Assembly (NCBI RefSeq): GCF_002933395.1
Contig: NZ_PKFN01000007.1
Coordinates: 248,001 to 312,000 of the forward strand
Origin: Yoonia maritima
GTDB taxonomy: Bacteria > Pseudomonadota > Alphaproteobacteria > Rhodobacterales > Rhodobacteraceae
Direction of reading: 5' to 3'
DNA: 64,000 nt
A model generated the notes under the pieces. That model worked only from the letters and a program-made list of their open reading frames with translations. It was not told the origin of the DNA and ran no database searches. Every line of letters begins with the position of its first letter. Positions within the stretch are counted from its first letter, which is position 1. This document shows positions 1-64,000 of the stretch, one piece after another. The translations under genes and the position numbers were made by a program.

Positions 1-389
1 TCGCCAATGTTGGCCTGACCCGCTGGCGCGTCTGCCACAATAACGAGACTTTCGACGTTCCCACCAAAAATGGTGTCATCGTTTGGTGATGCTGGGCCGT
101 AGCTTGCGAATGTTCCAGCAGCTTGAATGGTCGTGTCAATCTCAAAGCCGTACTGATCTTTGAGCACATATGTAAACGGGCCAAGTGCCCCTTCGGGCCA
201 ATCTATGACGCTCCAGTCCAGCCCAAAGTCACCAGCATTCACTTTCGTCGTTGTGCCAACAGAGCTTAATGATGTGAACATGATAAGCCCGAACGCCGCC
301 TTGCGACCAAAGGAGCGCGGAACGAGAAAACTCTTTATAATCGACACAACATCAACCTTTCTGTACGTGCCGATCATCAGGCACGACAT
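1..389 (-). CDS. Truncated exported protein of unknown function (5' end only)
   Basis: An open frame runs leftwards from ATG 389 and leaves the window without a stop, so only about 129 residues are visible. The N-terminus is basic, followed by a hydrophobic stretch (FGLIMFTSLSSVGTTTKVNA) that looks like a signal peptide, so export is likely. The visible mature part is acidic and rich in Gly, Asp, Phe and Trp and has no cysteine, as in secreted or surface proteins. A GAGGTGAG ribosome site lies about 10 nt before ATG 389. GTG 347, with AGAAAGG 8 nt upstream, is an equally credible start. I do not recognise a family. Its position beside the muramidase and close to the DUF11 cassette suggests an envelope role, which is inference only. 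Confidence 0.6.
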   Translation of the reverse strand, partial: MSCLMIGTYRKVDVVSIIKSFLVPRSFGRKAAFGLIMFTSLSSVGTTTKVNAGDFGLDWSVIDWPEGALGPFTYVLKDQYGFEIDTTIQAAGTFASYGPASPNDDTIFGGNVESLVIVADAPAGQANIG

Positions 390-594
390 AAATCAATTCT
401 CACCTCAGTCTATGTGCACTTAAACCTATGATTGTGGCCTGTTAGACGTGATGTATAGCTTTTCTAAAGATCATCCTAGTAAATCGGATCACGATGCACC
501 AAAGAGCGGATGCACATACATCGGCGCATTCGAGCGATAAGCTATACTTTTGGATAGTATCACAGGTAATTTCCCAGTACCGGACAGAAATACG

Positions 595-629
595 GTTTGT
601 CCCCGGTCGAGAGCTAACCGGGGACAAAC
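595..629. terminator. Strong 13-bp inverted repeat
   Basis: GTTTGTCCCCGGT at 595-607 is exactly complementary to 617-629, with a 9-nt loop. It lies in the gap between the stop of the muramidase gene (664) and the next gene on the same strand (start 389). It can act as a terminator for the muramidase transcript. Neither side has a proper run of T, so rho-independent activity is not assured. The rest of 390-663 shows no gene I can support. Confidence 0.5.
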
Positions 630-663
630 ACAACACTCGCTTGGTCGGCGGTTCAGACTACAT

Positions 664-1395
664 TCAGAAGCGCAATTGGGGGGCAGCTGGCTGTCTGAAA
701 ATAGACGCCATTTCCCGGTCAAATGTGGCCCAAGTGATGGTTGCTCGGTTGCCAGCATAGCCATCATAATAGGACCGGCCGGTACTTGTCGGCAAACCAG
801 CCCAAACCTGTGCGAGGTTGTTCATAAAACGTGTGCGGCCAATGTGGCCTTCGACAAATTCTTCGTATCCGGCATCTTTCAGTAAGATGTCAGCAAGATT
901 ATCCTGCAACGCAGGCGTGAACTTCATATTGTATGAATAGCCGCTACGGCGCATCAAATCTCTGAGCGTGGAGGGGATAAATTGATATCGTCCAATCGCG
1001 TGAGGTTGATGTGGGGTTGCGTCAATCCAATCAATGATTTGCCCGACAGTCATATCAGTCGGCAGTTCATGCGGTAGCCGTGCTGCGCCGCGATGAATTG
1101 TATCGTAACCACGTGAATCCGCCTCTGCGACTGCAATCAGCGATTTTAGCCGAGATATATCGTCACCACTCGATTGGAAGTCTAACCGTGGTTGAGATGG
1201 CCGCCGTTGTGCTGCCCATTGGTCAAGACCGCGCTGTGTTTGCGCTGCATTCCAGAATTGGGCCGTTGATAGAGTGTCCCAGTCGTGACTGCTCGTGAAC
1301 TGATCGAGTGAAGACAAATCAATGGTTTCCGCGGCCGCAGGTGCGGTAAACAACGCAAAAAGTGAAATGAAAATATGTCGTTTAAAACCGGTCAT
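664..1395 (-). CDS. Exported lambda-lysozyme-like muramidase (GH104-like)
   Basis: The product is 243 residues from ATG 1395, which has an AGGG ribosome site 9 nt upstream; an earlier ATG at 1428 has none. Residues 1-24 form a signal peptide ending in PAAAE. The C-terminal 160 residues resemble the phage lambda endolysin fold: AVAEAD carries the expected catalytic Glu, AIGRYQFIPSTL matches the conserved GRYQ segment, and VWAGLP followed by YDGYAGN matches the late conserved region. Such enzymes cleave peptidoglycan glycan strands. The N-terminal 70 residues after the signal are Gln/Ser/Asp-rich and match nothing I know. No holin, spanin or phage gene lies nearby, so this is more likely a cellular wall-remodelling enzyme than a lysis cassette. 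It is divergent from the response regulator gene. Confidence 0.75.
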   Translation of the reverse strand: MTGFKRHIFISLFALFTAPAAAETIDLSSLDQFTSSHDWDTLSTAQFWNAAQTQRGLDQWAAQRRPSQPRLDFQSSGDDISRLKSLIAVAEADSRGYDTIHRGAARLPHELPTDMTVGQIIDWIDATPHQPHAIGRYQFIPSTLRDLMRRSGYSYNMKFTPALQDNLADILLKDAGYEEFVEGHIGRTRFMNNLAQVWAGLPTSTGRSYYDGYAGNRATITWATFDREMASIFRQPAAPQLRF

Positions 1396-1868
1396 ACTCG
1401 TATCCCTAGTCACCCAAACAATGTGCATTTCTACTTAGGATATCCTGCCATGCTTGAATGCTGGCGACTGACTAAAGAAAGGATAAGTGGAGAGAATAAA
1501 GGATAGTCCAATCACCTTTAGGATAGTTTTGAATGCTGGAATGTGCAGTCTAGGGTTGCATTGGGGTGCGTAAATCGTCGCCTATGTTCAGCGAAAGTTC
1601 TTCGTGAATTCGTGTTTGTTCTGCCATTTTGGCTATATTTCGCCGAATTCCTATTGAGGTCGCGCGTGGCGCATGCGACGCTGACTGCAATTAATGGTTG
1701 CGTGTGAATTTTCTCGCGCAAGTGTTTTTTGTATGGGGGCATACAGGACGTTCACGGTTGCTAGTGATTGTCCGCAAGACGTATTTGGCTGAGATTCAGT
1801 AGGACGAGATGGGTGCGCGCATTCGTCCCTGTAATTGAAGGAAAAATACGGGATAGACGAGGGAGTTG
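1396..1868. promoter_or_regulatory. Divergent intergenic region with AGGATA repeats at 20-bp spacing
   Basis: This 473-bp gap separates the muramidase gene (minus) from the response regulator gene (plus). AGGATA occurs at 1437, 1480, 1500 and 1520; the last three are spaced exactly 20 bp apart, about two helical turns. The copy at 1437 sits in the palindrome AGGATATCCT. TTGAATGCTGG is directly repeated at 1454 and 1529. Just before the regulator, GGACGA (1802) and TCGTCC (1823) can form a leader hairpin. Ordered repeats like these suit a tandem operator, possibly for the adjacent regulator. That use is inferred. No gene is supported inside the gap. Confidence 0.45.
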
Positions 1869-2477
1869 ATGAAAATTTTAATTGCCGATGATCACGACAT
1901 GGTGCGCGAGACGATTGCCTTATATTTGCAAAATGAACACGGAGAGCACATTACCCAAGCGGCAAATCTCGATGATGCCCTTATAGCCATTAAAAATAGT
2001 CCTCCTTTTGCTGTCGTAATACTTGATTACGATATGCCAGGGATGAATGGGCTTGACGGGCTGGAAAAGGCACTTGTGGAAAATGGTGGAAACCCCGTTG
2101 CTTTGATTTCAGGAACCGCAAATCGGGCAATTGCCGAGCAGGCCCTAGGTATGGGGGCCGCTGGATTTCTACCGAAAACAATGGCGGCTAAGTCTATGAT
2201 TAATGCCATAAAGTTTATGGCATTGGGGGAAATTTATGCCCCGTTAGATTTCATGACTGCTGAAGAGGAAGAAAACGTTGCTGCCAGCCACTTGTCATTG
2301 CGTGAAAAGCAGGTGCTCAAGGGCATCGCTGAAGGAAAGTCTAACAAGGAAATCGCTCGTGATATCGACCTGCAAGAAGTTACCGTTAAGCTGCATGTCA
2401 AAACGCTCTGTCGTAAGCTTCATGCAAAGAACCGGACACATGCGGCCATGATAGCGCGTGATCGGAATATGATCTGA
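1869..2477 (+). CDS. LuxR/NarL-type response regulator
   Basis: The product is 202 residues from ATG 1869, with GGGAG just upstream; a TTG at 1866 is possible. Residues 1-120 are a receiver domain: Asp7 and Asp8 form the acidic pocket, Asp53 in VVILDYDMPG is the phospho-acceptor, a conserved Ser/Thr follows in ALISGT, and Lys in FLPKT is the conserved lysine. Residues 138-200 are a LuxR-type helix-turn-helix (LSLREKQVLKGIAEGKSNKEIA). It should be a phosphorylation-controlled transcription factor in the cytoplasm. No histidine kinase lies in the window, so it is an orphan here. It lies between genes for exported proteins and just upstream of the DUF11 cassette, which makes those genes plausible targets. 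Confidence 0.9.
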   Translation: MKILIADDHDMVRETIALYLQNEHGEHITQAANLDDALIAIKNSPPFAVVILDYDMPGMNGLDGLEKALVENGGNPVALISGTANRAIAEQALGMGAAGFLPKTMAAKSMINAIKFMALGEIYAPLDFMTAEEEENVAASHLSLREKQVLKGIAEGKSNKEIARDIDLQEVTVKLHVKTLCRKLHAKNRTHAAMIARDRNMI

Positions 2478-2479
2478 TA

Positions 2480-2514
2480 CATAGCAACCGACGATATACA
2501 CGCTGGTTGCTATG
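2480..2514. terminator. Bidirectional terminator-like hairpin between convergent genes
   Basis: CATAGCAACC at 2480-2489 is a perfect 10-bp complement of 2505-2514, with a 15-nt loop. It sits 2 nt after the response regulator stop and before the stop of the convergent minus-strand gene. There is no long T tract, so termination strength is uncertain. Confidence 0.55.
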
Positions 2515-2547
2515 CCAGTTTCGACTAAATCGGCGGTCGATACCTGT

Positions 2548-3033
2548 CTAGATTGCGAACTTTAAGCCAAATGTCCACAAATGTTCGTAGTTCCCTAATT
2601 CTATGTCGCCCGGAAGATACTGGACGAATACCGGAATTTTGTCGTGTGTAAATTCCAATCCGCCGATACCAATTATATCGGACCCTCCAACACTTATCGG
2701 AGTGTCGCTGCCTGTTTGCGGGTAATGTGCAATACCAACGAATGGGTGCACGTGAAACCCACCAGCGCTTAGGCTAATAAAATCTGATGTGAACGTGGCC
2801 GATGTGGCGATGTTCGAAAAGCTATTTCTGTGCACGCCTAGTCGTATGCTCGCGATATCACAATTCCACGAAACAAAGATACCGGGATTGAATTCGTCGA
2901 AATCTTGCTGGGCGTTTACGTGATGGGACCCTAACAGCACTGCAATGCCATCAGGTTTCATAATCTCACAATTTTCTGCAAAAAGCGGGTTTGCCGTGGC
3001 GGCAATTACGGCTGCAACTAAATACTGATTCAT
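2548..3033 (-). CDS. Small exported beta-rich protein, possibly an outer-membrane barrel
   Basis: The product is 161 residues. Residues 1-19 form a signal peptide ending in PLFAEN. The mature part alternates polar and hydrophobic residues and ends in LWTFGLKFAI, which resembles a final transmembrane beta-strand. The segment GSHHVN followed by NPGIFVSWNC recalls the Ser-His and 'NPG' segments of small barrels such as PagL-like or acyloxyacyl hydrolases, but I cannot name the family with confidence. The two cysteines of the mature part could form a disulfide. It converges on the response regulator gene and diverges from the DUF11 cassette. Confidence 0.6.
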   Translation of the reverse strand: MNQYLVAAVIAATANPLFAENCEIMKPDGIAVLLGSHHVNAQQDFDEFNPGIFVSWNCDIASIRLGVHRNSFSNIATSATFTSDFISLSAGGFHVHPFVGIAHYPQTGSDTPISVGGSDIIGIGGLEFTHDKIPVFVQYLPGDIELGNYEHLWTFGLKFAI

Positions 3034-3539
3034 ACTTATGGCTCTCTCTTCTCATCTTGGGCCGACTGACTTTTGACGCGCTGTGTAATCGGTAAGCTGG
3101 TAGGATTGTGTTTGCTAAAGTCTATGTGGTGGTAACATCGGGGTTAGAATACATTAGCACTATGGAATGTATTGTACTGCAAAGTGGAAGTATAGATTGC
3201 TACTGCTTTGGTATATTGCCCGCGCGTTCGTATAGCTGTTGATGCTGTCATCCCCATAAAAAGTATAAATATACCTAATTTTTTTGTTTTGCTGTGATTA
3301 AACTCACTAATGGACCGTTTTGATCATCCAAATAAACGCGCCTAAGGCGAGTATGCTGTCCTACACTTTCGTATAGTCGAATACCTAAAGAGCCATGCGG
3401 TGACCTTTTGAGAGGATATCGCTCTGCCTTGCTTTCAAGAAAAATTGAAACATCGAACTACGTGGGCTCGCCCTACGGTAGTCAAATTTTAAATGCCTAG
3501 CCGGCGTTCCGTCGGCCCTTGAGAGAAGGAATAAAGATA
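3034..3539 (+). promoter_or_regulatory. Long leader/promoter region of the DUF11 cassette
   Basis: About 500 bp of AT-rich DNA without a supported gene lies between the divergent 161-residue protein gene and the DUF11 cassette. TATAG-centred words recur (about 3190, 3230 and 3371); TTCGTATAGTCGAA near 3368 is a partial dyad. AGGATATC at 3413 echoes the AGGATATCC word upstream of the response regulator. A GC-rich segment near 3498-3516 could form a short hairpin before the ribosome site. I cannot assign a -35/-10 pair with confidence. Confidence 0.35.
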
Positions 3540-4052
3540 ATGTCAATTCAGGCTATTGCATCATCGTTAAAGCTTTCGCTCGCTCCGGCGTTGGCGCTTG
3601 TTGCACATACCGCCGTTGCGCAAGAACTGAGCAGCTCCGCAGATTTCAAAATCGTTGAGTTTTCTGCTGACGGTGAGGAGATGCTGGTACAGCGTAGCGA
3701 AGTGCGACCGGGCGAAATTATTGAATATACGCTGATCCACAGCAACAACTCTGAAATGGATATGTCTGGGCTGTCCGTGTTTGCACCTGTCCCCGACGGT
3801 GTCACGCTTACCATTGGAAGCGACTTTTCAAGTGTTCAGGCGCAATTCGAAATTCAAGCCGAAATTGATCCTGAGCAAGAAGGACTGGAATGGTCGACCT
3901 TGCCTGCAATGCGCACCGTCATCAGCGAAGATGGCACGAAGATCCAAGAACCTGTTCCCGCCGAGGCCATAGAGGCCGTGCGTTGGAATTTGGAAGCGGC
4001 GCTCGCTGGGGGGGAGGCTGCTCTGAATACATATCGGGTGGTTGTTAACTAA
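3540..4052 (+). CDS. Small exported DUF11-like single-domain protein
   Basis: The product is 170 residues. The start is ATG 3540, with AGAAGGA 9 nt upstream; an in-frame TTG at 3519 is less likely. Residues 1-28 are a signal peptide ending in TAVAQ. The rest is one Ig-like domain of the DUF11 type: the segment EVRPGEIIEYTLIHSNNS matches the typical 'pGd.vtYtit.tNtg' strand pair, and LSVFAPVPDGVTL matches 'v.D.lP.gvt'. There is no cell-wall anchor, lipobox or membrane helix. It is the first gene of a three-gene cassette, 64 bp before the next. A periplasmic or surface accessory subunit is the likely role, but no function is established. Confidence 0.8.
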   Translation: MSIQAIASSLKLSLAPALALVAHTAVAQELSSSADFKIVEFSADGEEMLVQRSEVRPGEIIEYTLIHSNNSEMDMSGLSVFAPVPDGVTLTIGSDFSSVQAQFEIQAEIDPEQEGLEWSTLPAMRTVISEDGTKIQEPVPAEAIEAVRWNLEAALAGGEAALNTYRVVVN

Positions 4053-4116
4053 GCGGGCGCACCTGCTTGGAATGACCAAGTCTGTAAAAATTAAATCGTA
4101 GAAAAGGTACAAGACA

Positions 4117-6732
4117 GTGAAATATCAAAAAACGTTACTCTCTAGCAGCGCTCTCGTTGCCGTAGCATTCGCCGGAACAGCGGCCTTTGCAGCACCACCC
4201 GAAGCTGGCACAGTGATTGGTAACCAAGCGGTTGCGACATACACAAACGGCGCAGGGGACACGATCACAGTCACCTCTAATAAAGTTGAGACCGTAGTGC
4301 AGCAGGTTGCAGGTGTGACGATCACATCTGACAATACTGAAAATGTGGCTCCGGGGGGGAAAGCCTTTCTACCACACATTATTACCAACGACGGTAACGG
4401 ACCTGACGCGTTTACGCTAACTGCAACCGAAGGCGCAGGTGGTTACAATTTTGCGTCAGTTACCTTCTACGCTGATGCAGATATGGATGGTGTCGCCGAT
4501 AGCGCCACGCCAATCACTCAAACACCGACACTGGCCGCTGGCGAACGCTTTGGTGTCGTCATTGACGCGACAGCACCATCAACAGCAACGGCTGGTCAGA
4601 CAGAAACATTGACAGTCGCAGCGGCCAGTATCCTAACGGCGGCTGTCACGTCGTCGAACACTGACACGCTGACGGTATCATCGCAGGCCATCATGGAACT
4701 GGTCAAATCGATGGTTGTCGATAAAAGCGCTGGCGACCCAAGTATCGTTGACGCTGGTGATACAGTCACAATCACTTTGACCTATTCGAACACTGGTTTG
4801 GCGGCTGCTTCAGCCTATGCGGTCGAAGATATTATCGATACGAACCTGCCATACACTGTCACCTCTGCTCAGTGGTCCGATCGGACCGTCGCGGGTGGCT
4901 TGGATGAAACAAACGGCACTGGCGTTGATGCAACAAACGGCTCTGGTGAAACAATCGTTTACCAAGTCAACGCGGCAACAAACACGATCGATTTCACGAT
5001 TTCTAGTGTTGCTCCAGGTCGTACAGGGTCGGTGACATTTGAAACCACAATCGACGCGCTTGCTGATGCTGGATTGATCGAAAACACTGCAACGCAGTCT
5101 GACGGAACTGGTGCCTATCCACCGTCAAACACTGCGTCTATAACGGTTGACCCGCAGTATGCGCATGTGATGGACGACACCTATACGCAAGCTGACACCA
5201 CAGTCGTACGGTCTGCGACTGATGATGGTGCCGCTGGCGATGATGAAGTCACCGAAACCACGGATGTGTCGCAGGGTGCTGTGATTGGGTTTGAATTCGT
5301 CATCGGGAACGATTCAAATGAAATTGACAGTTACACGCTTGGCTTTACCGACGATGATTTTCCACCAGGTACGTCATTCCGCTTTGTCGGGGCAGACGGC
5401 ATCACGCCTGTTGTCGGAAGCGTCGGTCCTCTTGCGCCGGGTGAAGCAACCAAAGTGACATTGCTGGCGACACTTCCGGGTAACGCTGCGCCTGCGGCAG
5501 CTGGTGCAACCAATTATACAGCGACAGTTGATGCAACGTCGGAAGCATCTGGTCAGGTGAATAGTGCGGTTGCCGAATTCACTGGCGCTGTTCTTGCCGC
5601 TACAGTCGATCTTGAAAACCGCGTTGTCGGTTCGGAGGGTGATGGGGCTGCACCTACGAACGGCGGAAACCCATGGGTAACAACAAGCAGCGATCCGGGC
5701 GTTGCGATTAGTTTCCCGATGTCAGTTGAAAACGAAGGTCCGACCTCTGACAGCTATAACTTGTCTTTGGCTGCACCTCTGCCAACAGGTTGGTCCGTCG
5801 AGTTCCAGCTTGAGGATGGAACTGTGGTTACGAACACAGGTACCGTTCCAGCAGGTGCGACACAAAACATTGTTGCGATCATCACATCAGATGATGGTGC
5901 GGCTCCACAAGACCAGCTGGTCGAAATTGTGCTGACGTCACCGGTTTCTGGTCAAAGCGATAGCATCGTGAACCAAGTTACTGTGAACGAAGTTATCGAT
6001 GTCGCAATCGTTGCGGACCAAACAGTTCAGGCCGCGCCGGGTGGCGTTGTGGACATCCGTCACACAATCACCAACGAAGGTAATGTTACAATTACCGAAG
6101 GTGCAATCACGCAAAGTGGTCTGGTTGATTTCTCAGGCGCGATTTACTGGGATCAGAACGCGGATGGTGTCCTAGACCCATCAGATCCGGTGATCGATAA
6201 CTTTGATGACATCGGTGGCCTTGCCGCAGGCGTTTCAGCTTCGTTGATCTATCGTGTTCAGGCCGGGTCTGTTCCAGGTGTCTCCGAAGTGGGTACGCTG
6301 ACTTTGGCGACAAGCTTGAATGCTGGCGCGGAAACTGATGGTGATACTGCCGACAATACAGTTGAGGACCGCATCGTGGTCGTTTCTGGGGATGTGACTT
6401 TGGTGAAAACCCAAGCCATTGATCCAAGCTGCACCGGCGCTGCCGGAACCTTTAGCAAGGACCGTCAAGACGTCAATCCGGGGCAGTGCATTCGCTACCG
6501 TATCGAAGCAAGTAATACGGGTTCGGCCGCCGTTGCAAACGTTGAAATCAAGGATGTTGTTCCTGCTTACACCACGTTTGAAAGCTGCGGTGGCGGCTGT
6601 GATGCAGCAGTGACACCATCGGCGACCAGCACTGTGACAACGGCGACTGCGCCTAGTATCTCAAGCGCGCATGGTACCGTAGATCCCGGCAGTGTTGCGA
6701 CGCTCGAATTCACCGTGAGGGTTGACGAGTAA
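4117..6732 (+). CDS. Large exported multi-domain DUF11 surface protein
   Basis: The product is 871 residues from GTG 4117, with AAAAGG 9 nt upstream. Residues 1-26 are a signal peptide ending in AAFAA. Residues 27-70 form an N-terminal module (IGNQAVATYTN, then TSNKVETVVQQV) that recurs in the downstream barrel protein. At least five Ig-like/DUF11-type domains follow in tandem, with clear copies starting near residues 190 (MELVKSMVVDKS) and 760 (VTLVKTQAIDPS). DADMDGVAD near residue 120 and WDQNADGVLD near 678 look like Ca2+-binding loops. Four cysteines, all near the C-terminus, may pair. There is no anchor motif; the chain ends in VRVDE. It is probably a long secreted or surface fibre displayed with help of the barrel protein, which is inference from gene order and shared modules. 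Confidence 0.85.
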   Translation: MKYQKTLLSSSALVAVAFAGTAAFAAPPEAGTVIGNQAVATYTNGAGDTITVTSNKVETVVQQVAGVTITSDNTENVAPGGKAFLPHIITNDGNGPDAFTLTATEGAGGYNFASVTFYADADMDGVADSATPITQTPTLAAGERFGVVIDATAPSTATAGQTETLTVAAASILTAAVTSSNTDTLTVSSQAIMELVKSMVVDKSAGDPSIVDAGDTVTITLTYSNTGLAAASAYAVEDIIDTNLPYTVTSAQWSDRTVAGGLDETNGTGVDATNGSGETIVYQVNAATNTIDFTISSVAPGRTGSVTFETTIDALADAGLIENTATQSDGTGAYPPSNTASITVDPQYAHVMDDTYTQADTTVVRSATDDGAAGDDEVTETTDVSQGAVIGFEFVIGNDSNEIDSYTLGFTDDDFPPGTSFRFVGADGITPVVGSVGPLAPGEATKVTLLATLPGNAAPAAAGATNYTATVDATSEASGQVNSAVAEFTGAVLAATVDLENRVVGSEGDGAAPTNGGNPWVTTSSDPGVAISFPMSVENEGPTSDSYNLSLAAPLPTGWSVEFQLEDGTVVTNTGTVPAGATQNIVAIITSDDGAAPQDQLVEIVLTSPVSGQSDSIVNQVTVNEVIDVAIVADQTVQAAPGGVVDIRHTITNEGNVTITEGAITQSGLVDFSGAIYWDQNADGVLDPSDPVIDNFDDIGGLAAGVSASLIYRVQAGSVPGVSEVGTLTLATSLNAGAETDGDTADNTVEDRIVVVSGDVTLVKTQAIDPSCTGAAGTFSKDRQDVNPGQCIRYRIEASNTGSAAVANVEIKDVVPAYTTFESCGGGCDAAVTPSATSTVTTATAPSISSAHGTVDPGSVATLEFTVRVDE

Positions 6733-6774
6733 GTTGCCACTACAGCTGCATTTTTTGGGTAGCTGCACGATAAA

Positions 6775-6802
6775 GTCCCCTCCGTTGCGTTCCGGGGGGG
6801 AC
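6775..6802 (+). terminator. Intercistronic hairpin between the two large DUF11 genes
   Basis: Positions 6775-6784 pair with 6793-6802 over 10 bp (nine Watson-Crick pairs and one G-T), with an 8-nt loop. The stem is mostly G-C and is followed by AGTTTCC rather than a T run. It lies 43 bp after the 871-residue gene and 44 bp before the barrel gene. A leaky terminator or 3'-end stabiliser that gives more of the fibre than of the barrel is plausible. Confidence 0.5.
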
Positions 6803-6845
6803 AGTTTCCAACGTTTTCGCGTGTTCCTTGGTTGAAGGTTACAAG

Positions 6846-9800
6846 ATGGAAAATTTTAGGTCTTTTAAATCATCGGTTGCCAACATTGGGTTCGCGTTCG
6901 GGGTAGCGCTATTTGGTTATGTCGCTGATGTATCTGCCGCGCCTGTGGCGTCGGGGGTGCGCATCGTAAATGTCGCGGGGGCGACATATTTTAATGCTAA
7001 TCTTGGTGTGACCGAGACTGTTTACTCGAACCCGGTTGAAGCGATCGTTGCAGAAGTTCCTGCAATCGACGTAGTCGGCTATTCCGATCTAACGCTGTCG
7101 CGGGGCGCAGTTGATCAACATCACTTTGAAATACAAAATACTGGCAACACTGAACTTGCGTTAAACGCCGCCATGGACACTTCGCAAGAAAATGGTGTTT
7201 TGCGGAATGGAACGTTGTTTTGGGACCAAGATGCTGATGGCATCATTGATGACGGCGAGCCAAGGATCGATCCGACCGATGAAATACTTTTGGCCATGGG
7301 GGAAAGCGTTAGCTTCATCTACAGTCTGAATGTGAATGATGACGTAGCGCCGGGCGATATCGCGCTTTCTCGTTTGAACGTTACGCCGCGCAGCAGCACG
7401 TCTGATACCGAAGTTGCTGGTAGCCACGAAGCATTTGGGCGAGTCGTTGTCGTTGACGGCGGGTTGGAAATTTTGAAATCAGCATCGCGCCGTGTGATCG
7501 AAGCGGGCGAAGAGCTGACTTATAAAATAGCGCTGCGTAACAATTCAGAATCTGTGATCTCCACCTATGACGCAATTGATGGGGACATCATTCGTGTTGA
7601 CGGCAGCGAACAACGTGGCGTTTTGGTCCGTGATACAGTGCCGTTGAACACAGTATTTGTGGACTTCGGAAGCTCTGGTGAATTCCAACCACTTTACCAT
7701 GTTCAAGGTCAATTAGAGCAAGATTATCAGACCGCACTACCTGCAACATTGGCTGATGTTGATGCGGTCGCATTTTTGCTTCCGCAAGATTACGCTGTTG
7801 GTAGATCGACGGATTTATACTTTACTGTGTTTGTTCAGGATAATTTGGGTGATCTGATCGTTCACAACACAGCTGAGACCTACCAACCAAACGCGAGTGG
7901 TGTCGATACTATTCAGTCCAACACCGTGACTTTACGTTATTCTTCGGAGGCGGGTGTTTCTCTTGATTTTGTTTCCCCTGATACGCGTGAAAGCGCTGAC
8001 TATGGTATCAACGGATCTGATACGATGCTGCGCCTTAGCGCTGGTGCATGTAACGTAACGTTGGGTGCCGATAACGTGGATATCACCGTAACGAGCCGCA
8101 TCACAGGCGACACAGAGACAATCAGTGCACGCGAAACAGGTCCGAATACAGGTCTGTTCTATACGACCGCTTTGCCGATGGCATCTATGGTTGATCCTGT
8201 TTTTGGTGATGGCGTCATGGCGACGACAGACGGCGATGTGCTGGATAGCTACACTTCGTGTAGCGGCGCAACTGTCACTGATGCTTTGATAATAAACCCG
8301 GGGAATTTTGTCTTTAACAGTGTGACCAACGCACCAGTAGAGGGCGCGCTTGTACGGGTTGTAAATTCGTCGGGTGACGTTATCGCCGAAGCTACGACTG
8401 ATCAACTCGGGTTCTTCACCTTGGGTGAAGTTACCGCGGGAACTTACTCTTACTCGGTCACACCGCCACGTGACTTTGCTTTTCCTTCGTCACGCCTGAG
8501 CTTTCCGAACTACGACCGCCAAACTGACAACGAAGTGTCATACGGCCAAGCGTTCCGTCACGCTGGTGGTGCAATGCATGTTGCGGATATTCCACTGGAC
8601 CCATCCTATGGCGTGCCACTTTCGCTTGAGAAATCAGCAGACAAAGACCAAGTTCGCACAGGCGAATTCGTTGTGTACACAATCGATGCAACCAACAACA
8701 TGGACGAGGCGCTGATTGGCGCTGAAATCCTAGACCGTTTACCGGCTGGCGCAGTTTATATTGCTGGTTCGACATTGCTTGATGGGCAGGCATGGCCGGA
8801 TCCAATCGCAGATGGCACTGGTGATTATCGCTTTGAAATTGGCACTATGTTGCCCCTGCAAGAACGTGAGCTGACCTATGTTCTAAGCTTCACGTCGCAG
8901 GCACGTGTTGGCCGTAACTATAATACTGCGATCCTTGACGGTCGTCAGGCGGGCACAGGTGATTACCTCTCATCTAACGTCGCAAGCACCTATGTCACGC
9001 ACGATAATTCTGGCGGTGTGTTTGCCCGCGAAGCATCAATCATAGGGTCTGTGTTTATGGATTGTAACGGTGATGGTCTGCGCGACGGCCCAGAAGAACG
9101 CGGGGTGCCTGGGGTGAAAATTGTGACCCAAAGCGGGTTGTCAGTCGTGACAGACATCGACGGTAAATATTCTTTGTTTGGTCTGCGCCCTGTATCGCAT
9201 GTGCTTGCGGTTATGGCAGATACCCTGCCTGTTGAAACAGAGGTCACAGTCACACGAACAACAGATATGCGCCGGGGTGGTTCACGTTTGGTGCCGCTGA
9301 CACGTGGTGAATTGCAGACAGAAAACTTTGCCTTGGCGTCCTGTACGCCTGAGGCATTGGCAGACGTGGCTGACCGTGTAACCACATTCGCAGACCGTCA
9401 CAGCGGTGACAGCAACATGATCTCTGATTTGCCAATGACACCGTCACGTGGCGATCAGCGTTCGGCTCGTACAGAGGCGGGGATCGCGACGACAACGCAA
9501 ATTTACACTGCAAACCGGCGTGCAGGTGCAACACCTGCACCAGAGCTTGCCGAAAAGGCCCGAGCAACATCGGCCATCCGTCAAGGTCTTGAGCCTTTGA
9601 TGCGTAGCCTCACCAATGAGCCCGGTTTCATTGGTCTAACCGATGGCCAAGCCATGAGCCGCCGCACCGTCAATATTCAGGTGAAAGGCCCAGCTGATTT
9701 GACACTAAGCGTTCGCGTGAATGGCGATACGATTTCGGCAGCCCAGATCGGCGAACGTTCTGTTCTCGCGAGTGAAAACCTGCAAGCGATGGCATATATC

Positions 9801-12599
9801 GCGGTTCCGCTGAGTGCTGGTAAGAACTCTGTTGTTTTGGTGGGTGCAGACCCGTTTGGCAACGAGCGCGTTCGTGAAGAAATCACGCTGACTGCGCCCG
9901 GTGATCCGTCAAAGATTGAATTGATCGTTCCCGAAACTGCGTCTGCGACGCCGGGCTCAATTGTACCAGTTGTTGTACGCATTCTTGATGAGGCTGGCAT
10001 GCCGCTTGACGCGTCTAGCACTGTCACACTGCGTGCACGTAACGCGACGTGGGATGTCACCGATATCCGTGACAACCAGCCCGGTGTACAGGTTTACATC
10101 GACAATGGCGAAGCGACATTTGGATTGCGTGCACCGCAAACGACAGGTCCGGACCTGATCGAGGTGCGCAGTAGCTTTGATAATGTCGAAGCCGAGATCT
10201 TGTTCACTCCAGACTTGGATGAACGTATCATGGTTGGTGTAATCGAGGGGGCGGTTGCACTGAACGGTCGCGGCGATCTGATCGAGGAAAACCGCATTAG
10301 CCCGTTCGAGGACACCGCAACAGGCCTGCGCGGCGAAGTATACCTTAAGGGCCGTATTCTGGGGGATGCACTGCTGACCCTGCGCTATAGCTCTGACAAA
10401 GATACAGATGATCGGTTATTCCGTGATATTCGCGGCGACGAATACTATCCTGTTTACGGCGATAATTCAGAGCGTGGCTTTGACGCGCAATCATCTGGTA
10501 ATCTTTATGTCAAAATCGAAAATGGACAGTCTTATGTTCTGTATGGGGACATGGCGATCGAAGCCGAAAGCTCTGCTTTCCGCCTAGGTGGGTACAACCG
10601 CGTCGCAACCGGTGCAAAGGCGCACTGGGAAAGTAATGATGTGTCTGTGTCCGTTTTTGCCGCACATATCGCGCAGCAACAGCAGGTGCGTGAAATTGCA
10701 GGGCGGGGTATCTCTGGGCCATATGATCTTGATCTTGATGGATATCTAGAAGGTTCAGAAAAGATCGAAATCCTGATCCGCGACAGTGAAACGGGCGACG
10801 TGCTGGAAACATTCGCGCAGCGCCGTGGAACTGACTATGTGCTGGATTTCTTTCGCGATGCAATCGTGTTCAACACGCCGGTGGCGCAAGCCGATGCCGA
10901 TGGTAACCCAGTTAGTATTCGCGTGACCTATGAAACGGAAGGCGATGATAACGATCGTTACTGGTTGTATGGCGGTGAAGTGTCTTACCAAGCGACCGAA
11001 GCGACAAAAATCGGCGCGCGCGTTGTGCATGCTGACGCTGATGGTGTGTCCGCCGAACGTGAACGTATTCGTGCGGTTTATACGCGGACTGAACTTAGCC
11101 GTGCTTCGAACGTAGAGCTGGAACTGGCGCAGTCTGAAAATAACGCTGGTGATACAGGAAACGCGGGCCGTATTGCTTATGAATTCGATGGTGCGGTTAG
11201 TACGCTGAAAATCGAGGCAACGCGTACCGATGAATATTTTGACCCGTCAGGCGCAGACACGCGCGCTGACAGCGATCTCGTGACCATCGACTTTGATCGC
11301 AAGCTCACGCGTAAAACAAGCGTGACCACAAGCGCACGTTATCTGGCTGACCGCATTGCTGATACGGAAACCGCCAGCTTGGAACTAACCTACAACCGCA
11401 AGGTAAATGACCGGTTAAGCAGCAGCATTGGTGTGCGAAGCAACGTTGACCTGTCAGCGGCAGGACAACCAACAGAGACCTATGTTTTGTTGGGCAGTAC
11501 TTGGCAGCCTGAATCTGCACCATCACTGACGTTCACATCTGAACTTGAAGTTCCGGTCGAGGGAGGCCCGGTCTCAACGGCTAACCTTGGTGCGAACTAC
11601 CGTTTCGGTGAAGGATGGACGTTGGGCGCATCTGTGGACATTGAATCCAACAGTCAAACCAACGAAGACAAAGTGACTAATGTACAGCTCAGTGCAGATT
11701 ACCGCATTGGAGAGCTGGTTTCTGGCTACACCAATTACACTGCGAATGGGAACGATCTTGAACGTGCCCAAGTGGTGCAAGGGTTCCGCGCAGATTGGGC
11801 GATGACCGAGCAGCTTAAGCTACAAGCGAACTTTGAGCACACACAGCCATTGGATGACGACGGCAGCGCGCTGACAAGCCTATCTGTTGGCGCATCGTGG
11901 GAAGCAGAAGACCGGTCTTGGATCGTTGACATGGATGTTGACCAAACATTCGAAGATGCAGGGCGGACGATCTACGGGGACTTTGGCACCGCTGCGCAAA
12001 TCTCTCCTGATCTGACATTCCTTGCGCGTTCGCGCATCGGTGTTGATCGTCGCGGCGATGGCCCAGACCACATACGTCACCGCGCGCGTGTAGGTGTTGC
12101 ATATCGGCCTGTCGATGATGCGCGTTTGAACATGCTTGCTTGGTATGAACAGCAGCTTGAAAAGCGCGAGCAGACTAACACAACACATCTGTGGTCCATT
12201 GACGGCACATATGAAGCCGGTGAAACAGTGAAACTGAATGCAAAATATGCCGGCCAAGCCACCGAAATCAAAGTAGGCGAAGGTGCAAACACTGTGAACG
12301 CTGAAACCATGACACAGCTCGTGCAAGCAGGCATCGAGTGGGACTTTGGCGACGACCAATGGATTGCGGGTCTGAACCTGATGCATCTTTGGGATGACGC
12401 GGACTCAAGCACAAATGCAATCGGTGCAGAACTAGGATACGCGTTCGACGAAGGCGCGATGCTATCGTTGGGTTACAACAAATCCATCGGTCGGTCGCCG
12501 ATCAACAGCCCGCTGACCCAAGAAGGCATGTATGTTCGGATGCGCATCATGCTTGATGAAACCCTGTGGGACCGTTTGGATCAGTTCGGACAAAAGTAA
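6846..12599 (+). CDS. Giant DUF11/SdrD-B-like outer-membrane beta-barrel protein
   Basis: The product is 1917 residues from ATG 6846, with AAGG 7 nt upstream. Residues 1-32 are a signal peptide. Residues 33-80 repeat the N-terminal module of the upstream protein (NVAGATYFN, SNPVEAIVAEV). WDQDADGIID near 128 is a calcium-loop-like motif. DUF11-like domains lie at about 205-380 and 591-705, carboxypeptidase-regulatory/SdrD-B-like domains at about 487-545 and 730-833 (VFMDCNGDGLRDG), and Ig-like domains at about 938-1115. From about 1150 to the end are alternating amphipathic strands typical of a large beta-barrel, opened by EYYPVYGDNSE near 1198 and ending MYVRMRIMLDETLW plus a short tail. It should be an outer-membrane protein presenting or anchoring surface domains. 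Export of the partner fibre is possible but unproven. Confidence 0.85.
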   Translation: MENFRSFKSSVANIGFAFGVALFGYVADVSAAPVASGVRIVNVAGATYFNANLGVTETVYSNPVEAIVAEVPAIDVVGYSDLTLSRGAVDQHHFEIQNTGNTELALNAAMDTSQENGVLRNGTLFWDQDADGIIDDGEPRIDPTDEILLAMGESVSFIYSLNVNDDVAPGDIALSRLNVTPRSSTSDTEVAGSHEAFGRVVVVDGGLEILKSASRRVIEAGEELTYKIALRNNSESVISTYDAIDGDIIRVDGSEQRGVLVRDTVPLNTVFVDFGSSGEFQPLYHVQGQLEQDYQTALPATLADVDAVAFLLPQDYAVGRSTDLYFTVFVQDNLGDLIVHNTAETYQPNASGVDTIQSNTVTLRYSSEAGVSLDFVSPDTRESADYGINGSDTMLRLSAGACNVTLGADNVDITVTSRITGDTETISARETGPNTGLFYTTALPMASMVDPVFGDGVMATTDGDVLDSYTSCSGATVTDALIINPGNFVFNSVTNAPVEGALVRVVNSSGDVIAEATTDQLGFFTLGEVTAGTYSYSVTPPRDFAFPSSRLSFPNYDRQTDNEVSYGQAFRHAGGAMHVADIPLDPSYGVPLSLEKSADKDQVRTGEFVVYTIDATNNMDEALIGAEILDRLPAGAVYIAGSTLLDGQAWPDPIADGTGDYRFEIGTMLPLQERELTYVLSFTSQARVGRNYNTAILDGRQAGTGDYLSSNVASTYVTHDNSGGVFAREASIIGSVFMDCNGDGLRDGPEERGVPGVKIVTQSGLSVVTDIDGKYSLFGLRPVSHVLAVMADTLPVETEVTVTRTTDMRRGGSRLVPLTRGELQTENFALASCTPEALADVADRVTTFADRHSGDSNMISDLPMTPSRGDQRSARTEAGIATTTQIYTANRRAGATPAPELAEKARATSAIRQGLEPLMRSLTNEPGFIGLTDGQAMSRRTVNIQVKGPADLTLSVRVNGDTISAAQIGERSVLASENLQAMAYIAVPLSAGKNSVVLVGADPFGNERVREEITLTAPGDPSKIELIVPETASATPGSIVPVVVRILDEAGMPLDASSTVTLRARNATWDVTDIRDNQPGVQVYIDNGEATFGLRAPQTTGPDLIEVRSSFDNVEAEILFTPDLDERIMVGVIEGAVALNGRGDLIEENRISPFEDTATGLRGEVYLKGRILGDALLTLRYSSDKDTDDRLFRDIRGDEYYPVYGDNSERGFDAQSSGNLYVKIENGQSYVLYGDMAIEAESSAFRLGGYNRVATGAKAHWESNDVSVSVFAAHIAQQQQVREIAGRGISGPYDLDLDGYLEGSEKIEILIRDSETGDVLETFAQRRGTDYVLDFFRDAIVFNTPVAQADADGNPVSIRVTYETEGDDNDRYWLYGGEVSYQATEATKIGARVVHADADGVSAERERIRAVYTRTELSRASNVELELAQSENNAGDTGNAGRIAYEFDGAVSTLKIEATRTDEYFDPSGADTRADSDLVTIDFDRKLTRKTSVTTSARYLADRIADTETASLELTYNRKVNDRLSSSIGVRSNVDLSAAGQPTETYVLLGSTWQPESAPSLTFTSELEVPVEGGPVSTANLGANYRFGEGWTLGASVDIESNSQTNEDKVTNVQLSADYRIGELVSGYTNYTANGNDLERAQVVQGFRADWAMTEQLKLQANFEHTQPLDDDGSALTSLSVGASWEAEDRSWIVDMDVDQTFEDAGRTIYGDFGTAAQISPDLTFLARSRIGVDRRGDGPDHIRHRARVGVAYRPVDDARLNMLAWYEQQLEKREQTNTTHLWSIDGTYEAGETVKLNAKYAGQATEIKVGEGANTVNAETMTQLVQAGIEWDFGDDQWIAGLNLMHLWDDADSSTNAIGAELGYAFDEGAMLSLGYNKSIGRSPINSPLTQEGMYVRMRIMLDETLWDRLDQFGQK

Positions 12600-12644
12600 G
12601 CCTAGGGTTTGCGAGCGGTCACTACGACCATTTGAAAATACGAT

Positions 12645-12674
12645 GATGCATCAACATTGAAATGTTGGTGCATC
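12645..12674 (+). terminator. Terminator of the DUF11 cassette
   Basis: A 13-bp inverted repeat, GATGCATCAACAT at 12645-12657 pairing with 12662-12674 through one G-T pair, follows the barrel gene stop by 45 bp. The sequence after it is GTTGCTTTTG, a weak T-rich tail. It also lies before the stop of the convergent yaeQ gene and could serve both. Confidence 0.65.
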
Positions 12675-12698
12675 GTTGCTTTTGGGAGTGTTCACACT

Positions 12699-13247
12699 TT
12701 AATGATCCGCAGTTTTCCATTTATCGGGTGTGACGTATACGACGCTGTCATCAATGCTTACCATCACTTCGCCGTCCTGAATGGTTACGTTCAGCTTCAT
12801 GGACCGATTTGCCAGTTTTGCTAGCTCAGCTGTGTGATCCTCGGAAAAGTTCACGACCTGTAGGTTATCAAAGCGGGTGGTGCTGTTTTTGATCTTTTCC
12901 CACCACATGTTAGCGGTCCTGCCGCCGTAGCTGTAAACCACCACCTTGTCAGCTTTACCACAGGATTGGCGGACGATTTTTTCACTAGGAAGCCCGAGCG
13001 CAACCCATAGCTCAAGCTCACCGCTCAGACTTTTTTGCCAAATATCAGGCTCGTCATCGGTGGATATGCCCTTCGTCATTTCCAGTTGCTCGTCCGCGTT
13101 CAGCGCGAAAGCAAGAATGCGCACCATGAGCCGCTCATCCGTTTCAGAAGGGTGTTTGGCAACGGTTAGTTTGTGAGTTTCATAATAATGACGATCCATA
13201 TCGGACACGGAAAGTTCAACTTTATAAATGGTGGATTTCTGCGCCAT
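12699..13247 (-). CDS. yaeQ: YaeQ family protein
   Basis: The product is 182 residues, matching the roughly 180 residues usual for YaeQ. The start MAQKSTIYKVELSVSDMDR is the family N-terminus, so ATG 13247 is preferred over longer in-frame extensions. Other recognisable segments are RLMVRILAFAL, LWVALGLPSEK and VVVYSYGG. YaeQ has a PD-(D/E)XK nuclease-like fold; its cellular role is not settled, although suppression of a transcription-elongation defect has been reported for enterobacterial versions. It stands alone between the DUF11 cassette terminator and a tRNA gene. Confidence 0.93.
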   Translation of the reverse strand: MAQKSTIYKVELSVSDMDRHYYETHKLTVAKHPSETDERLMVRILAFALNADEQLEMTKGISTDDEPDIWQKSLSGELELWVALGLPSEKIVRQSCGKADKVVVYSYGGRTANMWWEKIKNSTTRFDNLQVVNFSEDHTAELAKLANRSMKLNVTIQDGEVMVSIDDSVVYVTPDKWKTADH

Positions 13248-13305
13248 GATATGTCCTGAAAATGCAAAGAAAGAGATGCCTAGTGCGTCGCCACACCACA
13301 AACAA

Positions 13306-13325
13306 AATCGGCCAAAGGGCCGATT
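13306..13325 (-). terminator. Terminator of the tRNA-Ser gene
   Basis: AATCGGCC at 13306-13313 pairs perfectly with 13318-13325 around a 4-nt loop. Read on the minus strand it ends in GATTTTGTTTG, a usable T tract. It lies 21 bp downstream of the tRNA 3' end, the place expected for its terminator. Confidence 0.75.
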
Positions 13326-13346
13326 GTACGATTAAAAATGAGTGGG

Positions 13347-13436
13347 TGGCGGAGGCTCAGGGATTCGAACCCTGGGAGGACTTTCACCCTCGTCGGTTTT
13401 CAAGACCGGTGCATTCGACCACTCTGCCAAGCCTCC
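13347..13436 (-). tRNA. tRNA-Ser (anticodon UGA)
   Basis: A 90-nt class II tRNA on the minus strand. The 7-bp acceptor stem is GGAGGCT with AGCCTCC, followed by discriminator G and an encoded CCA. The anticodon loop CTTGAAA gives UGA, reading UCA-type serine codons. A long variable arm (CGAGGGTGAAAGTCCTC) and the T-arm GGTTCGAATCC are present. This is the class II architecture expected for serine. No integrase or att-like duplication was seen next to it. Confidence 0.96.
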
Positions 13437-13685
13437 GTTGGGCGGTCTCTAACGGGTCCGAAATGATTCGAAAAGCATCTTTTTGCAATGGGGAATTCCG
13501 CCGACAATTTTCGCAGTAGGGTTCCATAACGGGCGAGGGGGCGTTATCGTCCACGCAGACAGGTGCTGCGTTGGTGTTTGGCGTTATTTTGTGGTCAATC
13601 CGAACCCGTGGCGGGCAGAAATAAAAGCGACTGGTAAACAGTCAAAATCCCCTTAATTATGGGGCGCAACGTAGGGGCGAAAAAA

Positions 13686-14624
13686 ATGACGGGCAAAAAA
13701 TATTCCAATAGTGTCTCAAGACCCCTGGTTTTGGCGCTTGTGACGCTGACCGGGTTGGCAGCTTGTGATGAAAATGGCGGGTTTTCGGTTCCAAGCAAAG
13801 ATGATGCGGCGACTGAGACAAGTCGTCAGCCGACACGGAAGCTTGTTCAAACTGATAGCGATGTCGAACGACCCGATGTATTTGAAGTGACTGACCGTGG
13901 TTTATGGGATGGTCGCCCATCTTTGGGCGGCGTTTGGGTGGCGCATCCAGATGTGTCTGACCCAGAACGTGTCATGATCCGGAACCCCGAAAACGGAAAG
14001 TCGGTTATTGGTGCGCTGTTCCGCCGTGAACGTGAAAACCCTGGTCCTTTGTTGCAAGTGTCATCCGATGCCGCCGAGGAACTAGGCCTATTGGCAGGTG
14101 CCCCGACAGAGTTAAATGTGGTGGCTTTACGTCGCGTCGAAATTGAAGTGCCTGAAGAACCCGTTGAAACACCAGACGAAAATCCTGTTGTTGCAAGCCT
14201 TGCTGCGCCAGTTGGCGTCGCTGAAACCAGCTTGGAGGCTGATATCGATAGTCCTGCCGCGGTCGCATCACCAGATGCGCCTTCGATTGATCCCATTGCG
14301 GGCGCTGCTGCCGCTATCGCTGCGGCAGAGGCTGGAGGGGCAGGTGGTTCTGTCACGACCGAGGTCACAGTGCCCGTTGTTGCAACCGCAACCGGTGAAG
14401 CGACGGCTCCATTTGCACAAGTCGGTGTCTTTAGCGTTGAGCGGAATGCAAACGGCGCTGCGCAAGAAATTCGTAACACTGGCATAAAGGCTAATGTGGA
14501 ACCGCTTGATGCCGGTGGTCGTACCGTGTGGCGTGTTGTTGCTGGACCCGTGTCTGATGATGCTGCGCTAGAGCAGCTGAAATCCATTGGTTTTGTTGAC
14601 GCGTTTGTTGTTCCCGCAGAGTAA
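13686..14624 (+). CDS. SPOR-domain lipoprotein with a degenerate RlpA-like barrel
   Basis: The product is 312 residues from ATG 13686, with AGGGG 8 nt upstream; ATG 13659 lacks a site. GLAAC gives a lipobox with Cys27, so it is a lipoprotein. Residues about 95-150 resemble the double-psi barrel of RlpA (RNPENGKSV, then SSDAAEELGL), but the catalytic 'DRGP' segment of RlpA reads RERENPGP, so the usual Asp is missing. An acidic and Ala-rich linker (about 155-240) follows. Residues 242-312 are a SPOR domain that binds denuded septal glycan. It is the first gene of the dacC-tmk-holB-tatD group, 26 bp before the carboxypeptidase gene. A structural septum or peptidoglycan-binding role fits better than a lytic one. 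Confidence 0.8.
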   Translation: MTGKKYSNSVSRPLVLALVTLTGLAACDENGGFSVPSKDDAATETSRQPTRKLVQTDSDVERPDVFEVTDRGLWDGRPSLGGVWVAHPDVSDPERVMIRNPENGKSVIGALFRRERENPGPLLQVSSDAAEELGLLAGAPTELNVVALRRVEIEVPEEPVETPDENPVVASLAAPVGVAETSLEADIDSPAAVASPDAPSIDPIAGAAAAIAAAEAGGAGGSVTTEVTVPVVATATGEATAPFAQVGVFSVERNANGAAQEIRNTGIKANVEPLDAGGRTVWRVVAGPVSDDAALEQLKSIGFVDAFVVPAE

Positions 14625-14650
14625 CACCCAAAATTCGGAGAATTGATCAA

Positions 14651-15829
14651 ATGATCTTATCCAAACTACGTTTCGCCGCGATTGCGCTTTGCTTTGGTGC
14701 CACTGCCAGTTTCGCGCAAACTTTTGATACTGCTGCGCGTGCTGCATATGTCTTTGACCAGACAACGGGCACTGTGCTGTTGGCAAAAGAAGAAGACGTA
14801 CCGCTGCCACCTGCGTCAATGTCCAAGCTCATGACCGTCTATATGGCGTTTGAGGCAATCGCGGATGGGCGTTTGACCATCGATGAAGAATTGCCCGTGT
14901 CGTCGCATGCTGCGGCCTATACTGGGTCGTCGATGTTCTTGGACACGACCGATCGGGTCACGGTCGAAGATCTGTTGCGTGGCGTGATTATTCTATCTGG
15001 CAATGACGCGAGCGCCGTTCTGGCCGAGGCGCTGTCCCCTGATGGATCAGAGGCTGGTTTTGCACGCATGATGACCCAACGTGCGCATCAGATGGGCATG
15101 GTCAACTCAACCTTTGCTAACTCTAACGGGTGGCCGGCCGCTGGACATCGCATGTCTGTAGAAGATCTTGGTATTCTAGCCGATCACCTAATCCGTGATT
15201 TTCCAACCTATTACCCGCTGTTCGCCGAACGCGAATTTGCCTTTGATGGCCGTGTTCCTGCGAACTCGCGCAATCGTAACCCGGTCCTATCGTTAGGTAT
15301 CGGTGCTGACGGTTTGAAAACAGGCCACACCTCAGAGGCTGGTTATGGCCTTGTCGGGTCTGCGAAACAGGGCGATCGTCGTATTATTTTCGTGCTAACG
15401 GGGCTTTCGTCAGAGCAGGCACGCGCCGAAGAAGCAGAGCGTCTGGTCAATTGGGCCTATCGCCAATTTGCACAAAAGGATGTGGTCGATGCCGGGCACC
15501 GTATTGCAACAGCAGATGTTTGGCGTGGTGCTGCGCCGACCGTGGGGCTAACTGTCGCCGAAGATCTGTCTTTGCTGGTGCCAGTTCTGAACCAAGGAAC
15601 GGTCGAGGCCGAGGTTGTTTATAACGGACCAATCGAAGCGCCCATTGCTGCAGGCGACCAATTGGCAGAGCTTGTGATCAACCTTGACGGCCTGCCCGAA
15701 AAACGTGTTCCGCTTATCGCTGACGCTGCGGTATCCGAAGGCGGCTTTGCGACACGGTTGCGTACGGCTGCAACGGTGCTATGGACCAAATTTGGCCCAC
15801 AATCATCAGAGGCACCCGAAGAGGCATGA
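14651..15829 (+). CDS. dacC: D-alanyl-D-alanine carboxypeptidase (PBP5/6 type)
   Basis: The product is 392 residues, the normal length for the family. A signal peptide ends near ASFAQ. All three penicilloyl-serine transferase motifs are present: Ser56-Met-Ser-Lys59 (SxxK), Ser116-Gly-Asn118 and Lys223-Thr-Gly225. The C-terminal beta-sandwich domain and a terminal stretch (TRLRTAATVLWTKFG) that could associate with the membrane follow, as in PBP5. It trims the terminal D-Ala from peptidoglycan stem peptides in the periplasm. Its stop overlaps the start of tmk in ATGA. Whether it is the DacA, DacC or DacF equivalent cannot be decided from sequence alone. Confidence 0.93.
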   Translation: MILSKLRFAAIALCFGATASFAQTFDTAARAAYVFDQTTGTVLLAKEEDVPLPPASMSKLMTVYMAFEAIADGRLTIDEELPVSSHAAAYTGSSMFLDTTDRVTVEDLLRGVIILSGNDASAVLAEALSPDGSEAGFARMMTQRAHQMGMVNSTFANSNGWPAAGHRMSVEDLGILADHLIRDFPTYYPLFAEREFAFDGRVPANSRNRNPVLSLGIGADGLKTGHTSEAGYGLVGSAKQGDRRIIFVLTGLSSEQARAEEAERLVNWAYRQFAQKDVVDAGHRIATADVWRGAAPTVGLTVAEDLSLLVPVLNQGTVEAEVVYNGPIEAPIAAGDQLAELVINLDGLPEKRVPLIADAAVSEGGFATRLRTAATVLWTKFGPQSSEAPEEA

Positions 15830-16434
15830 CCACGCCCAAGTTCATTACGTTTGAAGGCATCGACGGTTCCGGAAAATCTACGCAGTCACGGTTGTTCGCA
15901 GATCATCTGCGGACGCAGGGGCATGATGTCATCTTAACGCGCGAACCGGGCGGTAGCCCCGGTGCCGAAGAAATCCGGCAACTTGTTTTAACTGGTGACC
16001 CGGACCGCTGGTCTGCCGAGACTGAGATTTTGCTATTCACTGCAGCCCGTCGTGATCATCTAGAAAAAACGATCCAGCCGGCTTTGGCTGCTGGAAAGAC
16101 GGTTATCTGTGACCGCTTTGCCGATAGCACCCGCGTTTATCAGGGCGCGACACGTGGTGATCTTCGCGCGATGGTCGACAGCCTGCATGAACTGATGATC
16201 GGGCGCGAACCTGATCTGACCTTTATTATCGACATGGACCCGGCTACGGCGCTCGAGCGTGGTCTAGCGCGTAAATCTGGCGAAGACCGGTTCGAAGACT
16301 TCGGTCTGGGTTTCCAAGAAACGCTGCGCCACGGATTTCTAGCGCTGGCACATGCGCATCCAAATCGCTGTGTACTTGTCGATGGCAATCGGACGCCTGA
16401 ACAAATTGCCAGCGAAATCGCGGCCCACCTATGA
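15826..16434 (+). CDS. tmk: Thymidylate kinase
   Basis: The product is 202 residues from ATG 15826, which overlaps the dacC stop. The P-loop EGIDGSGKST is at residues 10-19, the DR(Y/F) motif appears as DRFADS, and the lid region is around ARKSGEDRFE. It phosphorylates dTMP to dTDP with ATP for DNA synthesis in the cytoplasm. It overlaps holB by 4 nt, the tmk-holB order seen in many bacteria. A longer in-frame extension into dacC is not needed. Confidence 0.97.
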   Translation: MTTPKFITFEGIDGSGKSTQSRLFADHLRTQGHDVILTREPGGSPGAEEIRQLVLTGDPDRWSAETEILLFTAARRDHLEKTIQPALAAGKTVICDRFADSTRVYQGATRGDLRAMVDSLHELMIGREPDLTFIIDMDPATALERGLARKSGEDRFEDFGLGFQETLRHGFLALAHAHPNRCVLVDGNRTPEQIASEIAAHL

Positions 16435-17537
16435 CTGACGATACACTCCCTGAACCCGACAGGATCGAGGGCGCACCCCATCCGCGTGAAACAGCCCGCC
16501 TGTTTGGACAGTCAAAAGCCGAAGCTGATTTTCTAGACGCGTTTCAATCCGGGCGGATGCATTCTGGTTGGTTGATCACGGGGCCGCGTGGTGTTGGTAA
16601 GGCGACACTTGCGTGGAAGATAGCCACGTTCTTGCTGGCTGACGAAGGCGCCGGGCTGTTCGGTGATCCCACGCTTTATGTCGATCCAGAGCATCCAGAC
16701 GCACGGTTGGTGCATTCTGGCGCGCATCCGCGCCTATCGGTAATCCGTCGTCCTTGGGATGAAAAGACAAAGAAGCTGCGCAGTGAAATCACTGTAGATG
16801 CTGTGCGTACGCTTAAAACATTTTTTCAGATGTCATCAGCGGATGGCGGGCGACGTGTTGTGATTGTTGATGCGGCGGATGAACTAAACCGCAACGCTGC
16901 CAACGCAATCCTGAAAGAACTGGAAGAGCCGCCCGCGAATACGGTGATTATGCTGATCGCGCATCAGCCGTCACGGCTATTGCCGACGATCCGGTCACGC
17001 TGCCGCGAATTGCGCTGTGGCACCCTAAATGCGGCTGACTTGCAGCAAGCGCTAGAACAATCCGGTCACGCCGCCGATAATGCCGAAAGCCTAGCGGCCT
17101 TGGCTGGCGGTTCGGCAGGCGATGCGATCCGGCTATTGAATCATGACGGCCTGCAGCTGTACGGCGAACTGGTCAAACTGTTCGATGGAATGCCGCGTAT
17201 CGACCGGCCAGCGGCGCTCAAACTTGCGGATAGCTGCACAGGGCGTGCGGCTGACGTGCGCTTTGGTATGACGCTCGATTTGATCGATCTGTTCTTGTCG
17301 CGTGCCGCGCGGGCAGGGCTGATGGGTGAACCCAACGCCCAAGGCGCCATGGGCGAGGCCCGTTTGCTGACCCGGATATCACCGGATGACCGGATGGCCC
17401 GCAAGTGGGCGCAGCTTCAACAAGATTTGTCGAACCGATCTCGGCATGGGCGTGCGGTGAACCTTGACCCTGCTGCGCTGATCCTTGATATCATTTTTAA
17501 GATAGAAGAGACGGCGCTCGGCGTCGCAGCAGCCTGA
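16431..17537 (+). CDS. holB: DNA polymerase III delta' subunit
   Basis: The product is 368 residues. The AAA+ clamp-loader fold is visible: GPRGVGKATL at residues 51-60 is the (here Lys-containing) P-loop, VVIVDAADELNRNAANAILKELEEPP is split over the Walker B and following helix, and SRCRELRC contains the SRC sensor motif. As part of the clamp loader it helps load the beta clamp on DNA. It overlaps tmk by ATGA and is followed after 10 bp by tatD. It is about 30 residues longer than the E. coli protein, mostly in the N-terminal segment and internal loops. Confidence 0.95.
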   Translation: MTDDTLPEPDRIEGAPHPRETARLFGQSKAEADFLDAFQSGRMHSGWLITGPRGVGKATLAWKIATFLLADEGAGLFGDPTLYVDPEHPDARLVHSGAHPRLSVIRRPWDEKTKKLRSEITVDAVRTLKTFFQMSSADGGRRVVIVDAADELNRNAANAILKELEEPPANTVIMLIAHQPSRLLPTIRSRCRELRCGTLNAADLQQALEQSGHAADNAESLAALAGGSAGDAIRLLNHDGLQLYGELVKLFDGMPRIDRPAALKLADSCTGRAADVRFGMTLDLIDLFLSRAARAGLMGEPNAQGAMGEARLLTRISPDDRMARKWAQLQQDLSNRSRHGRAVNLDPAALILDIIFKIEETALGVAAA

Positions 17538-17547
17538 AAGCCGCGCC

Positions 17548-18336
17548 ATGAGCCAACCAACAATCGTCGATAGCCACTGCCACCTAGATTTTTCGGATTT
17601 CGATGCGGAACGCCCGGACGTCATTCAGCGTGCACTTGATGCTGGTGTCGAACGGATGGTGACAATTTGCACCCGCCTACGGCTGGAACCTCAAGTCCGT
17701 GCAATCGCCGAAGAATTCGCGCCCGTCTATTATGCCGCAGGCACCCACCCGATGAGCGCGGCTGAAGAACCGCTGGCGACGTTCGATGAATTGGTCAAAT
17801 TGGCAGAACACCCAAAGTTTGTCGGGATTGGTGAGACGGGTCTAGATTACCACTACACCGCCGAAAGCATGGGCATTCAACAAGAAAGCTTGCGGGTGCA
17901 TATTGCCGCTGCACGTGAAACCAAACTGCCATTGATTATCCACGCGCGTGCCGCTGACGATGATATGGCGCGGATCCTGGCCGAGGAATATGCGAACGGT
18001 GCCTACACTTGTGTGATGCATTGCTTTTCAAGCTCTGCCGAACTGGGCAAGGCGGCGCTTGATCTTGGGTTTTATCTGTCGATGTCCGGCATTGCGGCAT
18101 TTCCCAAAAGCAAAGACCTGCGCGATATTTTCGCGAGCGCGCCGATTGACCGGGTCTTGGTTGAAACGGACAGCCCCTACCTTGCGCCACCGCCGCACCG
18201 CGGCAAACGGAATGAACCCGCCTATTCGGCACTGACCGCGCGCGTGGGGGCCGAAACCTTTGGCATGGACTACGCCGACTTTGCCCGCCAAACGACCGAG
18301 AACTTTGATCGGCTGTTCTGGAAAGCCGCGCAATGA
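17548..18336 (+). CDS. tatD: TatD/YcfH family metal-dependent deoxyribonuclease
   Basis: The product is 262 residues, typical for TatD-type hydrolases. The metal-binding HxH is in DSHCHLD near the N-terminus; GETGLDYH supplies the Glu, IIHAR and VMHCFSSS supply the histidines, and VETDSPYLAPPPHRGKRNEP is the C-terminal signature. It is a cytoplasmic 3'-5' exonuclease or related hydrolase with a TIM-barrel fold. It follows holB and overlaps the next gene by ATGA. The YcfH subtype, which is usually linked to tmk and holB, fits best. Confidence 0.94.
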   Translation: MSQPTIVDSHCHLDFSDFDAERPDVIQRALDAGVERMVTICTRLRLEPQVRAIAEEFAPVYYAAGTHPMSAAEEPLATFDELVKLAEHPKFVGIGETGLDYHYTAESMGIQQESLRVHIAAARETKLPLIIHARAADDDMARILAEEYANGAYTCVMHCFSSSAELGKAALDLGFYLSMSGIAAFPKSKDLRDIFASAPIDRVLVETDSPYLAPPPHRGKRNEPAYSALTARVGAETFGMDYADFARQTTENFDRLFWKAAQ

Positions 18337-19136
18337 CAGATACGCTCACGGTGACTATTCTGGGCTGTGGTTCCTCTGGTGGGGTGCCAAGGCTTGGTGG
18401 ACTGTGGGGGGACTGTGATCCGACCAATCCCAAGAACCGGCGTCGCCGTTGTTCTATTCTGCTGACCCGATCGAACGGGCAGGGCGAAACGCGGGTCTTG
18501 ATCGACACGTCACCTGATGTGCGCGACCAACTTTTAGATGCCGATGTTGGGACATTGGATGCCGTGGTTTACACACATGGCCATGCTGACCATGTGCACG
18601 GGATCGACGATCTGCGGATGATCGTGTTCAACACACGTACCATGCTGCCGGTCTGGGCCGATCCCGAAACGGCGTCGGGTTTACGCAAACGTTTTGGGTA
18701 CATCTTTGAAACGCCGGCAGGATCGTCCTACCCGCCGATTTGTAAATTGAAAGAAATCGCCCAAGACGTGACTGTTAACGGGGCAGGCGGCGCGATTACG
18801 CTGTCGTCCTTCACCGTCCGCCACGGTGAGATCGACGCGCTTGGTTTCAGGATGAATGACGTTGCCTATATCCCCGACGTTTCTGGGATATCCGAAGCTG
18901 CATGGGATCAACTCCAAAACCTAGACTGCTGGATTATTGATGCGCTGCGCCGTGCGCCGCATCCTTCGCATTCACATCTTGAACAAACGCTGAATTGGAT
19001 CGCAAAGGCGCAGCCAAAACAGGCAGTTCTTACAAATATGCATAACGATTTGGATTACACGACGGTGGCAGCTGAGACGCCCGCGCATGTCGTGCCCGCC
19101 TATGATGGTATGACCCTGACGTTCGACGTGACCTAA
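18333..19136 (+). CDS. PhnP-like MBL-fold metallohydrolase
   Basis: The product is 267 residues. The start LTVTILGCGSSGGVPRLGG and the zinc motif HGHADHVHGID are typical of the metallo-beta-lactamase fold, PhnP branch. Later metal ligands are in SFTVRHGEIDALGF, HSHLEQTLNW and LTNMHNDLDY. PhnP-type enzymes are phosphodiesterases, but this linkage to tatD is a separate conserved arrangement in alphaproteobacteria and its substrate is not known. It ends the operon that starts with the SPOR lipoprotein. No terminator is obvious in the 64 bp after it. Confidence 0.9.
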   Translation: MTDTLTVTILGCGSSGGVPRLGGLWGDCDPTNPKNRRRRCSILLTRSNGQGETRVLIDTSPDVRDQLLDADVGTLDAVVYTHGHADHVHGIDDLRMIVFNTRTMLPVWADPETASGLRKRFGYIFETPAGSSYPPICKLKEIAQDVTVNGAGGAITLSSFTVRHGEIDALGFRMNDVAYIPDVSGISEAAWDQLQNLDCWIIDALRRAPHPSHSHLEQTLNWIAKAQPKQAVLTNMHNDLDYTTVAAETPAHVVPAYDGMTLTFDVT

Positions 19137-19200
19137 CCTTTAACAGAGGTGGGTTTAGCAAAGATCTGCGGCGCAGCCGTATCTAAAGGAATGGCTACTG

Positions 19201-20130
19201 ATGACCGCGCTTATTGATGTTATTTTACCCGTCTTTTTTGTGATTGGGTTTGGATACCTTGCCGTTTGGAAGGGGTACTTTGACGAAATCGTTGTCGACG
19301 GATTGATGAAGTTCACGCAGGGATTTGCTATCCCGTGCCTTTTGTTCCGTGCGATTTCGACGTTGGATTTGCAGCAAAGCTTTGACGTCGCATTGCTATT
19401 TTCATTCTACACAGGTGCCATGGCAGGGTTCGTCGCTGGTTTTTTCGGGGCGCGCGTATTGTTTAAGCGTGACTGGGAAGATTGCGTGACTTTCGGCTTT
19501 TGCGGATTGTTTTCAAATTCGTTGTTATTGGGGTTGCCGATTACCGAACGTGCTTATGGTCCTAATGCGTTAGAAGCCAACTATGCCATTATCGCAATCC
19601 ATTCGCCGTTTTGTTACGGCGTGGGCATTACCGCGATGGAGATCGTGCGCAATTGGGGCGGAAGCATTTCGACGCTGCCGCGCAAGGTGCTGACGGCGAT
19701 GTTTAGCAACGCACTTATTATTGGTATCTGCCTTGGGTTTGTCGTTAACCTTGGTGGCATCCCGCTGCCTGGCGTTCTAACTGATGCGGTCGATCTGATT
19801 GCGCGGGCGGCTTTGCCTGCGGCGCTGTTTGGATTGGGTGGCGTGCTTTACCGCTATCGTCCCGAGGGCGACATGCGCGCGATTTTGTTCGTGGTGTCGA
19901 TTTCGCTTCTATTGCATCCGGCAATCGTTTGGGTGCTTGCCGATATCAACGACTTGAGCGTATCCGCTTCGCGTTCAGCGATCCTGACCAGCGCAATGGC
20001 GCCCGGTGTGAATGCTTACGTCTTTGCTAACATGTATGGTCGGGCGCGTCGCGTTGCGGCTTCGGCTGTGTTGATGGGGACGGGACTATCGATCATTACC
20101 GTCTGGGGCTGGTTGCACGTTCTTCCCTGA
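19201..20130 (+). CDS. AEC (auxin efflux carrier) family transporter
   Basis: The product is 309 residues with about ten hydrophobic segments spread over its whole length. The first, IDVILPVFFVIGFGYLAVWKG, and the central polar break around LPITERAYGPNALEANYAII are typical of the family. AEC proteins are inner-membrane secondary carriers, often for malate, malonate or other organic acids; the substrate cannot be read here. AAAGGA precedes the ATG by 10 nt. It stands 64 bp after the MBL gene and is closed by a strong bidirectional terminator. Confidence 0.88.
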   Translation: MTALIDVILPVFFVIGFGYLAVWKGYFDEIVVDGLMKFTQGFAIPCLLFRAISTLDLQQSFDVALLFSFYTGAMAGFVAGFFGARVLFKRDWEDCVTFGFCGLFSNSLLLGLPITERAYGPNALEANYAIIAIHSPFCYGVGITAMEIVRNWGGSISTLPRKVLTAMFSNALIIGICLGFVVNLGGIPLPGVLTDAVDLIARAALPAALFGLGGVLYRYRPEGDMRAILFVVSISLLLHPAIVWVLADINDLSVSASRSAILTSAMAPGVNAYVFANMYGRARRVAASAVLMGTGLSIITVWGWLHVLP

Positions 20131-20144
20131 TACGGACGATCAGA

Positions 20145-20184
20145 AACGCAAAAGGCGGGCCGTGATTGGCCCGCCTTTTGCGTT
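20145..20184. terminator. Bidirectional rho-independent terminator
   Basis: A perfect 17-bp stem (20145-20161 with 20168-20184) and a 6-nt loop. Read on either strand the stem runs through a CGCC/TTTTG portion, giving A-rich then T-rich flanks. It lies between the stops of two convergent genes, the AEC transporter and the last permease of the polyamine-type operon. Confidence 0.85.
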
Positions 20185-20199
20185 CAGGATGTAGAATTG

Positions 20200-21084
20200 T
20201 TAGCTTGGTGACATACCGCGCAGGCGCTCTGACCGGCGGCGCAGCAGTTCCACAGTGGCCAGCAGCAAGATCGAAATGCCAACCAACACAGTCGCAACCG
20301 CTAGGATCGTCGGGCTGATTTGTTCGCGTAGGCCTGTGAACATCTGCCATGGCAGTGTTTTCTGTGCAGCGGCACCCACAAACAGCACCACGACGACCTC
20401 GTCAAACGACGTGATGAAGGCGAACAAGCCGCCTGAGATCACACCAGGCAGGATCAGTGGCATTTGCACCCGAAAGAACGTCACAGTAGGCGTAGCACCC
20501 ATATTTGCAGCCGCACGTGTCAGTGACTGGTCAAAGCCAACAAGCGTCGCGGTCACAGTGATGATGACAAAGGGGATGCCCAATGCAGCATGTGCCAAGA
20601 TGACCTTGATATAGCCGGACAGTGACTTTGAGATACCAAAGGTTTCTTCCATCCACAGGCCCATCTGGCTGTAGAAAAAGAACATGCCGGTCGCCGAGAT
20701 AATCAATGGAACGATCATTGGTGAAATCAGGATCGCCATGATCCCACGGCGGAAAGGGACGTGTGATTGTGACAGGCCGATCGCGGCCAACGTGCCCAGT
20801 GAAACCGAGATGATCGTCGCGAACGGCGCGATGATCAGAGAGTTCTTGAGAGGTCTGATCCAGTCAGGGTTCGTAAAGAAATCACGGTAGTGTTTCAGCG
20901 AATACCCTTCGGGGTCCAACGCGAGCATCTTTGGTGTGAACGTAAAGAAGTTCTCGGCGTTAAACGACAGTGGGATGATGATGATGATCGGTGCGATCAA
21001 GAAAAACAGGATCAGCCCCACGATAACGCGGAAAGAATAATACCAGATCTTTTGACCGGTGGTTGCGTAGATTGGCAAGCTCAT
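20200..21084 (-). CDS. ABC transporter permease, PotC-like
   Basis: The product is 294 residues with six predicted membrane helices, starting with FRVIVGLILFFLIAPIIIIIPLSF. The EAA loop that contacts the ATPase is TRAAANMGATPTVTFFRVQMPLILPG. The profile is that of the PotC/YdcV group of spermidine/putrescine or related permeases. It is the last gene of a minus-strand operon running ATPase, binding protein, DUF1330 protein, first permease, second permease, and starts 4 bp after the stop of the first permease. Confidence 0.93.
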   Translation of the reverse strand: MSLPIYATTGQKIWYYSFRVIVGLILFFLIAPIIIIIPLSFNAENFFTFTPKMLALDPEGYSLKHYRDFFTNPDWIRPLKNSLIIAPFATIISVSLGTLAAIGLSQSHVPFRRGIMAILISPMIVPLIISATGMFFFYSQMGLWMEETFGISKSLSGYIKVILAHAALGIPFVIITVTATLVGFDQSLTRAAANMGATPTVTFFRVQMPLILPGVISGGLFAFITSFDEVVVVLFVGAAAQKTLPWQMFTGLREQISPTILAVATVLVGISILLLATVELLRRRSERLRGMSPS

Positions 21085-21088
21085 CAGA

Positions 21089-22702
21089 TCAGCCCCCTAG
21101 TTTCACGTTGTCGATGCCGACGATCCGGTCATAGGCCCAGTAAAGCGCCAGAACGATTGCCAACAAGATTGCGCCAAGTGCCGCAGCCAAGCCCCAGTTA
21201 AGCGAGCTAGAGATGTGGTATGCGATCCGGTTTGAGATAAAGACACCCTTGGTACCACCCACGATTTCGGGGGTGATATAGTAACCAATAGATAGGATGA
21301 ACACGAGGATCGACCCAGCGCCGATACCCGGCACGGATTGCGGAAAGTAGACGCGCCAGAAGGCTGTCCAGTTTGTGGCACCAAGCGATTTCGCTGCACG
21401 CAGGTAGGTAGCTGGGATCGTCTGCATGACAGAATACAGCGGCAAGATCATGAATGGCAGCAGAATGTGTGTCATTGCGATGACCGTACCTGTTGCATTA
21501 TTGATCAATGCCAGACGGTTATCATCGGCGACGAAACCGACCCAAACTAGCAGATCATTGATGACCCCTTGGTTCTGCAGCAAGACTTTCCATGCGGAGG
21601 TTCGAACAAGAAGCGATGTCCAGAATGGTAGCAGCACAAGGATCATCAACAAGTTTGCTTTGCGTGCGGGCAGGTTCGCGAGCATCCACGCCACGGGGTA
21701 GCCTAACAAGATGCAACTGAACGTGATCGTCAAAGACATGACCATGGTACGCCAGAACAGAGTCAGATAGATCTGCTCGTTCTCTGGCTGCCATGCGACG
21801 CCTTCGTTTGTTTTCTGAAGATCAACAGAGTTCAAGAAGTAGCCATTCGTGTAGGCCGGGCTGTAGGTATAGATTGTTTCCCAAATTTCGGGGTTCTTCC
21901 AGTCGTCGTCAAAACCTTCAAAGGTGGCAACCACATCTTCGGTTTCAAAGCTAGGCACTGCTGCGGCAGCAGAACTGATTAAGCCTGACAATGGGCCGGT
22001 GACCTCTAACGATGGGTTCGCGGTCAGATCATTATAAAGAGCCAAGTAAACGACATGCCACGGCTCTTCCTCGGCTGGGCTGTCGTTATCTTCGGTTTGG
22101 ATCACACGGGCAAAGTCAGCATAGATGCTGGCCGTCTGCGGTAGGACTGTTTTAGCCGCGCGTGACATGATGAACGCCGGCTCATCGCCAGTGCCATCCC
22201 ATGCCTCACGTGCAGCAATCCATTTCGGATCAGCAAGCAGGCCGACCCATGTTGCGGGTTCTTCCCATGCAGGATCAAGCGCCACGAACTGATCGGTGTA
22301 AACTTCGCCGATGTCGTCAACCCTGCGGCCCGATTTGCGGAATAGGGATGAAATCCCCGACATTTCATAGTTTAGGCGACTACCAAGGCGTGTATGCTCT
22401 TTCAGCTCGACTGCGACCATTAGATCTTGGGCCAATGCATCGAACACGGGGGGAGGGGGGATATCGTCTGCGTCGTGGTCCCAGCTATCAAGTGCCTCGA
22501 CGGTACGTGGAATTGTATCGCCAACGATCTGGTTCTCGACCGAGCGGAACAACATTTGTCCGATCGGGATAATGAACGTTAGCATAATGAACAAAAGCAG
22601 GGGCGCGATTAGCATCAGCGCGCGCATCTTTTGGCGGCGTAAGGCGCGGTTTAGGCTTGCCTTAAGTGGTGTGCCGTCTGCGGCAAGAACTTGCTCTGCC
22701 AT
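21089..22702 (-). CDS. ABC transporter permease, PotB-like, with a large periplasmic insert
   Basis: The product is 537 residues, against about 280-320 for most PotB proteins. Helix 1 is at residues 27-52 (MRALMLIAPLLLFIMLTFIIPIG). Residues about 55-310 are a hydrophilic, acidic segment with no membrane helix, which should lie in the periplasm. Helices 2-6 then follow, with the EAA loop TYLRAAKSLGATNWTAFWRVYFPQ. Permeases with such an insert are known in marine alphaproteobacteria, but the function of the insert is not. It may contact the binding protein. It is preceded by the DUF1330 gene with 3 bp between. Confidence 0.92.
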   Translation of the reverse strand: MAEQVLAADGTPLKASLNRALRRQKMRALMLIAPLLLFIMLTFIIPIGQMLFRSVENQIVGDTIPRTVEALDSWDHDADDIPPPPVFDALAQDLMVAVELKEHTRLGSRLNYEMSGISSLFRKSGRRVDDIGEVYTDQFVALDPAWEEPATWVGLLADPKWIAAREAWDGTGDEPAFIMSRAAKTVLPQTASIYADFARVIQTEDNDSPAEEEPWHVVYLALYNDLTANPSLEVTGPLSGLISSAAAAVPSFETEDVVATFEGFDDDWKNPEIWETIYTYSPAYTNGYFLNSVDLQKTNEGVAWQPENEQIYLTLFWRTMVMSLTITFSCILLGYPVAWMLANLPARKANLLMILVLLPFWTSLLVRTSAWKVLLQNQGVINDLLVWVGFVADDNRLALINNATGTVIAMTHILLPFMILPLYSVMQTIPATYLRAAKSLGATNWTAFWRVYFPQSVPGIGAGSILVFILSIGYYITPEIVGGTKGVFISNRIAYHISSSLNWGLAAALGAILLAIVLALYWAYDRIVGIDNVKLGG

Positions 22703-22705
22703 GGT

Positions 22706-22993
22706 TTAGACCCCTTCTACCAAGATAATCATACTGGTTGCGTTTTCGCGGCGGATACGCGCGACTTCTTGGTATTCTTTGGAATAGTATAGCGCTTTGG
22801 CGCTATCAAAGTCTGGAAATTCAAAGATCACGTGGCGGTCAAAGTCGGCCCCTTCGGGCGTTTCGGACTGTCCGCCGCGGACAATGGGTGTACCGCCGAA
22901 AGCTTTGATCATGGGCGTATCTTTGACGATATACTCCTGATAGGCATCAGGATCGTTCACGGTGATATGACCGATGATATAGCCTTTTGGCAT
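22706..22993 (-). CDS. DUF1330 family protein
   Basis: The product is 95 residues, full length for DUF1330, a ferredoxin-like alpha/beta domain. Family features are KGYIIGHITVNDPDAYQEY at the start, the FGGTPIVRGG turn, HVIFEFPDFDSAKALYYSKEYQ and the end MIILVEG. There is no signal peptide, so it is cytoplasmic. The family has no established biochemical role. Here it is embedded in an ABC transporter operon, 3 bp before the permease gene, so it may act on the transported compound. Confidence 0.9.
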   Translation of the reverse strand: MPKGYIIGHITVNDPDAYQEYIVKDTPMIKAFGGTPIVRGGQSETPEGADFDRHVIFEFPDFDSAKALYYSKEYQEVARIRRENATSMIILVEGV

Positions 22994-23017
22994 CTTGAAT
23001 TCCCGTAGATGAAAATA

Positions 23018-23043
23018 CGCAAGGCAGGTTCCCCCACCTTGCG
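23018..23043 (-). terminator. Hairpin after the binding-protein gene
   Basis: CGCAAGG at 23018-23024 pairs with 23037-23043 (7 bp) around a 12-nt loop. On the minus strand it is followed by TATTTTC. It lies between the solute-binding protein gene and the DUF1330 gene. Hairpins here usually protect the upstream message or partly terminate it, giving more binding protein than permease. Confidence 0.55.
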
Positions 23044-23056
23044 CAGTTATTATGGC

Positions 23057-24163
23057 TTATTGAGCAAGCCAGCTTTGGAATTTTGCATCCAGATCGTCGC
23101 GGTAATCAGCCCACCATTCGTAGTTGTACAAGAAGGTGTTTGTCGCGTTCGCTGGGTCTGTTGGCATGTGTGGTGCCATGTCGATACCCAGTGTCGCGTG
23201 CTGACCAACAAGCGGCGCAGAAGATGCACGTGCTGGACCGTAAGAGATATACTTCGCTTGGTCAGCAAGACGCTGTGTGTCTGTCGCAAAGCGGATGTAG
23301 TCCAATGCGCGTGCTTCACGCTCTGGGCTTAGGCCCGCTGGGATGATCCAACCGTCAAGGTCAAACACTTGCGCGTCCCACAGCATGCCAACTGGCTGCT
23401 CTTGCTCAACGATCAGGCTGAACAGACGGCCGTTGTATGTTGTGCCCATGACGACTTCGCCATCAGCCAACAGCTGTGGCGTGTCAGCACCAGCAGACCA
23501 CCAAACAACGCTGTCTTTGATTGTGTCAAGCTTAGCGAATGCTTGCGCTTGGCCTTCTTCTGTTTCCAGAACGTCATAGACGTCTTCTTTTGCGACGCCG
23601 TCACAAAGCAAAGCCCATTCCATGTTGTTGATTGGACGCTTTTCTAGCGAACGCATGCCTGGGTAGGCTTCAAGATCGAAGAACGCACAGATGGATGTTG
23701 GCGGTGTATCACCGACAAGGTCAGTGCGGTAGCCAGCAGTTGTCGAGTAAACGATCTGCGGGATGAAGCAATCAGAAACGATCAGGTCGCCAAAGTCTTC
23801 CGATGCAGTTGAACCGTCGTCGCCGTCTGCCAGCATTTCGTCCGCGTCGATTTCCATCGCGAGGCCTTCGTCGCACAGGCGGATCGCGTCAGATGCAACA
23901 ACGTCAACAACATCCCAAGTCACGTTGCCAGCTTCGTTCATCGCGCGCAGTTTTGCGACCGCTTCGTTCGAGCTTTCGTCGTTGATGATCGTGACGCCGG
24001 TGTTTTCCATATAGGGGTCGTGATACGCGGCTTGTTGTGACGCAGAGTATGCGCCGCCCCAGCTAACGATGGTCATTTCGTCTGCCATGTGGCCGTCTGC
24101 AAAGGCAGTTGAACCGGCCAGCGTCAGAGCCGAAGTGGCCATGAGTGCTTTGGTCAAAGTCAT
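23057..24163 (-). CDS. ABC transporter solute-binding protein, PotD/PotF-like
   Basis: The product is 368 residues with a signal peptide ending TAFAD. The mature start MTIVSWGGAYSASQQAAYHDPY is typical of family 1 periplasmic proteins for polyamines and similar cations. VTWDVVDVVASDAIRLCDEG and the aromatic- and acid-rich pocket segments (SVVWWSAGADTPQLLADGEV, GTTYNGR) fit the same group. It should capture the ligand in the periplasm for the adjacent permeases. The ligand could be putrescine, spermidine or an opine-like amino compound; the sequence does not decide. A GC-rich possible hairpin precedes its start. Confidence 0.93.
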   Translation of the reverse strand: MTLTKALMATSALTLAGSTAFADGHMADEMTIVSWGGAYSASQQAAYHDPYMENTGVTIINDESSNEAVAKLRAMNEAGNVTWDVVDVVASDAIRLCDEGLAMEIDADEMLADGDDGSTASEDFGDLIVSDCFIPQIVYSTTAGYRTDLVGDTPPTSICAFFDLEAYPGMRSLEKRPINNMEWALLCDGVAKEDVYDVLETEEGQAQAFAKLDTIKDSVVWWSAGADTPQLLADGEVVMGTTYNGRLFSLIVEQEQPVGMLWDAQVFDLDGWIIPAGLSPEREARALDYIRFATDTQRLADQAKYISYGPARASSAPLVGQHATLGIDMAPHMPTDPANATNTFLYNYEWWADYRDDLDAKFQSWLAQ

Positions 24164-24240
24164 TGTAGTCTCCCGTTATTATACCCGGTTTAGTTCGTTC
24201 GAGCCGGCCCTCCGGGTGAAGGCCTGCCCTATTTCAGCCG

Positions 24241-25365
24241 TTATGCGTCGAGCGCGCGGCAATCTTCTGCAAGCCAACCAATTTCGATTTGGCTTCCCGG
24301 TGTCAGACGGACTTGATCGGGGGCATTGCGTGTTTTGATGATGAATTCGTCGGTTCCAGCAACCCGAAGCCGTGTGCGGAAGATGTCACCCATATAAATG
24401 AACTCTAACACCTCAGCTTTCAGTGTGTGGGCGTCGGGGCTCAGACGGGATTTGTCAAACTCAACGCGCTCTGGGCGGATCGATACTTTGGTCCGTTCAC
24501 CTACTTTGCTGACATTTACTGGGATTGCGTCGATAACGTCGCCGCTGTCCAGCTTGACAATACAGGTGTTGCCTTTGATTTCCTGAATAACGCCTTCCAG
24601 CGTGTTGTTTTCACCAATAAACTGCGCAACAAAGCTGTTTTGCGGCGCTTCGTACAGTTCGTCAGGTGGCGCAAGCTGTTGAATGCGGCCGTCGTCGAAT
24701 ACAGCGACGCGGTCGGACATTGTCAGGGCTTCGGTTTGGTCGTGAGTCACGTAAACCACGGTAATGCCCAGTTCATGCGCAAGGTTTGTGATTTCAAACT
24801 GCAGCGTTTCCCGTAGCTGTTTATCAAGCGCCCCAAGCGGTTCATCCATCAAAACCAATTCTGGTTCAAATACTAGTGCACGGGCAAGCGCGATACGTTG
24901 TTGTTGGCCACCAGACAGTTGGGCAGGACGGCGCCCTGCGAAATCTTGCATCTGCACCATACCAAGTGCGCGCATCACCTTTTCTTCACGGTCCGACTTG
25001 CCGATTTTACGTACTTCCAATGGGAAGGACAGGTTTTCGGCGACGGTCATATGTGGGAAAAGCGCATAGTTTTGAAAAACCATGCCAATGCCGCGTTTGT
25101 GCGGTGGGATGTTGTTGATGGAAACACCATCAAGCCGGATCGACCCATGCGTCGCAGTTTCAAAACCAGCCAACATCATCAGGCAGGTGGTTTTCCCAGA
25201 CCCTGACGGCCCAAGCATTGTAAGGAATTCGCCCTTAGGCATTGATAGGTTCAAGTCTTTTACGACCAGATTTTCACCATCATAACTCTTTTGTACGCGT
25301 TCAAATTCTACGAACGCATTGTCGCTCTTGGCTTCTGACAAACCAGTTCCCCCGAGGATTGGCAT
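24241..25365 (-). CDS. ABC transporter ATPase, PotA-like
   Basis: The product is 374 residues. Walker A is GPSGSGKTT, the signature is LSGGQQQRIALARAL, Walker B is LVLMDEPLGALD, and the switch histidine is in YVTHDQTEAL. The C-terminal 120 residues form the TOBE/regulatory domain (VSIRPERVEF) of PotA/UgpC-type subunits. It powers uptake at the cytoplasmic face of the adjacent permeases. It is the first gene of the minus-strand operon, followed after 77 bp by the binding-protein gene. The start ATG 25365 gives about 16 residues before the usual family start, so a slightly later start is possible. Confidence 0.95.
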   Translation of the reverse strand: MPILGGTGLSEAKSDNAFVEFERVQKSYDGENLVVKDLNLSMPKGEFLTMLGPSGSGKTTCLMMLAGFETATHGSIRLDGVSINNIPPHKRGIGMVFQNYALFPHMTVAENLSFPLEVRKIGKSDREEKVMRALGMVQMQDFAGRRPAQLSGGQQQRIALARALVFEPELVLMDEPLGALDKQLRETLQFEITNLAHELGITVVYVTHDQTEALTMSDRVAVFDDGRIQQLAPPDELYEAPQNSFVAQFIGENNTLEGVIQEIKGNTCIVKLDSGDVIDAIPVNVSKVGERTKVSIRPERVEFDKSRLSPDAHTLKAEVLEFIYMGDIFRTRLRVAGTDEFIIKTRNAPDQVRLTPGSQIEIGWLAEDCRALDA

Positions 25366-25697
25366 TTTCGCCTCTAACTAAAACGGTCATCACAATGTTT
25401 TGCAACGCGAAAGGCGGAGTTTTTTTGTTTCAGGCCGTTTGCGTGCGTAACAGGTACCTATTTGGGGAAATATTATCGCTATTCATCGAGATTCGGTCGT
25501 TTTGGCTTTTCATCAATGCGTGCTCTCGTGTGCTAGTTGTGCGGTTCCGTGCATTGTTGGGTGCGGTGGTTGAATGTGTATTGTGCAATTGCGACTAATT
25601 ATGACGTAGAAACGCCCTTGTGTGCCGGGATGAGCTGTTTACAGTTGCGAATAATTCTCATATGCATCTAATGCTAGTCACAGATCGGAGCTTTGCT
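25366..25697. other. Divergent promoter region between the polyamine-type and manganese operons
   Basis: This 332-bp AT-rich gap separates potA-like (minus) and sitA-like (plus) genes. The Mur/Fur-like palindrome at 25645-25661 is described separately. The words GCAATTGC near 25580 and TTGCGAC nearby are related to its half-sites. No open frame here looks like a gene. Confidence 0.5.
25645..25661 (+). promoter_or_regulatory. Mur/Fur-type operator for the manganese operon
   Basis: TTGCGAATAATTCTCAT is a near-perfect 17-bp palindrome centred on 25653, with seven of eight arm pairs that matter matching around TGNGAATNATTCNCA. In alphaproteobacteria the Fur homologue Mur represses sitABCD through a palindrome of this kind when manganese is plentiful. 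It lies 36 bp before the sitA start. The assignment rests on the palindrome and on what it precedes. Confidence 0.65.
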
Positions 25698-26591
25698 ATG
25701 CGTCATCTATTAAAATGCACATTTTTTGGGCTTATTGCTTCATTTGCGGGAAATACTGCTTTGGCTGACGATGAACGGTTCAAAGCGGTCACTACTTTTA
25801 CCGTTATCGCGGACATGGCACGTAACGTGGCAGGGGATGCAGCAATTGTTGAAAGCATCACGAAACCCGGGGCAGAGATTCACGGATACCAACCGACCCC
25901 ACGTGACATTATCCGCGCCCATGACGCTGATTTGATCCTATGGAACGGGCTGAACCTTGAACTTTGGTTCGAACAATTTCTTGCAAATCTCGGCGACGTA
26001 CCCAGTGTAACACTTACCGATGGTATCGCGCCAATCGGTATCACGGCAGGTGAATACGAAGGTAAGCCCAATCCGCATGCGTGGATGAGTTTGGAAAGCG
26101 CTTTGATTTATGTTGATAATATCCGCGACGCCTTTGTTGCGCATGATCCGGAAAATGCGTCGATCTATACCGCAAATGCCGATCGCTATAAGGCAGAGAT
26201 CGCAACAGCAATTGAGCCGCTACGTGCCGCAATTCTTGAAATACCCGAGGATCGGCGTTGGTTGGTCAGTTGCGAAGGTGCGTTTAGCTATCTTGCGCGT
26301 GATTTTAATATGCATGAACTATATCTGTGGCCCATCAACGCCGACAGCCAAGGCACGCCGCAACAGGTGCGCCGGGTGATAGATACAGTACGCGATAACG
26401 ATATTCAGGCTGTATTTTGCGAAAGCACCGTATCGCAATCGCCTGCGCAGCAGGTCGCCCGTGAAACCGGTGCAAACTACGGTGGGGTTCTCTATGTCGA
26501 TAGCCTGACCGAAGAAGACGGTCCGGTGCCAACCTATATCGATTTGCTGCGTGTGACTTCAGAAACGATTGCAACAGGACTAGCTGAATGA
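25698..26591 (+). CDS. sitA: Manganese/zinc ABC transporter binding protein
   Basis: The product is 297 residues from ATG 25698, with GGAG 7 nt upstream. The signal peptide ends TALAD. It belongs to cluster A-I metal-binding proteins: ligands are His in [12 protein letters not shown], His in NPHAWMS, Glu in FCESTVS and Asp in [10 protein letters not shown], the SitA/MntC-type set. There is no His-rich loop as in ZnuA, which favours manganese or iron over zinc. It captures Mn2+ in the periplasm. It overlaps the ATPase gene by ATGA and lies behind a Mur-like operator. Confidence 0.92.
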
Positions 26592-27436
26592 CCGTCAAGC
26601 CGGGAATTATCGCAGACGATGTAACTGTTACTTACCGAAATGGTCACACAGCATTACGCCACGCCAGTTTTGAGATTCCGTCTGGAACGATCACTGCTTT
26701 GGTGGGCGTCAACGGCGCTGGGAAATCCACGCTTTTTAAAGCGATTATGGGATTTGTCCCTGCGGCCGGCGGCAGCATCAGCGTTCTTGGTATGCCCGTA
26801 AAAGAAGCCCTGCGGAAGAATATTGTCGCCTATGTCCCGCAGTCTGAGGAGGTCGATTGGTCATTTCCAGTATTGGTCGAAGACGTTGTGATGATGGGCC
26901 GTTATGGCCACATGGGGTTCTTTCGCACGCCTAAGCAGGCCGACCGCGATGCGGTGACTTCAGCGTTGGCGCGTGTCGGGATGGAAGAATTTCGCCATCG
27001 TCAGATCGGTGAATTGTCTGGCGGGCAACGCAAACGCGTATTCCTTGCCCGGGCTTTGGCGCAAGAAGGCCAAGTCATCTTGCTTGATGAACCCTTCACT
27101 GGTGTTGATGTCCAAACCGAAGAGGCGATTGTTCAGCTGCTGCGCGATATGCGCGACGAAGGGCGTGTGATGCTCGTTTCGACTCACAACCTTGGTTCGG
27201 TCCCAGAGTTTTGCGATAGGACCGTATTGGTCAAGGAAACGGTACTGGCTTATGGGCCAACCGAAACGACATTTACCCGCGAAAACCTAGAATTGGCTTT
27301 TGGCGGGGTCCTGCGTCATTTTGTGATCGGTGGCTCTGATCTGCACGACGATGACGACGAACGGCAGATCCGCGTGATTACCGACGATGAACGTCCCTTC
27401 GTTGTCTATGGCCATGACGAAGGCGACAGCACATGA
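26588..27436 (+). CDS. sitB: Manganese ABC transporter ATPase
   Basis: The product is 282 residues. Walker A is GVNGAGKST, the signature is [15 protein letters not shown], Walker B is [12 protein letters not shown], and the switch His is in [22 protein letters not shown] is characteristic of SitB/MntB-type ATPases. The last 40 residues are an acidic tail ([18 protein letters not shown]), not needed for ATPase activity. It couples ATP hydrolysis to metal uptake through the two following permeases. It overlaps both neighbours by 4 nt. Confidence 0.94.
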
Positions 27437-28290
27437 TCGAAACGCTGCTTCAGCCATTCGGTTACAGCTACATGTTTAACGCCATGTGGGTCAGTGCTTT
27501 GGTCGGCGGGGTATGTGCATTTTTGTCTGCATATCTGATGCTTAAGGGCTGGTCTTTGATCGGTGACGCGCTGTCGCATTCAATCGTTCCGGGCGTCGCT
27601 GGGGCCTATATGCTGGGGCTTCCGTTCGCGTTGGGTGCTTTCGCCGCTGGCGGCTTGGCCGCCGGGGCAATGCTATTCCTGAACCAAAGGTCGGGGCTAA
27701 AAGAAGATACAATTATCGGGATCATCTTTACATCGTTCTTTGGGCTTGGCCTGTTCATGGTGTCCCTATCGCCGACATCCGTGAGCGTTGAGACTATCAC
27801 GATGGGGAATATTCTTGCCATTACGCCATCCGACACACTGCAACTGGCGATTATTGGTTTCGTGACGCTGGCGATCCTGTTGGCAAAGTGGAAAGACCTG
27901 ATGGTCACCTTTTTTGACGAAACACATGCACGGTCTATTGGGCTACGCGTTGATCTGTTGCGGGTGGTGTTCTTTACATTGCTATCGGCGTCATGCGTCG
28001 CAGCATTGCAGACCGTCGGCGCATTCCTTGTGATCGCGATGGTCGTCACACCGGGCGCAACGGCCTATTTGTTGACCGACCGTTTTCCGCGTCTGCTGAT
28101 GCTGAGTGTCGCCATCGGCGCAGGGACCAGTTTTGTCGGGGCCTATCTTAGCTATTTTGTGGACGGGGCAACTGGCGGGATCATTGTGACGCTCCAAACG
28201 CTGATCTTCCTAGCCGTCTTTATACTCGCGCCCAAGCACGGCTATCTTGCTGCGCGTCGTCGCGCAGCAGAAGCATTGAGGGCGTTATAA
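27433..28290 (+). CDS. sitC: Manganese ABC transporter permease, first
   Basis: The product is 285 residues with about eight to nine membrane helices, of the ABC-3 permease type. Recognisable are [28 protein letters not shown] and [16 protein letters not shown]. The start overlaps the sitB stop and its stop shares one base with the sitD start. It forms, with SitD, the inner-membrane channel for Mn2+. Confidence 0.94.
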
Positions 28291-29120
28291 TGGAAGCGCT
28301 GCTATTTCCTTTTCAGTTCGCGTTCATGAACAAAGCTTTCTTGATGATGGCAATCATCGCGGTGCCAACAAGCCTGTTGTCTTGCTATCTGGTGCTTAAG
28401 GGCTGGTCGTTGATGGGCGACGCCATCAGCCATGCGGTGCTACCCGGTGTGGTGATTGCCTATCTGCTGAATATTCCGTTGATTATCGGGGCATTTGTGG
28501 CCGGGATGGTCTGCGCTGTGGGCACTGGTTTTCTGTCGGACAACAGTCGGGTGAAACAAGACACTGTGATGGGGATCGTGTTTTCCGGGATGTTTGGGTT
28601 TGGGATCGTGCTGTACACGAAAATCTCGACCGACGTTCACTTGGATCACATTCTATTCGGAAACATGCTTGGCGTTGGCACGGCAGACCTGTGGACCGCA
28701 GGGATTATCGCGGGCTTTGTTGCTGCCGTGATTTTGGCGAAACGACGCGATTTCCTGCTGCACGCTTTTGACCCGGTACAGGCGCAAGCCGTTGGGCTAC
28801 GCGTCGGATGGCTGCACTATGGGCTGCTTTCGCTGATTTCGCTTACCATTGTTGCAACGCTCTCTGCTGTTGGGATCATTCTCGCGATTGGTCTGCTGAT
28901 TGCGCCCGGCGCAATTGCGTTTCTGTTAACAAAGCGGTTCGAATTTATGCTGGCCATTGCCGTGGCCGTGACATTGTTTTCCGGAATTGCAGGCGTCTAC
29001 ATTAGCTTCTTTATCGACAGCGCACCTGCACCGACGATCATCCTTGTTCTGACAGCAATCTTCATTGCAGCGTTTATCCGGGCAGGGCGCAAGACGCGCC
29101 AAGCCGCTGCCGTTGTTTGA
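28290..29120 (+). CDS. sitD: Manganese ABC transporter permease, second
   Basis: The product is 276 residues, a paralogue of the preceding permease: LVLKGWSLMGDAISHAVLPGVVIAYLL and LLIAPGAIAFLLTKRF match the same conserved segments. It is an ABC-3 family inner-membrane protein. It begins in the last base of sitC and ends the manganese operon. Having two distinct permeases is the rule for Sit-type systems. Confidence 0.94.
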   Translation: MEALLFPFQFAFMNKAFLMMAIIAVPTSLLSCYLVLKGWSLMGDAISHAVLPGVVIAYLLNIPLIIGAFVAGMVCAVGTGFLSDNSRVKQDTVMGIVFSGMFGFGIVLYTKISTDVHLDHILFGNMLGVGTADLWTAGIIAGFVAAVILAKRRDFLLHAFDPVQAQAVGLRVGWLHYGLLSLISLTIVATLSAVGIILAIGLLIAPGAIAFLLTKRFEFMLAIAVAVTLFSGIAGVYISFFIDSAPAPTIILVLTAIFIAAFIRAGRKTRQAAAVV

Positions 29121-29152
29121 TTTTTATTGATCCCAAACGCGTTGCATGAAAG

Positions 29153-29170
29153 CCTGCCTTTAGGGGCAGG
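29153..29170 (+). other. Short hairpin between sitD and tupB
   Basis: CCTGCC at 29153-29158 pairs with GGCAGG at 29165-29170 around 6 nt. There is no T run after it, so it may be a leader element of tupB rather than a terminator of the sit operon. It is too small to be the known molybdenum/tungsten cofactor riboswitch. Confidence 0.35.
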
Positions 29171-29186
29171 TGAGTAGGCAAGACAT

Positions 29187-29891
29187 ATGGGGGATATCTG
29201 GGAAGGATTGGTCGCTGGCTTTTGGCTGGTTGTGACCCTTGATCCTGATCTTGTCGAAATCACGCTACGGTCTTTGCAAGTTACAGTTACGGCGACGGTG
29301 ATCGCATCGCTGATTGCGCTTCCCTTTGGGGCTTGGTTGGTGATCAGACGGTTCAGGCATAGGCGCGCGACAATTGCTGTACTGAACGCATTGATGGGCC
29401 TGCCGCCCGTTGTGGTCGGCTTGATCGTGTATCTGCTTTTGTCACGGTCGGGCCCATTTGGCGTGTTTGGCCTGTTGTTCACGCCCACCGCGATGATTAT
29501 CGCGCAGGTCATTATTATCACACCACTTATTGCGTCTATCGCCCATCAGTCCGTTCGCGACATCTGGGCCGAATATCATGACCTTCTGATCTCGTTTTCC
29601 ACCACCAAACGACAGCGGATTGCCACACTCATTTGGGATGGCAGACGGGCACTAATGACGGCCGCGCTGGCTGGTTTTGGCCGTGCGATAGGCGAGGTTG
29701 GCGCGATCATGATTGTCGGTGGTAACATTGACCATGCGACGCGCGTGCTGACCACAGCGATTGCGCTTGAGACAGGAAAAGGCGATTTCGCCTTGGCGCT
29801 GGGCTTGGGCTTTGTCTTGATCGCTTTGGCGGTCGCGGTGAATATCGCAATTCACGCGATCGGCCAGACAGAGAGTGAGGGGAAATGGTGA
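29187..29891 (+). CDS. tupB: Tungstate ABC transporter permease
   Basis: The product is 234 residues with five to six membrane helices. SLQVTVTATVIASLIALPFGAWL opens the transport domain, MGLPPVVVGLIVYLLLSRSGPFG is typical of TupB, and the EAA-like loop is FGRAIGEVGAIMIVGGNI. It overlaps the ATPase gene by 7 nt. Identity as a tungstate rather than molybdate permease relies on the TupA-type binding protein in the same operon and on the nearby formate dehydrogenase. Confidence 0.9.
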   Translation: MGDIWEGLVAGFWLVVTLDPDLVEITLRSLQVTVTATVIASLIALPFGAWLVIRRFRHRRATIAVLNALMGLPPVVVGLIVYLLLSRSGPFGVFGLLFTPTAMIIAQVIIITPLIASIAHQSVRDIWAEYHDLLISFSTTKRQRIATLIWDGRRALMTAALAGFGRAIGEVGAIMIVGGNIDHATRVLTTAIALETGKGDFALALGLGFVLIALAVAVNIAIHAIGQTESEGKW

Positions 29892-30601
29892 CCCCAATCC
29901 TTCCACTCGAGGTGTCAGAGGCGGTGGTAAAGCGTCGCGGTAAGACGCTGTTGGGGCCGGTTGATCTGACGGTTTCACAATCAGGGTTCACCATTGTGAT
30001 GGGGCCGAATGGCGCAGGGAAAACGACATTTTTGCGCACGCTTCACGGGTTGGAGCGGCTATCGAAAGGCGAAGTGACGTGGCAGGTTCCATTGACCGAA
30101 GCGCGTTTGCGACAAGCCTTTGTCTTTCAAACACCGATCATGCTACGGCGCAGCGTGAGGGATAACCTAATCTATCCACTAACCCTGCGTGGGACCAAGA
30201 AGGTCAAGGCCCGCGCGCTGGCCGAAGAATGGGCGCTACGGGTTGGATTGGCCCGTACGCTTGAGCAGCAAGCGCCGCAATTGTCCGGTGGAGAAAAGCA
30301 GAAGCTCGCATTGGCGCGGGCGCTGATACTGGAACCTGACATTATATTTCTGGATGAACCCTGCGCCAATCTGGATGGGCGCGCCATGCGAGAGATTGAG
30401 ACGATCCTACTAGACGCCTGCGCGGCTGGGACACGTATTATCATGGCAACGCATGACATTGGTCAGGCTAAACGGCTGGCCACGGATGTTGTGTTTCTCA
30501 TGCATGGGCATATCATCGAAAACAGTCCCGCTCAGGATTTTTTCGCGGGGCCGAAAACGCCGCAAGCTGCGGCGCTACTTCAGGGAGATATTGTAGAATG
30601 A
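29885..30601 (+). CDS. tupC: Tungstate ABC transporter ATPase
   Basis: The product is 238 residues. Walker A is GPNGAGKTT, Walker B is IIFLDEPCANLD, the signature is LSGGEKQKLALARAL, and the switch His is in MATHDI. It has no C-terminal molybdate-sensing domain, as expected for TupC, unlike ModC. It overlaps tupB (7 nt) and tupA (4 nt). Confidence 0.9.
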   Translation: MVTPILPLEVSEAVVKRRGKTLLGPVDLTVSQSGFTIVMGPNGAGKTTFLRTLHGLERLSKGEVTWQVPLTEARLRQAFVFQTPIMLRRSVRDNLIYPLTLRGTKKVKARALAEEWALRVGLARTLEQQAPQLSGGEKQKLALARALILEPDIIFLDEPCANLDGRAMREIETILLDACAAGTRIIMATHDIGQAKRLATDVVFLMHGHIIENSPAQDFFAGPKTPQAAALLQGDIVE

Positions 30602-31395
30602 TCCGCGTACTTGCATGTGTGTTGGCATTAACTGGTACTGCGTCTGCCGCCGAAGATTTGAAGATGGCGGTGACGACTTCGTTTCATAATTCTGGTTTGT
30701 CCGAAATTTTGTTGCCAGCGATCAAAGAAGACACCGGAATTGATGTACAGCTTTTGGTCGTGGGGACCGGGCAGGCGCTGCGTCTTGGCGAAGCTGGTGA
30801 CGTGGATGCGATCCTTGTGCATTCGCGCGCCTCAGAGGAAGCGTTTATTGAAGGTGGCTATGGCACCCATCGCCGCGAAATTATGTATAATGACTTTGTC
30901 TTCATTGGCCCGGAAACTGATCCAGCAGATATTGCCGATGCCCCCACTGCCACCGATGCGCTGGTCCGTATCGCGCAGATAGAGGCACCATTCGTCAGCC
31001 GTGGCGATGATAGTGGTACCCACAAAAAAGAGCTATCGTTGTGGGATGCTGCGGGCGTGTCACGTGGGGGTGATTGGTATCGTCCTGTTGGGGCAGGGAT
31101 GGGTGCATCGCTGAACACGGCGGCGGGTATGAATGCCTATATTCTTGCGGATCGCGCGAGCTGGCTCAACTTTGGTAACAAGGCTGATCTGGCACTGCTG
31201 TTTTCTGGCGACCCAGTGCTGTTTAACCAATACGCCTATATCCCAGTGAATCCGGAACTGCATCCGCATGTGAAGAATGAGCTGGCGATGGAATTGGAAC
31301 GGTGGCTTACGGCACCACGTGCCGCGACATTGATCAACGACTATACCATAAACGGTGAAACCTTGTTCACGTTCAACGCGCAGCCCGCCTTTTAG
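30598..31395 (+). CDS. tupA: Tungstate-binding periplasmic protein
   Basis: The product is 265 residues with a signal peptide ending TASAAED. The mature start KMAVTTSFHNSGLSEILLPAIKEDTGI carries the TTS anion-binding motif near the N-terminus; VGTGQALRLGEAGDVDAILVHSRASEE and VSRGDDSGTHKKEL are hallmarks of TupA/WtpA-like proteins. The order permease-ATPase-binding protein places it last. Tungstate supply fits the formate dehydrogenase operon about 5 kb away, because such enzymes often use tungsten. Molybdate binding cannot be excluded from sequence. Confidence 0.92.
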   Translation: MIRVLACVLALTGTASAAEDLKMAVTTSFHNSGLSEILLPAIKEDTGIDVQLLVVGTGQALRLGEAGDVDAILVHSRASEEAFIEGGYGTHRREIMYNDFVFIGPETDPADIADAPTATDALVRIAQIEAPFVSRGDDSGTHKKELSLWDAAGVSRGGDWYRPVGAGMGASLNTAAGMNAYILADRASWLNFGNKADLALLFSGDPVLFNQYAYIPVNPELHPHVKNELAMELERWLTAPRAATLINDYTINGETLFTFNAQPAF

Positions 31396-31402
31396 GCGGC
31401 GC

Positions 31403-31426
31403 GATCAAATTTAGCTAAATTTGATC
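31403..31426. terminator. 24-bp perfect palindrome across convergent stops
   Basis: GATCAAATTTAG is followed by its exact reverse complement, giving a perfect 24-bp palindrome. It starts 7 bp after the tupA stop and contains the stop codon of the convergent minus-strand gene. A second short stem, CCGCC/GGCGG (31385-31399), overlaps the tupA stop. A shared bidirectional terminator is the simplest reading. Confidence 0.6.
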
Positions 31427-31915
31427 TGGCTCATCCAGCGAACCATGAACCGCAAACTGATCCAGCCCGGCAGATTGCGGTTCAACCATGCGGTAGCTTT
31501 CTTTCACGCCAGCCTCTGTTAATTCACGACTTACCATCAGTAGCGTGTTTGGGGGCTGGTCCGCACAAAGATCGCACATCTGGCTGATCTCTTCTTTTGC
31601 CACGCCCATTGCTGCATCAATGCTCGGCGCACCATAATGGCTGACAAAATGGCCGGCCAGCGCCTGTGCCAATGCATCGATTTCTTGGTCTTCGACTTTT
31701 GTAATCGCGACGACTGTAACCCGCCCGAATGTCTCAAGCCCTAGCCATCCGTTTGCAAATGCCTGACGCGATTTGCCTGATAGGTCGCCTTCGGACCAGT
31801 TTGAGAATTCAAAGCCACCCGAAATGCACCATTCGCCAGTGCGTGCAGGGGTATGAAAGATCATCTGATCGCTTTCGTCGAAATGGATCGCGCGGGCAAG
31901 GAAGCGGTCGGTCAT
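31415..31915 (-). CDS. Conserved protein of unknown function (DUF6505-like)
   Basis: The product is 166 residues with no signal or membrane helix. Segments such as FLARAIHFDESDQMIF, GEWCISGGFEFSNW and KEEISQMCDLCADQPPNTLL recall a family I remember as DUF6505, found beside formate dehydrogenase accessory genes in Rhodobacterales. The CDLC pair could bind metal. It is the last gene of the minus-strand operon between the tungstate transporter and the fdh operon and overlaps its predecessor by 4 nt. Function unknown; a part in formate dehydrogenase maturation is inferred from context only. Confidence 0.75.
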   Translation of the reverse strand: MTDRFLARAIHFDESDQMIFHTPARTGEWCISGGFEFSNWSEGDLSGKSRQAFANGWLGLETFGRVTVVAITKVEDQEIDALAQALAGHFVSHYGAPSIDAAMGVAKEEISQMCDLCADQPPNTLLMVSRELTEAGVKESYRMVEPQSAGLDQFAVHGSLDEPDQI

Positions 31916-32580
31916 GCGGGCTCCAGTAATTTGGTGAGCGGCGTCAGGATCATGACATCATCATATTTGGATAACAGTCCGAGGTCAGGGTCAAGGCCCA
32001 GTTCGCCTTCGTTTTTCTGCCATATCCCCGTGAACTCAGCGTGGATTGGGCGCGTGCCTTCATCCAGCCAGCGGTTGATCCAGACAAGAGTGTGGCGCGC
32101 CCAGCCCTCAATCAGGTCTATGGTGGTGATGTCAGAACAGCCTTCTGCATATAGTGCCGTCACATCCGGCGCTTCACCGGGTGGGTCATGCGCGGGCCAC
32201 AGTGGTACGGTCAGTCCGACAGTTAGCCAATTCGGTAATTGATTATGAACCCCCGTCGCGCTTTGCGCCGTTAAAGCTCCGCAAGCTGCCCCATTCACCA
32301 TAATCGTTCCGTCCCACTTGAGATGCACGGCGACCTCGGGCGGGGCCACAGACCCTAGGGCGTTTTGAAAGCCGATGCCGCAGACCGGCAGCATCGCCAT
32401 TGCCTGCGCAAGCGGGACCTCGGGGGCAAAGATGATCGCGGCGCGTAGATCGCGGCCAGATAGATTGTACACGATTGTGCCGGCGTCGCAGCCCTGTCGT
32501 GCCATGTCTACGGCGACTTGCATCGGGTCATCGACGGTTGCCTGTCCCGTGAACAGTGGAGGGAATACGGGTCCGGTCAT
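31912..32580 (-). CDS. Biotin/lipoate protein ligase-like protein lacking the catalytic lysine
   Basis: The product is 222 residues with the fold signature of the biotin/lipoate ligase family: HLKWDGTIMVN matches the KWPND segment of BirA and GAACGAL matches its KLAGIL segment, but the catalytic Lys position holds Ala. FPPLFTGQATVDDPMQVAVDMA at the start and the C-terminal DUF4444-like part are shared with relatives I recall next to formate dehydrogenase genes. It overlaps the genes on both sides by 4 nt. Without the Lys it is unlikely to transfer biotin or lipoate in the usual way. A binding or chaperone role is possible. Confidence 0.8.
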   Translation of the reverse strand: MTGPVFPPLFTGQATVDDPMQVAVDMARQGCDAGTIVYNLSGRDLRAAIIFAPEVPLAQAMAMLPVCGIGFQNALGSVAPPEVAVHLKWDGTIMVNGAACGALTAQSATGVHNQLPNWLTVGLTVPLWPAHDPPGEAPDVTALYAEGCSDITTIDLIEGWARHTLVWINRWLDEGTRPIHAEFTGIWQKNEGELGLDPDLGLLSKYDDVMILTPLTKLLEPA

Positions 32581-33644
32581 GCATCTCCGCTTTCGATCAA
32601 CTTTCGTGCGACGGCGCGAAATGCTTGCGCTGGTGGGCTGTCGGGCTTTGATACCACAATCGGTGCACCACCATCCGCAGCAAGGCGGATATCCAAGTGC
32701 AATGGTAGTTCTGCGAGCAGTGGCACGTCCAGTTTGGCGGCCTCTTGCGCGACACCACCGTGACCAAACGTGTGTTCTTCGTGGCCACAGTTCGAACAGA
32801 TGTGGGTGCTCATGTTTTCGATCATGCCGATGATGGGCGTACGCAGTTGTTTGAACATGTCGATCCCTTTACGGGCGTCAAGCAGCGCGATGTCTTGCGG
32901 AGTGGACACGACAATCGCGCCAGAAAGGTCGAACTTTTGCGCCAGCGTCATTTGAACATCGCCGGTCCCGGGGGGCAGGTCCACGATCAGGACATCAAGC
33001 GCACCCCATTGGACTTGGTTCATCATCTGCTGCAACGCGCCCATTAGCATAGGACCGCGCCAGACAACGGCCTGATCTTCGTTCTGCATAAGCCCAATCG
33101 ACATCATCGTGACGCCGTGGTTGCGCATCGGCAGGATTGTCTTGCCATCGGGCGAGGCAGGGCGCCCAGAAACGCCAAGCATCCGTGGTTGCGATGGTCC
33201 GTAGACATCTGCATCCAGCAACCCAACGCGCCGTCCTTCGGCCGCGAGCGCACAGGCAAGATTGGCTGAAACGGTTGATTTTCCAACGCCACCTTTGCCA
33301 GATGCAATCGCGACGATCCGATCAATGCCGGGTACTTTTTGTGGACCTGTCGGTTCCGACTGACGGTTTGGTTTCAGATCGGGTGGGACTGCTTGACTGC
33401 TATGGGCCGTCATTATGGCCGAGACCGACCCAATGCCGGGCATGGCTTTCAGGGCCTCCTCTGCAGCGGCACGCACGGGTTCCAATTGCGGTACAAGCGA
33501 TGGGGCTACTTCGAACACGAAGCGCACGTTGTCGTCATCCACGGATAGGGCCCGCACGAGGCCCGCTGCCATGATATCGTCGCCAGTAATGGGGTCTTTG
33601 ATGGTCTTTAGGGTCGCGATAACCGCGTCACGGGTAATTGTCAC
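32577..33644 (-). CDS. mrp: Mrp/ApbC-type Fe-S carrier ATPase
   Basis: The product is 355 residues from a GTG start. Residues 1-80 are a MIP18/DUF59-like domain. The P-loop ATPase follows, with ASGKGGVGKST, LLDADVYGPSQPRM and VIVDLPPGTGDVQMTL. ICSNCG supplies the CxxC that holds a bridging [4Fe-4S] cluster in dimers of this family. It should deliver Fe-S clusters to apo-proteins in the cytoplasm. Lying in the same operon as a polyferredoxin and beside fdh genes, it may be dedicated to formate dehydrogenase. Whether a second general Mrp exists cannot be seen from this window. Confidence 0.93.
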   Translation of the reverse strand: MTITRDAVIATLKTIKDPITGDDIMAAGLVRALSVDDDNVRFVFEVAPSLVPQLEPVRAAAEEALKAMPGIGSVSAIMTAHSSQAVPPDLKPNRQSEPTGPQKVPGIDRIVAIASGKGGVGKSTVSANLACALAAEGRRVGLLDADVYGPSQPRMLGVSGRPASPDGKTILPMRNHGVTMMSIGLMQNEDQAVVWRGPMLMGALQQMMNQVQWGALDVLIVDLPPGTGDVQMTLAQKFDLSGAIVVSTPQDIALLDARKGIDMFKQLRTPIIGMIENMSTHICSNCGHEEHTFGHGGVAQEAAKLDVPLLAELPLHLDIRLAADGGAPIVVSKPDSPPAQAFRAVARKLIESGDA

Positions 33645-33645
33645 T

Positions 33646-33840
33646 TTAGTCGTCCTGCCCCGTGATGGCGCCAGTTACGACATGTTCAAGATTTAGGTCC
33701 CCAATGGTCAGTACGACCTTGGCGTCAAATGATTTTCCGGCAGTGTCCGCGCCACGCATTGCCTCTTCTATTGCTTGTTGGGACGTGACCCCCACCTGTT
33801 TTAGAAACTTGCGCATGGACATGTTGAAATCGTCGCTCAT
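33646..33840 (-). CDS. Small conserved protein of unknown function (DUF6494-like)
   Basis: The product is 64 residues: FNMSMRKFLKQVGVTSQQAIEEAMR is a helical N-terminal half and AKVVLTIGDLNLEHVVTG a beta half. I recall this family as DUF6494, always beside mrp and ferredoxin-type genes near formate dehydrogenase in Rhodobacterales. It has no cysteine and no signal. It is separated by one base from mrp and by 12 bp from the polyferredoxin gene. It could be a small partner of either. Function unknown. Confidence 0.8.
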   Translation of the reverse strand: MSDDFNMSMRKFLKQVGVTSQQAIEEAMRGADTAGKSFDAKVVLTIGDLNLEHVVTGAITGQDD

Positions 33841-33852
33841 GGGTTTTCCTTA

Positions 33853-35820
33853 TTAGTGATCGCGGCGCTTGGACAGGTAGTCGTCTGTCGTGCGAACGCG
33901 TGGGCGTTCTGCGCCGGTGAATGGGTTGTCGGTAGAATGATACTGGGCCTGAATACGACAGTTGTCGCACATCTGAATCATTTTGGCGGCGTCAGGATTG
34001 CCAAACATCGCATGTTTGCCAGCCAGTTTTTCAGTGATCATCTCAATTGTCGATTTAACGCCAAATAGGCTGCCGCATTCGATACAGGCAAAAGGTTCTT
34101 CTTCGTTCAATACGACTTGGGTCAATGCCGTGTCGGTCGTGTTGAAGCGCGGTTCAAGTGTGATTGCTTTTTCCGGGCAGATATTGCTGCAAAGCCCGCA
34201 CTGTAGGCAGGCATCTTCTTGGAACCGAAGCTGTGGCATGTCCGGGTTGTCAGCCAATGCGCCCGATGGACAAAGCGAAACACAAGATAGGCAAAGCGTA
34301 CATGCGTCGGTATCAACCAGAACAGCGCCATAGGGCGCGGTTTCAGGCAGCGCGATGATATCGTTCGGGTTCAGTGCCTTGGTGGCTGTGCGTGTCACTT
34401 GGCGGCGTGTGCCAATAGGCAAAATCGGGGTTTCGACTGCGATACTTGGTGTCGCGTCGTATAATGCATCTGACATCGCGTCAGGATCCGCAACATCAAG
34501 AAGGGGCACCGCGCGACCGCTTAGCGTTGCGGCTAGTGCTGCCTCTCGTGTAATCGTGTCTCGGTCGGATTTGGGTGAAAGCAGAACGTGGACGTCTGCA
34601 AAACCAGCGCCAAAGGCGGCGAGCATCTCGGCATGACCAAAGCCAGCCAGCGCGGAGACTGCGAACGGGATTACATCACTCGGTAGACCGCGACCAAATC
34701 GCGCGGAAAGCTGTATCATCTCGGTGCCATGTGCATCATCGTGAACCAACAGGCGGGGGTTCTGACCGCCCGCTTTACGGTATGTCCGCGCAAGCGTTTC
34801 TAGCCGTCGGAAGGTGTTATCAACGGATGGCGCATCATATGCGATGGCCCCCGAAGGGCAAAGCGCTGAGCAGGCACCGCAGCCTGCACAAATCAGCGGG
34901 TCAATTGCGACATGATCCCCGGCGGACGTGATCGCACCGGTCGGGCAGGCGTTTAAACAGTTAGAACAGGCGGCCTGTTCGGCACGTGAATGGGCGCAAA
35001 GGCTTTCTTCTAGTTTGACATAAAGCGGTTTTTCAAATGTGCCGACCATTTGTGCCGCATCAAAAACAGCCTTCGCCACGGATGGCGCGTGCTTTGAATC
35101 AGCGCGTAAATAACCGTCGCGTTTTTCATGTGCCGGGAACAGCGGGCTGTTGCCGCTTAGATCAAGGATAATATCGCAATGTGATTGCGCGCCATCTTGG
35201 GGGGCGGTGAATTGCTGCACGCCGCGGCCAGTTGGGTCGACCTCTTGAAGGGCGTCGAAATGGATTTCAAAATGTGCCAAGCTACCGACCGCACGGGTGA
35301 CTTGGCCTTTAACTGTATCAAAACTGCTACTCATTGGGGCGTTATCCGCTGCAGTCAAAAGCAAGGTCACGCTTAAGACCTCGGCCAGTTGTGTGGCCGC
35401 ACCTATTGCAACGGGGCCTGTACCGATAATCAGACAAGTCCCTTCCGACGTGATGTCGCGTACCTTTGGTTCTGACTGCGGTAATAGGCCTTCGGCGATA
35501 AGCGCTGACATCTTTGGTGTGGGTGCGTCTTTGTCAGTGGTCCAGCCGGCACGGTCACGAATATCAACACATTCTGGCGGACTGACATTAAGATCATAGG
35601 CAAGTTCTTGGAAGCGTTCAGTTTCTTGCCCGCAGGCAATTATCACATCACCGCTACCAATTGCCTCGCTCGCGATGTCGATTTCGTGGGTGCAAAGCGC
35701 GGTGTGAACCTTCGAACAAGATAGGCCGGTCGATGCCGAGATCTCCTCTGGGTCGATCTTCTGTGTCCCGGAACAATCGCATAGAATCAGTCGCTTGCCG
35801 TGGGTTGGCTGGCTTGTCAT
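33853..35820 (-). CDS. Polyferredoxin with an HdrA-like N-terminus
   Basis: The product is 655 residues, without signal or membrane segment. Residues 1-75 (CDCSGTQKID, ALCTHEIDIA, DVIIACGQETERF) resemble the start of HdrA-type proteins. A Rossmann-like segment around IIGTGPVAIGAATQL follows. Two ferredoxin pairs are clear: CSNCLNACP/CAGCGACSALCP at about 275-330 and CTLCLSCVSLCP/CLQCGLCSNICP at about 500-560, so about four [4Fe-4S] clusters. Further pairs CIECG (about 578) and MCDNC (about 615) may bind Zn or Fe. It opens the accessory operon and is divergent from the fdh operon. Electron transfer or Fe-S delivery for formate dehydrogenase is a reasonable inference. Confidence 0.88.
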   Translation of the reverse strand: MTSQPTHGKRLILCDCSGTQKIDPEEISASTGLSCSKVHTALCTHEIDIASEAIGSGDVIIACGQETERFQELAYDLNVSPPECVDIRDRAGWTTDKDAPTPKMSALIAEGLLPQSEPKVRDITSEGTCLIIGTGPVAIGAATQLAEVLSVTLLLTAADNAPMSSSFDTVKGQVTRAVGSLAHFEIHFDALQEVDPTGRGVQQFTAPQDGAQSHCDIILDLSGNSPLFPAHEKRDGYLRADSKHAPSVAKAVFDAAQMVGTFEKPLYVKLEESLCAHSRAEQAACSNCLNACPTGAITSAGDHVAIDPLICAGCGACSALCPSGAIAYDAPSVDNTFRRLETLARTYRKAGGQNPRLLVHDDAHGTEMIQLSARFGRGLPSDVIPFAVSALAGFGHAEMLAAFGAGFADVHVLLSPKSDRDTITREAALAATLSGRAVPLLDVADPDAMSDALYDATPSIAVETPILPIGTRRQVTRTATKALNPNDIIALPETAPYGAVLVDTDACTLCLSCVSLCPSGALADNPDMPQLRFQEDACLQCGLCSNICPEKAITLEPRFNTTDTALTQVVLNEEEPFACIECGSLFGVKSTIEMITEKLAGKHAMFGNPDAAKMIQMCDNCRIQAQYHSTDNPFTGAERPRVRTTDDYLSKRRDH

Positions 35821-36001
35821 TGGCTGTCTCTCCCCGCTCTACGTCACCGTAGTAGGATGAGCTTAGCCATTGCTGGTCCTGCAATCAAACCCCAAAAATG
35901 CGGACTCGTGATGCTGCGCTGCGGCGTAACCACGTGATAATAATGCTTTTTTTGAAAACGGTTTTGGTGCAGCATGTTGTTAGATTCTGGAAGAGGCAGC
36001 T

Positions 36002-36565
36002 TTGATACGCAACCCACATCAGTATCAGTCCATGCCAATGGGCATTGTCGTGCGTCGCACCCCGGGGGCAACGCGCTGGGCGAAATGGGCGTGGCGCGCA
36101 GTTGCGGTTCTGCCCGGTGCAGGGCCTGCTGACTGGGTAATTTTACGCGAAAAAGGTGACGTTGCTGAATTTCATGCACAGACGGTGCAACTGGAATTAC
36201 ATGGCGCCGAAAGCGAAGCTTATCTAACTGGTATCTCAGATAAAGAACCCGCGATTTATGTGGTCATGCGTGGCACTGATGACGCAGCGCGCCCATTCCA
36301 TGTGACATTAGTGACTGCATCACCCTACGAGGCACAGGATTACGCTGACAATGGTGATGACATTGTCGAGAAAGTTCCGATGCCTGCTGGCTTAGTTGCT
36401 TGGGTTCGTGATTTTGCGCAGGCTTATTTTGAAGAAGAAGTATTCGTTAAGCGTCGCCGTGATCGCAAGCGCGTTGATGGCGCCGAAGATGGTGTGGGCG
36501 ATGCAAGGATTGCGCAGCTTACCGACGTTTACCGTGCCCCGGTCCGCAAGGGGGCGGTCGCATGA
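36002..36565 (+). CDS. DUF3305 family protein
   Basis: The product is 187 residues from TTG 36002, which has GAAGAGG 5 nt upstream; ATG 36032 or 36038 is the alternative. MPMGIVVRRTPGATRWAKW is the conserved opening, and LELHGAESEAYLTGISDKEPAIYVVMR the core. The C-terminal part (EEVFVKRRRDRKRVDG) is basic. DUF3305 proteins lead three-subunit formate dehydrogenase operons in alpha- and betaproteobacteria and have no assigned function. It overlaps the DUF3306 gene by 4 nt and is the first gene of the fdh operon here. Confidence 0.9.
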   Translation: MIRNPHQYQSMPMGIVVRRTPGATRWAKWAWRAVAVLPGAGPADWVILREKGDVAEFHAQTVQLELHGAESEAYLTGISDKEPAIYVVMRGTDDAARPFHVTLVTASPYEAQDYADNGDDIVEKVPMPAGLVAWVRDFAQAYFEEEVFVKRRRDRKRVDGAEDGVGDARIAQLTDVYRAPVRKGAVA

Positions 36566-37092
36566 CACAAGATTTCTGGTCACGTCGCAAAGCAAAGGTC
36601 GCTGCCGAAACAGAGGCGGAGACGGAGGTTACAGTCGCAGAGCCAGAAATGACCGATGCAGAGGTCCTCGCTGCGTTTGATCTGCCGGATCCTGATACGC
36701 TGATTGCGGGTGATGATATCAAAGGGTTCATGGCGAAAGCTGTGCCGGATCACCTGCGCCGCCGGGCGCTACGTCGTTTGTGGCGGCTGAACCCGGTCTT
36801 GGCGAATGTTGATGGCCTTGTCGATTACGGCGAAGACTTTACCGATAGCGCTAAGGTCGTGGACCACATGCAAACAGCCTATCAGGTGGGCAAGGGCATG
36901 CTGACGCATCTTGAAAAATTGGCCGCACCGCCAGAGGTCATGGCCGAAGACGAAGATGAAGAACCAGAAGAAGCGCCAATTCAGATTGACGCCACGGTTA
37001 CAGCCTACGCTGAAATTGAAACCGAATTAGACGAAGCCCCCGCACCGCGCCGTCGCATGCGCTTTGAATATCAGCAGGAGGTGGCATCGTGA
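36562..37092 (+). CDS. DUF3306 family protein
   Basis: The product is 176 residues. FWSRRKAKV at the start and the core LAAFDLPDPDTLIAGDDIKGFMAKAVPDHLRRRALRRLW are typical of DUF3306. The C-terminal third is strongly acidic (EDEDEEPEE) and ends in RRRMRFEYQQE. No signal or cysteine. It always travels with DUF3305 and a TorD-like chaperone in fdh operons; a role in enzyme maturation is presumed. It overlaps both neighbours by 4 nt. Confidence 0.9.
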   Translation: MTQDFWSRRKAKVAAETEAETEVTVAEPEMTDAEVLAAFDLPDPDTLIAGDDIKGFMAKAVPDHLRRRALRRLWRLNPVLANVDGLVDYGEDFTDSAKVVDHMQTAYQVGKGMLTHLEKLAAPPEVMAEDEDEEPEEAPIQIDATVTAYAEIETELDEAPAPRRRMRFEYQQEVAS

Positions 37093-37700
37093 CAGCAATG
37101 CCTGACATCGCCCTAGTACATCCAGAAGACCGCATGCGTGCGGACCTGTACAATTTCCTTGGGGTGCTTTTGGCGGGGCCGCCGGATGAAATGTTGCTTG
37201 CGCAATGCGCGTCGCTTTCGGGTGACGACACGGCGCTTGGCCAAGCGATAGCGCAATTGGCGCAGGTTGCACGCGTTTCAAAACCCAAAGCGGTTACACG
37301 TGAATTCAACGCATTATTCATCGGCCTTGGGCGCGGTGAGTTATTACCATTTGCCAGCTACTATTTGACGGGTTTCTTGAACGAAAAACCACTCGCGGTG
37401 CTACGCGCCGATATGTCTGCACGTGGAATAGCCCGGGCAGAAAATGTATATGAACCAGAGGATAACATCGCATCCTTAATGGAAATGATGGGCGGTCTGA
37501 TCGTTGGCCGCTTTGCTGGGGGCGCCGCTGACCTAAACGCGCAAAAGACATTTTTTAACAAACATGTCGGTCCTTGGGCTGGGCATTTTTATAGCGATCT
37601 GGAGGCGGCAAAGAACTCTGTTCTTTACGCATCAGTGGGCGCAGTTGGACGAGAATTTATGGGGATCGAACGCGAAGCGTTTCGAATGATTGCGGAGTAG
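37089..37700 (+). CDS. TorD/DmsD-type chaperone for formate dehydrogenase
   Basis: The product is 203 residues from a GTG that overlaps the DUF3306 stop. It is helical, with DLYNFLGVLLAGPPDE, the FNALFIGLGRGELLPFASYYLTG core and EPEDNIASLMEMM, the version here of the conserved ExPDH-type motif of the family. TorD-like chaperones bind the Tat signal and apo-form of a molybdo- or tungsto-enzyme until the cofactor is in. The Tat substrate encoded 300 bp downstream (fdhA) is its obvious client. Confidence 0.88.
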   Translation: MTAMPDIALVHPEDRMRADLYNFLGVLLAGPPDEMLLAQCASLSGDDTALGQAIAQLAQVARVSKPKAVTREFNALFIGLGRGELLPFASYYLTGFLNEKPLAVLRADMSARGIARAENVYEPEDNIASLMEMMGGLIVGRFAGGAADLNAQKTFFNKHVGPWAGHFYSDLEAAKNSVLYASVGAVGREFMGIEREAFRMIAE

Positions 37701-37750
37701 TCCGCGTATTATCGGCGGCTTAGCCGCAATAAGTAAGGGGAGTGTATCTG

Positions 37751-37936
37751 ATGGCAAAGAGCAAAAAGGACGGCAGCAGCCGCCGCGATTTTCTCAAACT
37801 TGGGGTGGCCGCACCGGCGGCGGCAGCAGTGGCGGTTTCGGGAACCGAAGCTGCGGCACAGCCGGTTGATCCGACCTCGGACAAGATGCAGGACACCGCC
37901 CATACCCGCGCATATTTCGAGAGCGCCCGTTTTTAA
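37751..37936 (+). CDS. Formate dehydrogenase region Tat mini-protein
   Basis: The product is 61 residues from ATG 37751, with GGGGAG 8 nt upstream. KKDGSSRRDFLKLGVAAPAAA is a twin-arginine signal. After the signal only about 30 polar residues remain, with no cofactor motif. It matches a known family called 'formate dehydrogenase region TAT target'. Its role is unknown; it sits between the chaperone and fdhA. It might prime the Tat machinery or form part of the enzyme. Confidence 0.9.
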   Translation: MAKSKKDGSSRRDFLKLGVAAPAAAAVAVSGTEAAAQPVDPTSDKMQDTAHTRAYFESARF

Positions 37937-37998
37937 TGGGTGTCTAATTTAATAACCGAGCAAGCCCGCATTGACGGCGCCAGCAAGGGAGACAAGAC

Positions 37999-40965
37999 AT
38001 GTTAAGAAAGAAGACGACAGGCGCTGCGCGCCGCGCTGGAATTCAATCGACCAGCACCAAAGGGGCCATTGATCGCCGCACATTTTTGCGCGGATCTGGC
38101 CTGACCATCGGTGGTCTAACGGCCATCGCCGCAACTGGCGGCACAGTCACCGCGGCAAATGCCCAAGAGACGATGGCCGGTGCGGTTGAAACCATTAAAT
38201 CAGTTTGTACCCATTGTTCCGTCGGCTGCACCGTTCTAGCCGAAGTCGATAATGGGGTCTGGGTCGGACAAGAACCCGCTTGGGACAGCCCGTTCAACCT
38301 TGGTGCGCATTGCGCCAAAGGGGCGGCCGTTCGGGAACACGCCCATGGTGAACGTCGCCTGCGCTATCCGATGAAACGTGAAAACGGCGAGTGGGTTCGC
38401 ATTAGCTGGGAACAGGCCATCGATGAAATCGGCGATGGTATGATGAACATCCGCGAAGAAAGCGGCCCGGACAGCGTTTATTGGCTGGGATCGGCTAAGC
38501 ATAATAACGAACAAGCCTATCTATTCCGTAAATTTGCGGCCTATTGGGGCACGAATAACGTGGACCATCAGGCGCGTATTTGTCACTCGACCACGGTTGC
38601 TGGTGTGGCGAACACATGGGGCTATGGCGCCATGACCAACAGCTACAACGATATGCATCTGTCAAAGGCGATCTTTATCATCGGTGGTAATCCAGCCGAG
38701 GCGCACCCTGTTTCGTTGCAGCATATTTTGAAAGCCAAAGAGCAAAACAATGCGCCTTTGATCGTGTGTGATCCACGCTTTACCCGGACAGCGGCACATG
38801 CCGACGAATTTGTGCGCTTCCGTCCAGGTTCGGATGTTCCGCTTGTTTGGGGTATCCTGTGGCACATCTTTGAAAATAGCTGGGAAGATACCGAATTTAT
38901 CCGCACCCGCGTTTGGGGGATGGATCAGATCCGCGAAGAAGTCGCGCGTTGGACACCAGACGAGGTGGAACGCGTCACTGGCGTTCCGGGTGAACAGCTG
39001 CGCCGCGTGGCATTTACGCTTGCGAACAACCGCCCCGGCACCGTCGTTTGGTGCATGGGTGGCACACAGCACACCACAGGCAACAACAATACCCGTGCGT
39101 ACTGTGTATTACAGCTTGCGCTTGGTAACATGGGTACGTCCGGCGGCGGCACGAACATCTTCCGTGGCCATGACAACGTGCAGGGCGCGACCGACCTTGG
39201 GGTGCTGTCGCACACGTTGCCCGGCTACTACGGCCTTGCCGAAGGATCTTGGAAACATTGGGCGCGCGTCTGGAACGAAGACTATGATTGGCTGCAAGGG
39301 CAGTTCGAATCCAAGGACATGATGGAAGCTACGGGTATTCCTGTTTCGCGCTGGATTGATGGCGTTCTGGAAGACCCTGAAAACATGGACCAACCGAACA
39401 AAGTACGGGCCATGGTTCTTTGGGGGCATGCGCCAAATTCACAGACCCGGATGAAGGAAATGAAAACCGCGATGGAAGAGCTTGATATGCTTGTCGTCGT
39501 GGACCCTTATCCGACCGTATCAGCGGTTCTTCATGATCGGCAAGACGGCGTTTACCTGCTTCCGGCATGTACACAGTTTGAAACACGCGGATCAGTCACC
39601 GCATCAAACCGGTCATTGCAGTGGCGTGACAAGGTCGTTGAACCGCTGTTCGAAAGCCTGCCAGATCACGTGATCATGGCGAAGTTTGCGAATAAATTCG
39701 GTTGGTCCGATAGGTTATTCCGCAATATCGAAATGGAAGACAACGAAACGCCCAACATCGAAAGCCTCACGCGCGAATTCAATAAGGGCATGTGGACGGT
39801 TGGCTACACTGGGCAAAGCCCGGAACGCATAAAACTGCACATGGCGAACCAGCACACGTTCGACAAAACGACGTTGCAGGCGATTGGTGGTCCCGCTGAT
39901 GGTGACTATTACGGTATGCCGTGGCCCTGCTGGGGCACGCCCGAAATGAAACACCCAGGCACGCCAAATCTGTATGACATGAGCAAGCCCGTCTCCAAAG
40001 GTGGTCTGACTTTCCGTGCCCGTTTCGGTGTGGAACGTGATGGCGACAACCTCTTGGCTGAAGGCGTCTATTCGGCAGGCTCTGAAATCACCGATGGTTA
40101 TCCTGAATTCACCTATCAGATGCTGATTGATCTGGGTTGGGATAGCGATCTGACGGATGCCGAAAAGCGTGTCATCGGCTATATTGCTGGCGTTGAAGGG
40201 ATGACTTCTGACGTGGGGCAGTCTGATGACGGCGCCGATGAAGAGGTCGGCGAGGCAGGCATGTCGCCGTTCCCATCTGACTATGATGGGCGTGTTTCTG
40301 GGATTAACTGGAAGACTGACCTTTCTGGCGGTATCCAGCGCGTTGCAATCAAACACGAATGCGCGCCCTTTGGGAACGCCAAGGCGCGTGCAGTCGTCTG
40401 GACATTTCCAGATCCCGTACCCATCCACCGCGAACCGCTTTATTCGAACCGCCGGGATTTGGTTGCAGATTATCCGACCTATGAGGACCGGAAATTCTAC
40501 CGTCTTCCAACGCTTTACGCGTCGATCCAAAAGAATGATTTCTCAGAAGAGTATCCGATCATTCTGACATCGGGCCGATTGGTTGAATATGAAGGTGGCG
40601 GGGATGAAACCCGGTCAAACCCATGGCTGGCCGAGCTTCAGCAAGACATGTTCGTCGAGATTAATCCGCGCGATGCCAACAACCTTGGGGTTCGCGATGG
40701 CACCCAAGTCTGGGTCGAAGGCCCAGAAGGTGGCAAGGTCAAAGTAATGGCCATGGTGACTGAAAGGGTCGGTTCTGGCGTTGCCTTTATGCCGTTCCAC
40801 TTTGGTGGCCATTTTGAGGGCGAAGACCTGCGGGGCAAATACCCAGACGGTGCGGACCCGTATGTTTTGGGCGAAAGCACAAACACCGCGCAGACCTATG
40901 GCTATGATTCAGTGACCCAGATGCAAGAGACCAAAGCGACCCTCTGCAAAATCTGGACAGCGTAA
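37999..40965 (+). CDS. fdhA: Formate dehydrogenase catalytic subunit (W/Mo-bis-MGD)
   Basis: The product is 988 residues, the size of the large subunit in three-subunit enzymes. Arg26-Arg27 in DRRTFLRGSG is a Tat signal. Cys70, Cys73, Cys77 and Cys105 bind the proximal [4Fe-4S] cluster. ARICHSTTV places Cys195 as the metal ligand where related enzymes carry selenocysteine; the codon is TGT. The C-terminal molydopterin-binding domain starts near EEYPIILTSGR. It oxidises formate to CO2 in the periplasm, passing electrons through FdhB and cytochrome b to quinone. The tungstate transporter upstream favours tungsten as the metal. Confidence 0.95.
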   Translation: MLRKKTTGAARRAGIQSTSTKGAIDRRTFLRGSGLTIGGLTAIAATGGTVTAANAQETMAGAVETIKSVCTHCSVGCTVLAEVDNGVWVGQEPAWDSPFNLGAHCAKGAAVREHAHGERRLRYPMKRENGEWVRISWEQAIDEIGDGMMNIREESGPDSVYWLGSAKHNNEQAYLFRKFAAYWGTNNVDHQARICHSTTVAGVANTWGYGAMTNSYNDMHLSKAIFIIGGNPAEAHPVSLQHILKAKEQNNAPLIVCDPRFTRTAAHADEFVRFRPGSDVPLVWGILWHIFENSWEDTEFIRTRVWGMDQIREEVARWTPDEVERVTGVPGEQLRRVAFTLANNRPGTVVWCMGGTQHTTGNNNTRAYCVLQLALGNMGTSGGGTNIFRGHDNVQGATDLGVLSHTLPGYYGLAEGSWKHWARVWNEDYDWLQGQFESKDMMEATGIPVSRWIDGVLEDPENMDQPNKVRAMVLWGHAPNSQTRMKEMKTAMEELDMLVVVDPYPTVSAVLHDRQDGVYLLPACTQFETRGSVTASNRSLQWRDKVVEPLFESLPDHVIMAKFANKFGWSDRLFRNIEMEDNETPNIESLTREFNKGMWTVGYTGQSPERIKLHMANQHTFDKTTLQAIGGPADGDYYGMPWPCWGTPEMKHPGTPNLYDMSKPVSKGGLTFRARFGVERDGDNLLAEGVYSAGSEITDGYPEFTYQMLIDLGWDSDLTDAEKRVIGYIAGVEGMTSDVGQSDDGADEEVGEAGMSPFPSDYDGRVSGINWKTDLSGGIQRVAIKHECAPFGNAKARAVVWTFPDPVPIHREPLYSNRRDLVADYPTYEDRKFYRLPTLYASIQKNDFSEEYPIILTSGRLVEYEGGGDETRSNPWLAELQQDMFVEINPRDANNLGVRDGTQVWVEGPEGGKVKVMAMVTERVGSGVAFMPFHFGGHFEGEDLRGKYPDGADPYVLGESTNTAQTYGYDSVTQMQETKATLCKIWTA

Positions 40966-40976
40966 GGAGAAGTAAG

Positions 40977-41570
40977 ATGGCAAGAGCAAAGTTCCTCTGC
41001 GACGCCGAACGCTGCATTGAATGCAACGCCTGCGTCACCGCGTGTAAAAACGAACACGAAGTCCCTTGGGGCATCAATCGCCGCAAGGTGGTTACGATCA
41101 ATGACGGGAAACCGGGGGAAAGATCAATCTCGGTTGCTTGTATGCATTGTTCGGACGCGCCCTGCATGGCCGTTTGCCCAGTCGATTGCTTTTACCAAAG
41201 CGAAGAGGGGATCGTGCTGCACTCCAAAGACCTATGCATCGGTTGTGGCTACTGCTTTTATGCATGCCCCTTCGGTGCGCCGCAGTATCCGCAAGCCGGT
41301 AACTTTGGATCACGGGGCAAGATGGACAAATGTACCTTCTGTTCTGGCGGCCCCGAAGAAAACCACAGCGCTGCAGAATTCGCCAAATACGGACGCAACC
41401 GGATCGCCGAAGGCAAACTGCCGATCTGCGCCGAGATGTGTTCAACAAAGGCGCTGCTGGCGGGTGATGGTGACACGGTTTCCAGCATCTACCGTGAACG
41501 CGTTGTGGCACGCGGGTTTGGATCTGGTGCATGGGGCTGGGGCACAGCCTATGATCAAAAGGGCGGCTAA
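40977..41570 (+). CDS. fdhB: Formate dehydrogenase iron-sulfur subunit
   Basis: The product is 197 residues with four cysteine clusters for [4Fe-4S] centres: CIECNACVTACKNEH, CMHCSDAPCMAVCPV, CIGCGYCFYACPF, and CTFCSGG with a later CAEMCSTKAL. It has no C-terminal membrane helix, unlike E. coli FdnH, so it must be held by the other subunits. AAGGAGA lies just before the ATG, 11 bp after fdhA. It relays electrons from FdhA to the cytochrome subunit. Confidence 0.95.
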   Translation: MARAKFLCDAERCIECNACVTACKNEHEVPWGINRRKVVTINDGKPGERSISVACMHCSDAPCMAVCPVDCFYQSEEGIVLHSKDLCIGCGYCFYACPFGAPQYPQAGNFGSRGKMDKCTFCSGGPEENHSAAEFAKYGRNRIAEGKLPICAEMCSTKALLAGDGDTVSSIYRERVVARGFGSGAWGWGTAYDQKGG

Positions 41571-41600
41571 GCCGTTCACATTGGGCGAGGGGGCTCATCT

Positions 41601-42791
41601 ATGATCCGGGCATTTATCGTAGGTCTTGTGATTTGTTTGTTGGCGCTGGGCGCGCGGGCGCAAGACGATCCTGTGCCTGACCGAAGCGCGACTGGCGGGG
41701 CGCAGACACTTGCCGATATCCTTGCGCGCCAAGATGCACAAAAGATCGATGACCGTTTTCGTCGTGACAATATCGGCGATCCTGCAGCTGGCGATACGAC
41801 ACAGGTGTTGGGCACGCGTGGTGGGCAATCGGACCCGGATTTATGGCGCGCGCTTCGTTATGACGAGGCGGATGTGACGACGCAATCGCGCGGGCCAGCC
41901 GGTGATGTGCTGATCCAAGATGGCGGGATGCGCTGGCTCACGTTCCGCCAAGGCCCTCTCCTCATATATGGCGGTTATTTGTTGCTTGGGACAATTGGGT
42001 TGCTTGGGCTGTTCTATCTTATTCGTGGGCGGATTCGCATTGATGGTGAAAAAACAGGGCGCACGATTACGCGGTTCAAAGCGATAGAGCGTTTCGCGCA
42101 TTGGCTGATGGGCGGCTCTTTTATCTTGTTGGCGCTGACCGGGCTTTTGTCGCTATTTGGTCGTAAGTTTCTCATTCCCGTGTTTGGTCATGATAGTTTT
42201 GCGCTACTCGCGGTCGCATCGAAATGGGTTCACAACAACGTATCTTGGGCCTTTATGATTGGCCTAACGATGGTGTTTTTTATGTGGGTGTTCGAAAATA
42301 TTCCCAATCGCCATGATCTGAAATGGGTCGCTGTCGGTGGTGGTCTGTTGAAAAAGGGCGTGCACCCGCCAGCAAAGAAATTCAACGCCGGTCAAAAGGT
42401 GATTTTTTGGTCGGTTATTTTGCTGGGTAGTTCGATCTCTGTTTCGGGACTGTCACTGCTGTTTCCATTTGAACTACCGATGTTTGCTAAAACATTCGCG
42501 CATTTAAACGATTTTGGACTGCCGCAATTTTTCGGCTTGGGGGATTTACCTGCGGTGTTAACACCCCAAGAAGAAATGCAATATGCGCAGCTGTGGCATG
42601 CAATCGTCGGCTTTATTCTTATGGCGATTATCATTGCACATATCTACATCGGATCTGTCGGCATGGAGGGTGCGTTCGATGCAATGGGCAATGGCGAAGT
42701 CGAAGAGCAATGGGCGCGCGAGCATCACAGTCTGTGGGTGGATGAGGTGGAGGCCAAGCGGGCTAAAGCTCAAACCAAAGCAGTAGAGTAG
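41601..42791 (+). CDS. fdhC: Formate dehydrogenase cytochrome b subunit
   Basis: The product is 396 residues. An N-terminal signal-like helix (FIVGLVICLLALGARAQ) is followed by about 90 periplasmic residues, longer than in E. coli FdnI, then a helix at about 115-135 and the four-helix cytochrome b fold. Haem-ligand histidines are likely those in ERFAHWLMGG, WVHNNVSW and LWHAIVGF with IIAHIYIG. It anchors the complex in the inner membrane and passes electrons to quinone. GAGGGGG precedes the ATG. Confidence 0.93.
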   Translation: MIRAFIVGLVICLLALGARAQDDPVPDRSATGGAQTLADILARQDAQKIDDRFRRDNIGDPAAGDTTQVLGTRGGQSDPDLWRALRYDEADVTTQSRGPAGDVLIQDGGMRWLTFRQGPLLIYGGYLLLGTIGLLGLFYLIRGRIRIDGEKTGRTITRFKAIERFAHWLMGGSFILLALTGLLSLFGRKFLIPVFGHDSFALLAVASKWVHNNVSWAFMIGLTMVFFMWVFENIPNRHDLKWVAVGGGLLKKGVHPPAKKFNAGQKVIFWSVILLGSSISVSGLSLLFPFELPMFAKTFAHLNDFGLPQFFGLGDLPAVLTPQEEMQYAQLWHAIVGFILMAIIIAHIYIGSVGMEGAFDAMGNGEVEEQWAREHHSLWVDEVEAKRAKAQTKAVE

Positions 42792-42806
42792 GACGAGGGT
42801 GATACC

Positions 42807-42935
42807 ATGAAAACGATGCTCTTGGCTTTTTGTGCCGTGATTGGGATTGCGGTAATTGCCTATTTTGGCTTGCACGCGGTGGGCTTTGGTGCGGCTGAAA
42901 CAACCGCGAGCACAGCTGTACGCCTTTCCGATTAA
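42807..42935 (+). CDS. 42-residue membrane microprotein at the end of the fdh operon
   Basis: A short open frame starts at ATG 42807, 15 bp after the fdhC stop, with GAGGGTG about 6 nt upstream. It encodes one hydrophobic helix (LLAFCAVIGIAVIAYFGLHA) and a short Thr/Ala tail ending RLSD, with a TAA stop. The spacing, ribosome site and clean membrane helix support a real gene. It could be a small stabilising subunit of the formate dehydrogenase membrane part. I know no name for it. Confidence 0.65.
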   Translation: MKTMLLAFCAVIGIAVIAYFGLHAVGFGAAETTASTAVRLSD

Positions 42936-43028
42936 TCCAGATGATCTGCTAACAGATGTCGCGTAAATTGGGGGCTAGTACCTGATTTCTAAATCGTTAT
43001 AGTTTTCCCGAAACAAGGGAGGATTTCG

Positions 43029-44081
43029 ATGAAAACGATTAAGGGACCAGGGCTGTTTTTAGCGCAGTTCGCAGGTGATGAAGCGCCGTTCAATACGTGG
43101 GATGGGATTACGAAATGGGCTGCCGACTGCGGCTATAAGGGCGTGCAGGTCCCCAGCTGGGACGGACGTTTTATTGATTTAGCAAAAGCGGCATCATCCA
43201 AAGATTATTGCGATGAATTCAAAGGTCATGCAGCTGCAAACGGTGTCGAAGTGACAGAGCTGTCGACGCACCTGCAAGGGCAGTTGGTCGCAGTGAACCC
43301 GGCTTATGACACAGCGTTTGACGGTTTTGCAGCCCCCGAGGTCCAAGGCGACCCAAAGGCGCGTCAAGCTTGGGCTGTTGATCAGGTCAAGATGGCGCTG
43401 TCCGCATCAAAGCATATGGGTATTTCGGAAATGGCAACGTTTTCCGGCGCGCTGGCCTGGCCCTATATCTACCCATGGCCGCAACGTCCGGCGGGACTGG
43501 TCGAGGCTGCGTTTGATGAGCTGGCTGCGCGCTGGCGTCCAATTCTGGATCACGCTGAGGATTGCGGCGTTGATGTCTGCTATGAAATCCATCCGGGCGA
43601 AGACCTGCATGACGGTGTGACCTTTGAGATGTTCCTAGAACGCCTAGATGGTCACGCGCGCTGCAACATGCTGTATGATCCGTCGCACTATGTGCTGCAG
43701 TGTTTGGACTATCTGGACAACATCGACATCTACAAAGACCGGATCAAAATGTTCCACGTCAAAGATGCAGAGTTTAACCCAACGGGCCGTCAGGGCGTTT
43801 ACGGCGGCTATCAGTCTTGGGTTGATCGGGCTGGCCGTTTCCGGAGCCTTGGCGATGGTCAGGTTGATTTCGCAGCGATCTTTTCCAAGATGGCCGCCAA
43901 TGATTTCAGCGGCTGGGCCGTGGTTGAGTGGGAATGCTGTCTGAAACACCCAGAGGATGGTGCCCGAGAAGGTGCGCAATTCGTCAAGGATCACATTATC
44001 CGTGTGACAGAACGTGCGTTCGATGATTTTGCCGGTGGCGAAGTCGATGAAGCCGCTAACCGTAAGATGCTTGGCCTCTGA
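43029..44081 (+). CDS. Sugar phosphate isomerase/epimerase family TIM-barrel protein
   Basis: The product is 350 residues, of the AP endonuclease 2/xylose-isomerase-like fold. Metal-site residues are likely Glu in CYEIHPGEDLHDG, Asp and His in YDPSHYVLQ, His in MFHVKDAEF and Glu in VVEWECC. There is no signal peptide. GGAGG precedes the ATG by 6 nt. The next gene is a Gfo/Idh/MocA oxidoreductase, a common pairing in the breakdown of sugars and cyclitols. The precise substrate cannot be told. Confidence 0.9.
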   Translation: MKTIKGPGLFLAQFAGDEAPFNTWDGITKWAADCGYKGVQVPSWDGRFIDLAKAASSKDYCDEFKGHAAANGVEVTELSTHLQGQLVAVNPAYDTAFDGFAAPEVQGDPKARQAWAVDQVKMALSASKHMGISEMATFSGALAWPYIYPWPQRPAGLVEAAFDELAARWRPILDHAEDCGVDVCYEIHPGEDLHDGVTFEMFLERLDGHARCNMLYDPSHYVLQCLDYLDNIDIYKDRIKMFHVKDAEFNPTGRQGVYGGYQSWVDRAGRFRSLGDGQVDFAAIFSKMAANDFSGWAVVEWECCLKHPEDGAREGAQFVKDHIIRVTERAFDDFAGGEVDEAANRKMLGL

Positions 44082-44129
44082 CGGCCCCTCCGGGGGGAGT
44101 ATTTTGAACAAAGCGAGGGAGGGTCGAAT

Positions 44130-45266
44130 ATGCGACCGATAAGACTTGGAATGGTTGGGGGCGGGAATGACGCCTTTATTGGTGGCGTACACCGGATTGC
44201 GGCGCGCATTGATGGCCGCTTTGATTTGGTGGCGGGTGCATTGTCATCTACGCCCGAAAAAGCGCAAGCCTCTGGCGAAGCACTCGGGCTTGCGCCAGAT
44301 CGCACCTATGACGATTTCAAAGCTATGGCGATCCGCGAGGCACGCCTGAAGGACGGGATCGAGGCGGTGGCGATTGTGACGCCCAATCACGTGCACTATG
44401 CCGCTGCCCGCGAATTCCTAAAGCGCGGAATTCACGTGATTTGTGATAAGCCGCTCACTGCGACGATGGCGGATGCCAAAAAGCTGGTGAAGGCGGCGAA
44501 GGACAGCGAAGCGCTGTTTGTTCTAACCCACAACTACACCGGCTATCCAATGATGCGCCAAGCGCGCGAGATGATCGCGAATGGCGAACTTGGCAACATC
44601 CGTCTTGTGCAGGTCGAATATGTCCAAGACTGGTTGACCCAACAAGATGACAGCAAACAAGCTGCGTGGCGCACGGACCCAGAACGGTCGGGCCTTGGTG
44701 GATCGACGGGCGACATTGGAACCCATGCGTTCAATCTCGCAAGCTTTGTCAGTGGGCTGACGCTTGAAAGTCTGAGTGCGGATTTACAGTCCTTTGTTCC
44801 GGGGCGTGCACTGGATGACAATGCCCATGTGATGATGCGCTATAAAGGCGGTGCGCGAGGTACGCTGTGGTGTTCGCAAGTTGCCCCCGGTAACGCAAAT
44901 GGACTGCGTTTGCGCATCTATGGCGATAAGGGCGGGATTGACTGGCATCAGGAAAATCCAACGCAGCTATGGTTCACGCCGTTAGGCGAGCCAAAGCGCC
45001 TGCTAACCCGTGGTGGCGCCGGAACTGGCGATGCAGCTGCCCGTGTGACCCGTATTCCTGCCGGACACCCCGAAGGATATCTAGAAGGGTTCGCGACGAT
45101 CTATAACGAAGCTGCCGAGGCGATAGAGGCCCACCGTGATGGCAAGCAGGTCAGCGTAGACGTGCATTATCCGACCATCGAAGATGGTCTGCTTGGTATG
45201 CAGTTCGTTGATGCTTGCGTCCGGTCGTCTAAACGCGATGCGGCTTGGGTGAAACTAGCGGGCTAG
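44130..45266 (+). CDS. Gfo/Idh/MocA family oxidoreductase
   Basis: The product is 378 residues. The Rossmann start RLGMVGGGNDAFIGGVHRIAA binds NAD(P), CDKPLTATMADAKKLV is the conserved EKP-type segment, and GGSTGDIGTHAFNLASF holds the catalytic Asp and His. GGAGGG lies 7 nt before the ATG. It likely oxidises a sugar or cyclitol to a keto-compound for the preceding isomerase. Its 3' end overlaps the convergent pqiC-like gene by 12 bp. Confidence 0.92.
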   Translation: MRPIRLGMVGGGNDAFIGGVHRIAARIDGRFDLVAGALSSTPEKAQASGEALGLAPDRTYDDFKAMAIREARLKDGIEAVAIVTPNHVHYAAAREFLKRGIHVICDKPLTATMADAKKLVKAAKDSEALFVLTHNYTGYPMMRQAREMIANGELGNIRLVQVEYVQDWLTQQDDSKQAAWRTDPERSGLGGSTGDIGTHAFNLASFVSGLTLESLSADLQSFVPGRALDDNAHVMMRYKGGARGTLWCSQVAPGNANGLRLRIYGDKGGIDWHQENPTQLWFTPLGEPKRLLTRGGAGTGDAAARVTRIPAGHPEGYLEGFATIYNEAAEAIEAHRDGKQVSVDVHYPTIEDGLLGMQFVDACVRSSKRDAAWVKLAG

Positions 45267-45815
45267 CGTTCGCGCGATGTCTTCGGAAAGAACGAGCAGT
45301 GCCGCCGCTTGTGCGTTGGCGATGCTCGACAGGCCTAGATCAGCCATCGGCTGGGTGATCGCAAAACGATGCGCGCTGTTTGGAAAGTTGATCCCGTCAC
45401 CGCCCACGAAGAATTGGCCGGATAGGCGGAACATACCGTCGGCACCCGCCAGCATCTGCGTCACACGAATGTCAATCGCCACATCTGGCAGGCCAACAAA
45501 CGGCCAAGGATCAGGGCCGACATCTGTGTTCAGTATATCACCTAATGTATCTGACAAGGCCAGCGTCACTGCGCGCTGCGGATCATCGGCCCATAAGATG
45601 TTGGCATTCGCGCTGATTAATCCGCTGGGCGATTCAACCGCGATTTCTTCGGCTGCGGCATAGGTTGGCAAGGATACCGTCCGGACCATCGCACTCCGCA
45701 CAAGGGGACGTAATTCCAGCGATGATGGCGCAGCTGTCAGCGCAAGACGATCAGCAGGAGATGAACATGCAGCCATGACTGTGAGGGCCAAAAAGGCAAT
45801 CTTTTTTAACATCAT
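45255..45815 (-). CDS. pqiC: PqiC-like lipoprotein (ABC-type transport auxiliary component)
   Basis: The product is 186 residues. ALTVMAACSS is a lipobox, so it is a lipoprotein. Segments MVRTVSLPTYAAAEEIAVESPSG, WADDPQRAVTLALSDTLG and VAIDIRVTQM are those of the PqiC/YmbA (DUF330) family. PqiC sits on the inner face of the outer membrane and takes the end of the PqiB tube. ATG 45812 is an alternative start. It overlaps pqiB's stop by one base and ends the pqi operon. Confidence 0.9.
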   Translation of the reverse strand: MMLKKIAFLALTVMAACSSPADRLALTAAPSSLELRPLVRSAMVRTVSLPTYAAAEEIAVESPSGLISANANILWADDPQRAVTLALSDTLGDILNTDVGPDPWPFVGLPDVAIDIRVTQMLAGADGMFRLSGQFFVGGDGINFPNSAHRFAITQPMADLGLSSIANAQAAALLVLSEDIARTLAR

Positions 45816-47908
45816 TAACGTCCTGTGAGCAGTGAACTAGGGTTACGTTGGATTGTCCGTGCAAGCGAAGTAAGCGCGTCGGCAGCAGATTGAATATCGC
45901 GCATAGTAGCCAGCGTTTCCGCGCTAAACCGGGACCTCTCACCATAGCTGGCAATGACGGCTTCGGTTTGTGACACAAGGCTGTTTGCGCGAGCGGATAG
46001 ATCCGGCAGGCCTGCGACCGCATCTTCGATTGCTTGGGCGGCTTCGTTCGCAGAGGCCAGTGCGGCGTTGACGTTTTCGATCGCCCCACCTTCGCGGACT
46101 TCGGCAAGGAACAGGCGCATTTCTTCCAAAGACCCATTGAGAGCGCCGGGTAGGTCCATCGTGTCGTCGCTCGCGATCAACGCGTCGATTGAATCAAGCG
46201 TGCTATTGGCAGAGGCAACCAATGCGTTAAGCTCAAGCGCGTTGGCTTTTGCTGTCAGCGCTTCGATTTGGGCGGTGATTTCGGGAAGGTTGCGGGTCGC
46301 TTCTTCGATGTTGGCAGCCGCCTGACTTGCGCTGGTGATCGCGCCGTCAAGGTCGCCAACAAGATCAAGATCGGTCGCACGGCTAACAATCGCGTCAAGC
46401 TCTGCAATGACATCCCGCAGGTCTTTGGGGACGCTTTGTAGGTCGTCGTTTGCGATGAGCGCCCGGCCTTCGTCCAGTAAGGCGACCAATGATTCAGGTG
46501 CCATGCGCGTGTTTTCATCGTTGGCTAGCCGTTCGATGCTATCCATCAGATCAATTGCGCCGTCCATCAGTTCTTCGACCGGTAGCGCATTGATCCGCGC
46601 AAGGACGCCTTCGGCAGTGGCTGCGACATCGGAAATTTGTGATTCAGTGCTTGGAATGACTGGGTAGGGGCCTTCGGTAATAGTCATGATCGCAGGCAGC
46701 GCGTCTTCGACTTCAACAAGCTGGATCATCAACGTTCCGGATAAAATATTGCCTGTTACCATGCGTGCCCGCAGGCCGCGTGCGACGAAATCTGACAACA
46801 AGGCAATTGCGTCATCGGTGGTAGAGCCTTCGGGAAGCCCAAGCCTTGCGGGTTCAATCGCCAACACCGTCTGTAGGCGGACTTGTGCTGTGTCGCCTTC
46901 ACCAACAACGATCGCGCTAATTTCGGTGACTTCACCAACGCGGATACCTTGGAAACGCACCTCTGACCCTGTTGTCAGGCCGCTTACCGATTGTTCAAAC
47001 AGCACCGCAACGTTTAATACTTCGGCGTCCGGGTCCGTGAACAGGCTGTCACGGGCGGTTTGTTCGTCATAGAAAATTGAAAACGTATGGCCGTCGTCCA
47101 CCGGGTCGCCGCCAGACACCACTGTGTCAAAGGCAACGCCACCTTCAATCAATGACGCGAGCGAATTCACATCAAGTGATACACCGCCCGTGCCGAATGA
47201 GACCGAAAAACCAGATGTGTCCCAAAACCGGGTGCTTGTGGTGATCCGACGATCATAGGGGCTTTCGATGAAGGCTGAAACCACAACTTCGGTCCCGTCG
47301 TAATTCAGTTCTGGTTTTTCCAGGTACCCGACTTCAATCCCTTTGTGCAAAACAGGAGAGCCGGCCGATACGGTGCTTCCTTCAGTCGTGCGTAGCACAA
47401 CGCGTGTGCCGCGTTGCCCCGCCAAAGTCAGAACTGGCGCCTCAAGGCCAAAGAATTCCTCTTGGGCGACGTCTGCCTCTGTGTCCCAGTTGCCTTGAAT
47501 GTAGACGCCAGACAACACGGTATCGAGACCAGTAATGCCGCGTACTGATACGTCAGGTCGGACGACCCAAAACTGGGCATCGTCATCAAGGTAAGGGGCG
47601 ACTGTTTTGTCCACACGCGCATGCACCAACACATCGCCAAGACCGGGGGCAAATTCTACTTTTTCCACTTCACCGACGGTGACATCGCGGTATTTAATCA
47701 GGGTTTCACCGGCGGCGATCCCTGCGGCATTTTCAAAGCTGATCGTAATCAGCGTGCCGCGATCTGCATAGTTTTGCCATGCCGCAAAAAGCGATACCGC
47801 CAGCGCAAAGATCGGAACAATCCAGACCAAAGACAGCCGACGCCATATGCGTTGCTTTACCGGGCGCACATCCATTGGTGCGGGTCCTGTCGAATTCGTT
47901 TCACTCAT
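45815..47908 (-). CDS. pqiB: PqiB-type MCE protein for lipid transport across the periplasm
   Basis: The product is 697 residues. One membrane helix is at about 25-45 (LSLVWIVPIFALAVSLFAAW). Three MCE domains follow, at about 50-140, 160-230 and 290-395, as in E. coli PqiB (ITISFENAAGIAAGETLIKYRDVTVGEV is the first). Residues about 430-697 are long amphipathic Ala/Glu/Asp-rich helices that can form the needle seen in PqiB. The C-terminal helical part is longer than in E. coli (546 residues in all). It overlaps the upstream pqiA-type gene by 8 bp. Confidence 0.94.
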   Translation of the reverse strand: MSETNSTGPAPMDVRPVKQRIWRRLSLVWIVPIFALAVSLFAAWQNYADRGTLITISFENAAGIAAGETLIKYRDVTVGEVEKVEFAPGLGDVLVHARVDKTVAPYLDDDAQFWVVRPDVSVRGITGLDTVLSGVYIQGNWDTEADVAQEEFFGLEAPVLTLAGQRGTRVVLRTTEGSTVSAGSPVLHKGIEVGYLEKPELNYDGTEVVVSAFIESPYDRRITTSTRFWDTSGFSVSFGTGGVSLDVNSLASLIEGGVAFDTVVSGGDPVDDGHTFSIFYDEQTARDSLFTDPDAEVLNVAVLFEQSVSGLTTGSEVRFQGIRVGEVTEISAIVVGEGDTAQVRLQTVLAIEPARLGLPEGSTTDDAIALLSDFVARGLRARMVTGNILSGTLMIQLVEVEDALPAIMTITEGPYPVIPSTESQISDVAATAEGVLARINALPVEELMDGAIDLMDSIERLANDENTRMAPESLVALLDEGRALIANDDLQSVPKDLRDVIAELDAIVSRATDLDLVGDLDGAITSASQAAANIEEATRNLPEITAQIEALTAKANALELNALVASANSTLDSIDALIASDDTMDLPGALNGSLEEMRLFLAEVREGGAIENVNAALASANEAAQAIEDAVAGLPDLSARANSLVSQTEAVIASYGERSRFSAETLATMRDIQSAADALTSLARTIQRNPSSLLTGR

Positions 47909-48506
47909 CCTGCGTCCTATCGGCGTCCCATATCAGCCGAGAGTCAAAGCTCTGTGCTGATATCATCGTAAAAATCACTGATAAAGCAAAGCTAACGGCC
48001 GCGATACCAGGGTTTATCGTTGCGATTGTATCGAGTTGCACGAGGGCAGAAAGGATTGCAACGACAAACACATCAATCATTGACCAGCGCCCAATAAATT
48101 CGACCAGCTCATATGCTTTGTGGCGTTCGTGTTGTTGACTGTTTGATCTGCGCTGAACACTGAGCGCGAGATAAATCACCGCGATGAACTTTCCGATTGG
48201 GATCATCACGGATGCCACAAAAACGATGATCGCAATTCCCCATGACCCATGGTGCATCAGGTCCACAACACCGCCGACGATCGTGCTTTCTGTATGTTCC
48301 ACCAAAGTGTTTGTTAAAAGCATGGGATAAAGATTTGCCGGGATATATGCGATCATGCCGGCGATCAGCCACGCCCATACTTTTTGGAGGCTTTCCGTAT
48401 CACGGCTTTGCAGTGAGCCATCGCACCGTTTACAATAGCGCACACCCTGTGCATGCACTTGACCGCACCGCTGACAAGCGACCAATCCAGCCTCACGGGC
48501 TGACAT
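47901..48506 (-). CDS. PqiA-type membrane protein, second half
   Basis: The product is 201 residues from ATG 48506; a TTG at 48536 would overlap the upstream gene. CQRCGQ and CKRCDG form a rubredoxin-like zinc ribbon at the N-terminus. Four membrane helices follow (the first is VWAWLIAGMIAYIPANLYPML). In E. coli PqiA one chain of about 417 residues holds two such units; here the two units are separate genes. With PqiB and PqiC it should form an inner-to-outer-membrane lipid transport path. Confidence 0.87.
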   Translation of the reverse strand: MSAREAGLVACQRCGQVHAQGVRYCKRCDGSLQSRDTESLQKVWAWLIAGMIAYIPANLYPMLLTNTLVEHTESTIVGGVVDLMHHGSWGIAIIVFVASVMIPIGKFIAVIYLALSVQRRSNSQQHERHKAYELVEFIGRWSMIDVFVVAILSALVQLDTIATINPGIAAVSFALSVIFTMISAQSFDSRLIWDADRTQDE

Positions 48507-48514
48507 TAGTCCGG

Positions 48515-49135
48515 TTACTGTTCCAGAGCTTCCCAAATCGAATACCTACAAATCATTTGATCTTTTAGGACGGTGATAATCACAACCCCAGCAAACGCCC
48601 AAAATGCGGGGCCCACAGTGACGGCGGCTAAACCCGCAACTTTCACAAGCGCAACTGTCACGCCAACAATGAAAATTTCTGCCATGCTCCATGGGCGCAA
48701 ACGTTCCGCAAGGCCAAACGCGCGTTTGGCCCCAGCGCGGGGGCGTTGTTCGCGTACCAATGGCCCCAGTGCGTAAATCAGTGCGCCAAGCCGGATCAGC
48801 GGAATGACCACGATAAAGAACGCGACAGCCACAGCCAGCGGAATGGCAAAGCCTTTATTAAAGGCAAGCACCGCATCTAATACCGAGGTCGCGTTGTGTA
48901 ACCCTTGGGCGTCAAGTGTTAAAAAGGGAAAACTAACGGCGGCGATCATCATGATGAAAGCCGTCAAAGCGAGGCTAAGAATACGCGCCATTGCCGCCGG
49001 TTGTGATGTCATCAGGATCGTGCCGCAACGCTGACAATAAGCGCGCGCATTTTCAGGCAAATCCTGCGCGACATGCAGCGTGTCACACTGATGGCATGCG
49101 ACCAGATCGTCCAAAGGTGGCAATGTCTGCGGCAA
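48515..49135 (-). CDS. PqiA-type membrane protein, first half
   Basis: The product is 206 residues from a TTG; the ribosome site is weak, so the start is not certain. CHQCDTLH and CQRCGTIL form the zinc ribbon, and four membrane helices follow (ILSLALTAFIMMIAAVSFPFLTL first). It is a paralogue of the next gene and opens the pqi operon. Its stop lies 8 bp before the ATG of the second half. Confidence 0.85.
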   Translation of the reverse strand: MPQTLPPLDDLVACHQCDTLHVAQDLPENARAYCQRCGTILMTSQPAAMARILSLALTAFIMMIAAVSFPFLTLDAQGLHNATSVLDAVLAFNKGFAIPLAVAVAFFIVVIPLIRLGALIYALGPLVREQRPRAGAKRAFGLAERLRPWSMAEIFIVGVTVALVKVAGLAAVTVGPAFWAFAGVVIITVLKDQMICRYSIWEALEQ

Positions 49136-49256
49136 AGTAAGCGATGTCCTGATCTACAATGGGGACTTGCCCCCCGGTGACCGCGAAGTTATCGCGTTGT
49201 TAATAGATAGGGTAGGTCCCCTGTCCGGACAACACAACAAAGCGAGAAATCTCAAG

Positions 49257-49943
49257 ATGGCTCAGACTGTTTTTGCCCCCGCCGCAACGCCTATCATTCC
49301 AATCACGGATCATAGCGGTTTTCCGGTGCATCGTATTTTCTGTGTCGGGCGCAATTATGCAGCCCATGCCGCAGAGATGGGCCATGCTGTTGATCGTGAG
49401 GCACCGTTCTACTTCAATAAATCCGCGCATGCTTTGCTGTTGTCTGGCAACGACATGCCGTACCCGCCGCGCACGAATGATTTGCATCATGAAATGGAGC
49501 TGGTGATCGCGATTGGTTCTTCTGCCCAGAATATCTCGGTCGATGACGCGATGGATGTGGTGTTTGGCTATGCCTGCGGGCTGGATATGACGCGCCGTGA
49601 CTTGCAAGCCGCTGCCAAAGACAAACGTCGCCCGTGGGACACCGGTAAGGATTTTGAGAATGCCGCGATTATTGCGCCGATCACAGTTGCGGCCGAATTT
49701 GGGTCACTCAAAGACCAAGTCATTCAGTTAACGGTCAACGGCGACACGCGCCAAGAGGCAACGCTGGCCGACATGGTGTGGTCTGTTCCCGAAATTATCG
49801 CAGATCTATCAACCCTTTATAACTTGCAGCCTGGTGATTTGATCATGACTGGCACGCCGGCAGGTGTTGGCGTCGTGACCCCAGGCGATGTTCTGCGCGG
49901 CACTATTGGCGATCTTGCACCGGTCGAAACCACAATAACCTAG
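49257..49943 (+). CDS. Fumarylacetoacetate hydrolase family protein
   Basis: The product is 228 residues from ATG 49257, the family length; an in-frame extension to 49167 is unlikely. FCVGRNYAAHAAEMG is the conserved opening, HHEMELVIAIG supplies the metal-binding Glu pair, CGLDMTRRDLQ the Asp, and MTGTPAGVGVV the C-terminal turn. The size and motifs fit the YcgM/fumarylpyruvate hydrolase subgroup. It cleaves C-C bonds in diketo-acids from aromatic degradation. It is 18 bp before TRAP permease genes, suggesting uptake of a related acid. Confidence 0.9.
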   Translation: MAQTVFAPAATPIIPITDHSGFPVHRIFCVGRNYAAHAAEMGHAVDREAPFYFNKSAHALLLSGNDMPYPPRTNDLHHEMELVIAIGSSAQNISVDDAMDVVFGYACGLDMTRRDLQAAAKDKRRPWDTGKDFENAAIIAPITVAAEFGSLKDQVIQLTVNGDTRQEATLADMVWSVPEIIADLSTLYNLQPGDLIMTGTPAGVGVVTPGDVLRGTIGDLAPVETTIT

Positions 49944-49961
49944 GTTGCTAGGGATCAGATA

Positions 49962-50495
49962 TTGCTACACTTTATTATTCAAACAATTGCGCGCTTAATG
50001 GCGCTTCTTGGTGGACTTGTTCTATGTCTAGTCATCTTGGCCGTCTGTATCAGTGTCGCTGGGCGCGAGGCTGCTGACCTCGCCAACACCGGATATCTGG
50101 GTGTTTTGGGCGCTTGGCTACTTGGCATCGGGCTTGGCCCAATCTTGGGTGATTTTGAACTGGTTGAGGCAGGCACTGCCTTTGCGATCTTTGCATTTTT
50201 GCCGATCACACAACTATCTGGCGCCCATGCGCGTGTTGATATCTTTACCGGCGGCCTTAGCGCGAAGACCCGGCATCGGATTGATACATTCTGGAGCATC
50301 GTGATGGCAGTGATCGTCTTGCTGATCACATGGCGGTTGTTTGAGGCGCTTCAAGATAAACACAGATATGGTGATACGACTTATCTGATCCAATTTCCCG
50401 TGTGGTGGGCCTATGCGGCCTGCTTTGGGGCAGCATTGGTTGCCTGCGCGATCAGCCTGTATTGTGCGGCAATGCAGAGCATGGGGAAAGAATAG
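49962..50495 (+). CDS. dctQ: TRAP transporter small permease
   Basis: The product is 177 residues from a TTG, with AGGGATC upstream; ATG 49998 is an alternative. Four membrane helices are visible, with the family segment LPITQLSGAHARVDIF in the middle and FWSIVMAVIVLLITWRLFEAL after it. It pairs with the large permease, whose gene starts 1 bp after its stop. No dctP gene lies in this locus. Confidence 0.88.
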   Translation: MLHFIIQTIARLMALLGGLVLCLVILAVCISVAGREAADLANTGYLGVLGAWLLGIGLGPILGDFELVEAGTAFAIFAFLPITQLSGAHARVDIFTGGLSAKTRHRIDTFWSIVMAVIVLLITWRLFEALQDKHRYGDTTYLIQFPVWWAYAACFGAALVACAISLYCAAMQSMGKE

Positions 50496-50496
50496 G

Positions 50497-54159
<3,663 letters not shown>

Positions 54160-54191
54160 TGGCGACAGGTTTCTTATTTATGTGCCGATGA

Positions 54192-55148
54192 TTGCCGATT
54201 GTTAAGCGGGAAACGTGGCAATCCATGGGACCTTGCCCTAGGTTGACGCAAAGGGTGATGGCAGCAACAGGTGCTAAAGTGATTTCCAAGTTAAAGCGCG
54301 TCTGGCATATCCTTTATGCCGTTTGGCAAACTGCCGGAGAAAAGCATCTTGGTCTGATTGCTGCTGGTGTGGCATTCTTTGGCATATTCGGGATATTTCC
54401 AGGCATAGCTGCGGTAATCGCTATCTTTGGGTTGTTGGCGGACCCCGTCGTGATTTCTGAGCAGCTGGTTTTGATGGATGAAATCATCCCGCCTGATGCT
54501 TATCGGCTTTTGTTGTCACAGATAAACCGTTTGGTTCTTGCTCCACCTGAAAAACTTGGTTGGGCGACCGTGGTATCCATTTCCGTTGCGCTTTGGTCGT
54601 GCCGAGCGGGTGTCGGGGGGTTGATCGGTGGCTTAAATGCGATTGCTGGGCAGCGTCAGCGTAATGGTATTTTACAGATGTTAATCGCATTTGCGCTGAC
54701 AATCGCATTGGTATCGCTTGCGATTGTTGCGTTGACCGCTGTTGTCATTTTGCCGATCGTTCTAGCCTTCGTACCTGTTGCTGCGTCAACTGTCTGGATC
54801 GTGGAAGGGGCGCGTTGGTTGATTGCGCTTGGGGTGTTGATGCTGGGGTTGAGCTTGCTGTATCGCTTTGGCCCGGCGCGTATTGGTCCGCGTGGGCGCT
54901 GGATGACCGTGGGTGCTTTTACGGTGATCATTCTTTGGGTCGTCGTATCAATTGCGCTGTCGTACTACCTGACCAATTTCACAAGCTATAACGAAGTCTA
55001 CGGGTCTATTGGCGCTGTGATCGGTCTGTTGTTGTGGCTGTATGTGACAGCATATTTGATCCTACTTGGCGCGGCTCTTAATGTCGAAGTTCATGGGTAT
55101 GATGTGCCGCCATCCGGCGGCGACACGTCATTTTTGGACGAAAGCTAG
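54192..55148 (+). CDS. YihY/BrkB family membrane protein
   Basis: The product is up to 318 residues from a TTG. ATG 54225 or 54258 (MAATGAK, with AAGGG just before it) may be the real start. Six membrane helices are visible. HLGLIAAGVAFFGIFGIFPGIAAVIAIFG is the family opening, LWSCRAGVGGLIGGLNA the middle, and VYGSIGAVIGLLLWLYVTAYLILLGAALN the end. The function of the family is not settled; it is not an RNase despite an old name. Its stop overlaps the convergent kynU by 4 bp. Confidence 0.87.
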   Translation: MPIVKRETWQSMGPCPRLTQRVMAATGAKVISKLKRVWHILYAVWQTAGEKHLGLIAAGVAFFGIFGIFPGIAAVIAIFGLLADPVVISEQLVLMDEIIPPDAYRLLLSQINRLVLAPPEKLGWATVVSISVALWSCRAGVGGLIGGLNAIAGQRQRNGILQMLIAFALTIALVSLAIVALTAVVILPIVLAFVPVAASTVWIVEGARWLIALGVLMLGLSLLYRFGPARIGPRGRWMTVGAFTVIILWVVVSIALSYYLTNFTSYNEVYGSIGAVIGLLLWLYVTAYLILLGAALNVEVHGYDVPPSGGDTSFLDES

Positions 55149-56338
55149 GTAACCGCTGAACGGGCCTGATATGCAGGGCTATTCCACAGTTTATTTTGCA
55201 TGACGTCGGCTATAATACTGATGGCCCTGTCAACGTCAGCGATGTCTATGAACAGTGGTGTAAACCCGAACCGCATGATGTCTGGCGCACGAAAGTCACC
55301 GACAACGCCACGGGCAATACAGGCCTGCATGGCAGCATAGCCTTGATCAAACGCGAACGACACCTGACTGCCGCGCTGTTCAGCGTCGCGCGGGCTTGCA
55401 AGGGTTAGCATGGGGCAGGTGGCCTCAATCCCTTTGATGAAACGTTCGCTCAGTTCGATCGAGGCGGCACGTAGGTCACCCATATCCACTGTGTCCCAGA
55501 TATCTAGTGCTGCACTAAGTGCGGCCATTTGGATGACCGGAGGCGTGCCGACACGCATCCGTTCGATCCCAGTGCCGGGACGATAATCGAGGTCAAAGGC
55601 GAATGGGGCTTCGTGCCCTAGCCACCCCGACAGAGCAGGTTGACAGTTTTCAACATGTTGCGGTGCGACATAAATAAACGCCGGTGCCCCCGGGCCACCG
55701 TTGAGATATTTATAGCTACAGCCAACAGCAAAATCGGCATTGCCACCGGTTACGTCGACGGGTAGTGCGCCTGCCGAATGCGCCAAATCCCAGACTGCAA
55801 CAGCCCCGACTGAATGCGCCTTAGCCGTCAATTGGGGCATATCGTGCAGACGGCCGGTGCGATAATCGACCTGCGTTAACATTAAAACTGCGACTTCGTC
55901 AGTGATCGCTTGCTCAACCTCTTCTGGTGCCACAACCCTGAGCTCATGACCACGGCCAAGCGCCTTTATTAACCCTTCAGCCATGTAGATATCAGACGGA
56001 AAGTTACCGCTGTCAGTCAGAATGACTTTGCGGTTTGGAACTAAATCTATTGCTGCGGCAAGCGCTTGGTAAACCTTAATCGACAACGTATCGCCGAGCA
56101 CCACATGTCCTGTCGCTGCGCCAATCAGCCGACCGATACGATCACCTAACTTGGTGGGTTGCGCCATCCATCCGGCCTTGTTCCAGCCAGTGATCAGCAT
56201 CTGCCCCCATTCGTCGCTCACAGTCTGGGCGATCTTAGTTTTAGCAGCAGTCGGTAATGGCCCCAGCGAGTTACCGTCGAGATAGATCATACCGTCGGGC
56301 AGATCGAATTGTGCTTTGGTCGCGCTAAAATCGGTCAT
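55145..56338 (-). CDS. kynU: Kynureninase
   Basis: The product is 397 residues. GMIYLDGNSLGPLP at the start, VVLGDTLSIKVYQAL and VAVWDLAHSAGALPVDV are typical, and GCSYKYLNGGPGAPAF carries the PLP-binding Lys. It cleaves kynurenine to anthranilate and alanine (or 3-hydroxykynurenine to 3-hydroxyanthranilate). No other kynurenine-pathway gene is in the window. It overlaps the preceding DUF1304 gene by 4 bp and ends the three-gene minus-strand operon. Confidence 0.95.
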   Translation of the reverse strand: MTDFSATKAQFDLPDGMIYLDGNSLGPLPTAAKTKIAQTVSDEWGQMLITGWNKAGWMAQPTKLGDRIGRLIGAATGHVVLGDTLSIKVYQALAAAIDLVPNRKVILTDSGNFPSDIYMAEGLIKALGRGHELRVVAPEEVEQAITDEVAVLMLTQVDYRTGRLHDMPQLTAKAHSVGAVAVWDLAHSAGALPVDVTGGNADFAVGCSYKYLNGGPGAPAFIYVAPQHVENCQPALSGWLGHEAPFAFDLDYRPGTGIERMRVGTPPVIQMAALSAALDIWDTVDMGDLRAASIELSERFIKGIEATCPMLTLASPRDAEQRGSQVSFAFDQGYAAMQACIARGVVGDFRAPDIMRFGFTPLFIDIADVDRAISIIADVMQNKLWNSPAYQARSAVT

Positions 56339-56682
56339 AGGCCCACCAACATAGCGATTAGAGTAAGGGCTGCCGGAATAGTTTGGACATATAGCGCAGA
56401 CTTGATGCCGCTAAGGTAACCAACACCCCCAGCAATAAGCACACAAATTACGATGAACGCGACCAGTTGGGCGTTCCCTAACAGCAGCCCAACGACAATC
56501 CCGGCTGCCAGAAACCCGTTGTACAAACCTTGGTTCAGCGCAAGCGATTTGGTCTGCGTGGCGAAATCTTCGGTCGTGCCAAACACGCGGCGTCCACGCG
56601 GTTTGTCCCAAAACAGCATTTCTAGAACAGTGATGTAAACATGGATCGCAGCAACGATCAGCGCGAGAATTGTTGAAAGCAT
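56335..56682 (-). CDS. DUF1304 family membrane protein
   Basis: The product is 115 residues with four membrane helices. AAIHVYITVLEMLFWDKPRGRRVFG is the family start, and LALNQGLYNGFLAAGIVVGLLLG the core. AAGGAAAAG stands just before the ATG. DUF1304 proteins have no established function. It lies between an SDR and kynU on the same strand, with a 4-bp overlap with kynU. Confidence 0.93.
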   Translation of the reverse strand: MLSTILALIVAAIHVYITVLEMLFWDKPRGRRVFGTTEDFATQTKSLALNQGLYNGFLAAGIVVGLLLGNAQLVAFIVICVLIAGGVGYLSGIKSALYVQTIPAALTLIAMLVGL

Positions 56683-56695
56683 TTGCTTTTCCTTA

Positions 56696-57460
56696 TTAAG
56701 GGCAGGTTTGACCGCCCGCGATTTCTATCGTTTGACCATTCACGCTGCGCGCCCCATCGCTGCAAAGCCACAGCGCGGCTGATGCAATTTCATCGACACC
56801 CAGCAGTTTGTTGTGACGGTTGCCCGCGGCCATCCGCGCGGTTGCATCATCTTCGGTCATACCAAAGCGGGTTTGCATGCCGGTGATCTGATTGCGCACG
56901 ATATCGGTTTCCACATAGCCGGGGCAAAGCGCGTTGAACGTGATGGGGCGGCCCATGTATTCCTCAGAAAGTCCATGGATCAGGCCGATGACCCCATGCT
57001 TGCTGGCCGTGTAAGGAACCCCGTTTTTCAATCCACGTACGCCAGCGATTGAACTGACACCAATCATGCGGCCTGACATCGTATCTGGCAGCGTCGCTAA
57101 CGCAGCTTGTAGCGTTAAGAATACACCGTCTAAATTTGTGGCCATCATCGTGCGCCAATCCGACAAGCTGGTTTTCGCAAATGACCCGGCTGTCGCAATA
57201 CCCGCATTTGCAACGCAGATCTGAATTGGGCCGCGCGCTATGGCTGCCTGCGCGATACCGTCGCGGACTGAGGTTTCGTGAGATACATCCATTTTTAATG
57301 GATGGAGGCGCGGATGATTTTGAGCCAATTGCACAAGTGTTTCCAAACGGCGGCCTGTAATTGTGACCTCTGCGCCAGCACCTGCCAAGGCTATCGCGAT
57401 TGCGGCCCCAATCCCAGTCCCCCCGCCTGTTACAAGCGCGTGTTTTCCCTGATGTTCCAT
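56696..57460 (-). CDS. Short-chain dehydrogenase, 3-hydroxybutyrate dehydrogenase-like
   Basis: The product is 254 residues from ATG 57460, with GGAGG 8 nt upstream. VTGGGTGIGAAIA is the NAD(P) loop, CVANAGIA the NAG segment, GVSSIAG the catalytic Ser, and PYTASKHG the Tyr and Lys. CPGYVETDIVRNQI resembles 3-hydroxybutyrate dehydrogenases, but substrate identity in this superfamily is not safe from motifs alone. It is the first gene of the operon with DUF1304 and kynU. Confidence 0.88.
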   Translation of the reverse strand: MEHQGKHALVTGGGTGIGAAIAIALAGAGAEVTITGRRLETLVQLAQNHPRLHPLKMDVSHETSVRDGIAQAAIARGPIQICVANAGIATAGSFAKTSLSDWRTMMATNLDGVFLTLQAALATLPDTMSGRMIGVSSIAGVRGLKNGVPYTASKHGVIGLIHGLSEEYMGRPITFNALCPGYVETDIVRNQITGMQTRFGMTEDDATARMAAGNRHNKLLGVDEIASAALWLCSDGARSVNGQTIEIAGGQTCP

Positions 57461-57802
57461 CGGTGCATCCTCCAATTGCCGTTATGGTATCTTTCGACGA
57501 ACCATGGACAAGCGAAAACGAGCGCATCAGGGCCTACGCCGCGTTTATTCCGATGTCACCGTTTCGCTACGTTTATGTAGAAGACTGATTGTAGTTCAGT
57601 GTGAGGGATGTTTTATTGTGCGTGTCACGGTGAAACCATGCCGAAAATTTCGCATGGATCTGGCGCGGTTTGGTCGATGTAGGGCCCGCCGATTAAGGCT
57701 GTTAGCGTATGACATAAGGAAAACAGGGGTTTGGGAGTTGTAATATGCTAGTCTGCCATATAACAAATCGCGGATTGCTGACTGATTAATGGGGGATTGT
57801 CT
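57461..57802 (+). promoter_or_regulatory. Divergent region upstream of pntAB
   Basis: This 340-bp gap separates the SDR gene (minus) and pntA (plus). A 34-codon frame at 57484-57588 has no ribosome site and is not called. TTGTAA and TATAAC near 57738-57764 could be part of a promoter but their spacing of 15 bp is poor. GGGGGA at 57791-57796 is the pntA ribosome site. Confidence 0.35.
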
Positions 57803-59377
57803 GTGAAAATCGGCACACCAAAAGAGACGTTTGAAGGCGAGAATAGGGTCGCGATGACCCCGGCCTCGGCGAAAGATTTACAAAAGCTGGGCTATGAATG
57901 CTTGATCGAAACCGGCGCTGGCACGGCTGCTGGTTTTTCGGACCAAGCCTATGCTGATGTTGGCGTTGAGGTCGTAAAAACGGGTGCTGCGCTGTTTAAG
58001 ACAGCTGATATCGTAGCAAAAGTTCGCCCGCCGTCAGACACCGAAGTAAAGCGTTTGCGCGATGGTCAGACGCTGATTTCGTTCTTCTATCCAGCGCAAA
58101 ACACTGAGCTGATGGACGCCGCCAATAAAAAAGGTGCAAGCGTTATCGCGATGGACATGGTGCCACGCATTAGTCGCGCCCAAAAGATGGACGCGCTATC
58201 GTCGATGGCAAATATCGCGGGTTACCGCGCCGTGATCGAGGCTGGTAACAACTTTGGACGTTTCTTTACCGGGCAGATCACCGCGGCAGGTAAAGTTCCG
58301 CCCGCAAAGGTGTTGGTCGTTGGGGCAGGCGTTGCAGGTCTGGCTGCGATTGGTACGTCAACTAGTCTTGGTGCGATCACCTACGCTTTTGACGTGCGCC
58401 CGGAAGTGGCCGAACAAGTTGAATCGATGGGCGCTGAATTTGTATTCCTCGACTTTGAAGAAGAACAGCAAGACGGTTCCGCGACAGGTGGTTATGCCGC
58501 TGTTTCCAGCCCTGAATTTGCGGCGGCCCAATTGGCCAAGTTCCGCGAAATCGCGCCAGAAATGGACATCGTTATCACAACGGCCCTGATCCCGGGCCGC
58601 GACGCGCCAGAGCTATGGACCAAAGACATGGTCGAAAGCATGAAGCCGGGTTCGGTCATTATTGACCTCGCGGCCGAACGTGGCGGTAACTGTAAGCTGA
58701 CCGTGAAAGACGAAAAGATTGTCACAGAAAACGGCGTGACCATCATCGGTTACACTGATTTCCCTAGCCGGATGGCGGCGCAGTCTTCGACGCTTTATGC
58801 GACGAACATTCGCCACATGATGACGGATCTGACACCCGAAAAAGACGGCGTGCCAAACCACAACATGGAAGACGATGTGATCCGCGGCGCAACAGTCACC
58901 CACAAAGGTGAAGTGACGTTCCCGCCACCCAAACCAAAGATCGCGGCGATTGCGGCAGCCCCTAAAAAGGAAGCGCCAAAGGAACTGACCGCCGAAGAAA
59001 AACGTGCCAAAGAAGTCGCAGACTTTAAGGCGCAAACCAAGAACCAAGTGACACTGCTTGCCGTTGGCGCAGCATTGTTGTTGGGCGTTGGGCTTGTTGC
59101 TCCGGCCAGCTTTATGCAGCACTTTATCGTGTTTGTATTGTCGGTCTTCGTCGGCTTCCAAGTGATTTGGAATGTCTCGCACTCGCTTCATACACCGCTG
59201 ATGGCGGTGACGAACGCGATTTCATCAATCATCATTCTTGGTGCTCTTATGCAGATCGGATCAGGGTCAGCCCTTGTGATCGTTCTGGCGGCACTGTCGG
59301 TCTTTATGACAGGCATCAACATCTTTGGTGGTTTCCTCGTGACACGGCGCATGCTTGCCATGTTCCAAAAGTCTTAA
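57803..59377 (+). CDS. pntA: NAD(P) transhydrogenase alpha subunit
   Basis: The product is 524 residues from GTG 57803, which gives the family start MKIGTPKE with GGGGGA 7 nt upstream; a TTG at 57797 is less likely. Residues 1-380 are the NAD(H)-binding domain I ([16 protein letters not shown], with a later [11 protein letters not shown]). A charged, Ala/Lys/Glu-rich linker at about 380-415 is followed by four membrane helices at about 425-520. It is the fused E. coli-type subunit, not the split PntAA/PntAB of Rhodospirillum. With PntB it uses the proton gradient to make NADPH. Confidence 0.96.
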
Positions 59378-59391
59378 GGGAGTAGGGACAA

Positions 59392-60819
59392 ATGGATTTC
59401 GGATTTACAACAGCGGCCTATGTGGTCGCAGCAGTCCTCTTTATCCTCTCGCTTGGGGGGCTTTCGGGGCAAGAAAGCGCAAAACGCGCTGTATGGTATG
59501 GCATTGCAGGCATGGCGCTTGCGGTTGTCGCAACACTCATTGGACCAGGCTCTGGGCTTTGGTTCTTGTCGCTGGTTCTTATCGCCGGCGGTGGTGCCAT
59601 CGGTTACATGCTGGCGACTAAAGTTCAGATGACCCAGATGCCAGAGCTGGTCGCAGCGATGCACAGCCTTGTTGGTCTGGCGGCGGTCTTTGTTGGCTTT
59701 ATCGCCCACTTTGAAATCGGAAATGTTCTGAGCGGCATTTACGGTGATGATTTGGGTACCTTTGCTGACCTGATCGCGCATAAATCAGCGGTTGAGATCA
59801 ATATCCTGCGCGTTGAACTGTTCCTCGGCATCTTTATCGGTGCGGTCACGTTCACAGGTTCGGTCATTGCTTATGGCAAGCTGGCTGGCAAAGTGAACTC
59901 TGCCGCGACGAAACTGCCGGGCGGTCACTTGTTGAATGCGGCTGCGGCTGCGATCTCTTTGATCGCGCTGATCTGGTACTTCAACACTGGTGGGTTCCTG
60001 CCGCTGTTCGTGATGACGCTGATGGCGCTGTTCATCGGTTATCATCTAATCATGGGCATTGGTGGCGCAGATATGCCTGTCGTGGTTTCCATGTTGAACA
60101 GCTACTCTGGCTGGGCAGCTGCTGCGATTGGTTTCAGCCTTGGCAACGATCTGTTGATCGTGGTGGGCGCGCTGGTTGGTTCGTCTGGTGCGATCCTGTC
60201 GTACATTATGTGTAAGGCGATGAACCGCAGCTTTGTTTCCGTGATCCTTGGTGGCTTCGGCGGTACTGCTGGGCCGCAGATGGAAGTCGAAGGCGAGCAG
60301 GTTGCGATCGATGCAGACGGTGTTGCAACTGCGCTGAACGAAGCTGACAGCATCATCATCATTCCGGGTTACGGTATGGCGGTGGCGCAGGCGCAGCAAA
60401 GCGTGTCTGAACTGGTGCGCAAGCTACGTGCCAAGGGCAAGAACGTGCGTTTCGCCATTCACCCTGTTGCGGGGCGTCTGCCGGGCCATATGAACGTGCT
60501 GCTGGCCGAAGCTAAGGTGCCGTATGACATCGTGATGGAAATGGACGAAATCAACGAAGACTTCCCTGATACGGACGTCGCCATCGTGATCGGGTCCAAT
60601 GACATCGTGAACCCTGCGGCGCAGGACGATCCAAACAGCCCAATCGCTGGGATGCCTGTTCTAGAATGCTGGAAAGCGAAACAGGTGTTTGTATCCAAAC
60701 GTGGTCAAGGTACCGGCTATTCCGGTATCGAAAACCCGCTGTTCTTTAAAGACAATACGCGGATGTTCTATGGCGATGCGAAGAAGTCTTTGGACGAGCT
60801 GTTGCCAAAAATCGATTAA
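59392..60819 (+). CDS. pntB: NAD(P) transhydrogenase beta subunit
   Basis: The product is 475 residues. About nine membrane helices fill residues 1-265. The NADP(H)-binding domain III at about 290-475 has [36 protein letters not shown] and [16 protein letters not shown], all strongly conserved. It starts 14 bp after pntA and is followed by a clear terminator. The protein forms the membrane proton channel and NADPH site of the transhydrogenase. Confidence 0.97.
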
Positions 60820-60848
60820 GTGAGATGGATTAAAATCCACCCTACGCA

Positions 60849-60878
60849 GGCCTCGCCATTGAGTTGGCGGGGCCTTTT
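60849..60878 (+). terminator. Rho-independent terminator of pntAB
   Basis: GGCCTCGCC at 60849-60857 pairs with GGCGGGGCC at 60866-60874 (one G-T pair) around an 8-nt loop and runs into TTTTCGTTTTT. It lies 29 bp after the pntB stop. Confidence 0.9.
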
Positions 60879-60885
60879 CGTTTTT

Positions 60886-61304
60886 GCGAATGACTGGTTC
60901 GATCCCACTGTGACCGGTGCTGGGAGCGTGTTTCAGCATTGCTGGGAAGCTCCGTTGTCATTACTGGTTCATTTCGCAATGGCCTAGCTGCACCTCCAAG
61001 CTTTGAGATTTTAACAAATGACATGCGCCCTTTGGATTCTTTTGGGCGCGACTGGTCTCAACTGGATTTGGATATGAATGTTACTCAGGCTTTCGAAGCT
61101 TAGAATTGGCGCATCGACTGTCCAGACTTTGACTGGCTGAAGCTCTCAATTATCAGGCAATCAAATAACGACGTGCTCTTGTTGGGTTCCCAACGTATTT
61201 TTCGGTATTCGTGTGCCGAGGCGATGCCCCGTAATTATTCTACTTGCCGTTAACCCATTTCGCGGGGCACCCTATAATTTCAGCCGCGGATATGGAGGCA
61301 CCCA
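60886..61304. other. Intergenic region without a supported gene
   Basis: About 420 bp between the pntAB terminator and the phospholipase D-like gene. Frames on both strands lack ribosome sites and protein-like composition. I see no repeat, tRNA or recognisable operator. The promoter of the next gene should lie here, and GGAGG at about 61293 is its ribosome site. Confidence 0.4.
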
Positions 61305-62363
61305 ATGCCCATCACAGTTGGCCCGATCACCCTTTATATGGGCCCCGATACTGTGGGTGGGCCAGATAGCCTTGAGGCACCGATTATTGAATTCATCGGT
61401 GCCGCCCAGAATGAACTACTCGTCTGTGTGCAAGAGCTTGACCATCGTCCAATCGCGAACGCCTTGATTGCCGCCTCGCGACGTGGCGTACGCGTGCGTG
61501 CGATTATGGAGCAGGACTACCTACGCGAGAAAAACGCGCCCGATCCTGACAGCCTTGGTACGCAAGAGGTGAACCGCGAACTGCTTATGCGTATTTTGCG
61601 CGCAGGTGTGGACGCCAAAGCGGATTATAACCCAGCTATTTTCCATCAAAAGTTTATGATCCGAGACCGGGCTTCGGTGCTGACGGGGTCGACCAATTTC
61701 ACAACAACGGGCGTTACTAAAAACCTGAACCATGTTTGCGTGATCCATGACGTCGAGGTCGCGCGCGAATATGGTCGCGAATTTCGGCAACTTCGGCAGG
61801 GAACATTCGGGGCGCGTAGCCTATTGATGCCACGTAAACCGCTTGAAGGGCATATCGTGGGCGGTATTCGCATAAAACCTCTTTTTGCGCCGGATCACAT
61901 GCCAGAAATGGAGTTCATTAAGCAGATGATTAAAGCGGCTGAGCGGATCGATTTTGCGGTTTTCACATTTGCGCAGTCTTCTGGGATTGATGATGCACTG
62001 GTAAATGCGCGGCAGAAGGGGGTGGCGGTGAATGGCGTGTTGGACCGACGTCAAGCTAATCAGAAATGGGCCTCGAAGCGGACGTTGACCGACGGAGGTG
62101 TGACCTTGCATCAAAATCGAACCGGGACTGGTGTGCGCAAAATCCACCACAAGCTGATGGTTATGGATGATGGGCTGACGATTGTCGGTAGCTATAACTA
62201 CACAGGCCCTGCGAATTTAGTGAATGACGAAAATATTATTGTGCTGGGGGATCTCGATTTACCAGATGGCGCAGACCGCGATGCACAACAAGAGCTTGGC
62301 GCATATGCACGCACCGAAATTGAGCGCATCATCACGCAGCAGTCAGAGCCGATCCCTGTTTGA
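61305..62363 (+). CDS. Phospholipase D-like domain protein
   Basis: The product is 352 residues with two HKD motifs: FHQKFMIRDRASVLTGSTNF at about 110-130 and IHHKLMVMDDGLTIVGSYNYT at about 285-305. This is the two-motif PLD superfamily fold, whose members cut phosphodiester bonds in lipids or nucleic acids. There is no signal peptide, so it is probably cytoplasmic, and a nuclease-like role is at least as likely as a lipase role. GGAGG precedes the ATG by about 7 nt. It is followed by a MerR operator. Confidence 0.88.
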   Translation: MPITVGPITLYMGPDTVGGPDSLEAPIIEFIGAAQNELLVCVQELDHRPIANALIAASRRGVRVRAIMEQDYLREKNAPDPDSLGTQEVNRELLMRILRAGVDAKADYNPAIFHQKFMIRDRASVLTGSTNFTTTGVTKNLNHVCVIHDVEVAREYGREFRQLRQGTFGARSLLMPRKPLEGHIVGGIRIKPLFAPDHMPEMEFIKQMIKAAERIDFAVFTFAQSSGIDDALVNARQKGVAVNGVLDRRQANQKWASKRTLTDGGVTLHQNRTGTGVRKIHHKLMVMDDGLTIVGSYNYTGPANLVNDENIIVLGDLDLPDGADRDAQQELGAYARTEIERIITQQSEPIPV

Positions 62364-62374
62364 CGATTTTATGC

Positions 62375-62405
62375 TTGAGCTGGAGCGTACTCCAGCTTGT
62401 AGGCT
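62375..62405 (+). promoter_or_regulatory. MerR-type promoter with 19-bp spacer and internal dyad
   Basis: TTGAGC (62375-62380) and TAGGCT (62400-62405) are separated by 19 bp, the long spacer typical of MerR-activated promoters. AGCTGGAG at 62378-62385 is perfectly repeated in inverse at 62390-62397, placing the regulator's dyad between the two boxes. It lies 31 bp before the merR-like gene, so autoregulation is likely. Confidence 0.75.
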
Positions 62406-62436
62406 GAGACGAATCAAACACAAAGGTGGATAAATC

Positions 62437-62793
62437 ATGCTGATTGGAGATGTCGCGAAGCAAAGCGGTCTGACGGTCGATACCTTGCGATTTTACGAGA
62501 AAATTGGGTTGATCGCACCGCCGATGCGCAATGATGGTGGGCGGCGTGTCTATGGCGAAGACGTGCTTGGGTGGATCAAGTTCTTAGAACAGTTGAATGC
62601 CACGGGAATGAAGCAGGCGGATCGTATCCATTATGCCGCTTTGCGCCAGCAGGGGGATGCGACCCTGAGCGAGCGGCGCGAAATGCTAGAATTACATCGG
62701 GAAACCATCAAGGAAAAGCTTGCGCTGATGCAGGATACCTTGGCTCTCATGGATCGAAAAGTCGCCGCCTACCACGAAATGGAAGCCAAATAG
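62437..62793 (+). CDS. MerR family transcriptional regulator
   Basis: The product is 118 residues. Residues 1-70 are the MerR winged helix (IGDVAKQSGLTVDTLRFYEKIGLI, then GRRVYGEDVLGWIKFLEQL). The rest is a coiled-coil dimer helix (RREMLELHRETIKEKLALMQDTL). It has no cysteine at all, so it cannot sense metals or aldehydes by a Cys residue as CueR or NmlR do. It should bind the 19-bp-spacer promoter just upstream and control itself and the next gene. Confidence 0.92.
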   Translation: MLIGDVAKQSGLTVDTLRFYEKIGLIAPPMRNDGGRRVYGEDVLGWIKFLEQLNATGMKQADRIHYAALRQQGDATLSERREMLELHRETIKEKLALMQDTLALMDRKVAAYHEMEAK

Positions 62794-62806
62794 AAAGGAC
62801 ACTAAG

Positions 62807-63181
62807 ATGACGTTAACTGCATTAGAAAAAGGGCGTGCGCATGTCGCGAAGATGAACCCGGGTTTGGAAGAAACGCTTTCAGACCGTTATGATCACTTAG
62901 TACCTGATATGGCCGAAAGCCTGATTGAATGGGCATATGGACGCCATTATGTCCGCAAAGGTTTGGATGTGAAAACCCGGCAACTTTGTACCGTGGCTGC
63001 GTTAACTGCGTTGGGTGGTCAAACTGGTCCGCAGCTCAAGATTAACATCGCGCATTCGTTGGCAGTCGGGGTGACCGACAAAGAATTGGCCGAGGTCATT
63101 TGGCAGATGTCGGTTTATGGTGGCATGCCCGCGGCAATCAACGGGTTGAATGCTCTGCTTGACGTGCAAGCAGAGCAATAG
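62807..63181 (+). CDS. Carboxymuconolactone decarboxylase family protein
   Basis: The product is 124 residues, the size of 4-carboxymuconolactone decarboxylases. KTRQLCTVAALTALGGQTGPQLKINIAHSLAVGVTDKELAEVIWQMSVYGGMPAAING is the conserved core. It has a single cysteine and lacks the CxxC of AhpD, so thiol peroxidase action is unlikely. No other pca genes lie nearby, so its substrate is open. AAAGGA lies before the ATG, and it is in an operon with the MerR gene. Its stop is 2 bp from that of the convergent permease gene. Confidence 0.9.
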   Translation: MTLTALEKGRAHVAKMNPGLEETLSDRYDHLVPDMAESLIEWAYGRHYVRKGLDVKTRQLCTVAALTALGGQTGPQLKINIAHSLAVGVTDKELAEVIWQMSVYGGMPAAINGLNALLDVQAEQ

Positions 63182-63183
63182 TT

Positions 63184-64000
63184 CTATTGACCCCGAATAC
63201 GTGGGTCCAAAGCATCACGCAGCCCGTCGCCGATATAGTTGACGGCCAACACAGTTAGTGAAATCGCGAGGCCAGGCCAGATGACGCGCTCAGGGAATGC
63301 TGTCATCCGGTCGACGCTATCAAACAGGATTTTCCCCCATGTGGGGAAATCTGACGGAAACCCAAGCCCAAGGAACGACAGTGCGCTTTCGGTGATGATC
63401 GCGGTGGCAAGACCCAGTGTTGCCGACACCATGATAGGCGACATCACGTTCGGCAGCAGGTGGCGCGTAATCATGCGGCGGGCAGGGGTCCCGATAGATC
63501 GCGCTGCCAGTACAAATTCACGTTCTTTCAAAGCCATAACATCACCACGGACGATCCGCGCGGTTTGCATCCAAGATGTGATCCCAATGCCCGTCACGAT
63601 CAAAATAAAGATCCCGTTTTCGGGGCCAAAAGTAGCGCGCAGCGGGTCGCGGAACAAAAGCATCATCACCAGTAAAAGCGGTAGCAATGGCAGCGCAAGA
63701 ACAAGATCGGTAAAGCGCATCAACAGGCCATCGAGCCGTTTGAAATACCCGGCAAAAACGCCGATCAACGTCCCAAGGAACACTGCTAATATCATAGCAG
63801 TCCAACCAACGGCTAGTGATACGCGGCCACCCGCCATGATGTTTGCCATGATATCGCGGCCGAGATTATCGGTGCCCATCGGGTTCGCCCACGCAACTTT
63901 GACATCGCTGCCAAACAATCCCATGTAGATCGGCCGCACGTTTTTATTGCGGATGTTGAGCTTACCAGGATCCACATCCCATAGAATAGGACCAACCGTG
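63184..64000 (-). CDS. Peptide-type ABC transporter permease, DppC/OppC-like (5' end cut off)
   Basis: The frame runs from the stop at 63184 to the window edge without an upstream stop; about 272 residues are visible and the first transmembrane helix is missing. GTDNLGRDIMANIMAGGRVSLAVG is the conserved periplasmic start of the permease domain, and the EAA loop is VLAARSIGTPARRMITRHLLPNVMSP. FLGLGFPSDFPTWGKIL and the final GDGLRDALDPR are typical of the DppC/OppC group. It should pair with a DppB-like permease beyond the edge. A GTG at 63975 is not taken as the start because the frame continues. Confidence 0.93.
   Translation of the reverse strand, partial: TVGPILWDVDPGKLNIRNKNVRPIYMGLFGSDVKVAWANPMGTDNLGRDIMANIMAGGRVSLAVGWTAMILAVFLGTLIGVFAGYFKRLDGLLMRFTDLVLALPLLPLLLVMMLLFRDPLRATFGPENGIFILIVTGIGITSWMQTARIVRGDVMALKEREFVLAARSIGTPARRMITRHLLPNVMSPIMVSATLGLATAIITESALSFLGLGFPSDFPTWGKILFDSVDRMTAFPERVIWPGLAISLTVLAVNYIGDGLRDALDPRIRGQ

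Follow-up and report, generated by a model that had tools for sequence, protein, structure and literature searches.

Three consecutive genes for exported proteins (P1, P2, and P3), located in a stretch of 64,000 nucleotides from Yoonia maritima (hereafter the window), constitute a co-conserved unit that we tentatively read, with a probability of roughly 0.45, as the core of a surface-fibre operon that has no name yet. P3 would be the base of the fibre, P2 its major subunit, and P1, or a giant protein with only a C-type end, its tip or cap. The operon has a conserved gene order, its products share domains, and an RNA hairpin follows the P2 gene in relatives.

Organization of the locus

The genes lie head to tail on the forward strand at positions 3540–12,599, and an ORF check confirmed the three consecutive exported proteins of 170, 871, and 1917 amino acids that had been listed in an earlier sequence-only reading. 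The P1 ORF (3519–4052) encodes 177 residues from a TTG codon or 170 if the ATG at 3540 is used, P2 starts at a GTG codon, and the P3 ORF (6828–12,599) encodes 1923 residues from a TTG codon or 1917 if the ATG at 6846 is used. Gaps of 64 nt (P1–P2) and 113 nt (P2–P3) separate the genes, and each protein begins with a signal-peptide-like stretch, as judged by eye. Scanning positions 2400–13,400 of the window for consensus promoters and terminators gave no excess over shuffled sequences (5 versus 10.3 and 13 versus 10.9, respectively), with zero sites in the P2–P3 gap.

Table 1 Features of the locus (positions in the window)
Feature	Position	Strand	Description
Exported lysozyme/endolysin-like protein (PHROG endolysin family)	664..1428	-	Homologue in 19/27 loci
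Response regulator (Response_reg + GerE)	1866..2477	+	Homologue in 18/27 relatives' loci
P1	3540..4052	+	170 aa, exported; consists of one C-type (DUF11-like) domain; may act as cap, initiator, or helper
P2	4117..6732	+	871 aa, exported, multi-domain; proposed major fibre subunit
P2 N-type start	4198-4491 (~residues 28-125)	+	Profile comparisons
P2 C-type DUF11 end	6373-6729 (~residues 753-871)	+	Profile comparisons
Stretch 3′ of P2 stop	6733..6792	+	Strong RNA hairpin site in most relatives; weak in window (-10.1 kcal/mol, z 0.6)
P3	6846..12599	+	1917 aa; N-type start followed by rod domains and, at the C terminus, a barrel-like domain; candidate base in the outer membrane
P3 N-type domain, common to P2 N-terminus	6936..7517 (approximate limits)	+	Profile comparisons
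P3 rod part	8310..9263	+	CarboxypepD_reg, DUF11, SdrD_B (Pfam)
P3 barrel-like domain	10278..12596	+	~770 residues; 31-36 alternating nine-residue segments (Pfam, alternation count)

Domain composition of P1, P2, and P3

P2 matched the Pfam family DUF11 in four stretches (E = 3.6e-13, 50.3 bits, over the curated cut-off) as well as NPCBM_assoc, and contains conserved DxDxDGxxD-like loops. P3 matched DUF11 (44.6 bits) and SdrD_B (46.9 bits), both over their curated cut-offs, and CarboxypepD_reg. The only Pfam match of P1 was a weak one to DUF11 (E = 0.009), below the cut-off. Among 26 P1 proteins searched at E up to 0.01, 7 matched DUF11 weakly, and single weak matches to Alpha_adaptinC2 and DUF2275 completed the list. 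PapD was absent from these matches, and a PapD-like chaperone is therefore unsupported for P1, the sole candidate covered by this test. A sequence search of the PDB with P1 gave eight weak matches (E = 0.024 to 0.81), six of which were gamma-adaptin appendage domains; the P2 profile gave zero matches at the thresholds applied.

Profile–profile comparison related P1 to the C terminus of P2 (probability 97.6, E = 3.7e-12) and the start of P2 to that of P3 (E = 9.5e-10), and was null for P1 against the starts of P2 or P3; we refer to the two kinds of domain as C-type and N-type, respectively. HMM searches located the N-type start in 71 of 75 P2, 53 of 58 P3, and 0 of 48 P1 proteins, and the C-type profile somewhere in 43 of 58 P3 proteins, although these counts are partly circular because the profiles were built from those very families. 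Since an internal DUF11 domain of P3 is akin to P1 (profile–profile E = 1.2e-8) and 43 P3 proteins were matched, the C-type extends beyond P1 and P2. The C-type end of P2 has four Cys residues that are invariant across 26 aligned relatives. In these profile comparisons, P2 combines an N-type start with a C-type DUF11 end, P3 combines an N-type start with a barrel-like end, and P1 is a lone C-type domain. Alternatively, DUF11 proteins may commonly open with an N-type start that plays no part in assembly. The earlier statement that all three proteins are built from DUF11-like domains thus holds for P2 by Pfam and for P3 in part; for P1 it is weak by Pfam, yet backed by the profile–profile comparison.

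C-terminal domain of P3

The C-terminal barrel ascribed to P3 by the sequence-only reading is a prediction supported by OMP/porin-type Pfam matches in a minority of members and by an excess of alternating segments. P3 scored 29.9 bits against OMP_b-brl (cut-off, 28.7), and 9 of 27 members, the P3 of the window among them, matched this family at E ≤ 0.01. Using a hydropathy scale in which we raised Tyr and Trp, we counted 31 alternating segments in the barrel region compared with 11.9 (sd 2.8) in shuffled sequences; the non-barrel stretch 936–1150 showed some excess (9 versus 4.2, sd 1.7) and P2 little (14 versus 11.9). The stretch QEGMYVRM, 18 residues before the end of P3, resembles the BAM β-signal. 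A regular expression for this signal matched 51 of 55 P3 C-termini, but also 53% of shuffled tails and 23 of 75 P2 tails, and only the constant place of the match carries weight: in 44 of 55 P3 proteins it lies 13–18 residues before the C-terminal end. PDB sequence searches with P3 and with the barrel profile revealed no solved relative at the thresholds applied, and no barrel relative was found in viral contigs.

Conservation of the gene set and the hairpin after P2

Each of P1, P2, and full-length P3 is present in 4 of 120 family genomes, including that of Y. maritima, and the four are identical for all three genes. A GTDB scan gave the order P1–P2–P3 in 25 of 27 loci, the remaining two of which start inside P3; three of the four family genomes are apparently among these 27 loci. 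We also fetched 29 distant loci of this type, 23 of them with upstream sequence (14 obtained via a barrel match and 9 via a P1 match), and in each of these 23, P1 and one or more P2 genes occur in the same orientation; for L153 and L158, P1 was assigned manually following a permissive scan. The distant operons consist of P1, one to three P2-like proteins, and then P3. Co-occurrence in a fixed order, earlier proposed as a check, was borne out. Of 13 P1 loci fetched, four (L100, L102, L104, and L106) have P1-like genes but no barrel nearby. The distribution is patchy and accessory, with 4 of 120 family genomes positive and one complete set on a plasmid.

Of 26 related loci, 23 have a hairpin below −20 kcal/mol after P2, and none has one after P1; z was above −3 in 8 of the 26, and the loci, being related, are not independent. 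The hairpin was weak in the window locus, L050, and L058. At distant loci, the 60 nt that follow P2 ahead of P3 had z < −3 in 9 of 28 cases, as did 1 of 23 P1 gaps, and the hairpin label clustered on the P2 tree of the distant operons (5 changes versus 13.9 in shuffles).

Comparison with known systems

Literature searches of titles and abstract openings gave no described system with the P1–P2–P3 layout. DUF11, a domain of unknown function, is common on bacterial surfaces, and Gram-positive DUF11/SdrD_B surface proteins have a sortase anchor. Such rod proteins share their domain types with P2 and P3 (over the curated cut-offs; P1 is below), but the trio is split over at least three genes and includes an outer-membrane barrel-like domain. 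Split pairs of a DUF11/SdrD_B rod and a related barrel (C1 in the same genome, other family genomes, and Deinococcus radiodurans pMP1) differ in that most encode the rod and the barrel in distinct ORFs. Their barrels often end in F or Y (5 of 10 in one set; C1 and all eight of another), and P1 had no match in ten such loci scanned.

Chaperone-usher fimbriae (CS6, P pili) likewise combine a small exported protein, one or more subunits, and an outer-membrane barrel, and a hairpin follows a subunit gene, as described for CS6 (PMC8923064). By contrast, P1 is a single domain related to the end of the subunit, and the barrel-like domain of P3 lies at the C terminus, preceded by a long rod whose beginning resembles that of the subunit. 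Pfam searches detected no usher domain in P3 at E up to 1, nor in any of 27 barrel regions at E up to 0.01. The Pfam matches of P3 and these regions also contained no type V translocator (2 of 27 weakly matched Invasin_D3), no POTRA domains with a TpsB barrel as in two-partner secretion, and no DUF560 (T11SS). Chaperone-free strand-exchange filaments (archaeal cannulae, TasA, and archaeal bundling pili), compared by title only, are similar in a possible head-to-tail β-sandwich polymer. Spinae are tubular protein appendages of marine bacteria, including a Roseobacter, with a β-rich subunit, spinin. Their link to the trio is a guess (review, PMC7378377). Zetaproteobacterial stalk genes were dropped as a comparison.

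Proposed fibre and alternative explanations

P3 has an N-type start without a C-type end and is read as the base, which would be held in the outer membrane by its C-terminal domain, presumably a closed barrel, and would present an N-terminal domain akin to the start of P2. P2, produced in excess with the aid of the P2–P3 hairpin, would polymerize head to tail on the surface, the C-type DUF11 end of each subunit contacting the N-type start of the adjacent one. C-only proteins (P1, or giants such as the 1962-residue protein with only a C-type end, encoded just left of the window) would sit at the opposite end and close it, acting as initiator, cap, or tip adhesin, and the fibre may have an adhesive use. 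The cap-and-display idea of the sequence-only reading has partial support: its cap fits P1 as a lone C-type domain, and its barrel displaying the fibre fits the N-terminal domain common to P2 and P3. If the model is true, marine and other Proteobacteria use a widespread operon, as yet unnamed, to make a fibre anchored in the outer membrane, DUF11 gains a concrete, testable role, and removal of each of the three genes has a clear predicted phenotype. A wider claim is unlikely: a new appendage class whose DUF11 subunits polymerize with no chaperone or usher of a known type, each fitting its N-type start into the C-type end of the following one, with C-only starters or caps and an outer-membrane terminus bearing an N-type start, perhaps even including the spinae genes of roseobacters.

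Display without a polymer is possible, though doubtful. One long P2 molecule, or one for each barrel, would stand alone at the surface and be attached to P3 by non-covalent contacts, P1 would assist in the periplasm, and the operon would encode a two-piece adhesin. DUF11/SdrD_B rods are often monomeric adhesins, and the P2 proteins of Rhodobacterales are long (869–908 residues) and single in the 25 loci showing P2; many distant operons, however, have short P2 proteins (~330–490 residues) in two or three diverged copies, one usually followed by the hairpin. We regard it as quite improbable that P3 is a secretion pore of the two-partner or usher type that exports P2 and the giant DUF11 proteins, P1 serving as their chaperone in the periplasm and the substrates then being released or attached elsewhere. 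The very large barrel-like domain (~31–36 alternating segments), the small exported partner in 23 of 23 distant operons with upstream sequence, and the variable cargo would suit a pore, but the Pfam matches of P1 and P3 lack POTRA, usher, PapD, autotransporter, and DUF560 domains, P1 resembles the end domain of the cargo itself rather than a known chaperone, and the N-terminal domain of the cargo is also present in P3. Least expected is a role in envelope architecture, as an outer-membrane tether or surface-layer-like coat that is neither fibre nor adhesin. D. radiodurans, which has a layered envelope, encodes N-type DUF11 proteins adjoining a barrel relative, and a lysozyme-like gene is often near the trio; the patchy, accessory distribution nevertheless suits a dispensable appendage better.

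Neighbouring genes

The trio often lies within a larger module, absent from the sequence-only account, that comprises a response regulator, a hybrid kinase, a lysozyme-like protein, and another giant DUF11 protein. In the proposed fibre system, the regulator and kinase may control the operon, and the lysozyme-like protein, which gave zero matches in a PDB sequence search at the thresholds applied, may open peptidoglycan for the fibre. One plasmid record labels genes of the trio type as "hypothetical," "NEW3 domain-containing," and "carboxypeptidase-like regulatory domain-containing" protein.

Organization and conservation of the three-gene locus

P1, P2 and P3, the three consecutive exported proteins of the cassette, were compared with domain libraries and with relatives. 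Pfam matched DUF11 in P2 and P3, and SdrD_B, CarboxypepD_reg and an outer-membrane barrel in P3; the sole match of P1 was a sub-threshold DUF11, and NCBIfam contributed only a DUF11-type repeat beyond Pfam. The closest named relative found is Yoonia maritima (L050), at 97% across the C-terminal 988 residues.

Features of the locus and related loci
Feature	Location	Strand	Remark
Window in genome	G000:C8:248001-312000		3.67 Mb genome
161-aa protein	window 2548-3033	-	exported-looking, no Pfam match; between regulator and P1
P1	window 3540-4052	+	ORF
P2	window 4117-6732	+	ORF
P3	window 6828/6846-12599	+	ORF
tRNA-Ser	window 13347-13436	-	just right of cassette, next to YaeQ gene
Regulator, molybdopterin-type and kinase genes	L008:1036-5124		adjoin giant DUF11 gene
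C-only giant, 1962 aa	L008:5502-11390	-	left of window; GEVED, DUF6923, DUF11
C-only DUF11 protein, 1007 aa	L010:2795-5818		contig C12, same genome
Type B pair	L009:8058-13840		own genome, contig C1; rod ORF with DUF11/SdrD_B, truncated at contig end, directly before 1140-aa barrel ORF
DUF11 proteins and barrel relative	L171, 3353-11661		Deinococcus radiodurans pMP1

P1 (E ≤ 0.001), P2 (E ≤ 1e-8) and full-length P3 were each found in 4 of 120 family genomes, own genome counted, and these were the identical four with the identical gene order; the P3 search matched 8 further family genomes via distant barrel or rod relatives only. A GTDB scan with an alignment of four P3 as query was based on only two conserved peptide patterns and therefore recovers close relatives; it yielded 27 loci from roseobacters, other Rhodobacterales and three Neomegalonema MAGs. 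The order P1-P2-P3 was present on one strand in 25 of them, the contig of the remaining two beginning inside P3, and P3 of L075 was split over two ORFs. The co-occurrence of the trio in this order, on which the sequence-only reading depended, is thus borne out by both counts, which are not independent because three of the four family genomes are apparently among the 27 loci. One complete set lies on a Pacificitalea manganoxidans plasmid, annotated as "hypothetical protein", "NEW3 domain-containing protein" and "carboxypeptidase-like regulatory domain-containing protein".

Domain sharing among P1, P2 and P3

Profile-profile comparison matched P1 to the C-terminal 125 residues of P2 (probability 97.6, E 3.7e-12) and to the internal DUF11 of P3 (95.6, 1.2e-8), and the start of P2 to that of P3 (96.5, 9.5e-10). 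Probabilities were below 4 for P1 against either start and for the P2 start against the P2 end; P1 matched P3 residues 231-490 weakly (65). HMM searches (E < 1e-3) covered 75 P2, 58 P3 and 48 P1. The start domain (N-type) was detected in 71/75 P2 and the DUF11 end domain (C-type) at the C-terminus of 75/75, both P2 counts being circular. N-type starts were found in 53/58 P3 (30/58 with the P2 profile alone) and in none of the 48 P1. The C-type domain was C-terminal in 22 and present anywhere in 46 of the 48 P1; it was C-terminal in 0/58 P3 and found somewhere in 43/58, because P3 has internal DUF11. The start motif, approximately G-T-x-I-x-N-x-A-x-A-x-Y ... S-N-x-V, lies shortly past the signal peptide, and several P3 have a loose form only.

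The Pfam OMP/porin-like families each matched at most 10 of the 27 P3 members. In P3 residues 1151-1923, alternating hydrophobic segments numbered 31 at a threshold of 3.5 (11.9 in shuffles) and 36 at 3.0 (19.7 in shuffles), whereas P2 showed little excess (14 versus 11.9 and 22 versus 20.1) and P3 residues 936-1150 a mild one (9 versus 4.2). This sequence pattern suggests that the C-terminal domain of P3 is a very large barrel.

C-only DUF11 proteins and a proposed fibre

Two further exported proteins of the same genome, of 1962 and 1007 residues, have a P2-like C-type end without a P2-like start (C-only) and are candidate tip adhesins. Whole relatives occur in L058 and L062, and other C-only proteins in L157 (709 aa), L160 (388 aa) and on an Acinetobacter plasmid (978 aa); the C-type proteins of L056, L061 and L064 are start-truncated, with the N-terminus outside the sequence. 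The simplest account joining these facts is a fibre system in which P3 would form the base, P2 the fibre subunit and C-only proteins the ends; we infer the polymer from domain sharing. No description of the P1-P2-P3 layout was found in a literature search of open-licence titles and abstract openings, mostly outside subscription work. In the parts seen, T11SS work mentions DUF11 only among domains found together with DUF1194 (PMC12282271), and a preprint on Clostridia endospore fibres presents a DUF11-containing anchor protein of unrelated layout (PMC11952670).

An RNA hairpin after P2

The 60 nt past each stop codon were folded, with z scores from dinucleotide shuffles. The MFE was below -20 kcal/mol after P2 in 23/26 loci, after P1 in 0/26 and after P3 in 18/27, and z was below -3 in 18/26, 0/26 and 14/27, respectively. 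A terminator is expected after P3. The exceptions by MFE after P2 were the window (-10.1, z 0.6), L050 and L058. By the same test, z was below -3 at distant loci in 9/28 P2-to-P3, 6/11 P2-to-P2, 0/11 P2-to-P1 and 1/23 P1-to-P2 gaps. Where two P2 genes are present, the hairpin lies mostly behind one P2 clade: in a rapidly computed tree containing 42 P2, 18 of them labelled, the hairpin label required 5 changes versus approximately 13.9 in shuffles (0/500 as low), the clustering being inflated by near-copies and the label loose (MFE ≤ -14, gap ≥ 40). L155 was labelled "no" although the 60-nt test shows a hairpin, because its called P3 start lies upstream; L154 and L156 had no hairpin.

Wider distribution and neighbouring genes

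The P1 profile matched 22 and the barrel profile 47 of 398 phylum genomes; 13 P1 loci and 31 barrel stretches, a subset, were inspected. Type A loci, in which P1 and between one and three P2-like genes accompany a P3 that unites rod and barrel in a single protein, numbered 29, excluding L168 (same locus as L101) and L161 (placed with type B). The contig ends before P1 in six; in each of the other 23, nine chosen by P1 match and 14 by barrel match, P1 lies upstream on the same strand together with one or more P2, P1 of L153 and L158 being assigned manually after a permissive scan. The order is P1-P2-P3 in roseobacters, L095, L101 and L138, P1-P2-P2-P3 in L153 and most of the distant group f38, with three P2 in L103, and P2-P1-P2-P3 in L154, L156 and group f6. 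Group f6 is probably sphingomonad, since a broken copy on a Novosphingobium plasmid matches an f6 P3 (37% over the whole length). Type B (ten loci) combines a DUF11 rod ORF with a mostly separate barrel, without P1; pairs similar to that of L009 occur in other family genomes as well. No barrel was found nearby in 4 of the 13 P1 loci. On D. radiodurans pMP1, two N-type DUF11 proteins adjoin a barrel relative of 1086 aa that carries a "hypothetical" annotation; the DUF11-barrel theme extends to Deinococcota. On plasmid p4 of Acinetobacter haemolyticus (L170), a gene resembling P1, a P2 divided into several pieces, a complete P3, a protein of the OmpA family and the 978-aa C-only protein follow one another.

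Neighbour homologues (BLAST E ≤ 1e-15; lower bounds owing to contig and locus ends) were found in the 27 loci for the response regulator (at least 18), the hybrid histidine kinase (at least 15; identities of 31-37% across 703-853 residues, putative orthologues given how common the family is), the small molybdopterin-type protein (at least 12), the lysozyme-like protein (at least 19) and the 1962-aa giant (at least 13). The window's lysozyme-like protein had no Pfam match at E ≤ 0.1; a PHROG endolysin family was matched by 15/15 aligned copies (the window and 14 of the 19). The genes beside the giant encode another response regulator of the NarL type, a small protein with Oxidored_molyb and a hybrid histidine kinase; homologues of the last two recur near the trio in relatives. 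The 161-aa protein has homologues in only 2/27 loci (L050 and L054), and the tRNA-Ser is a possible island edge.
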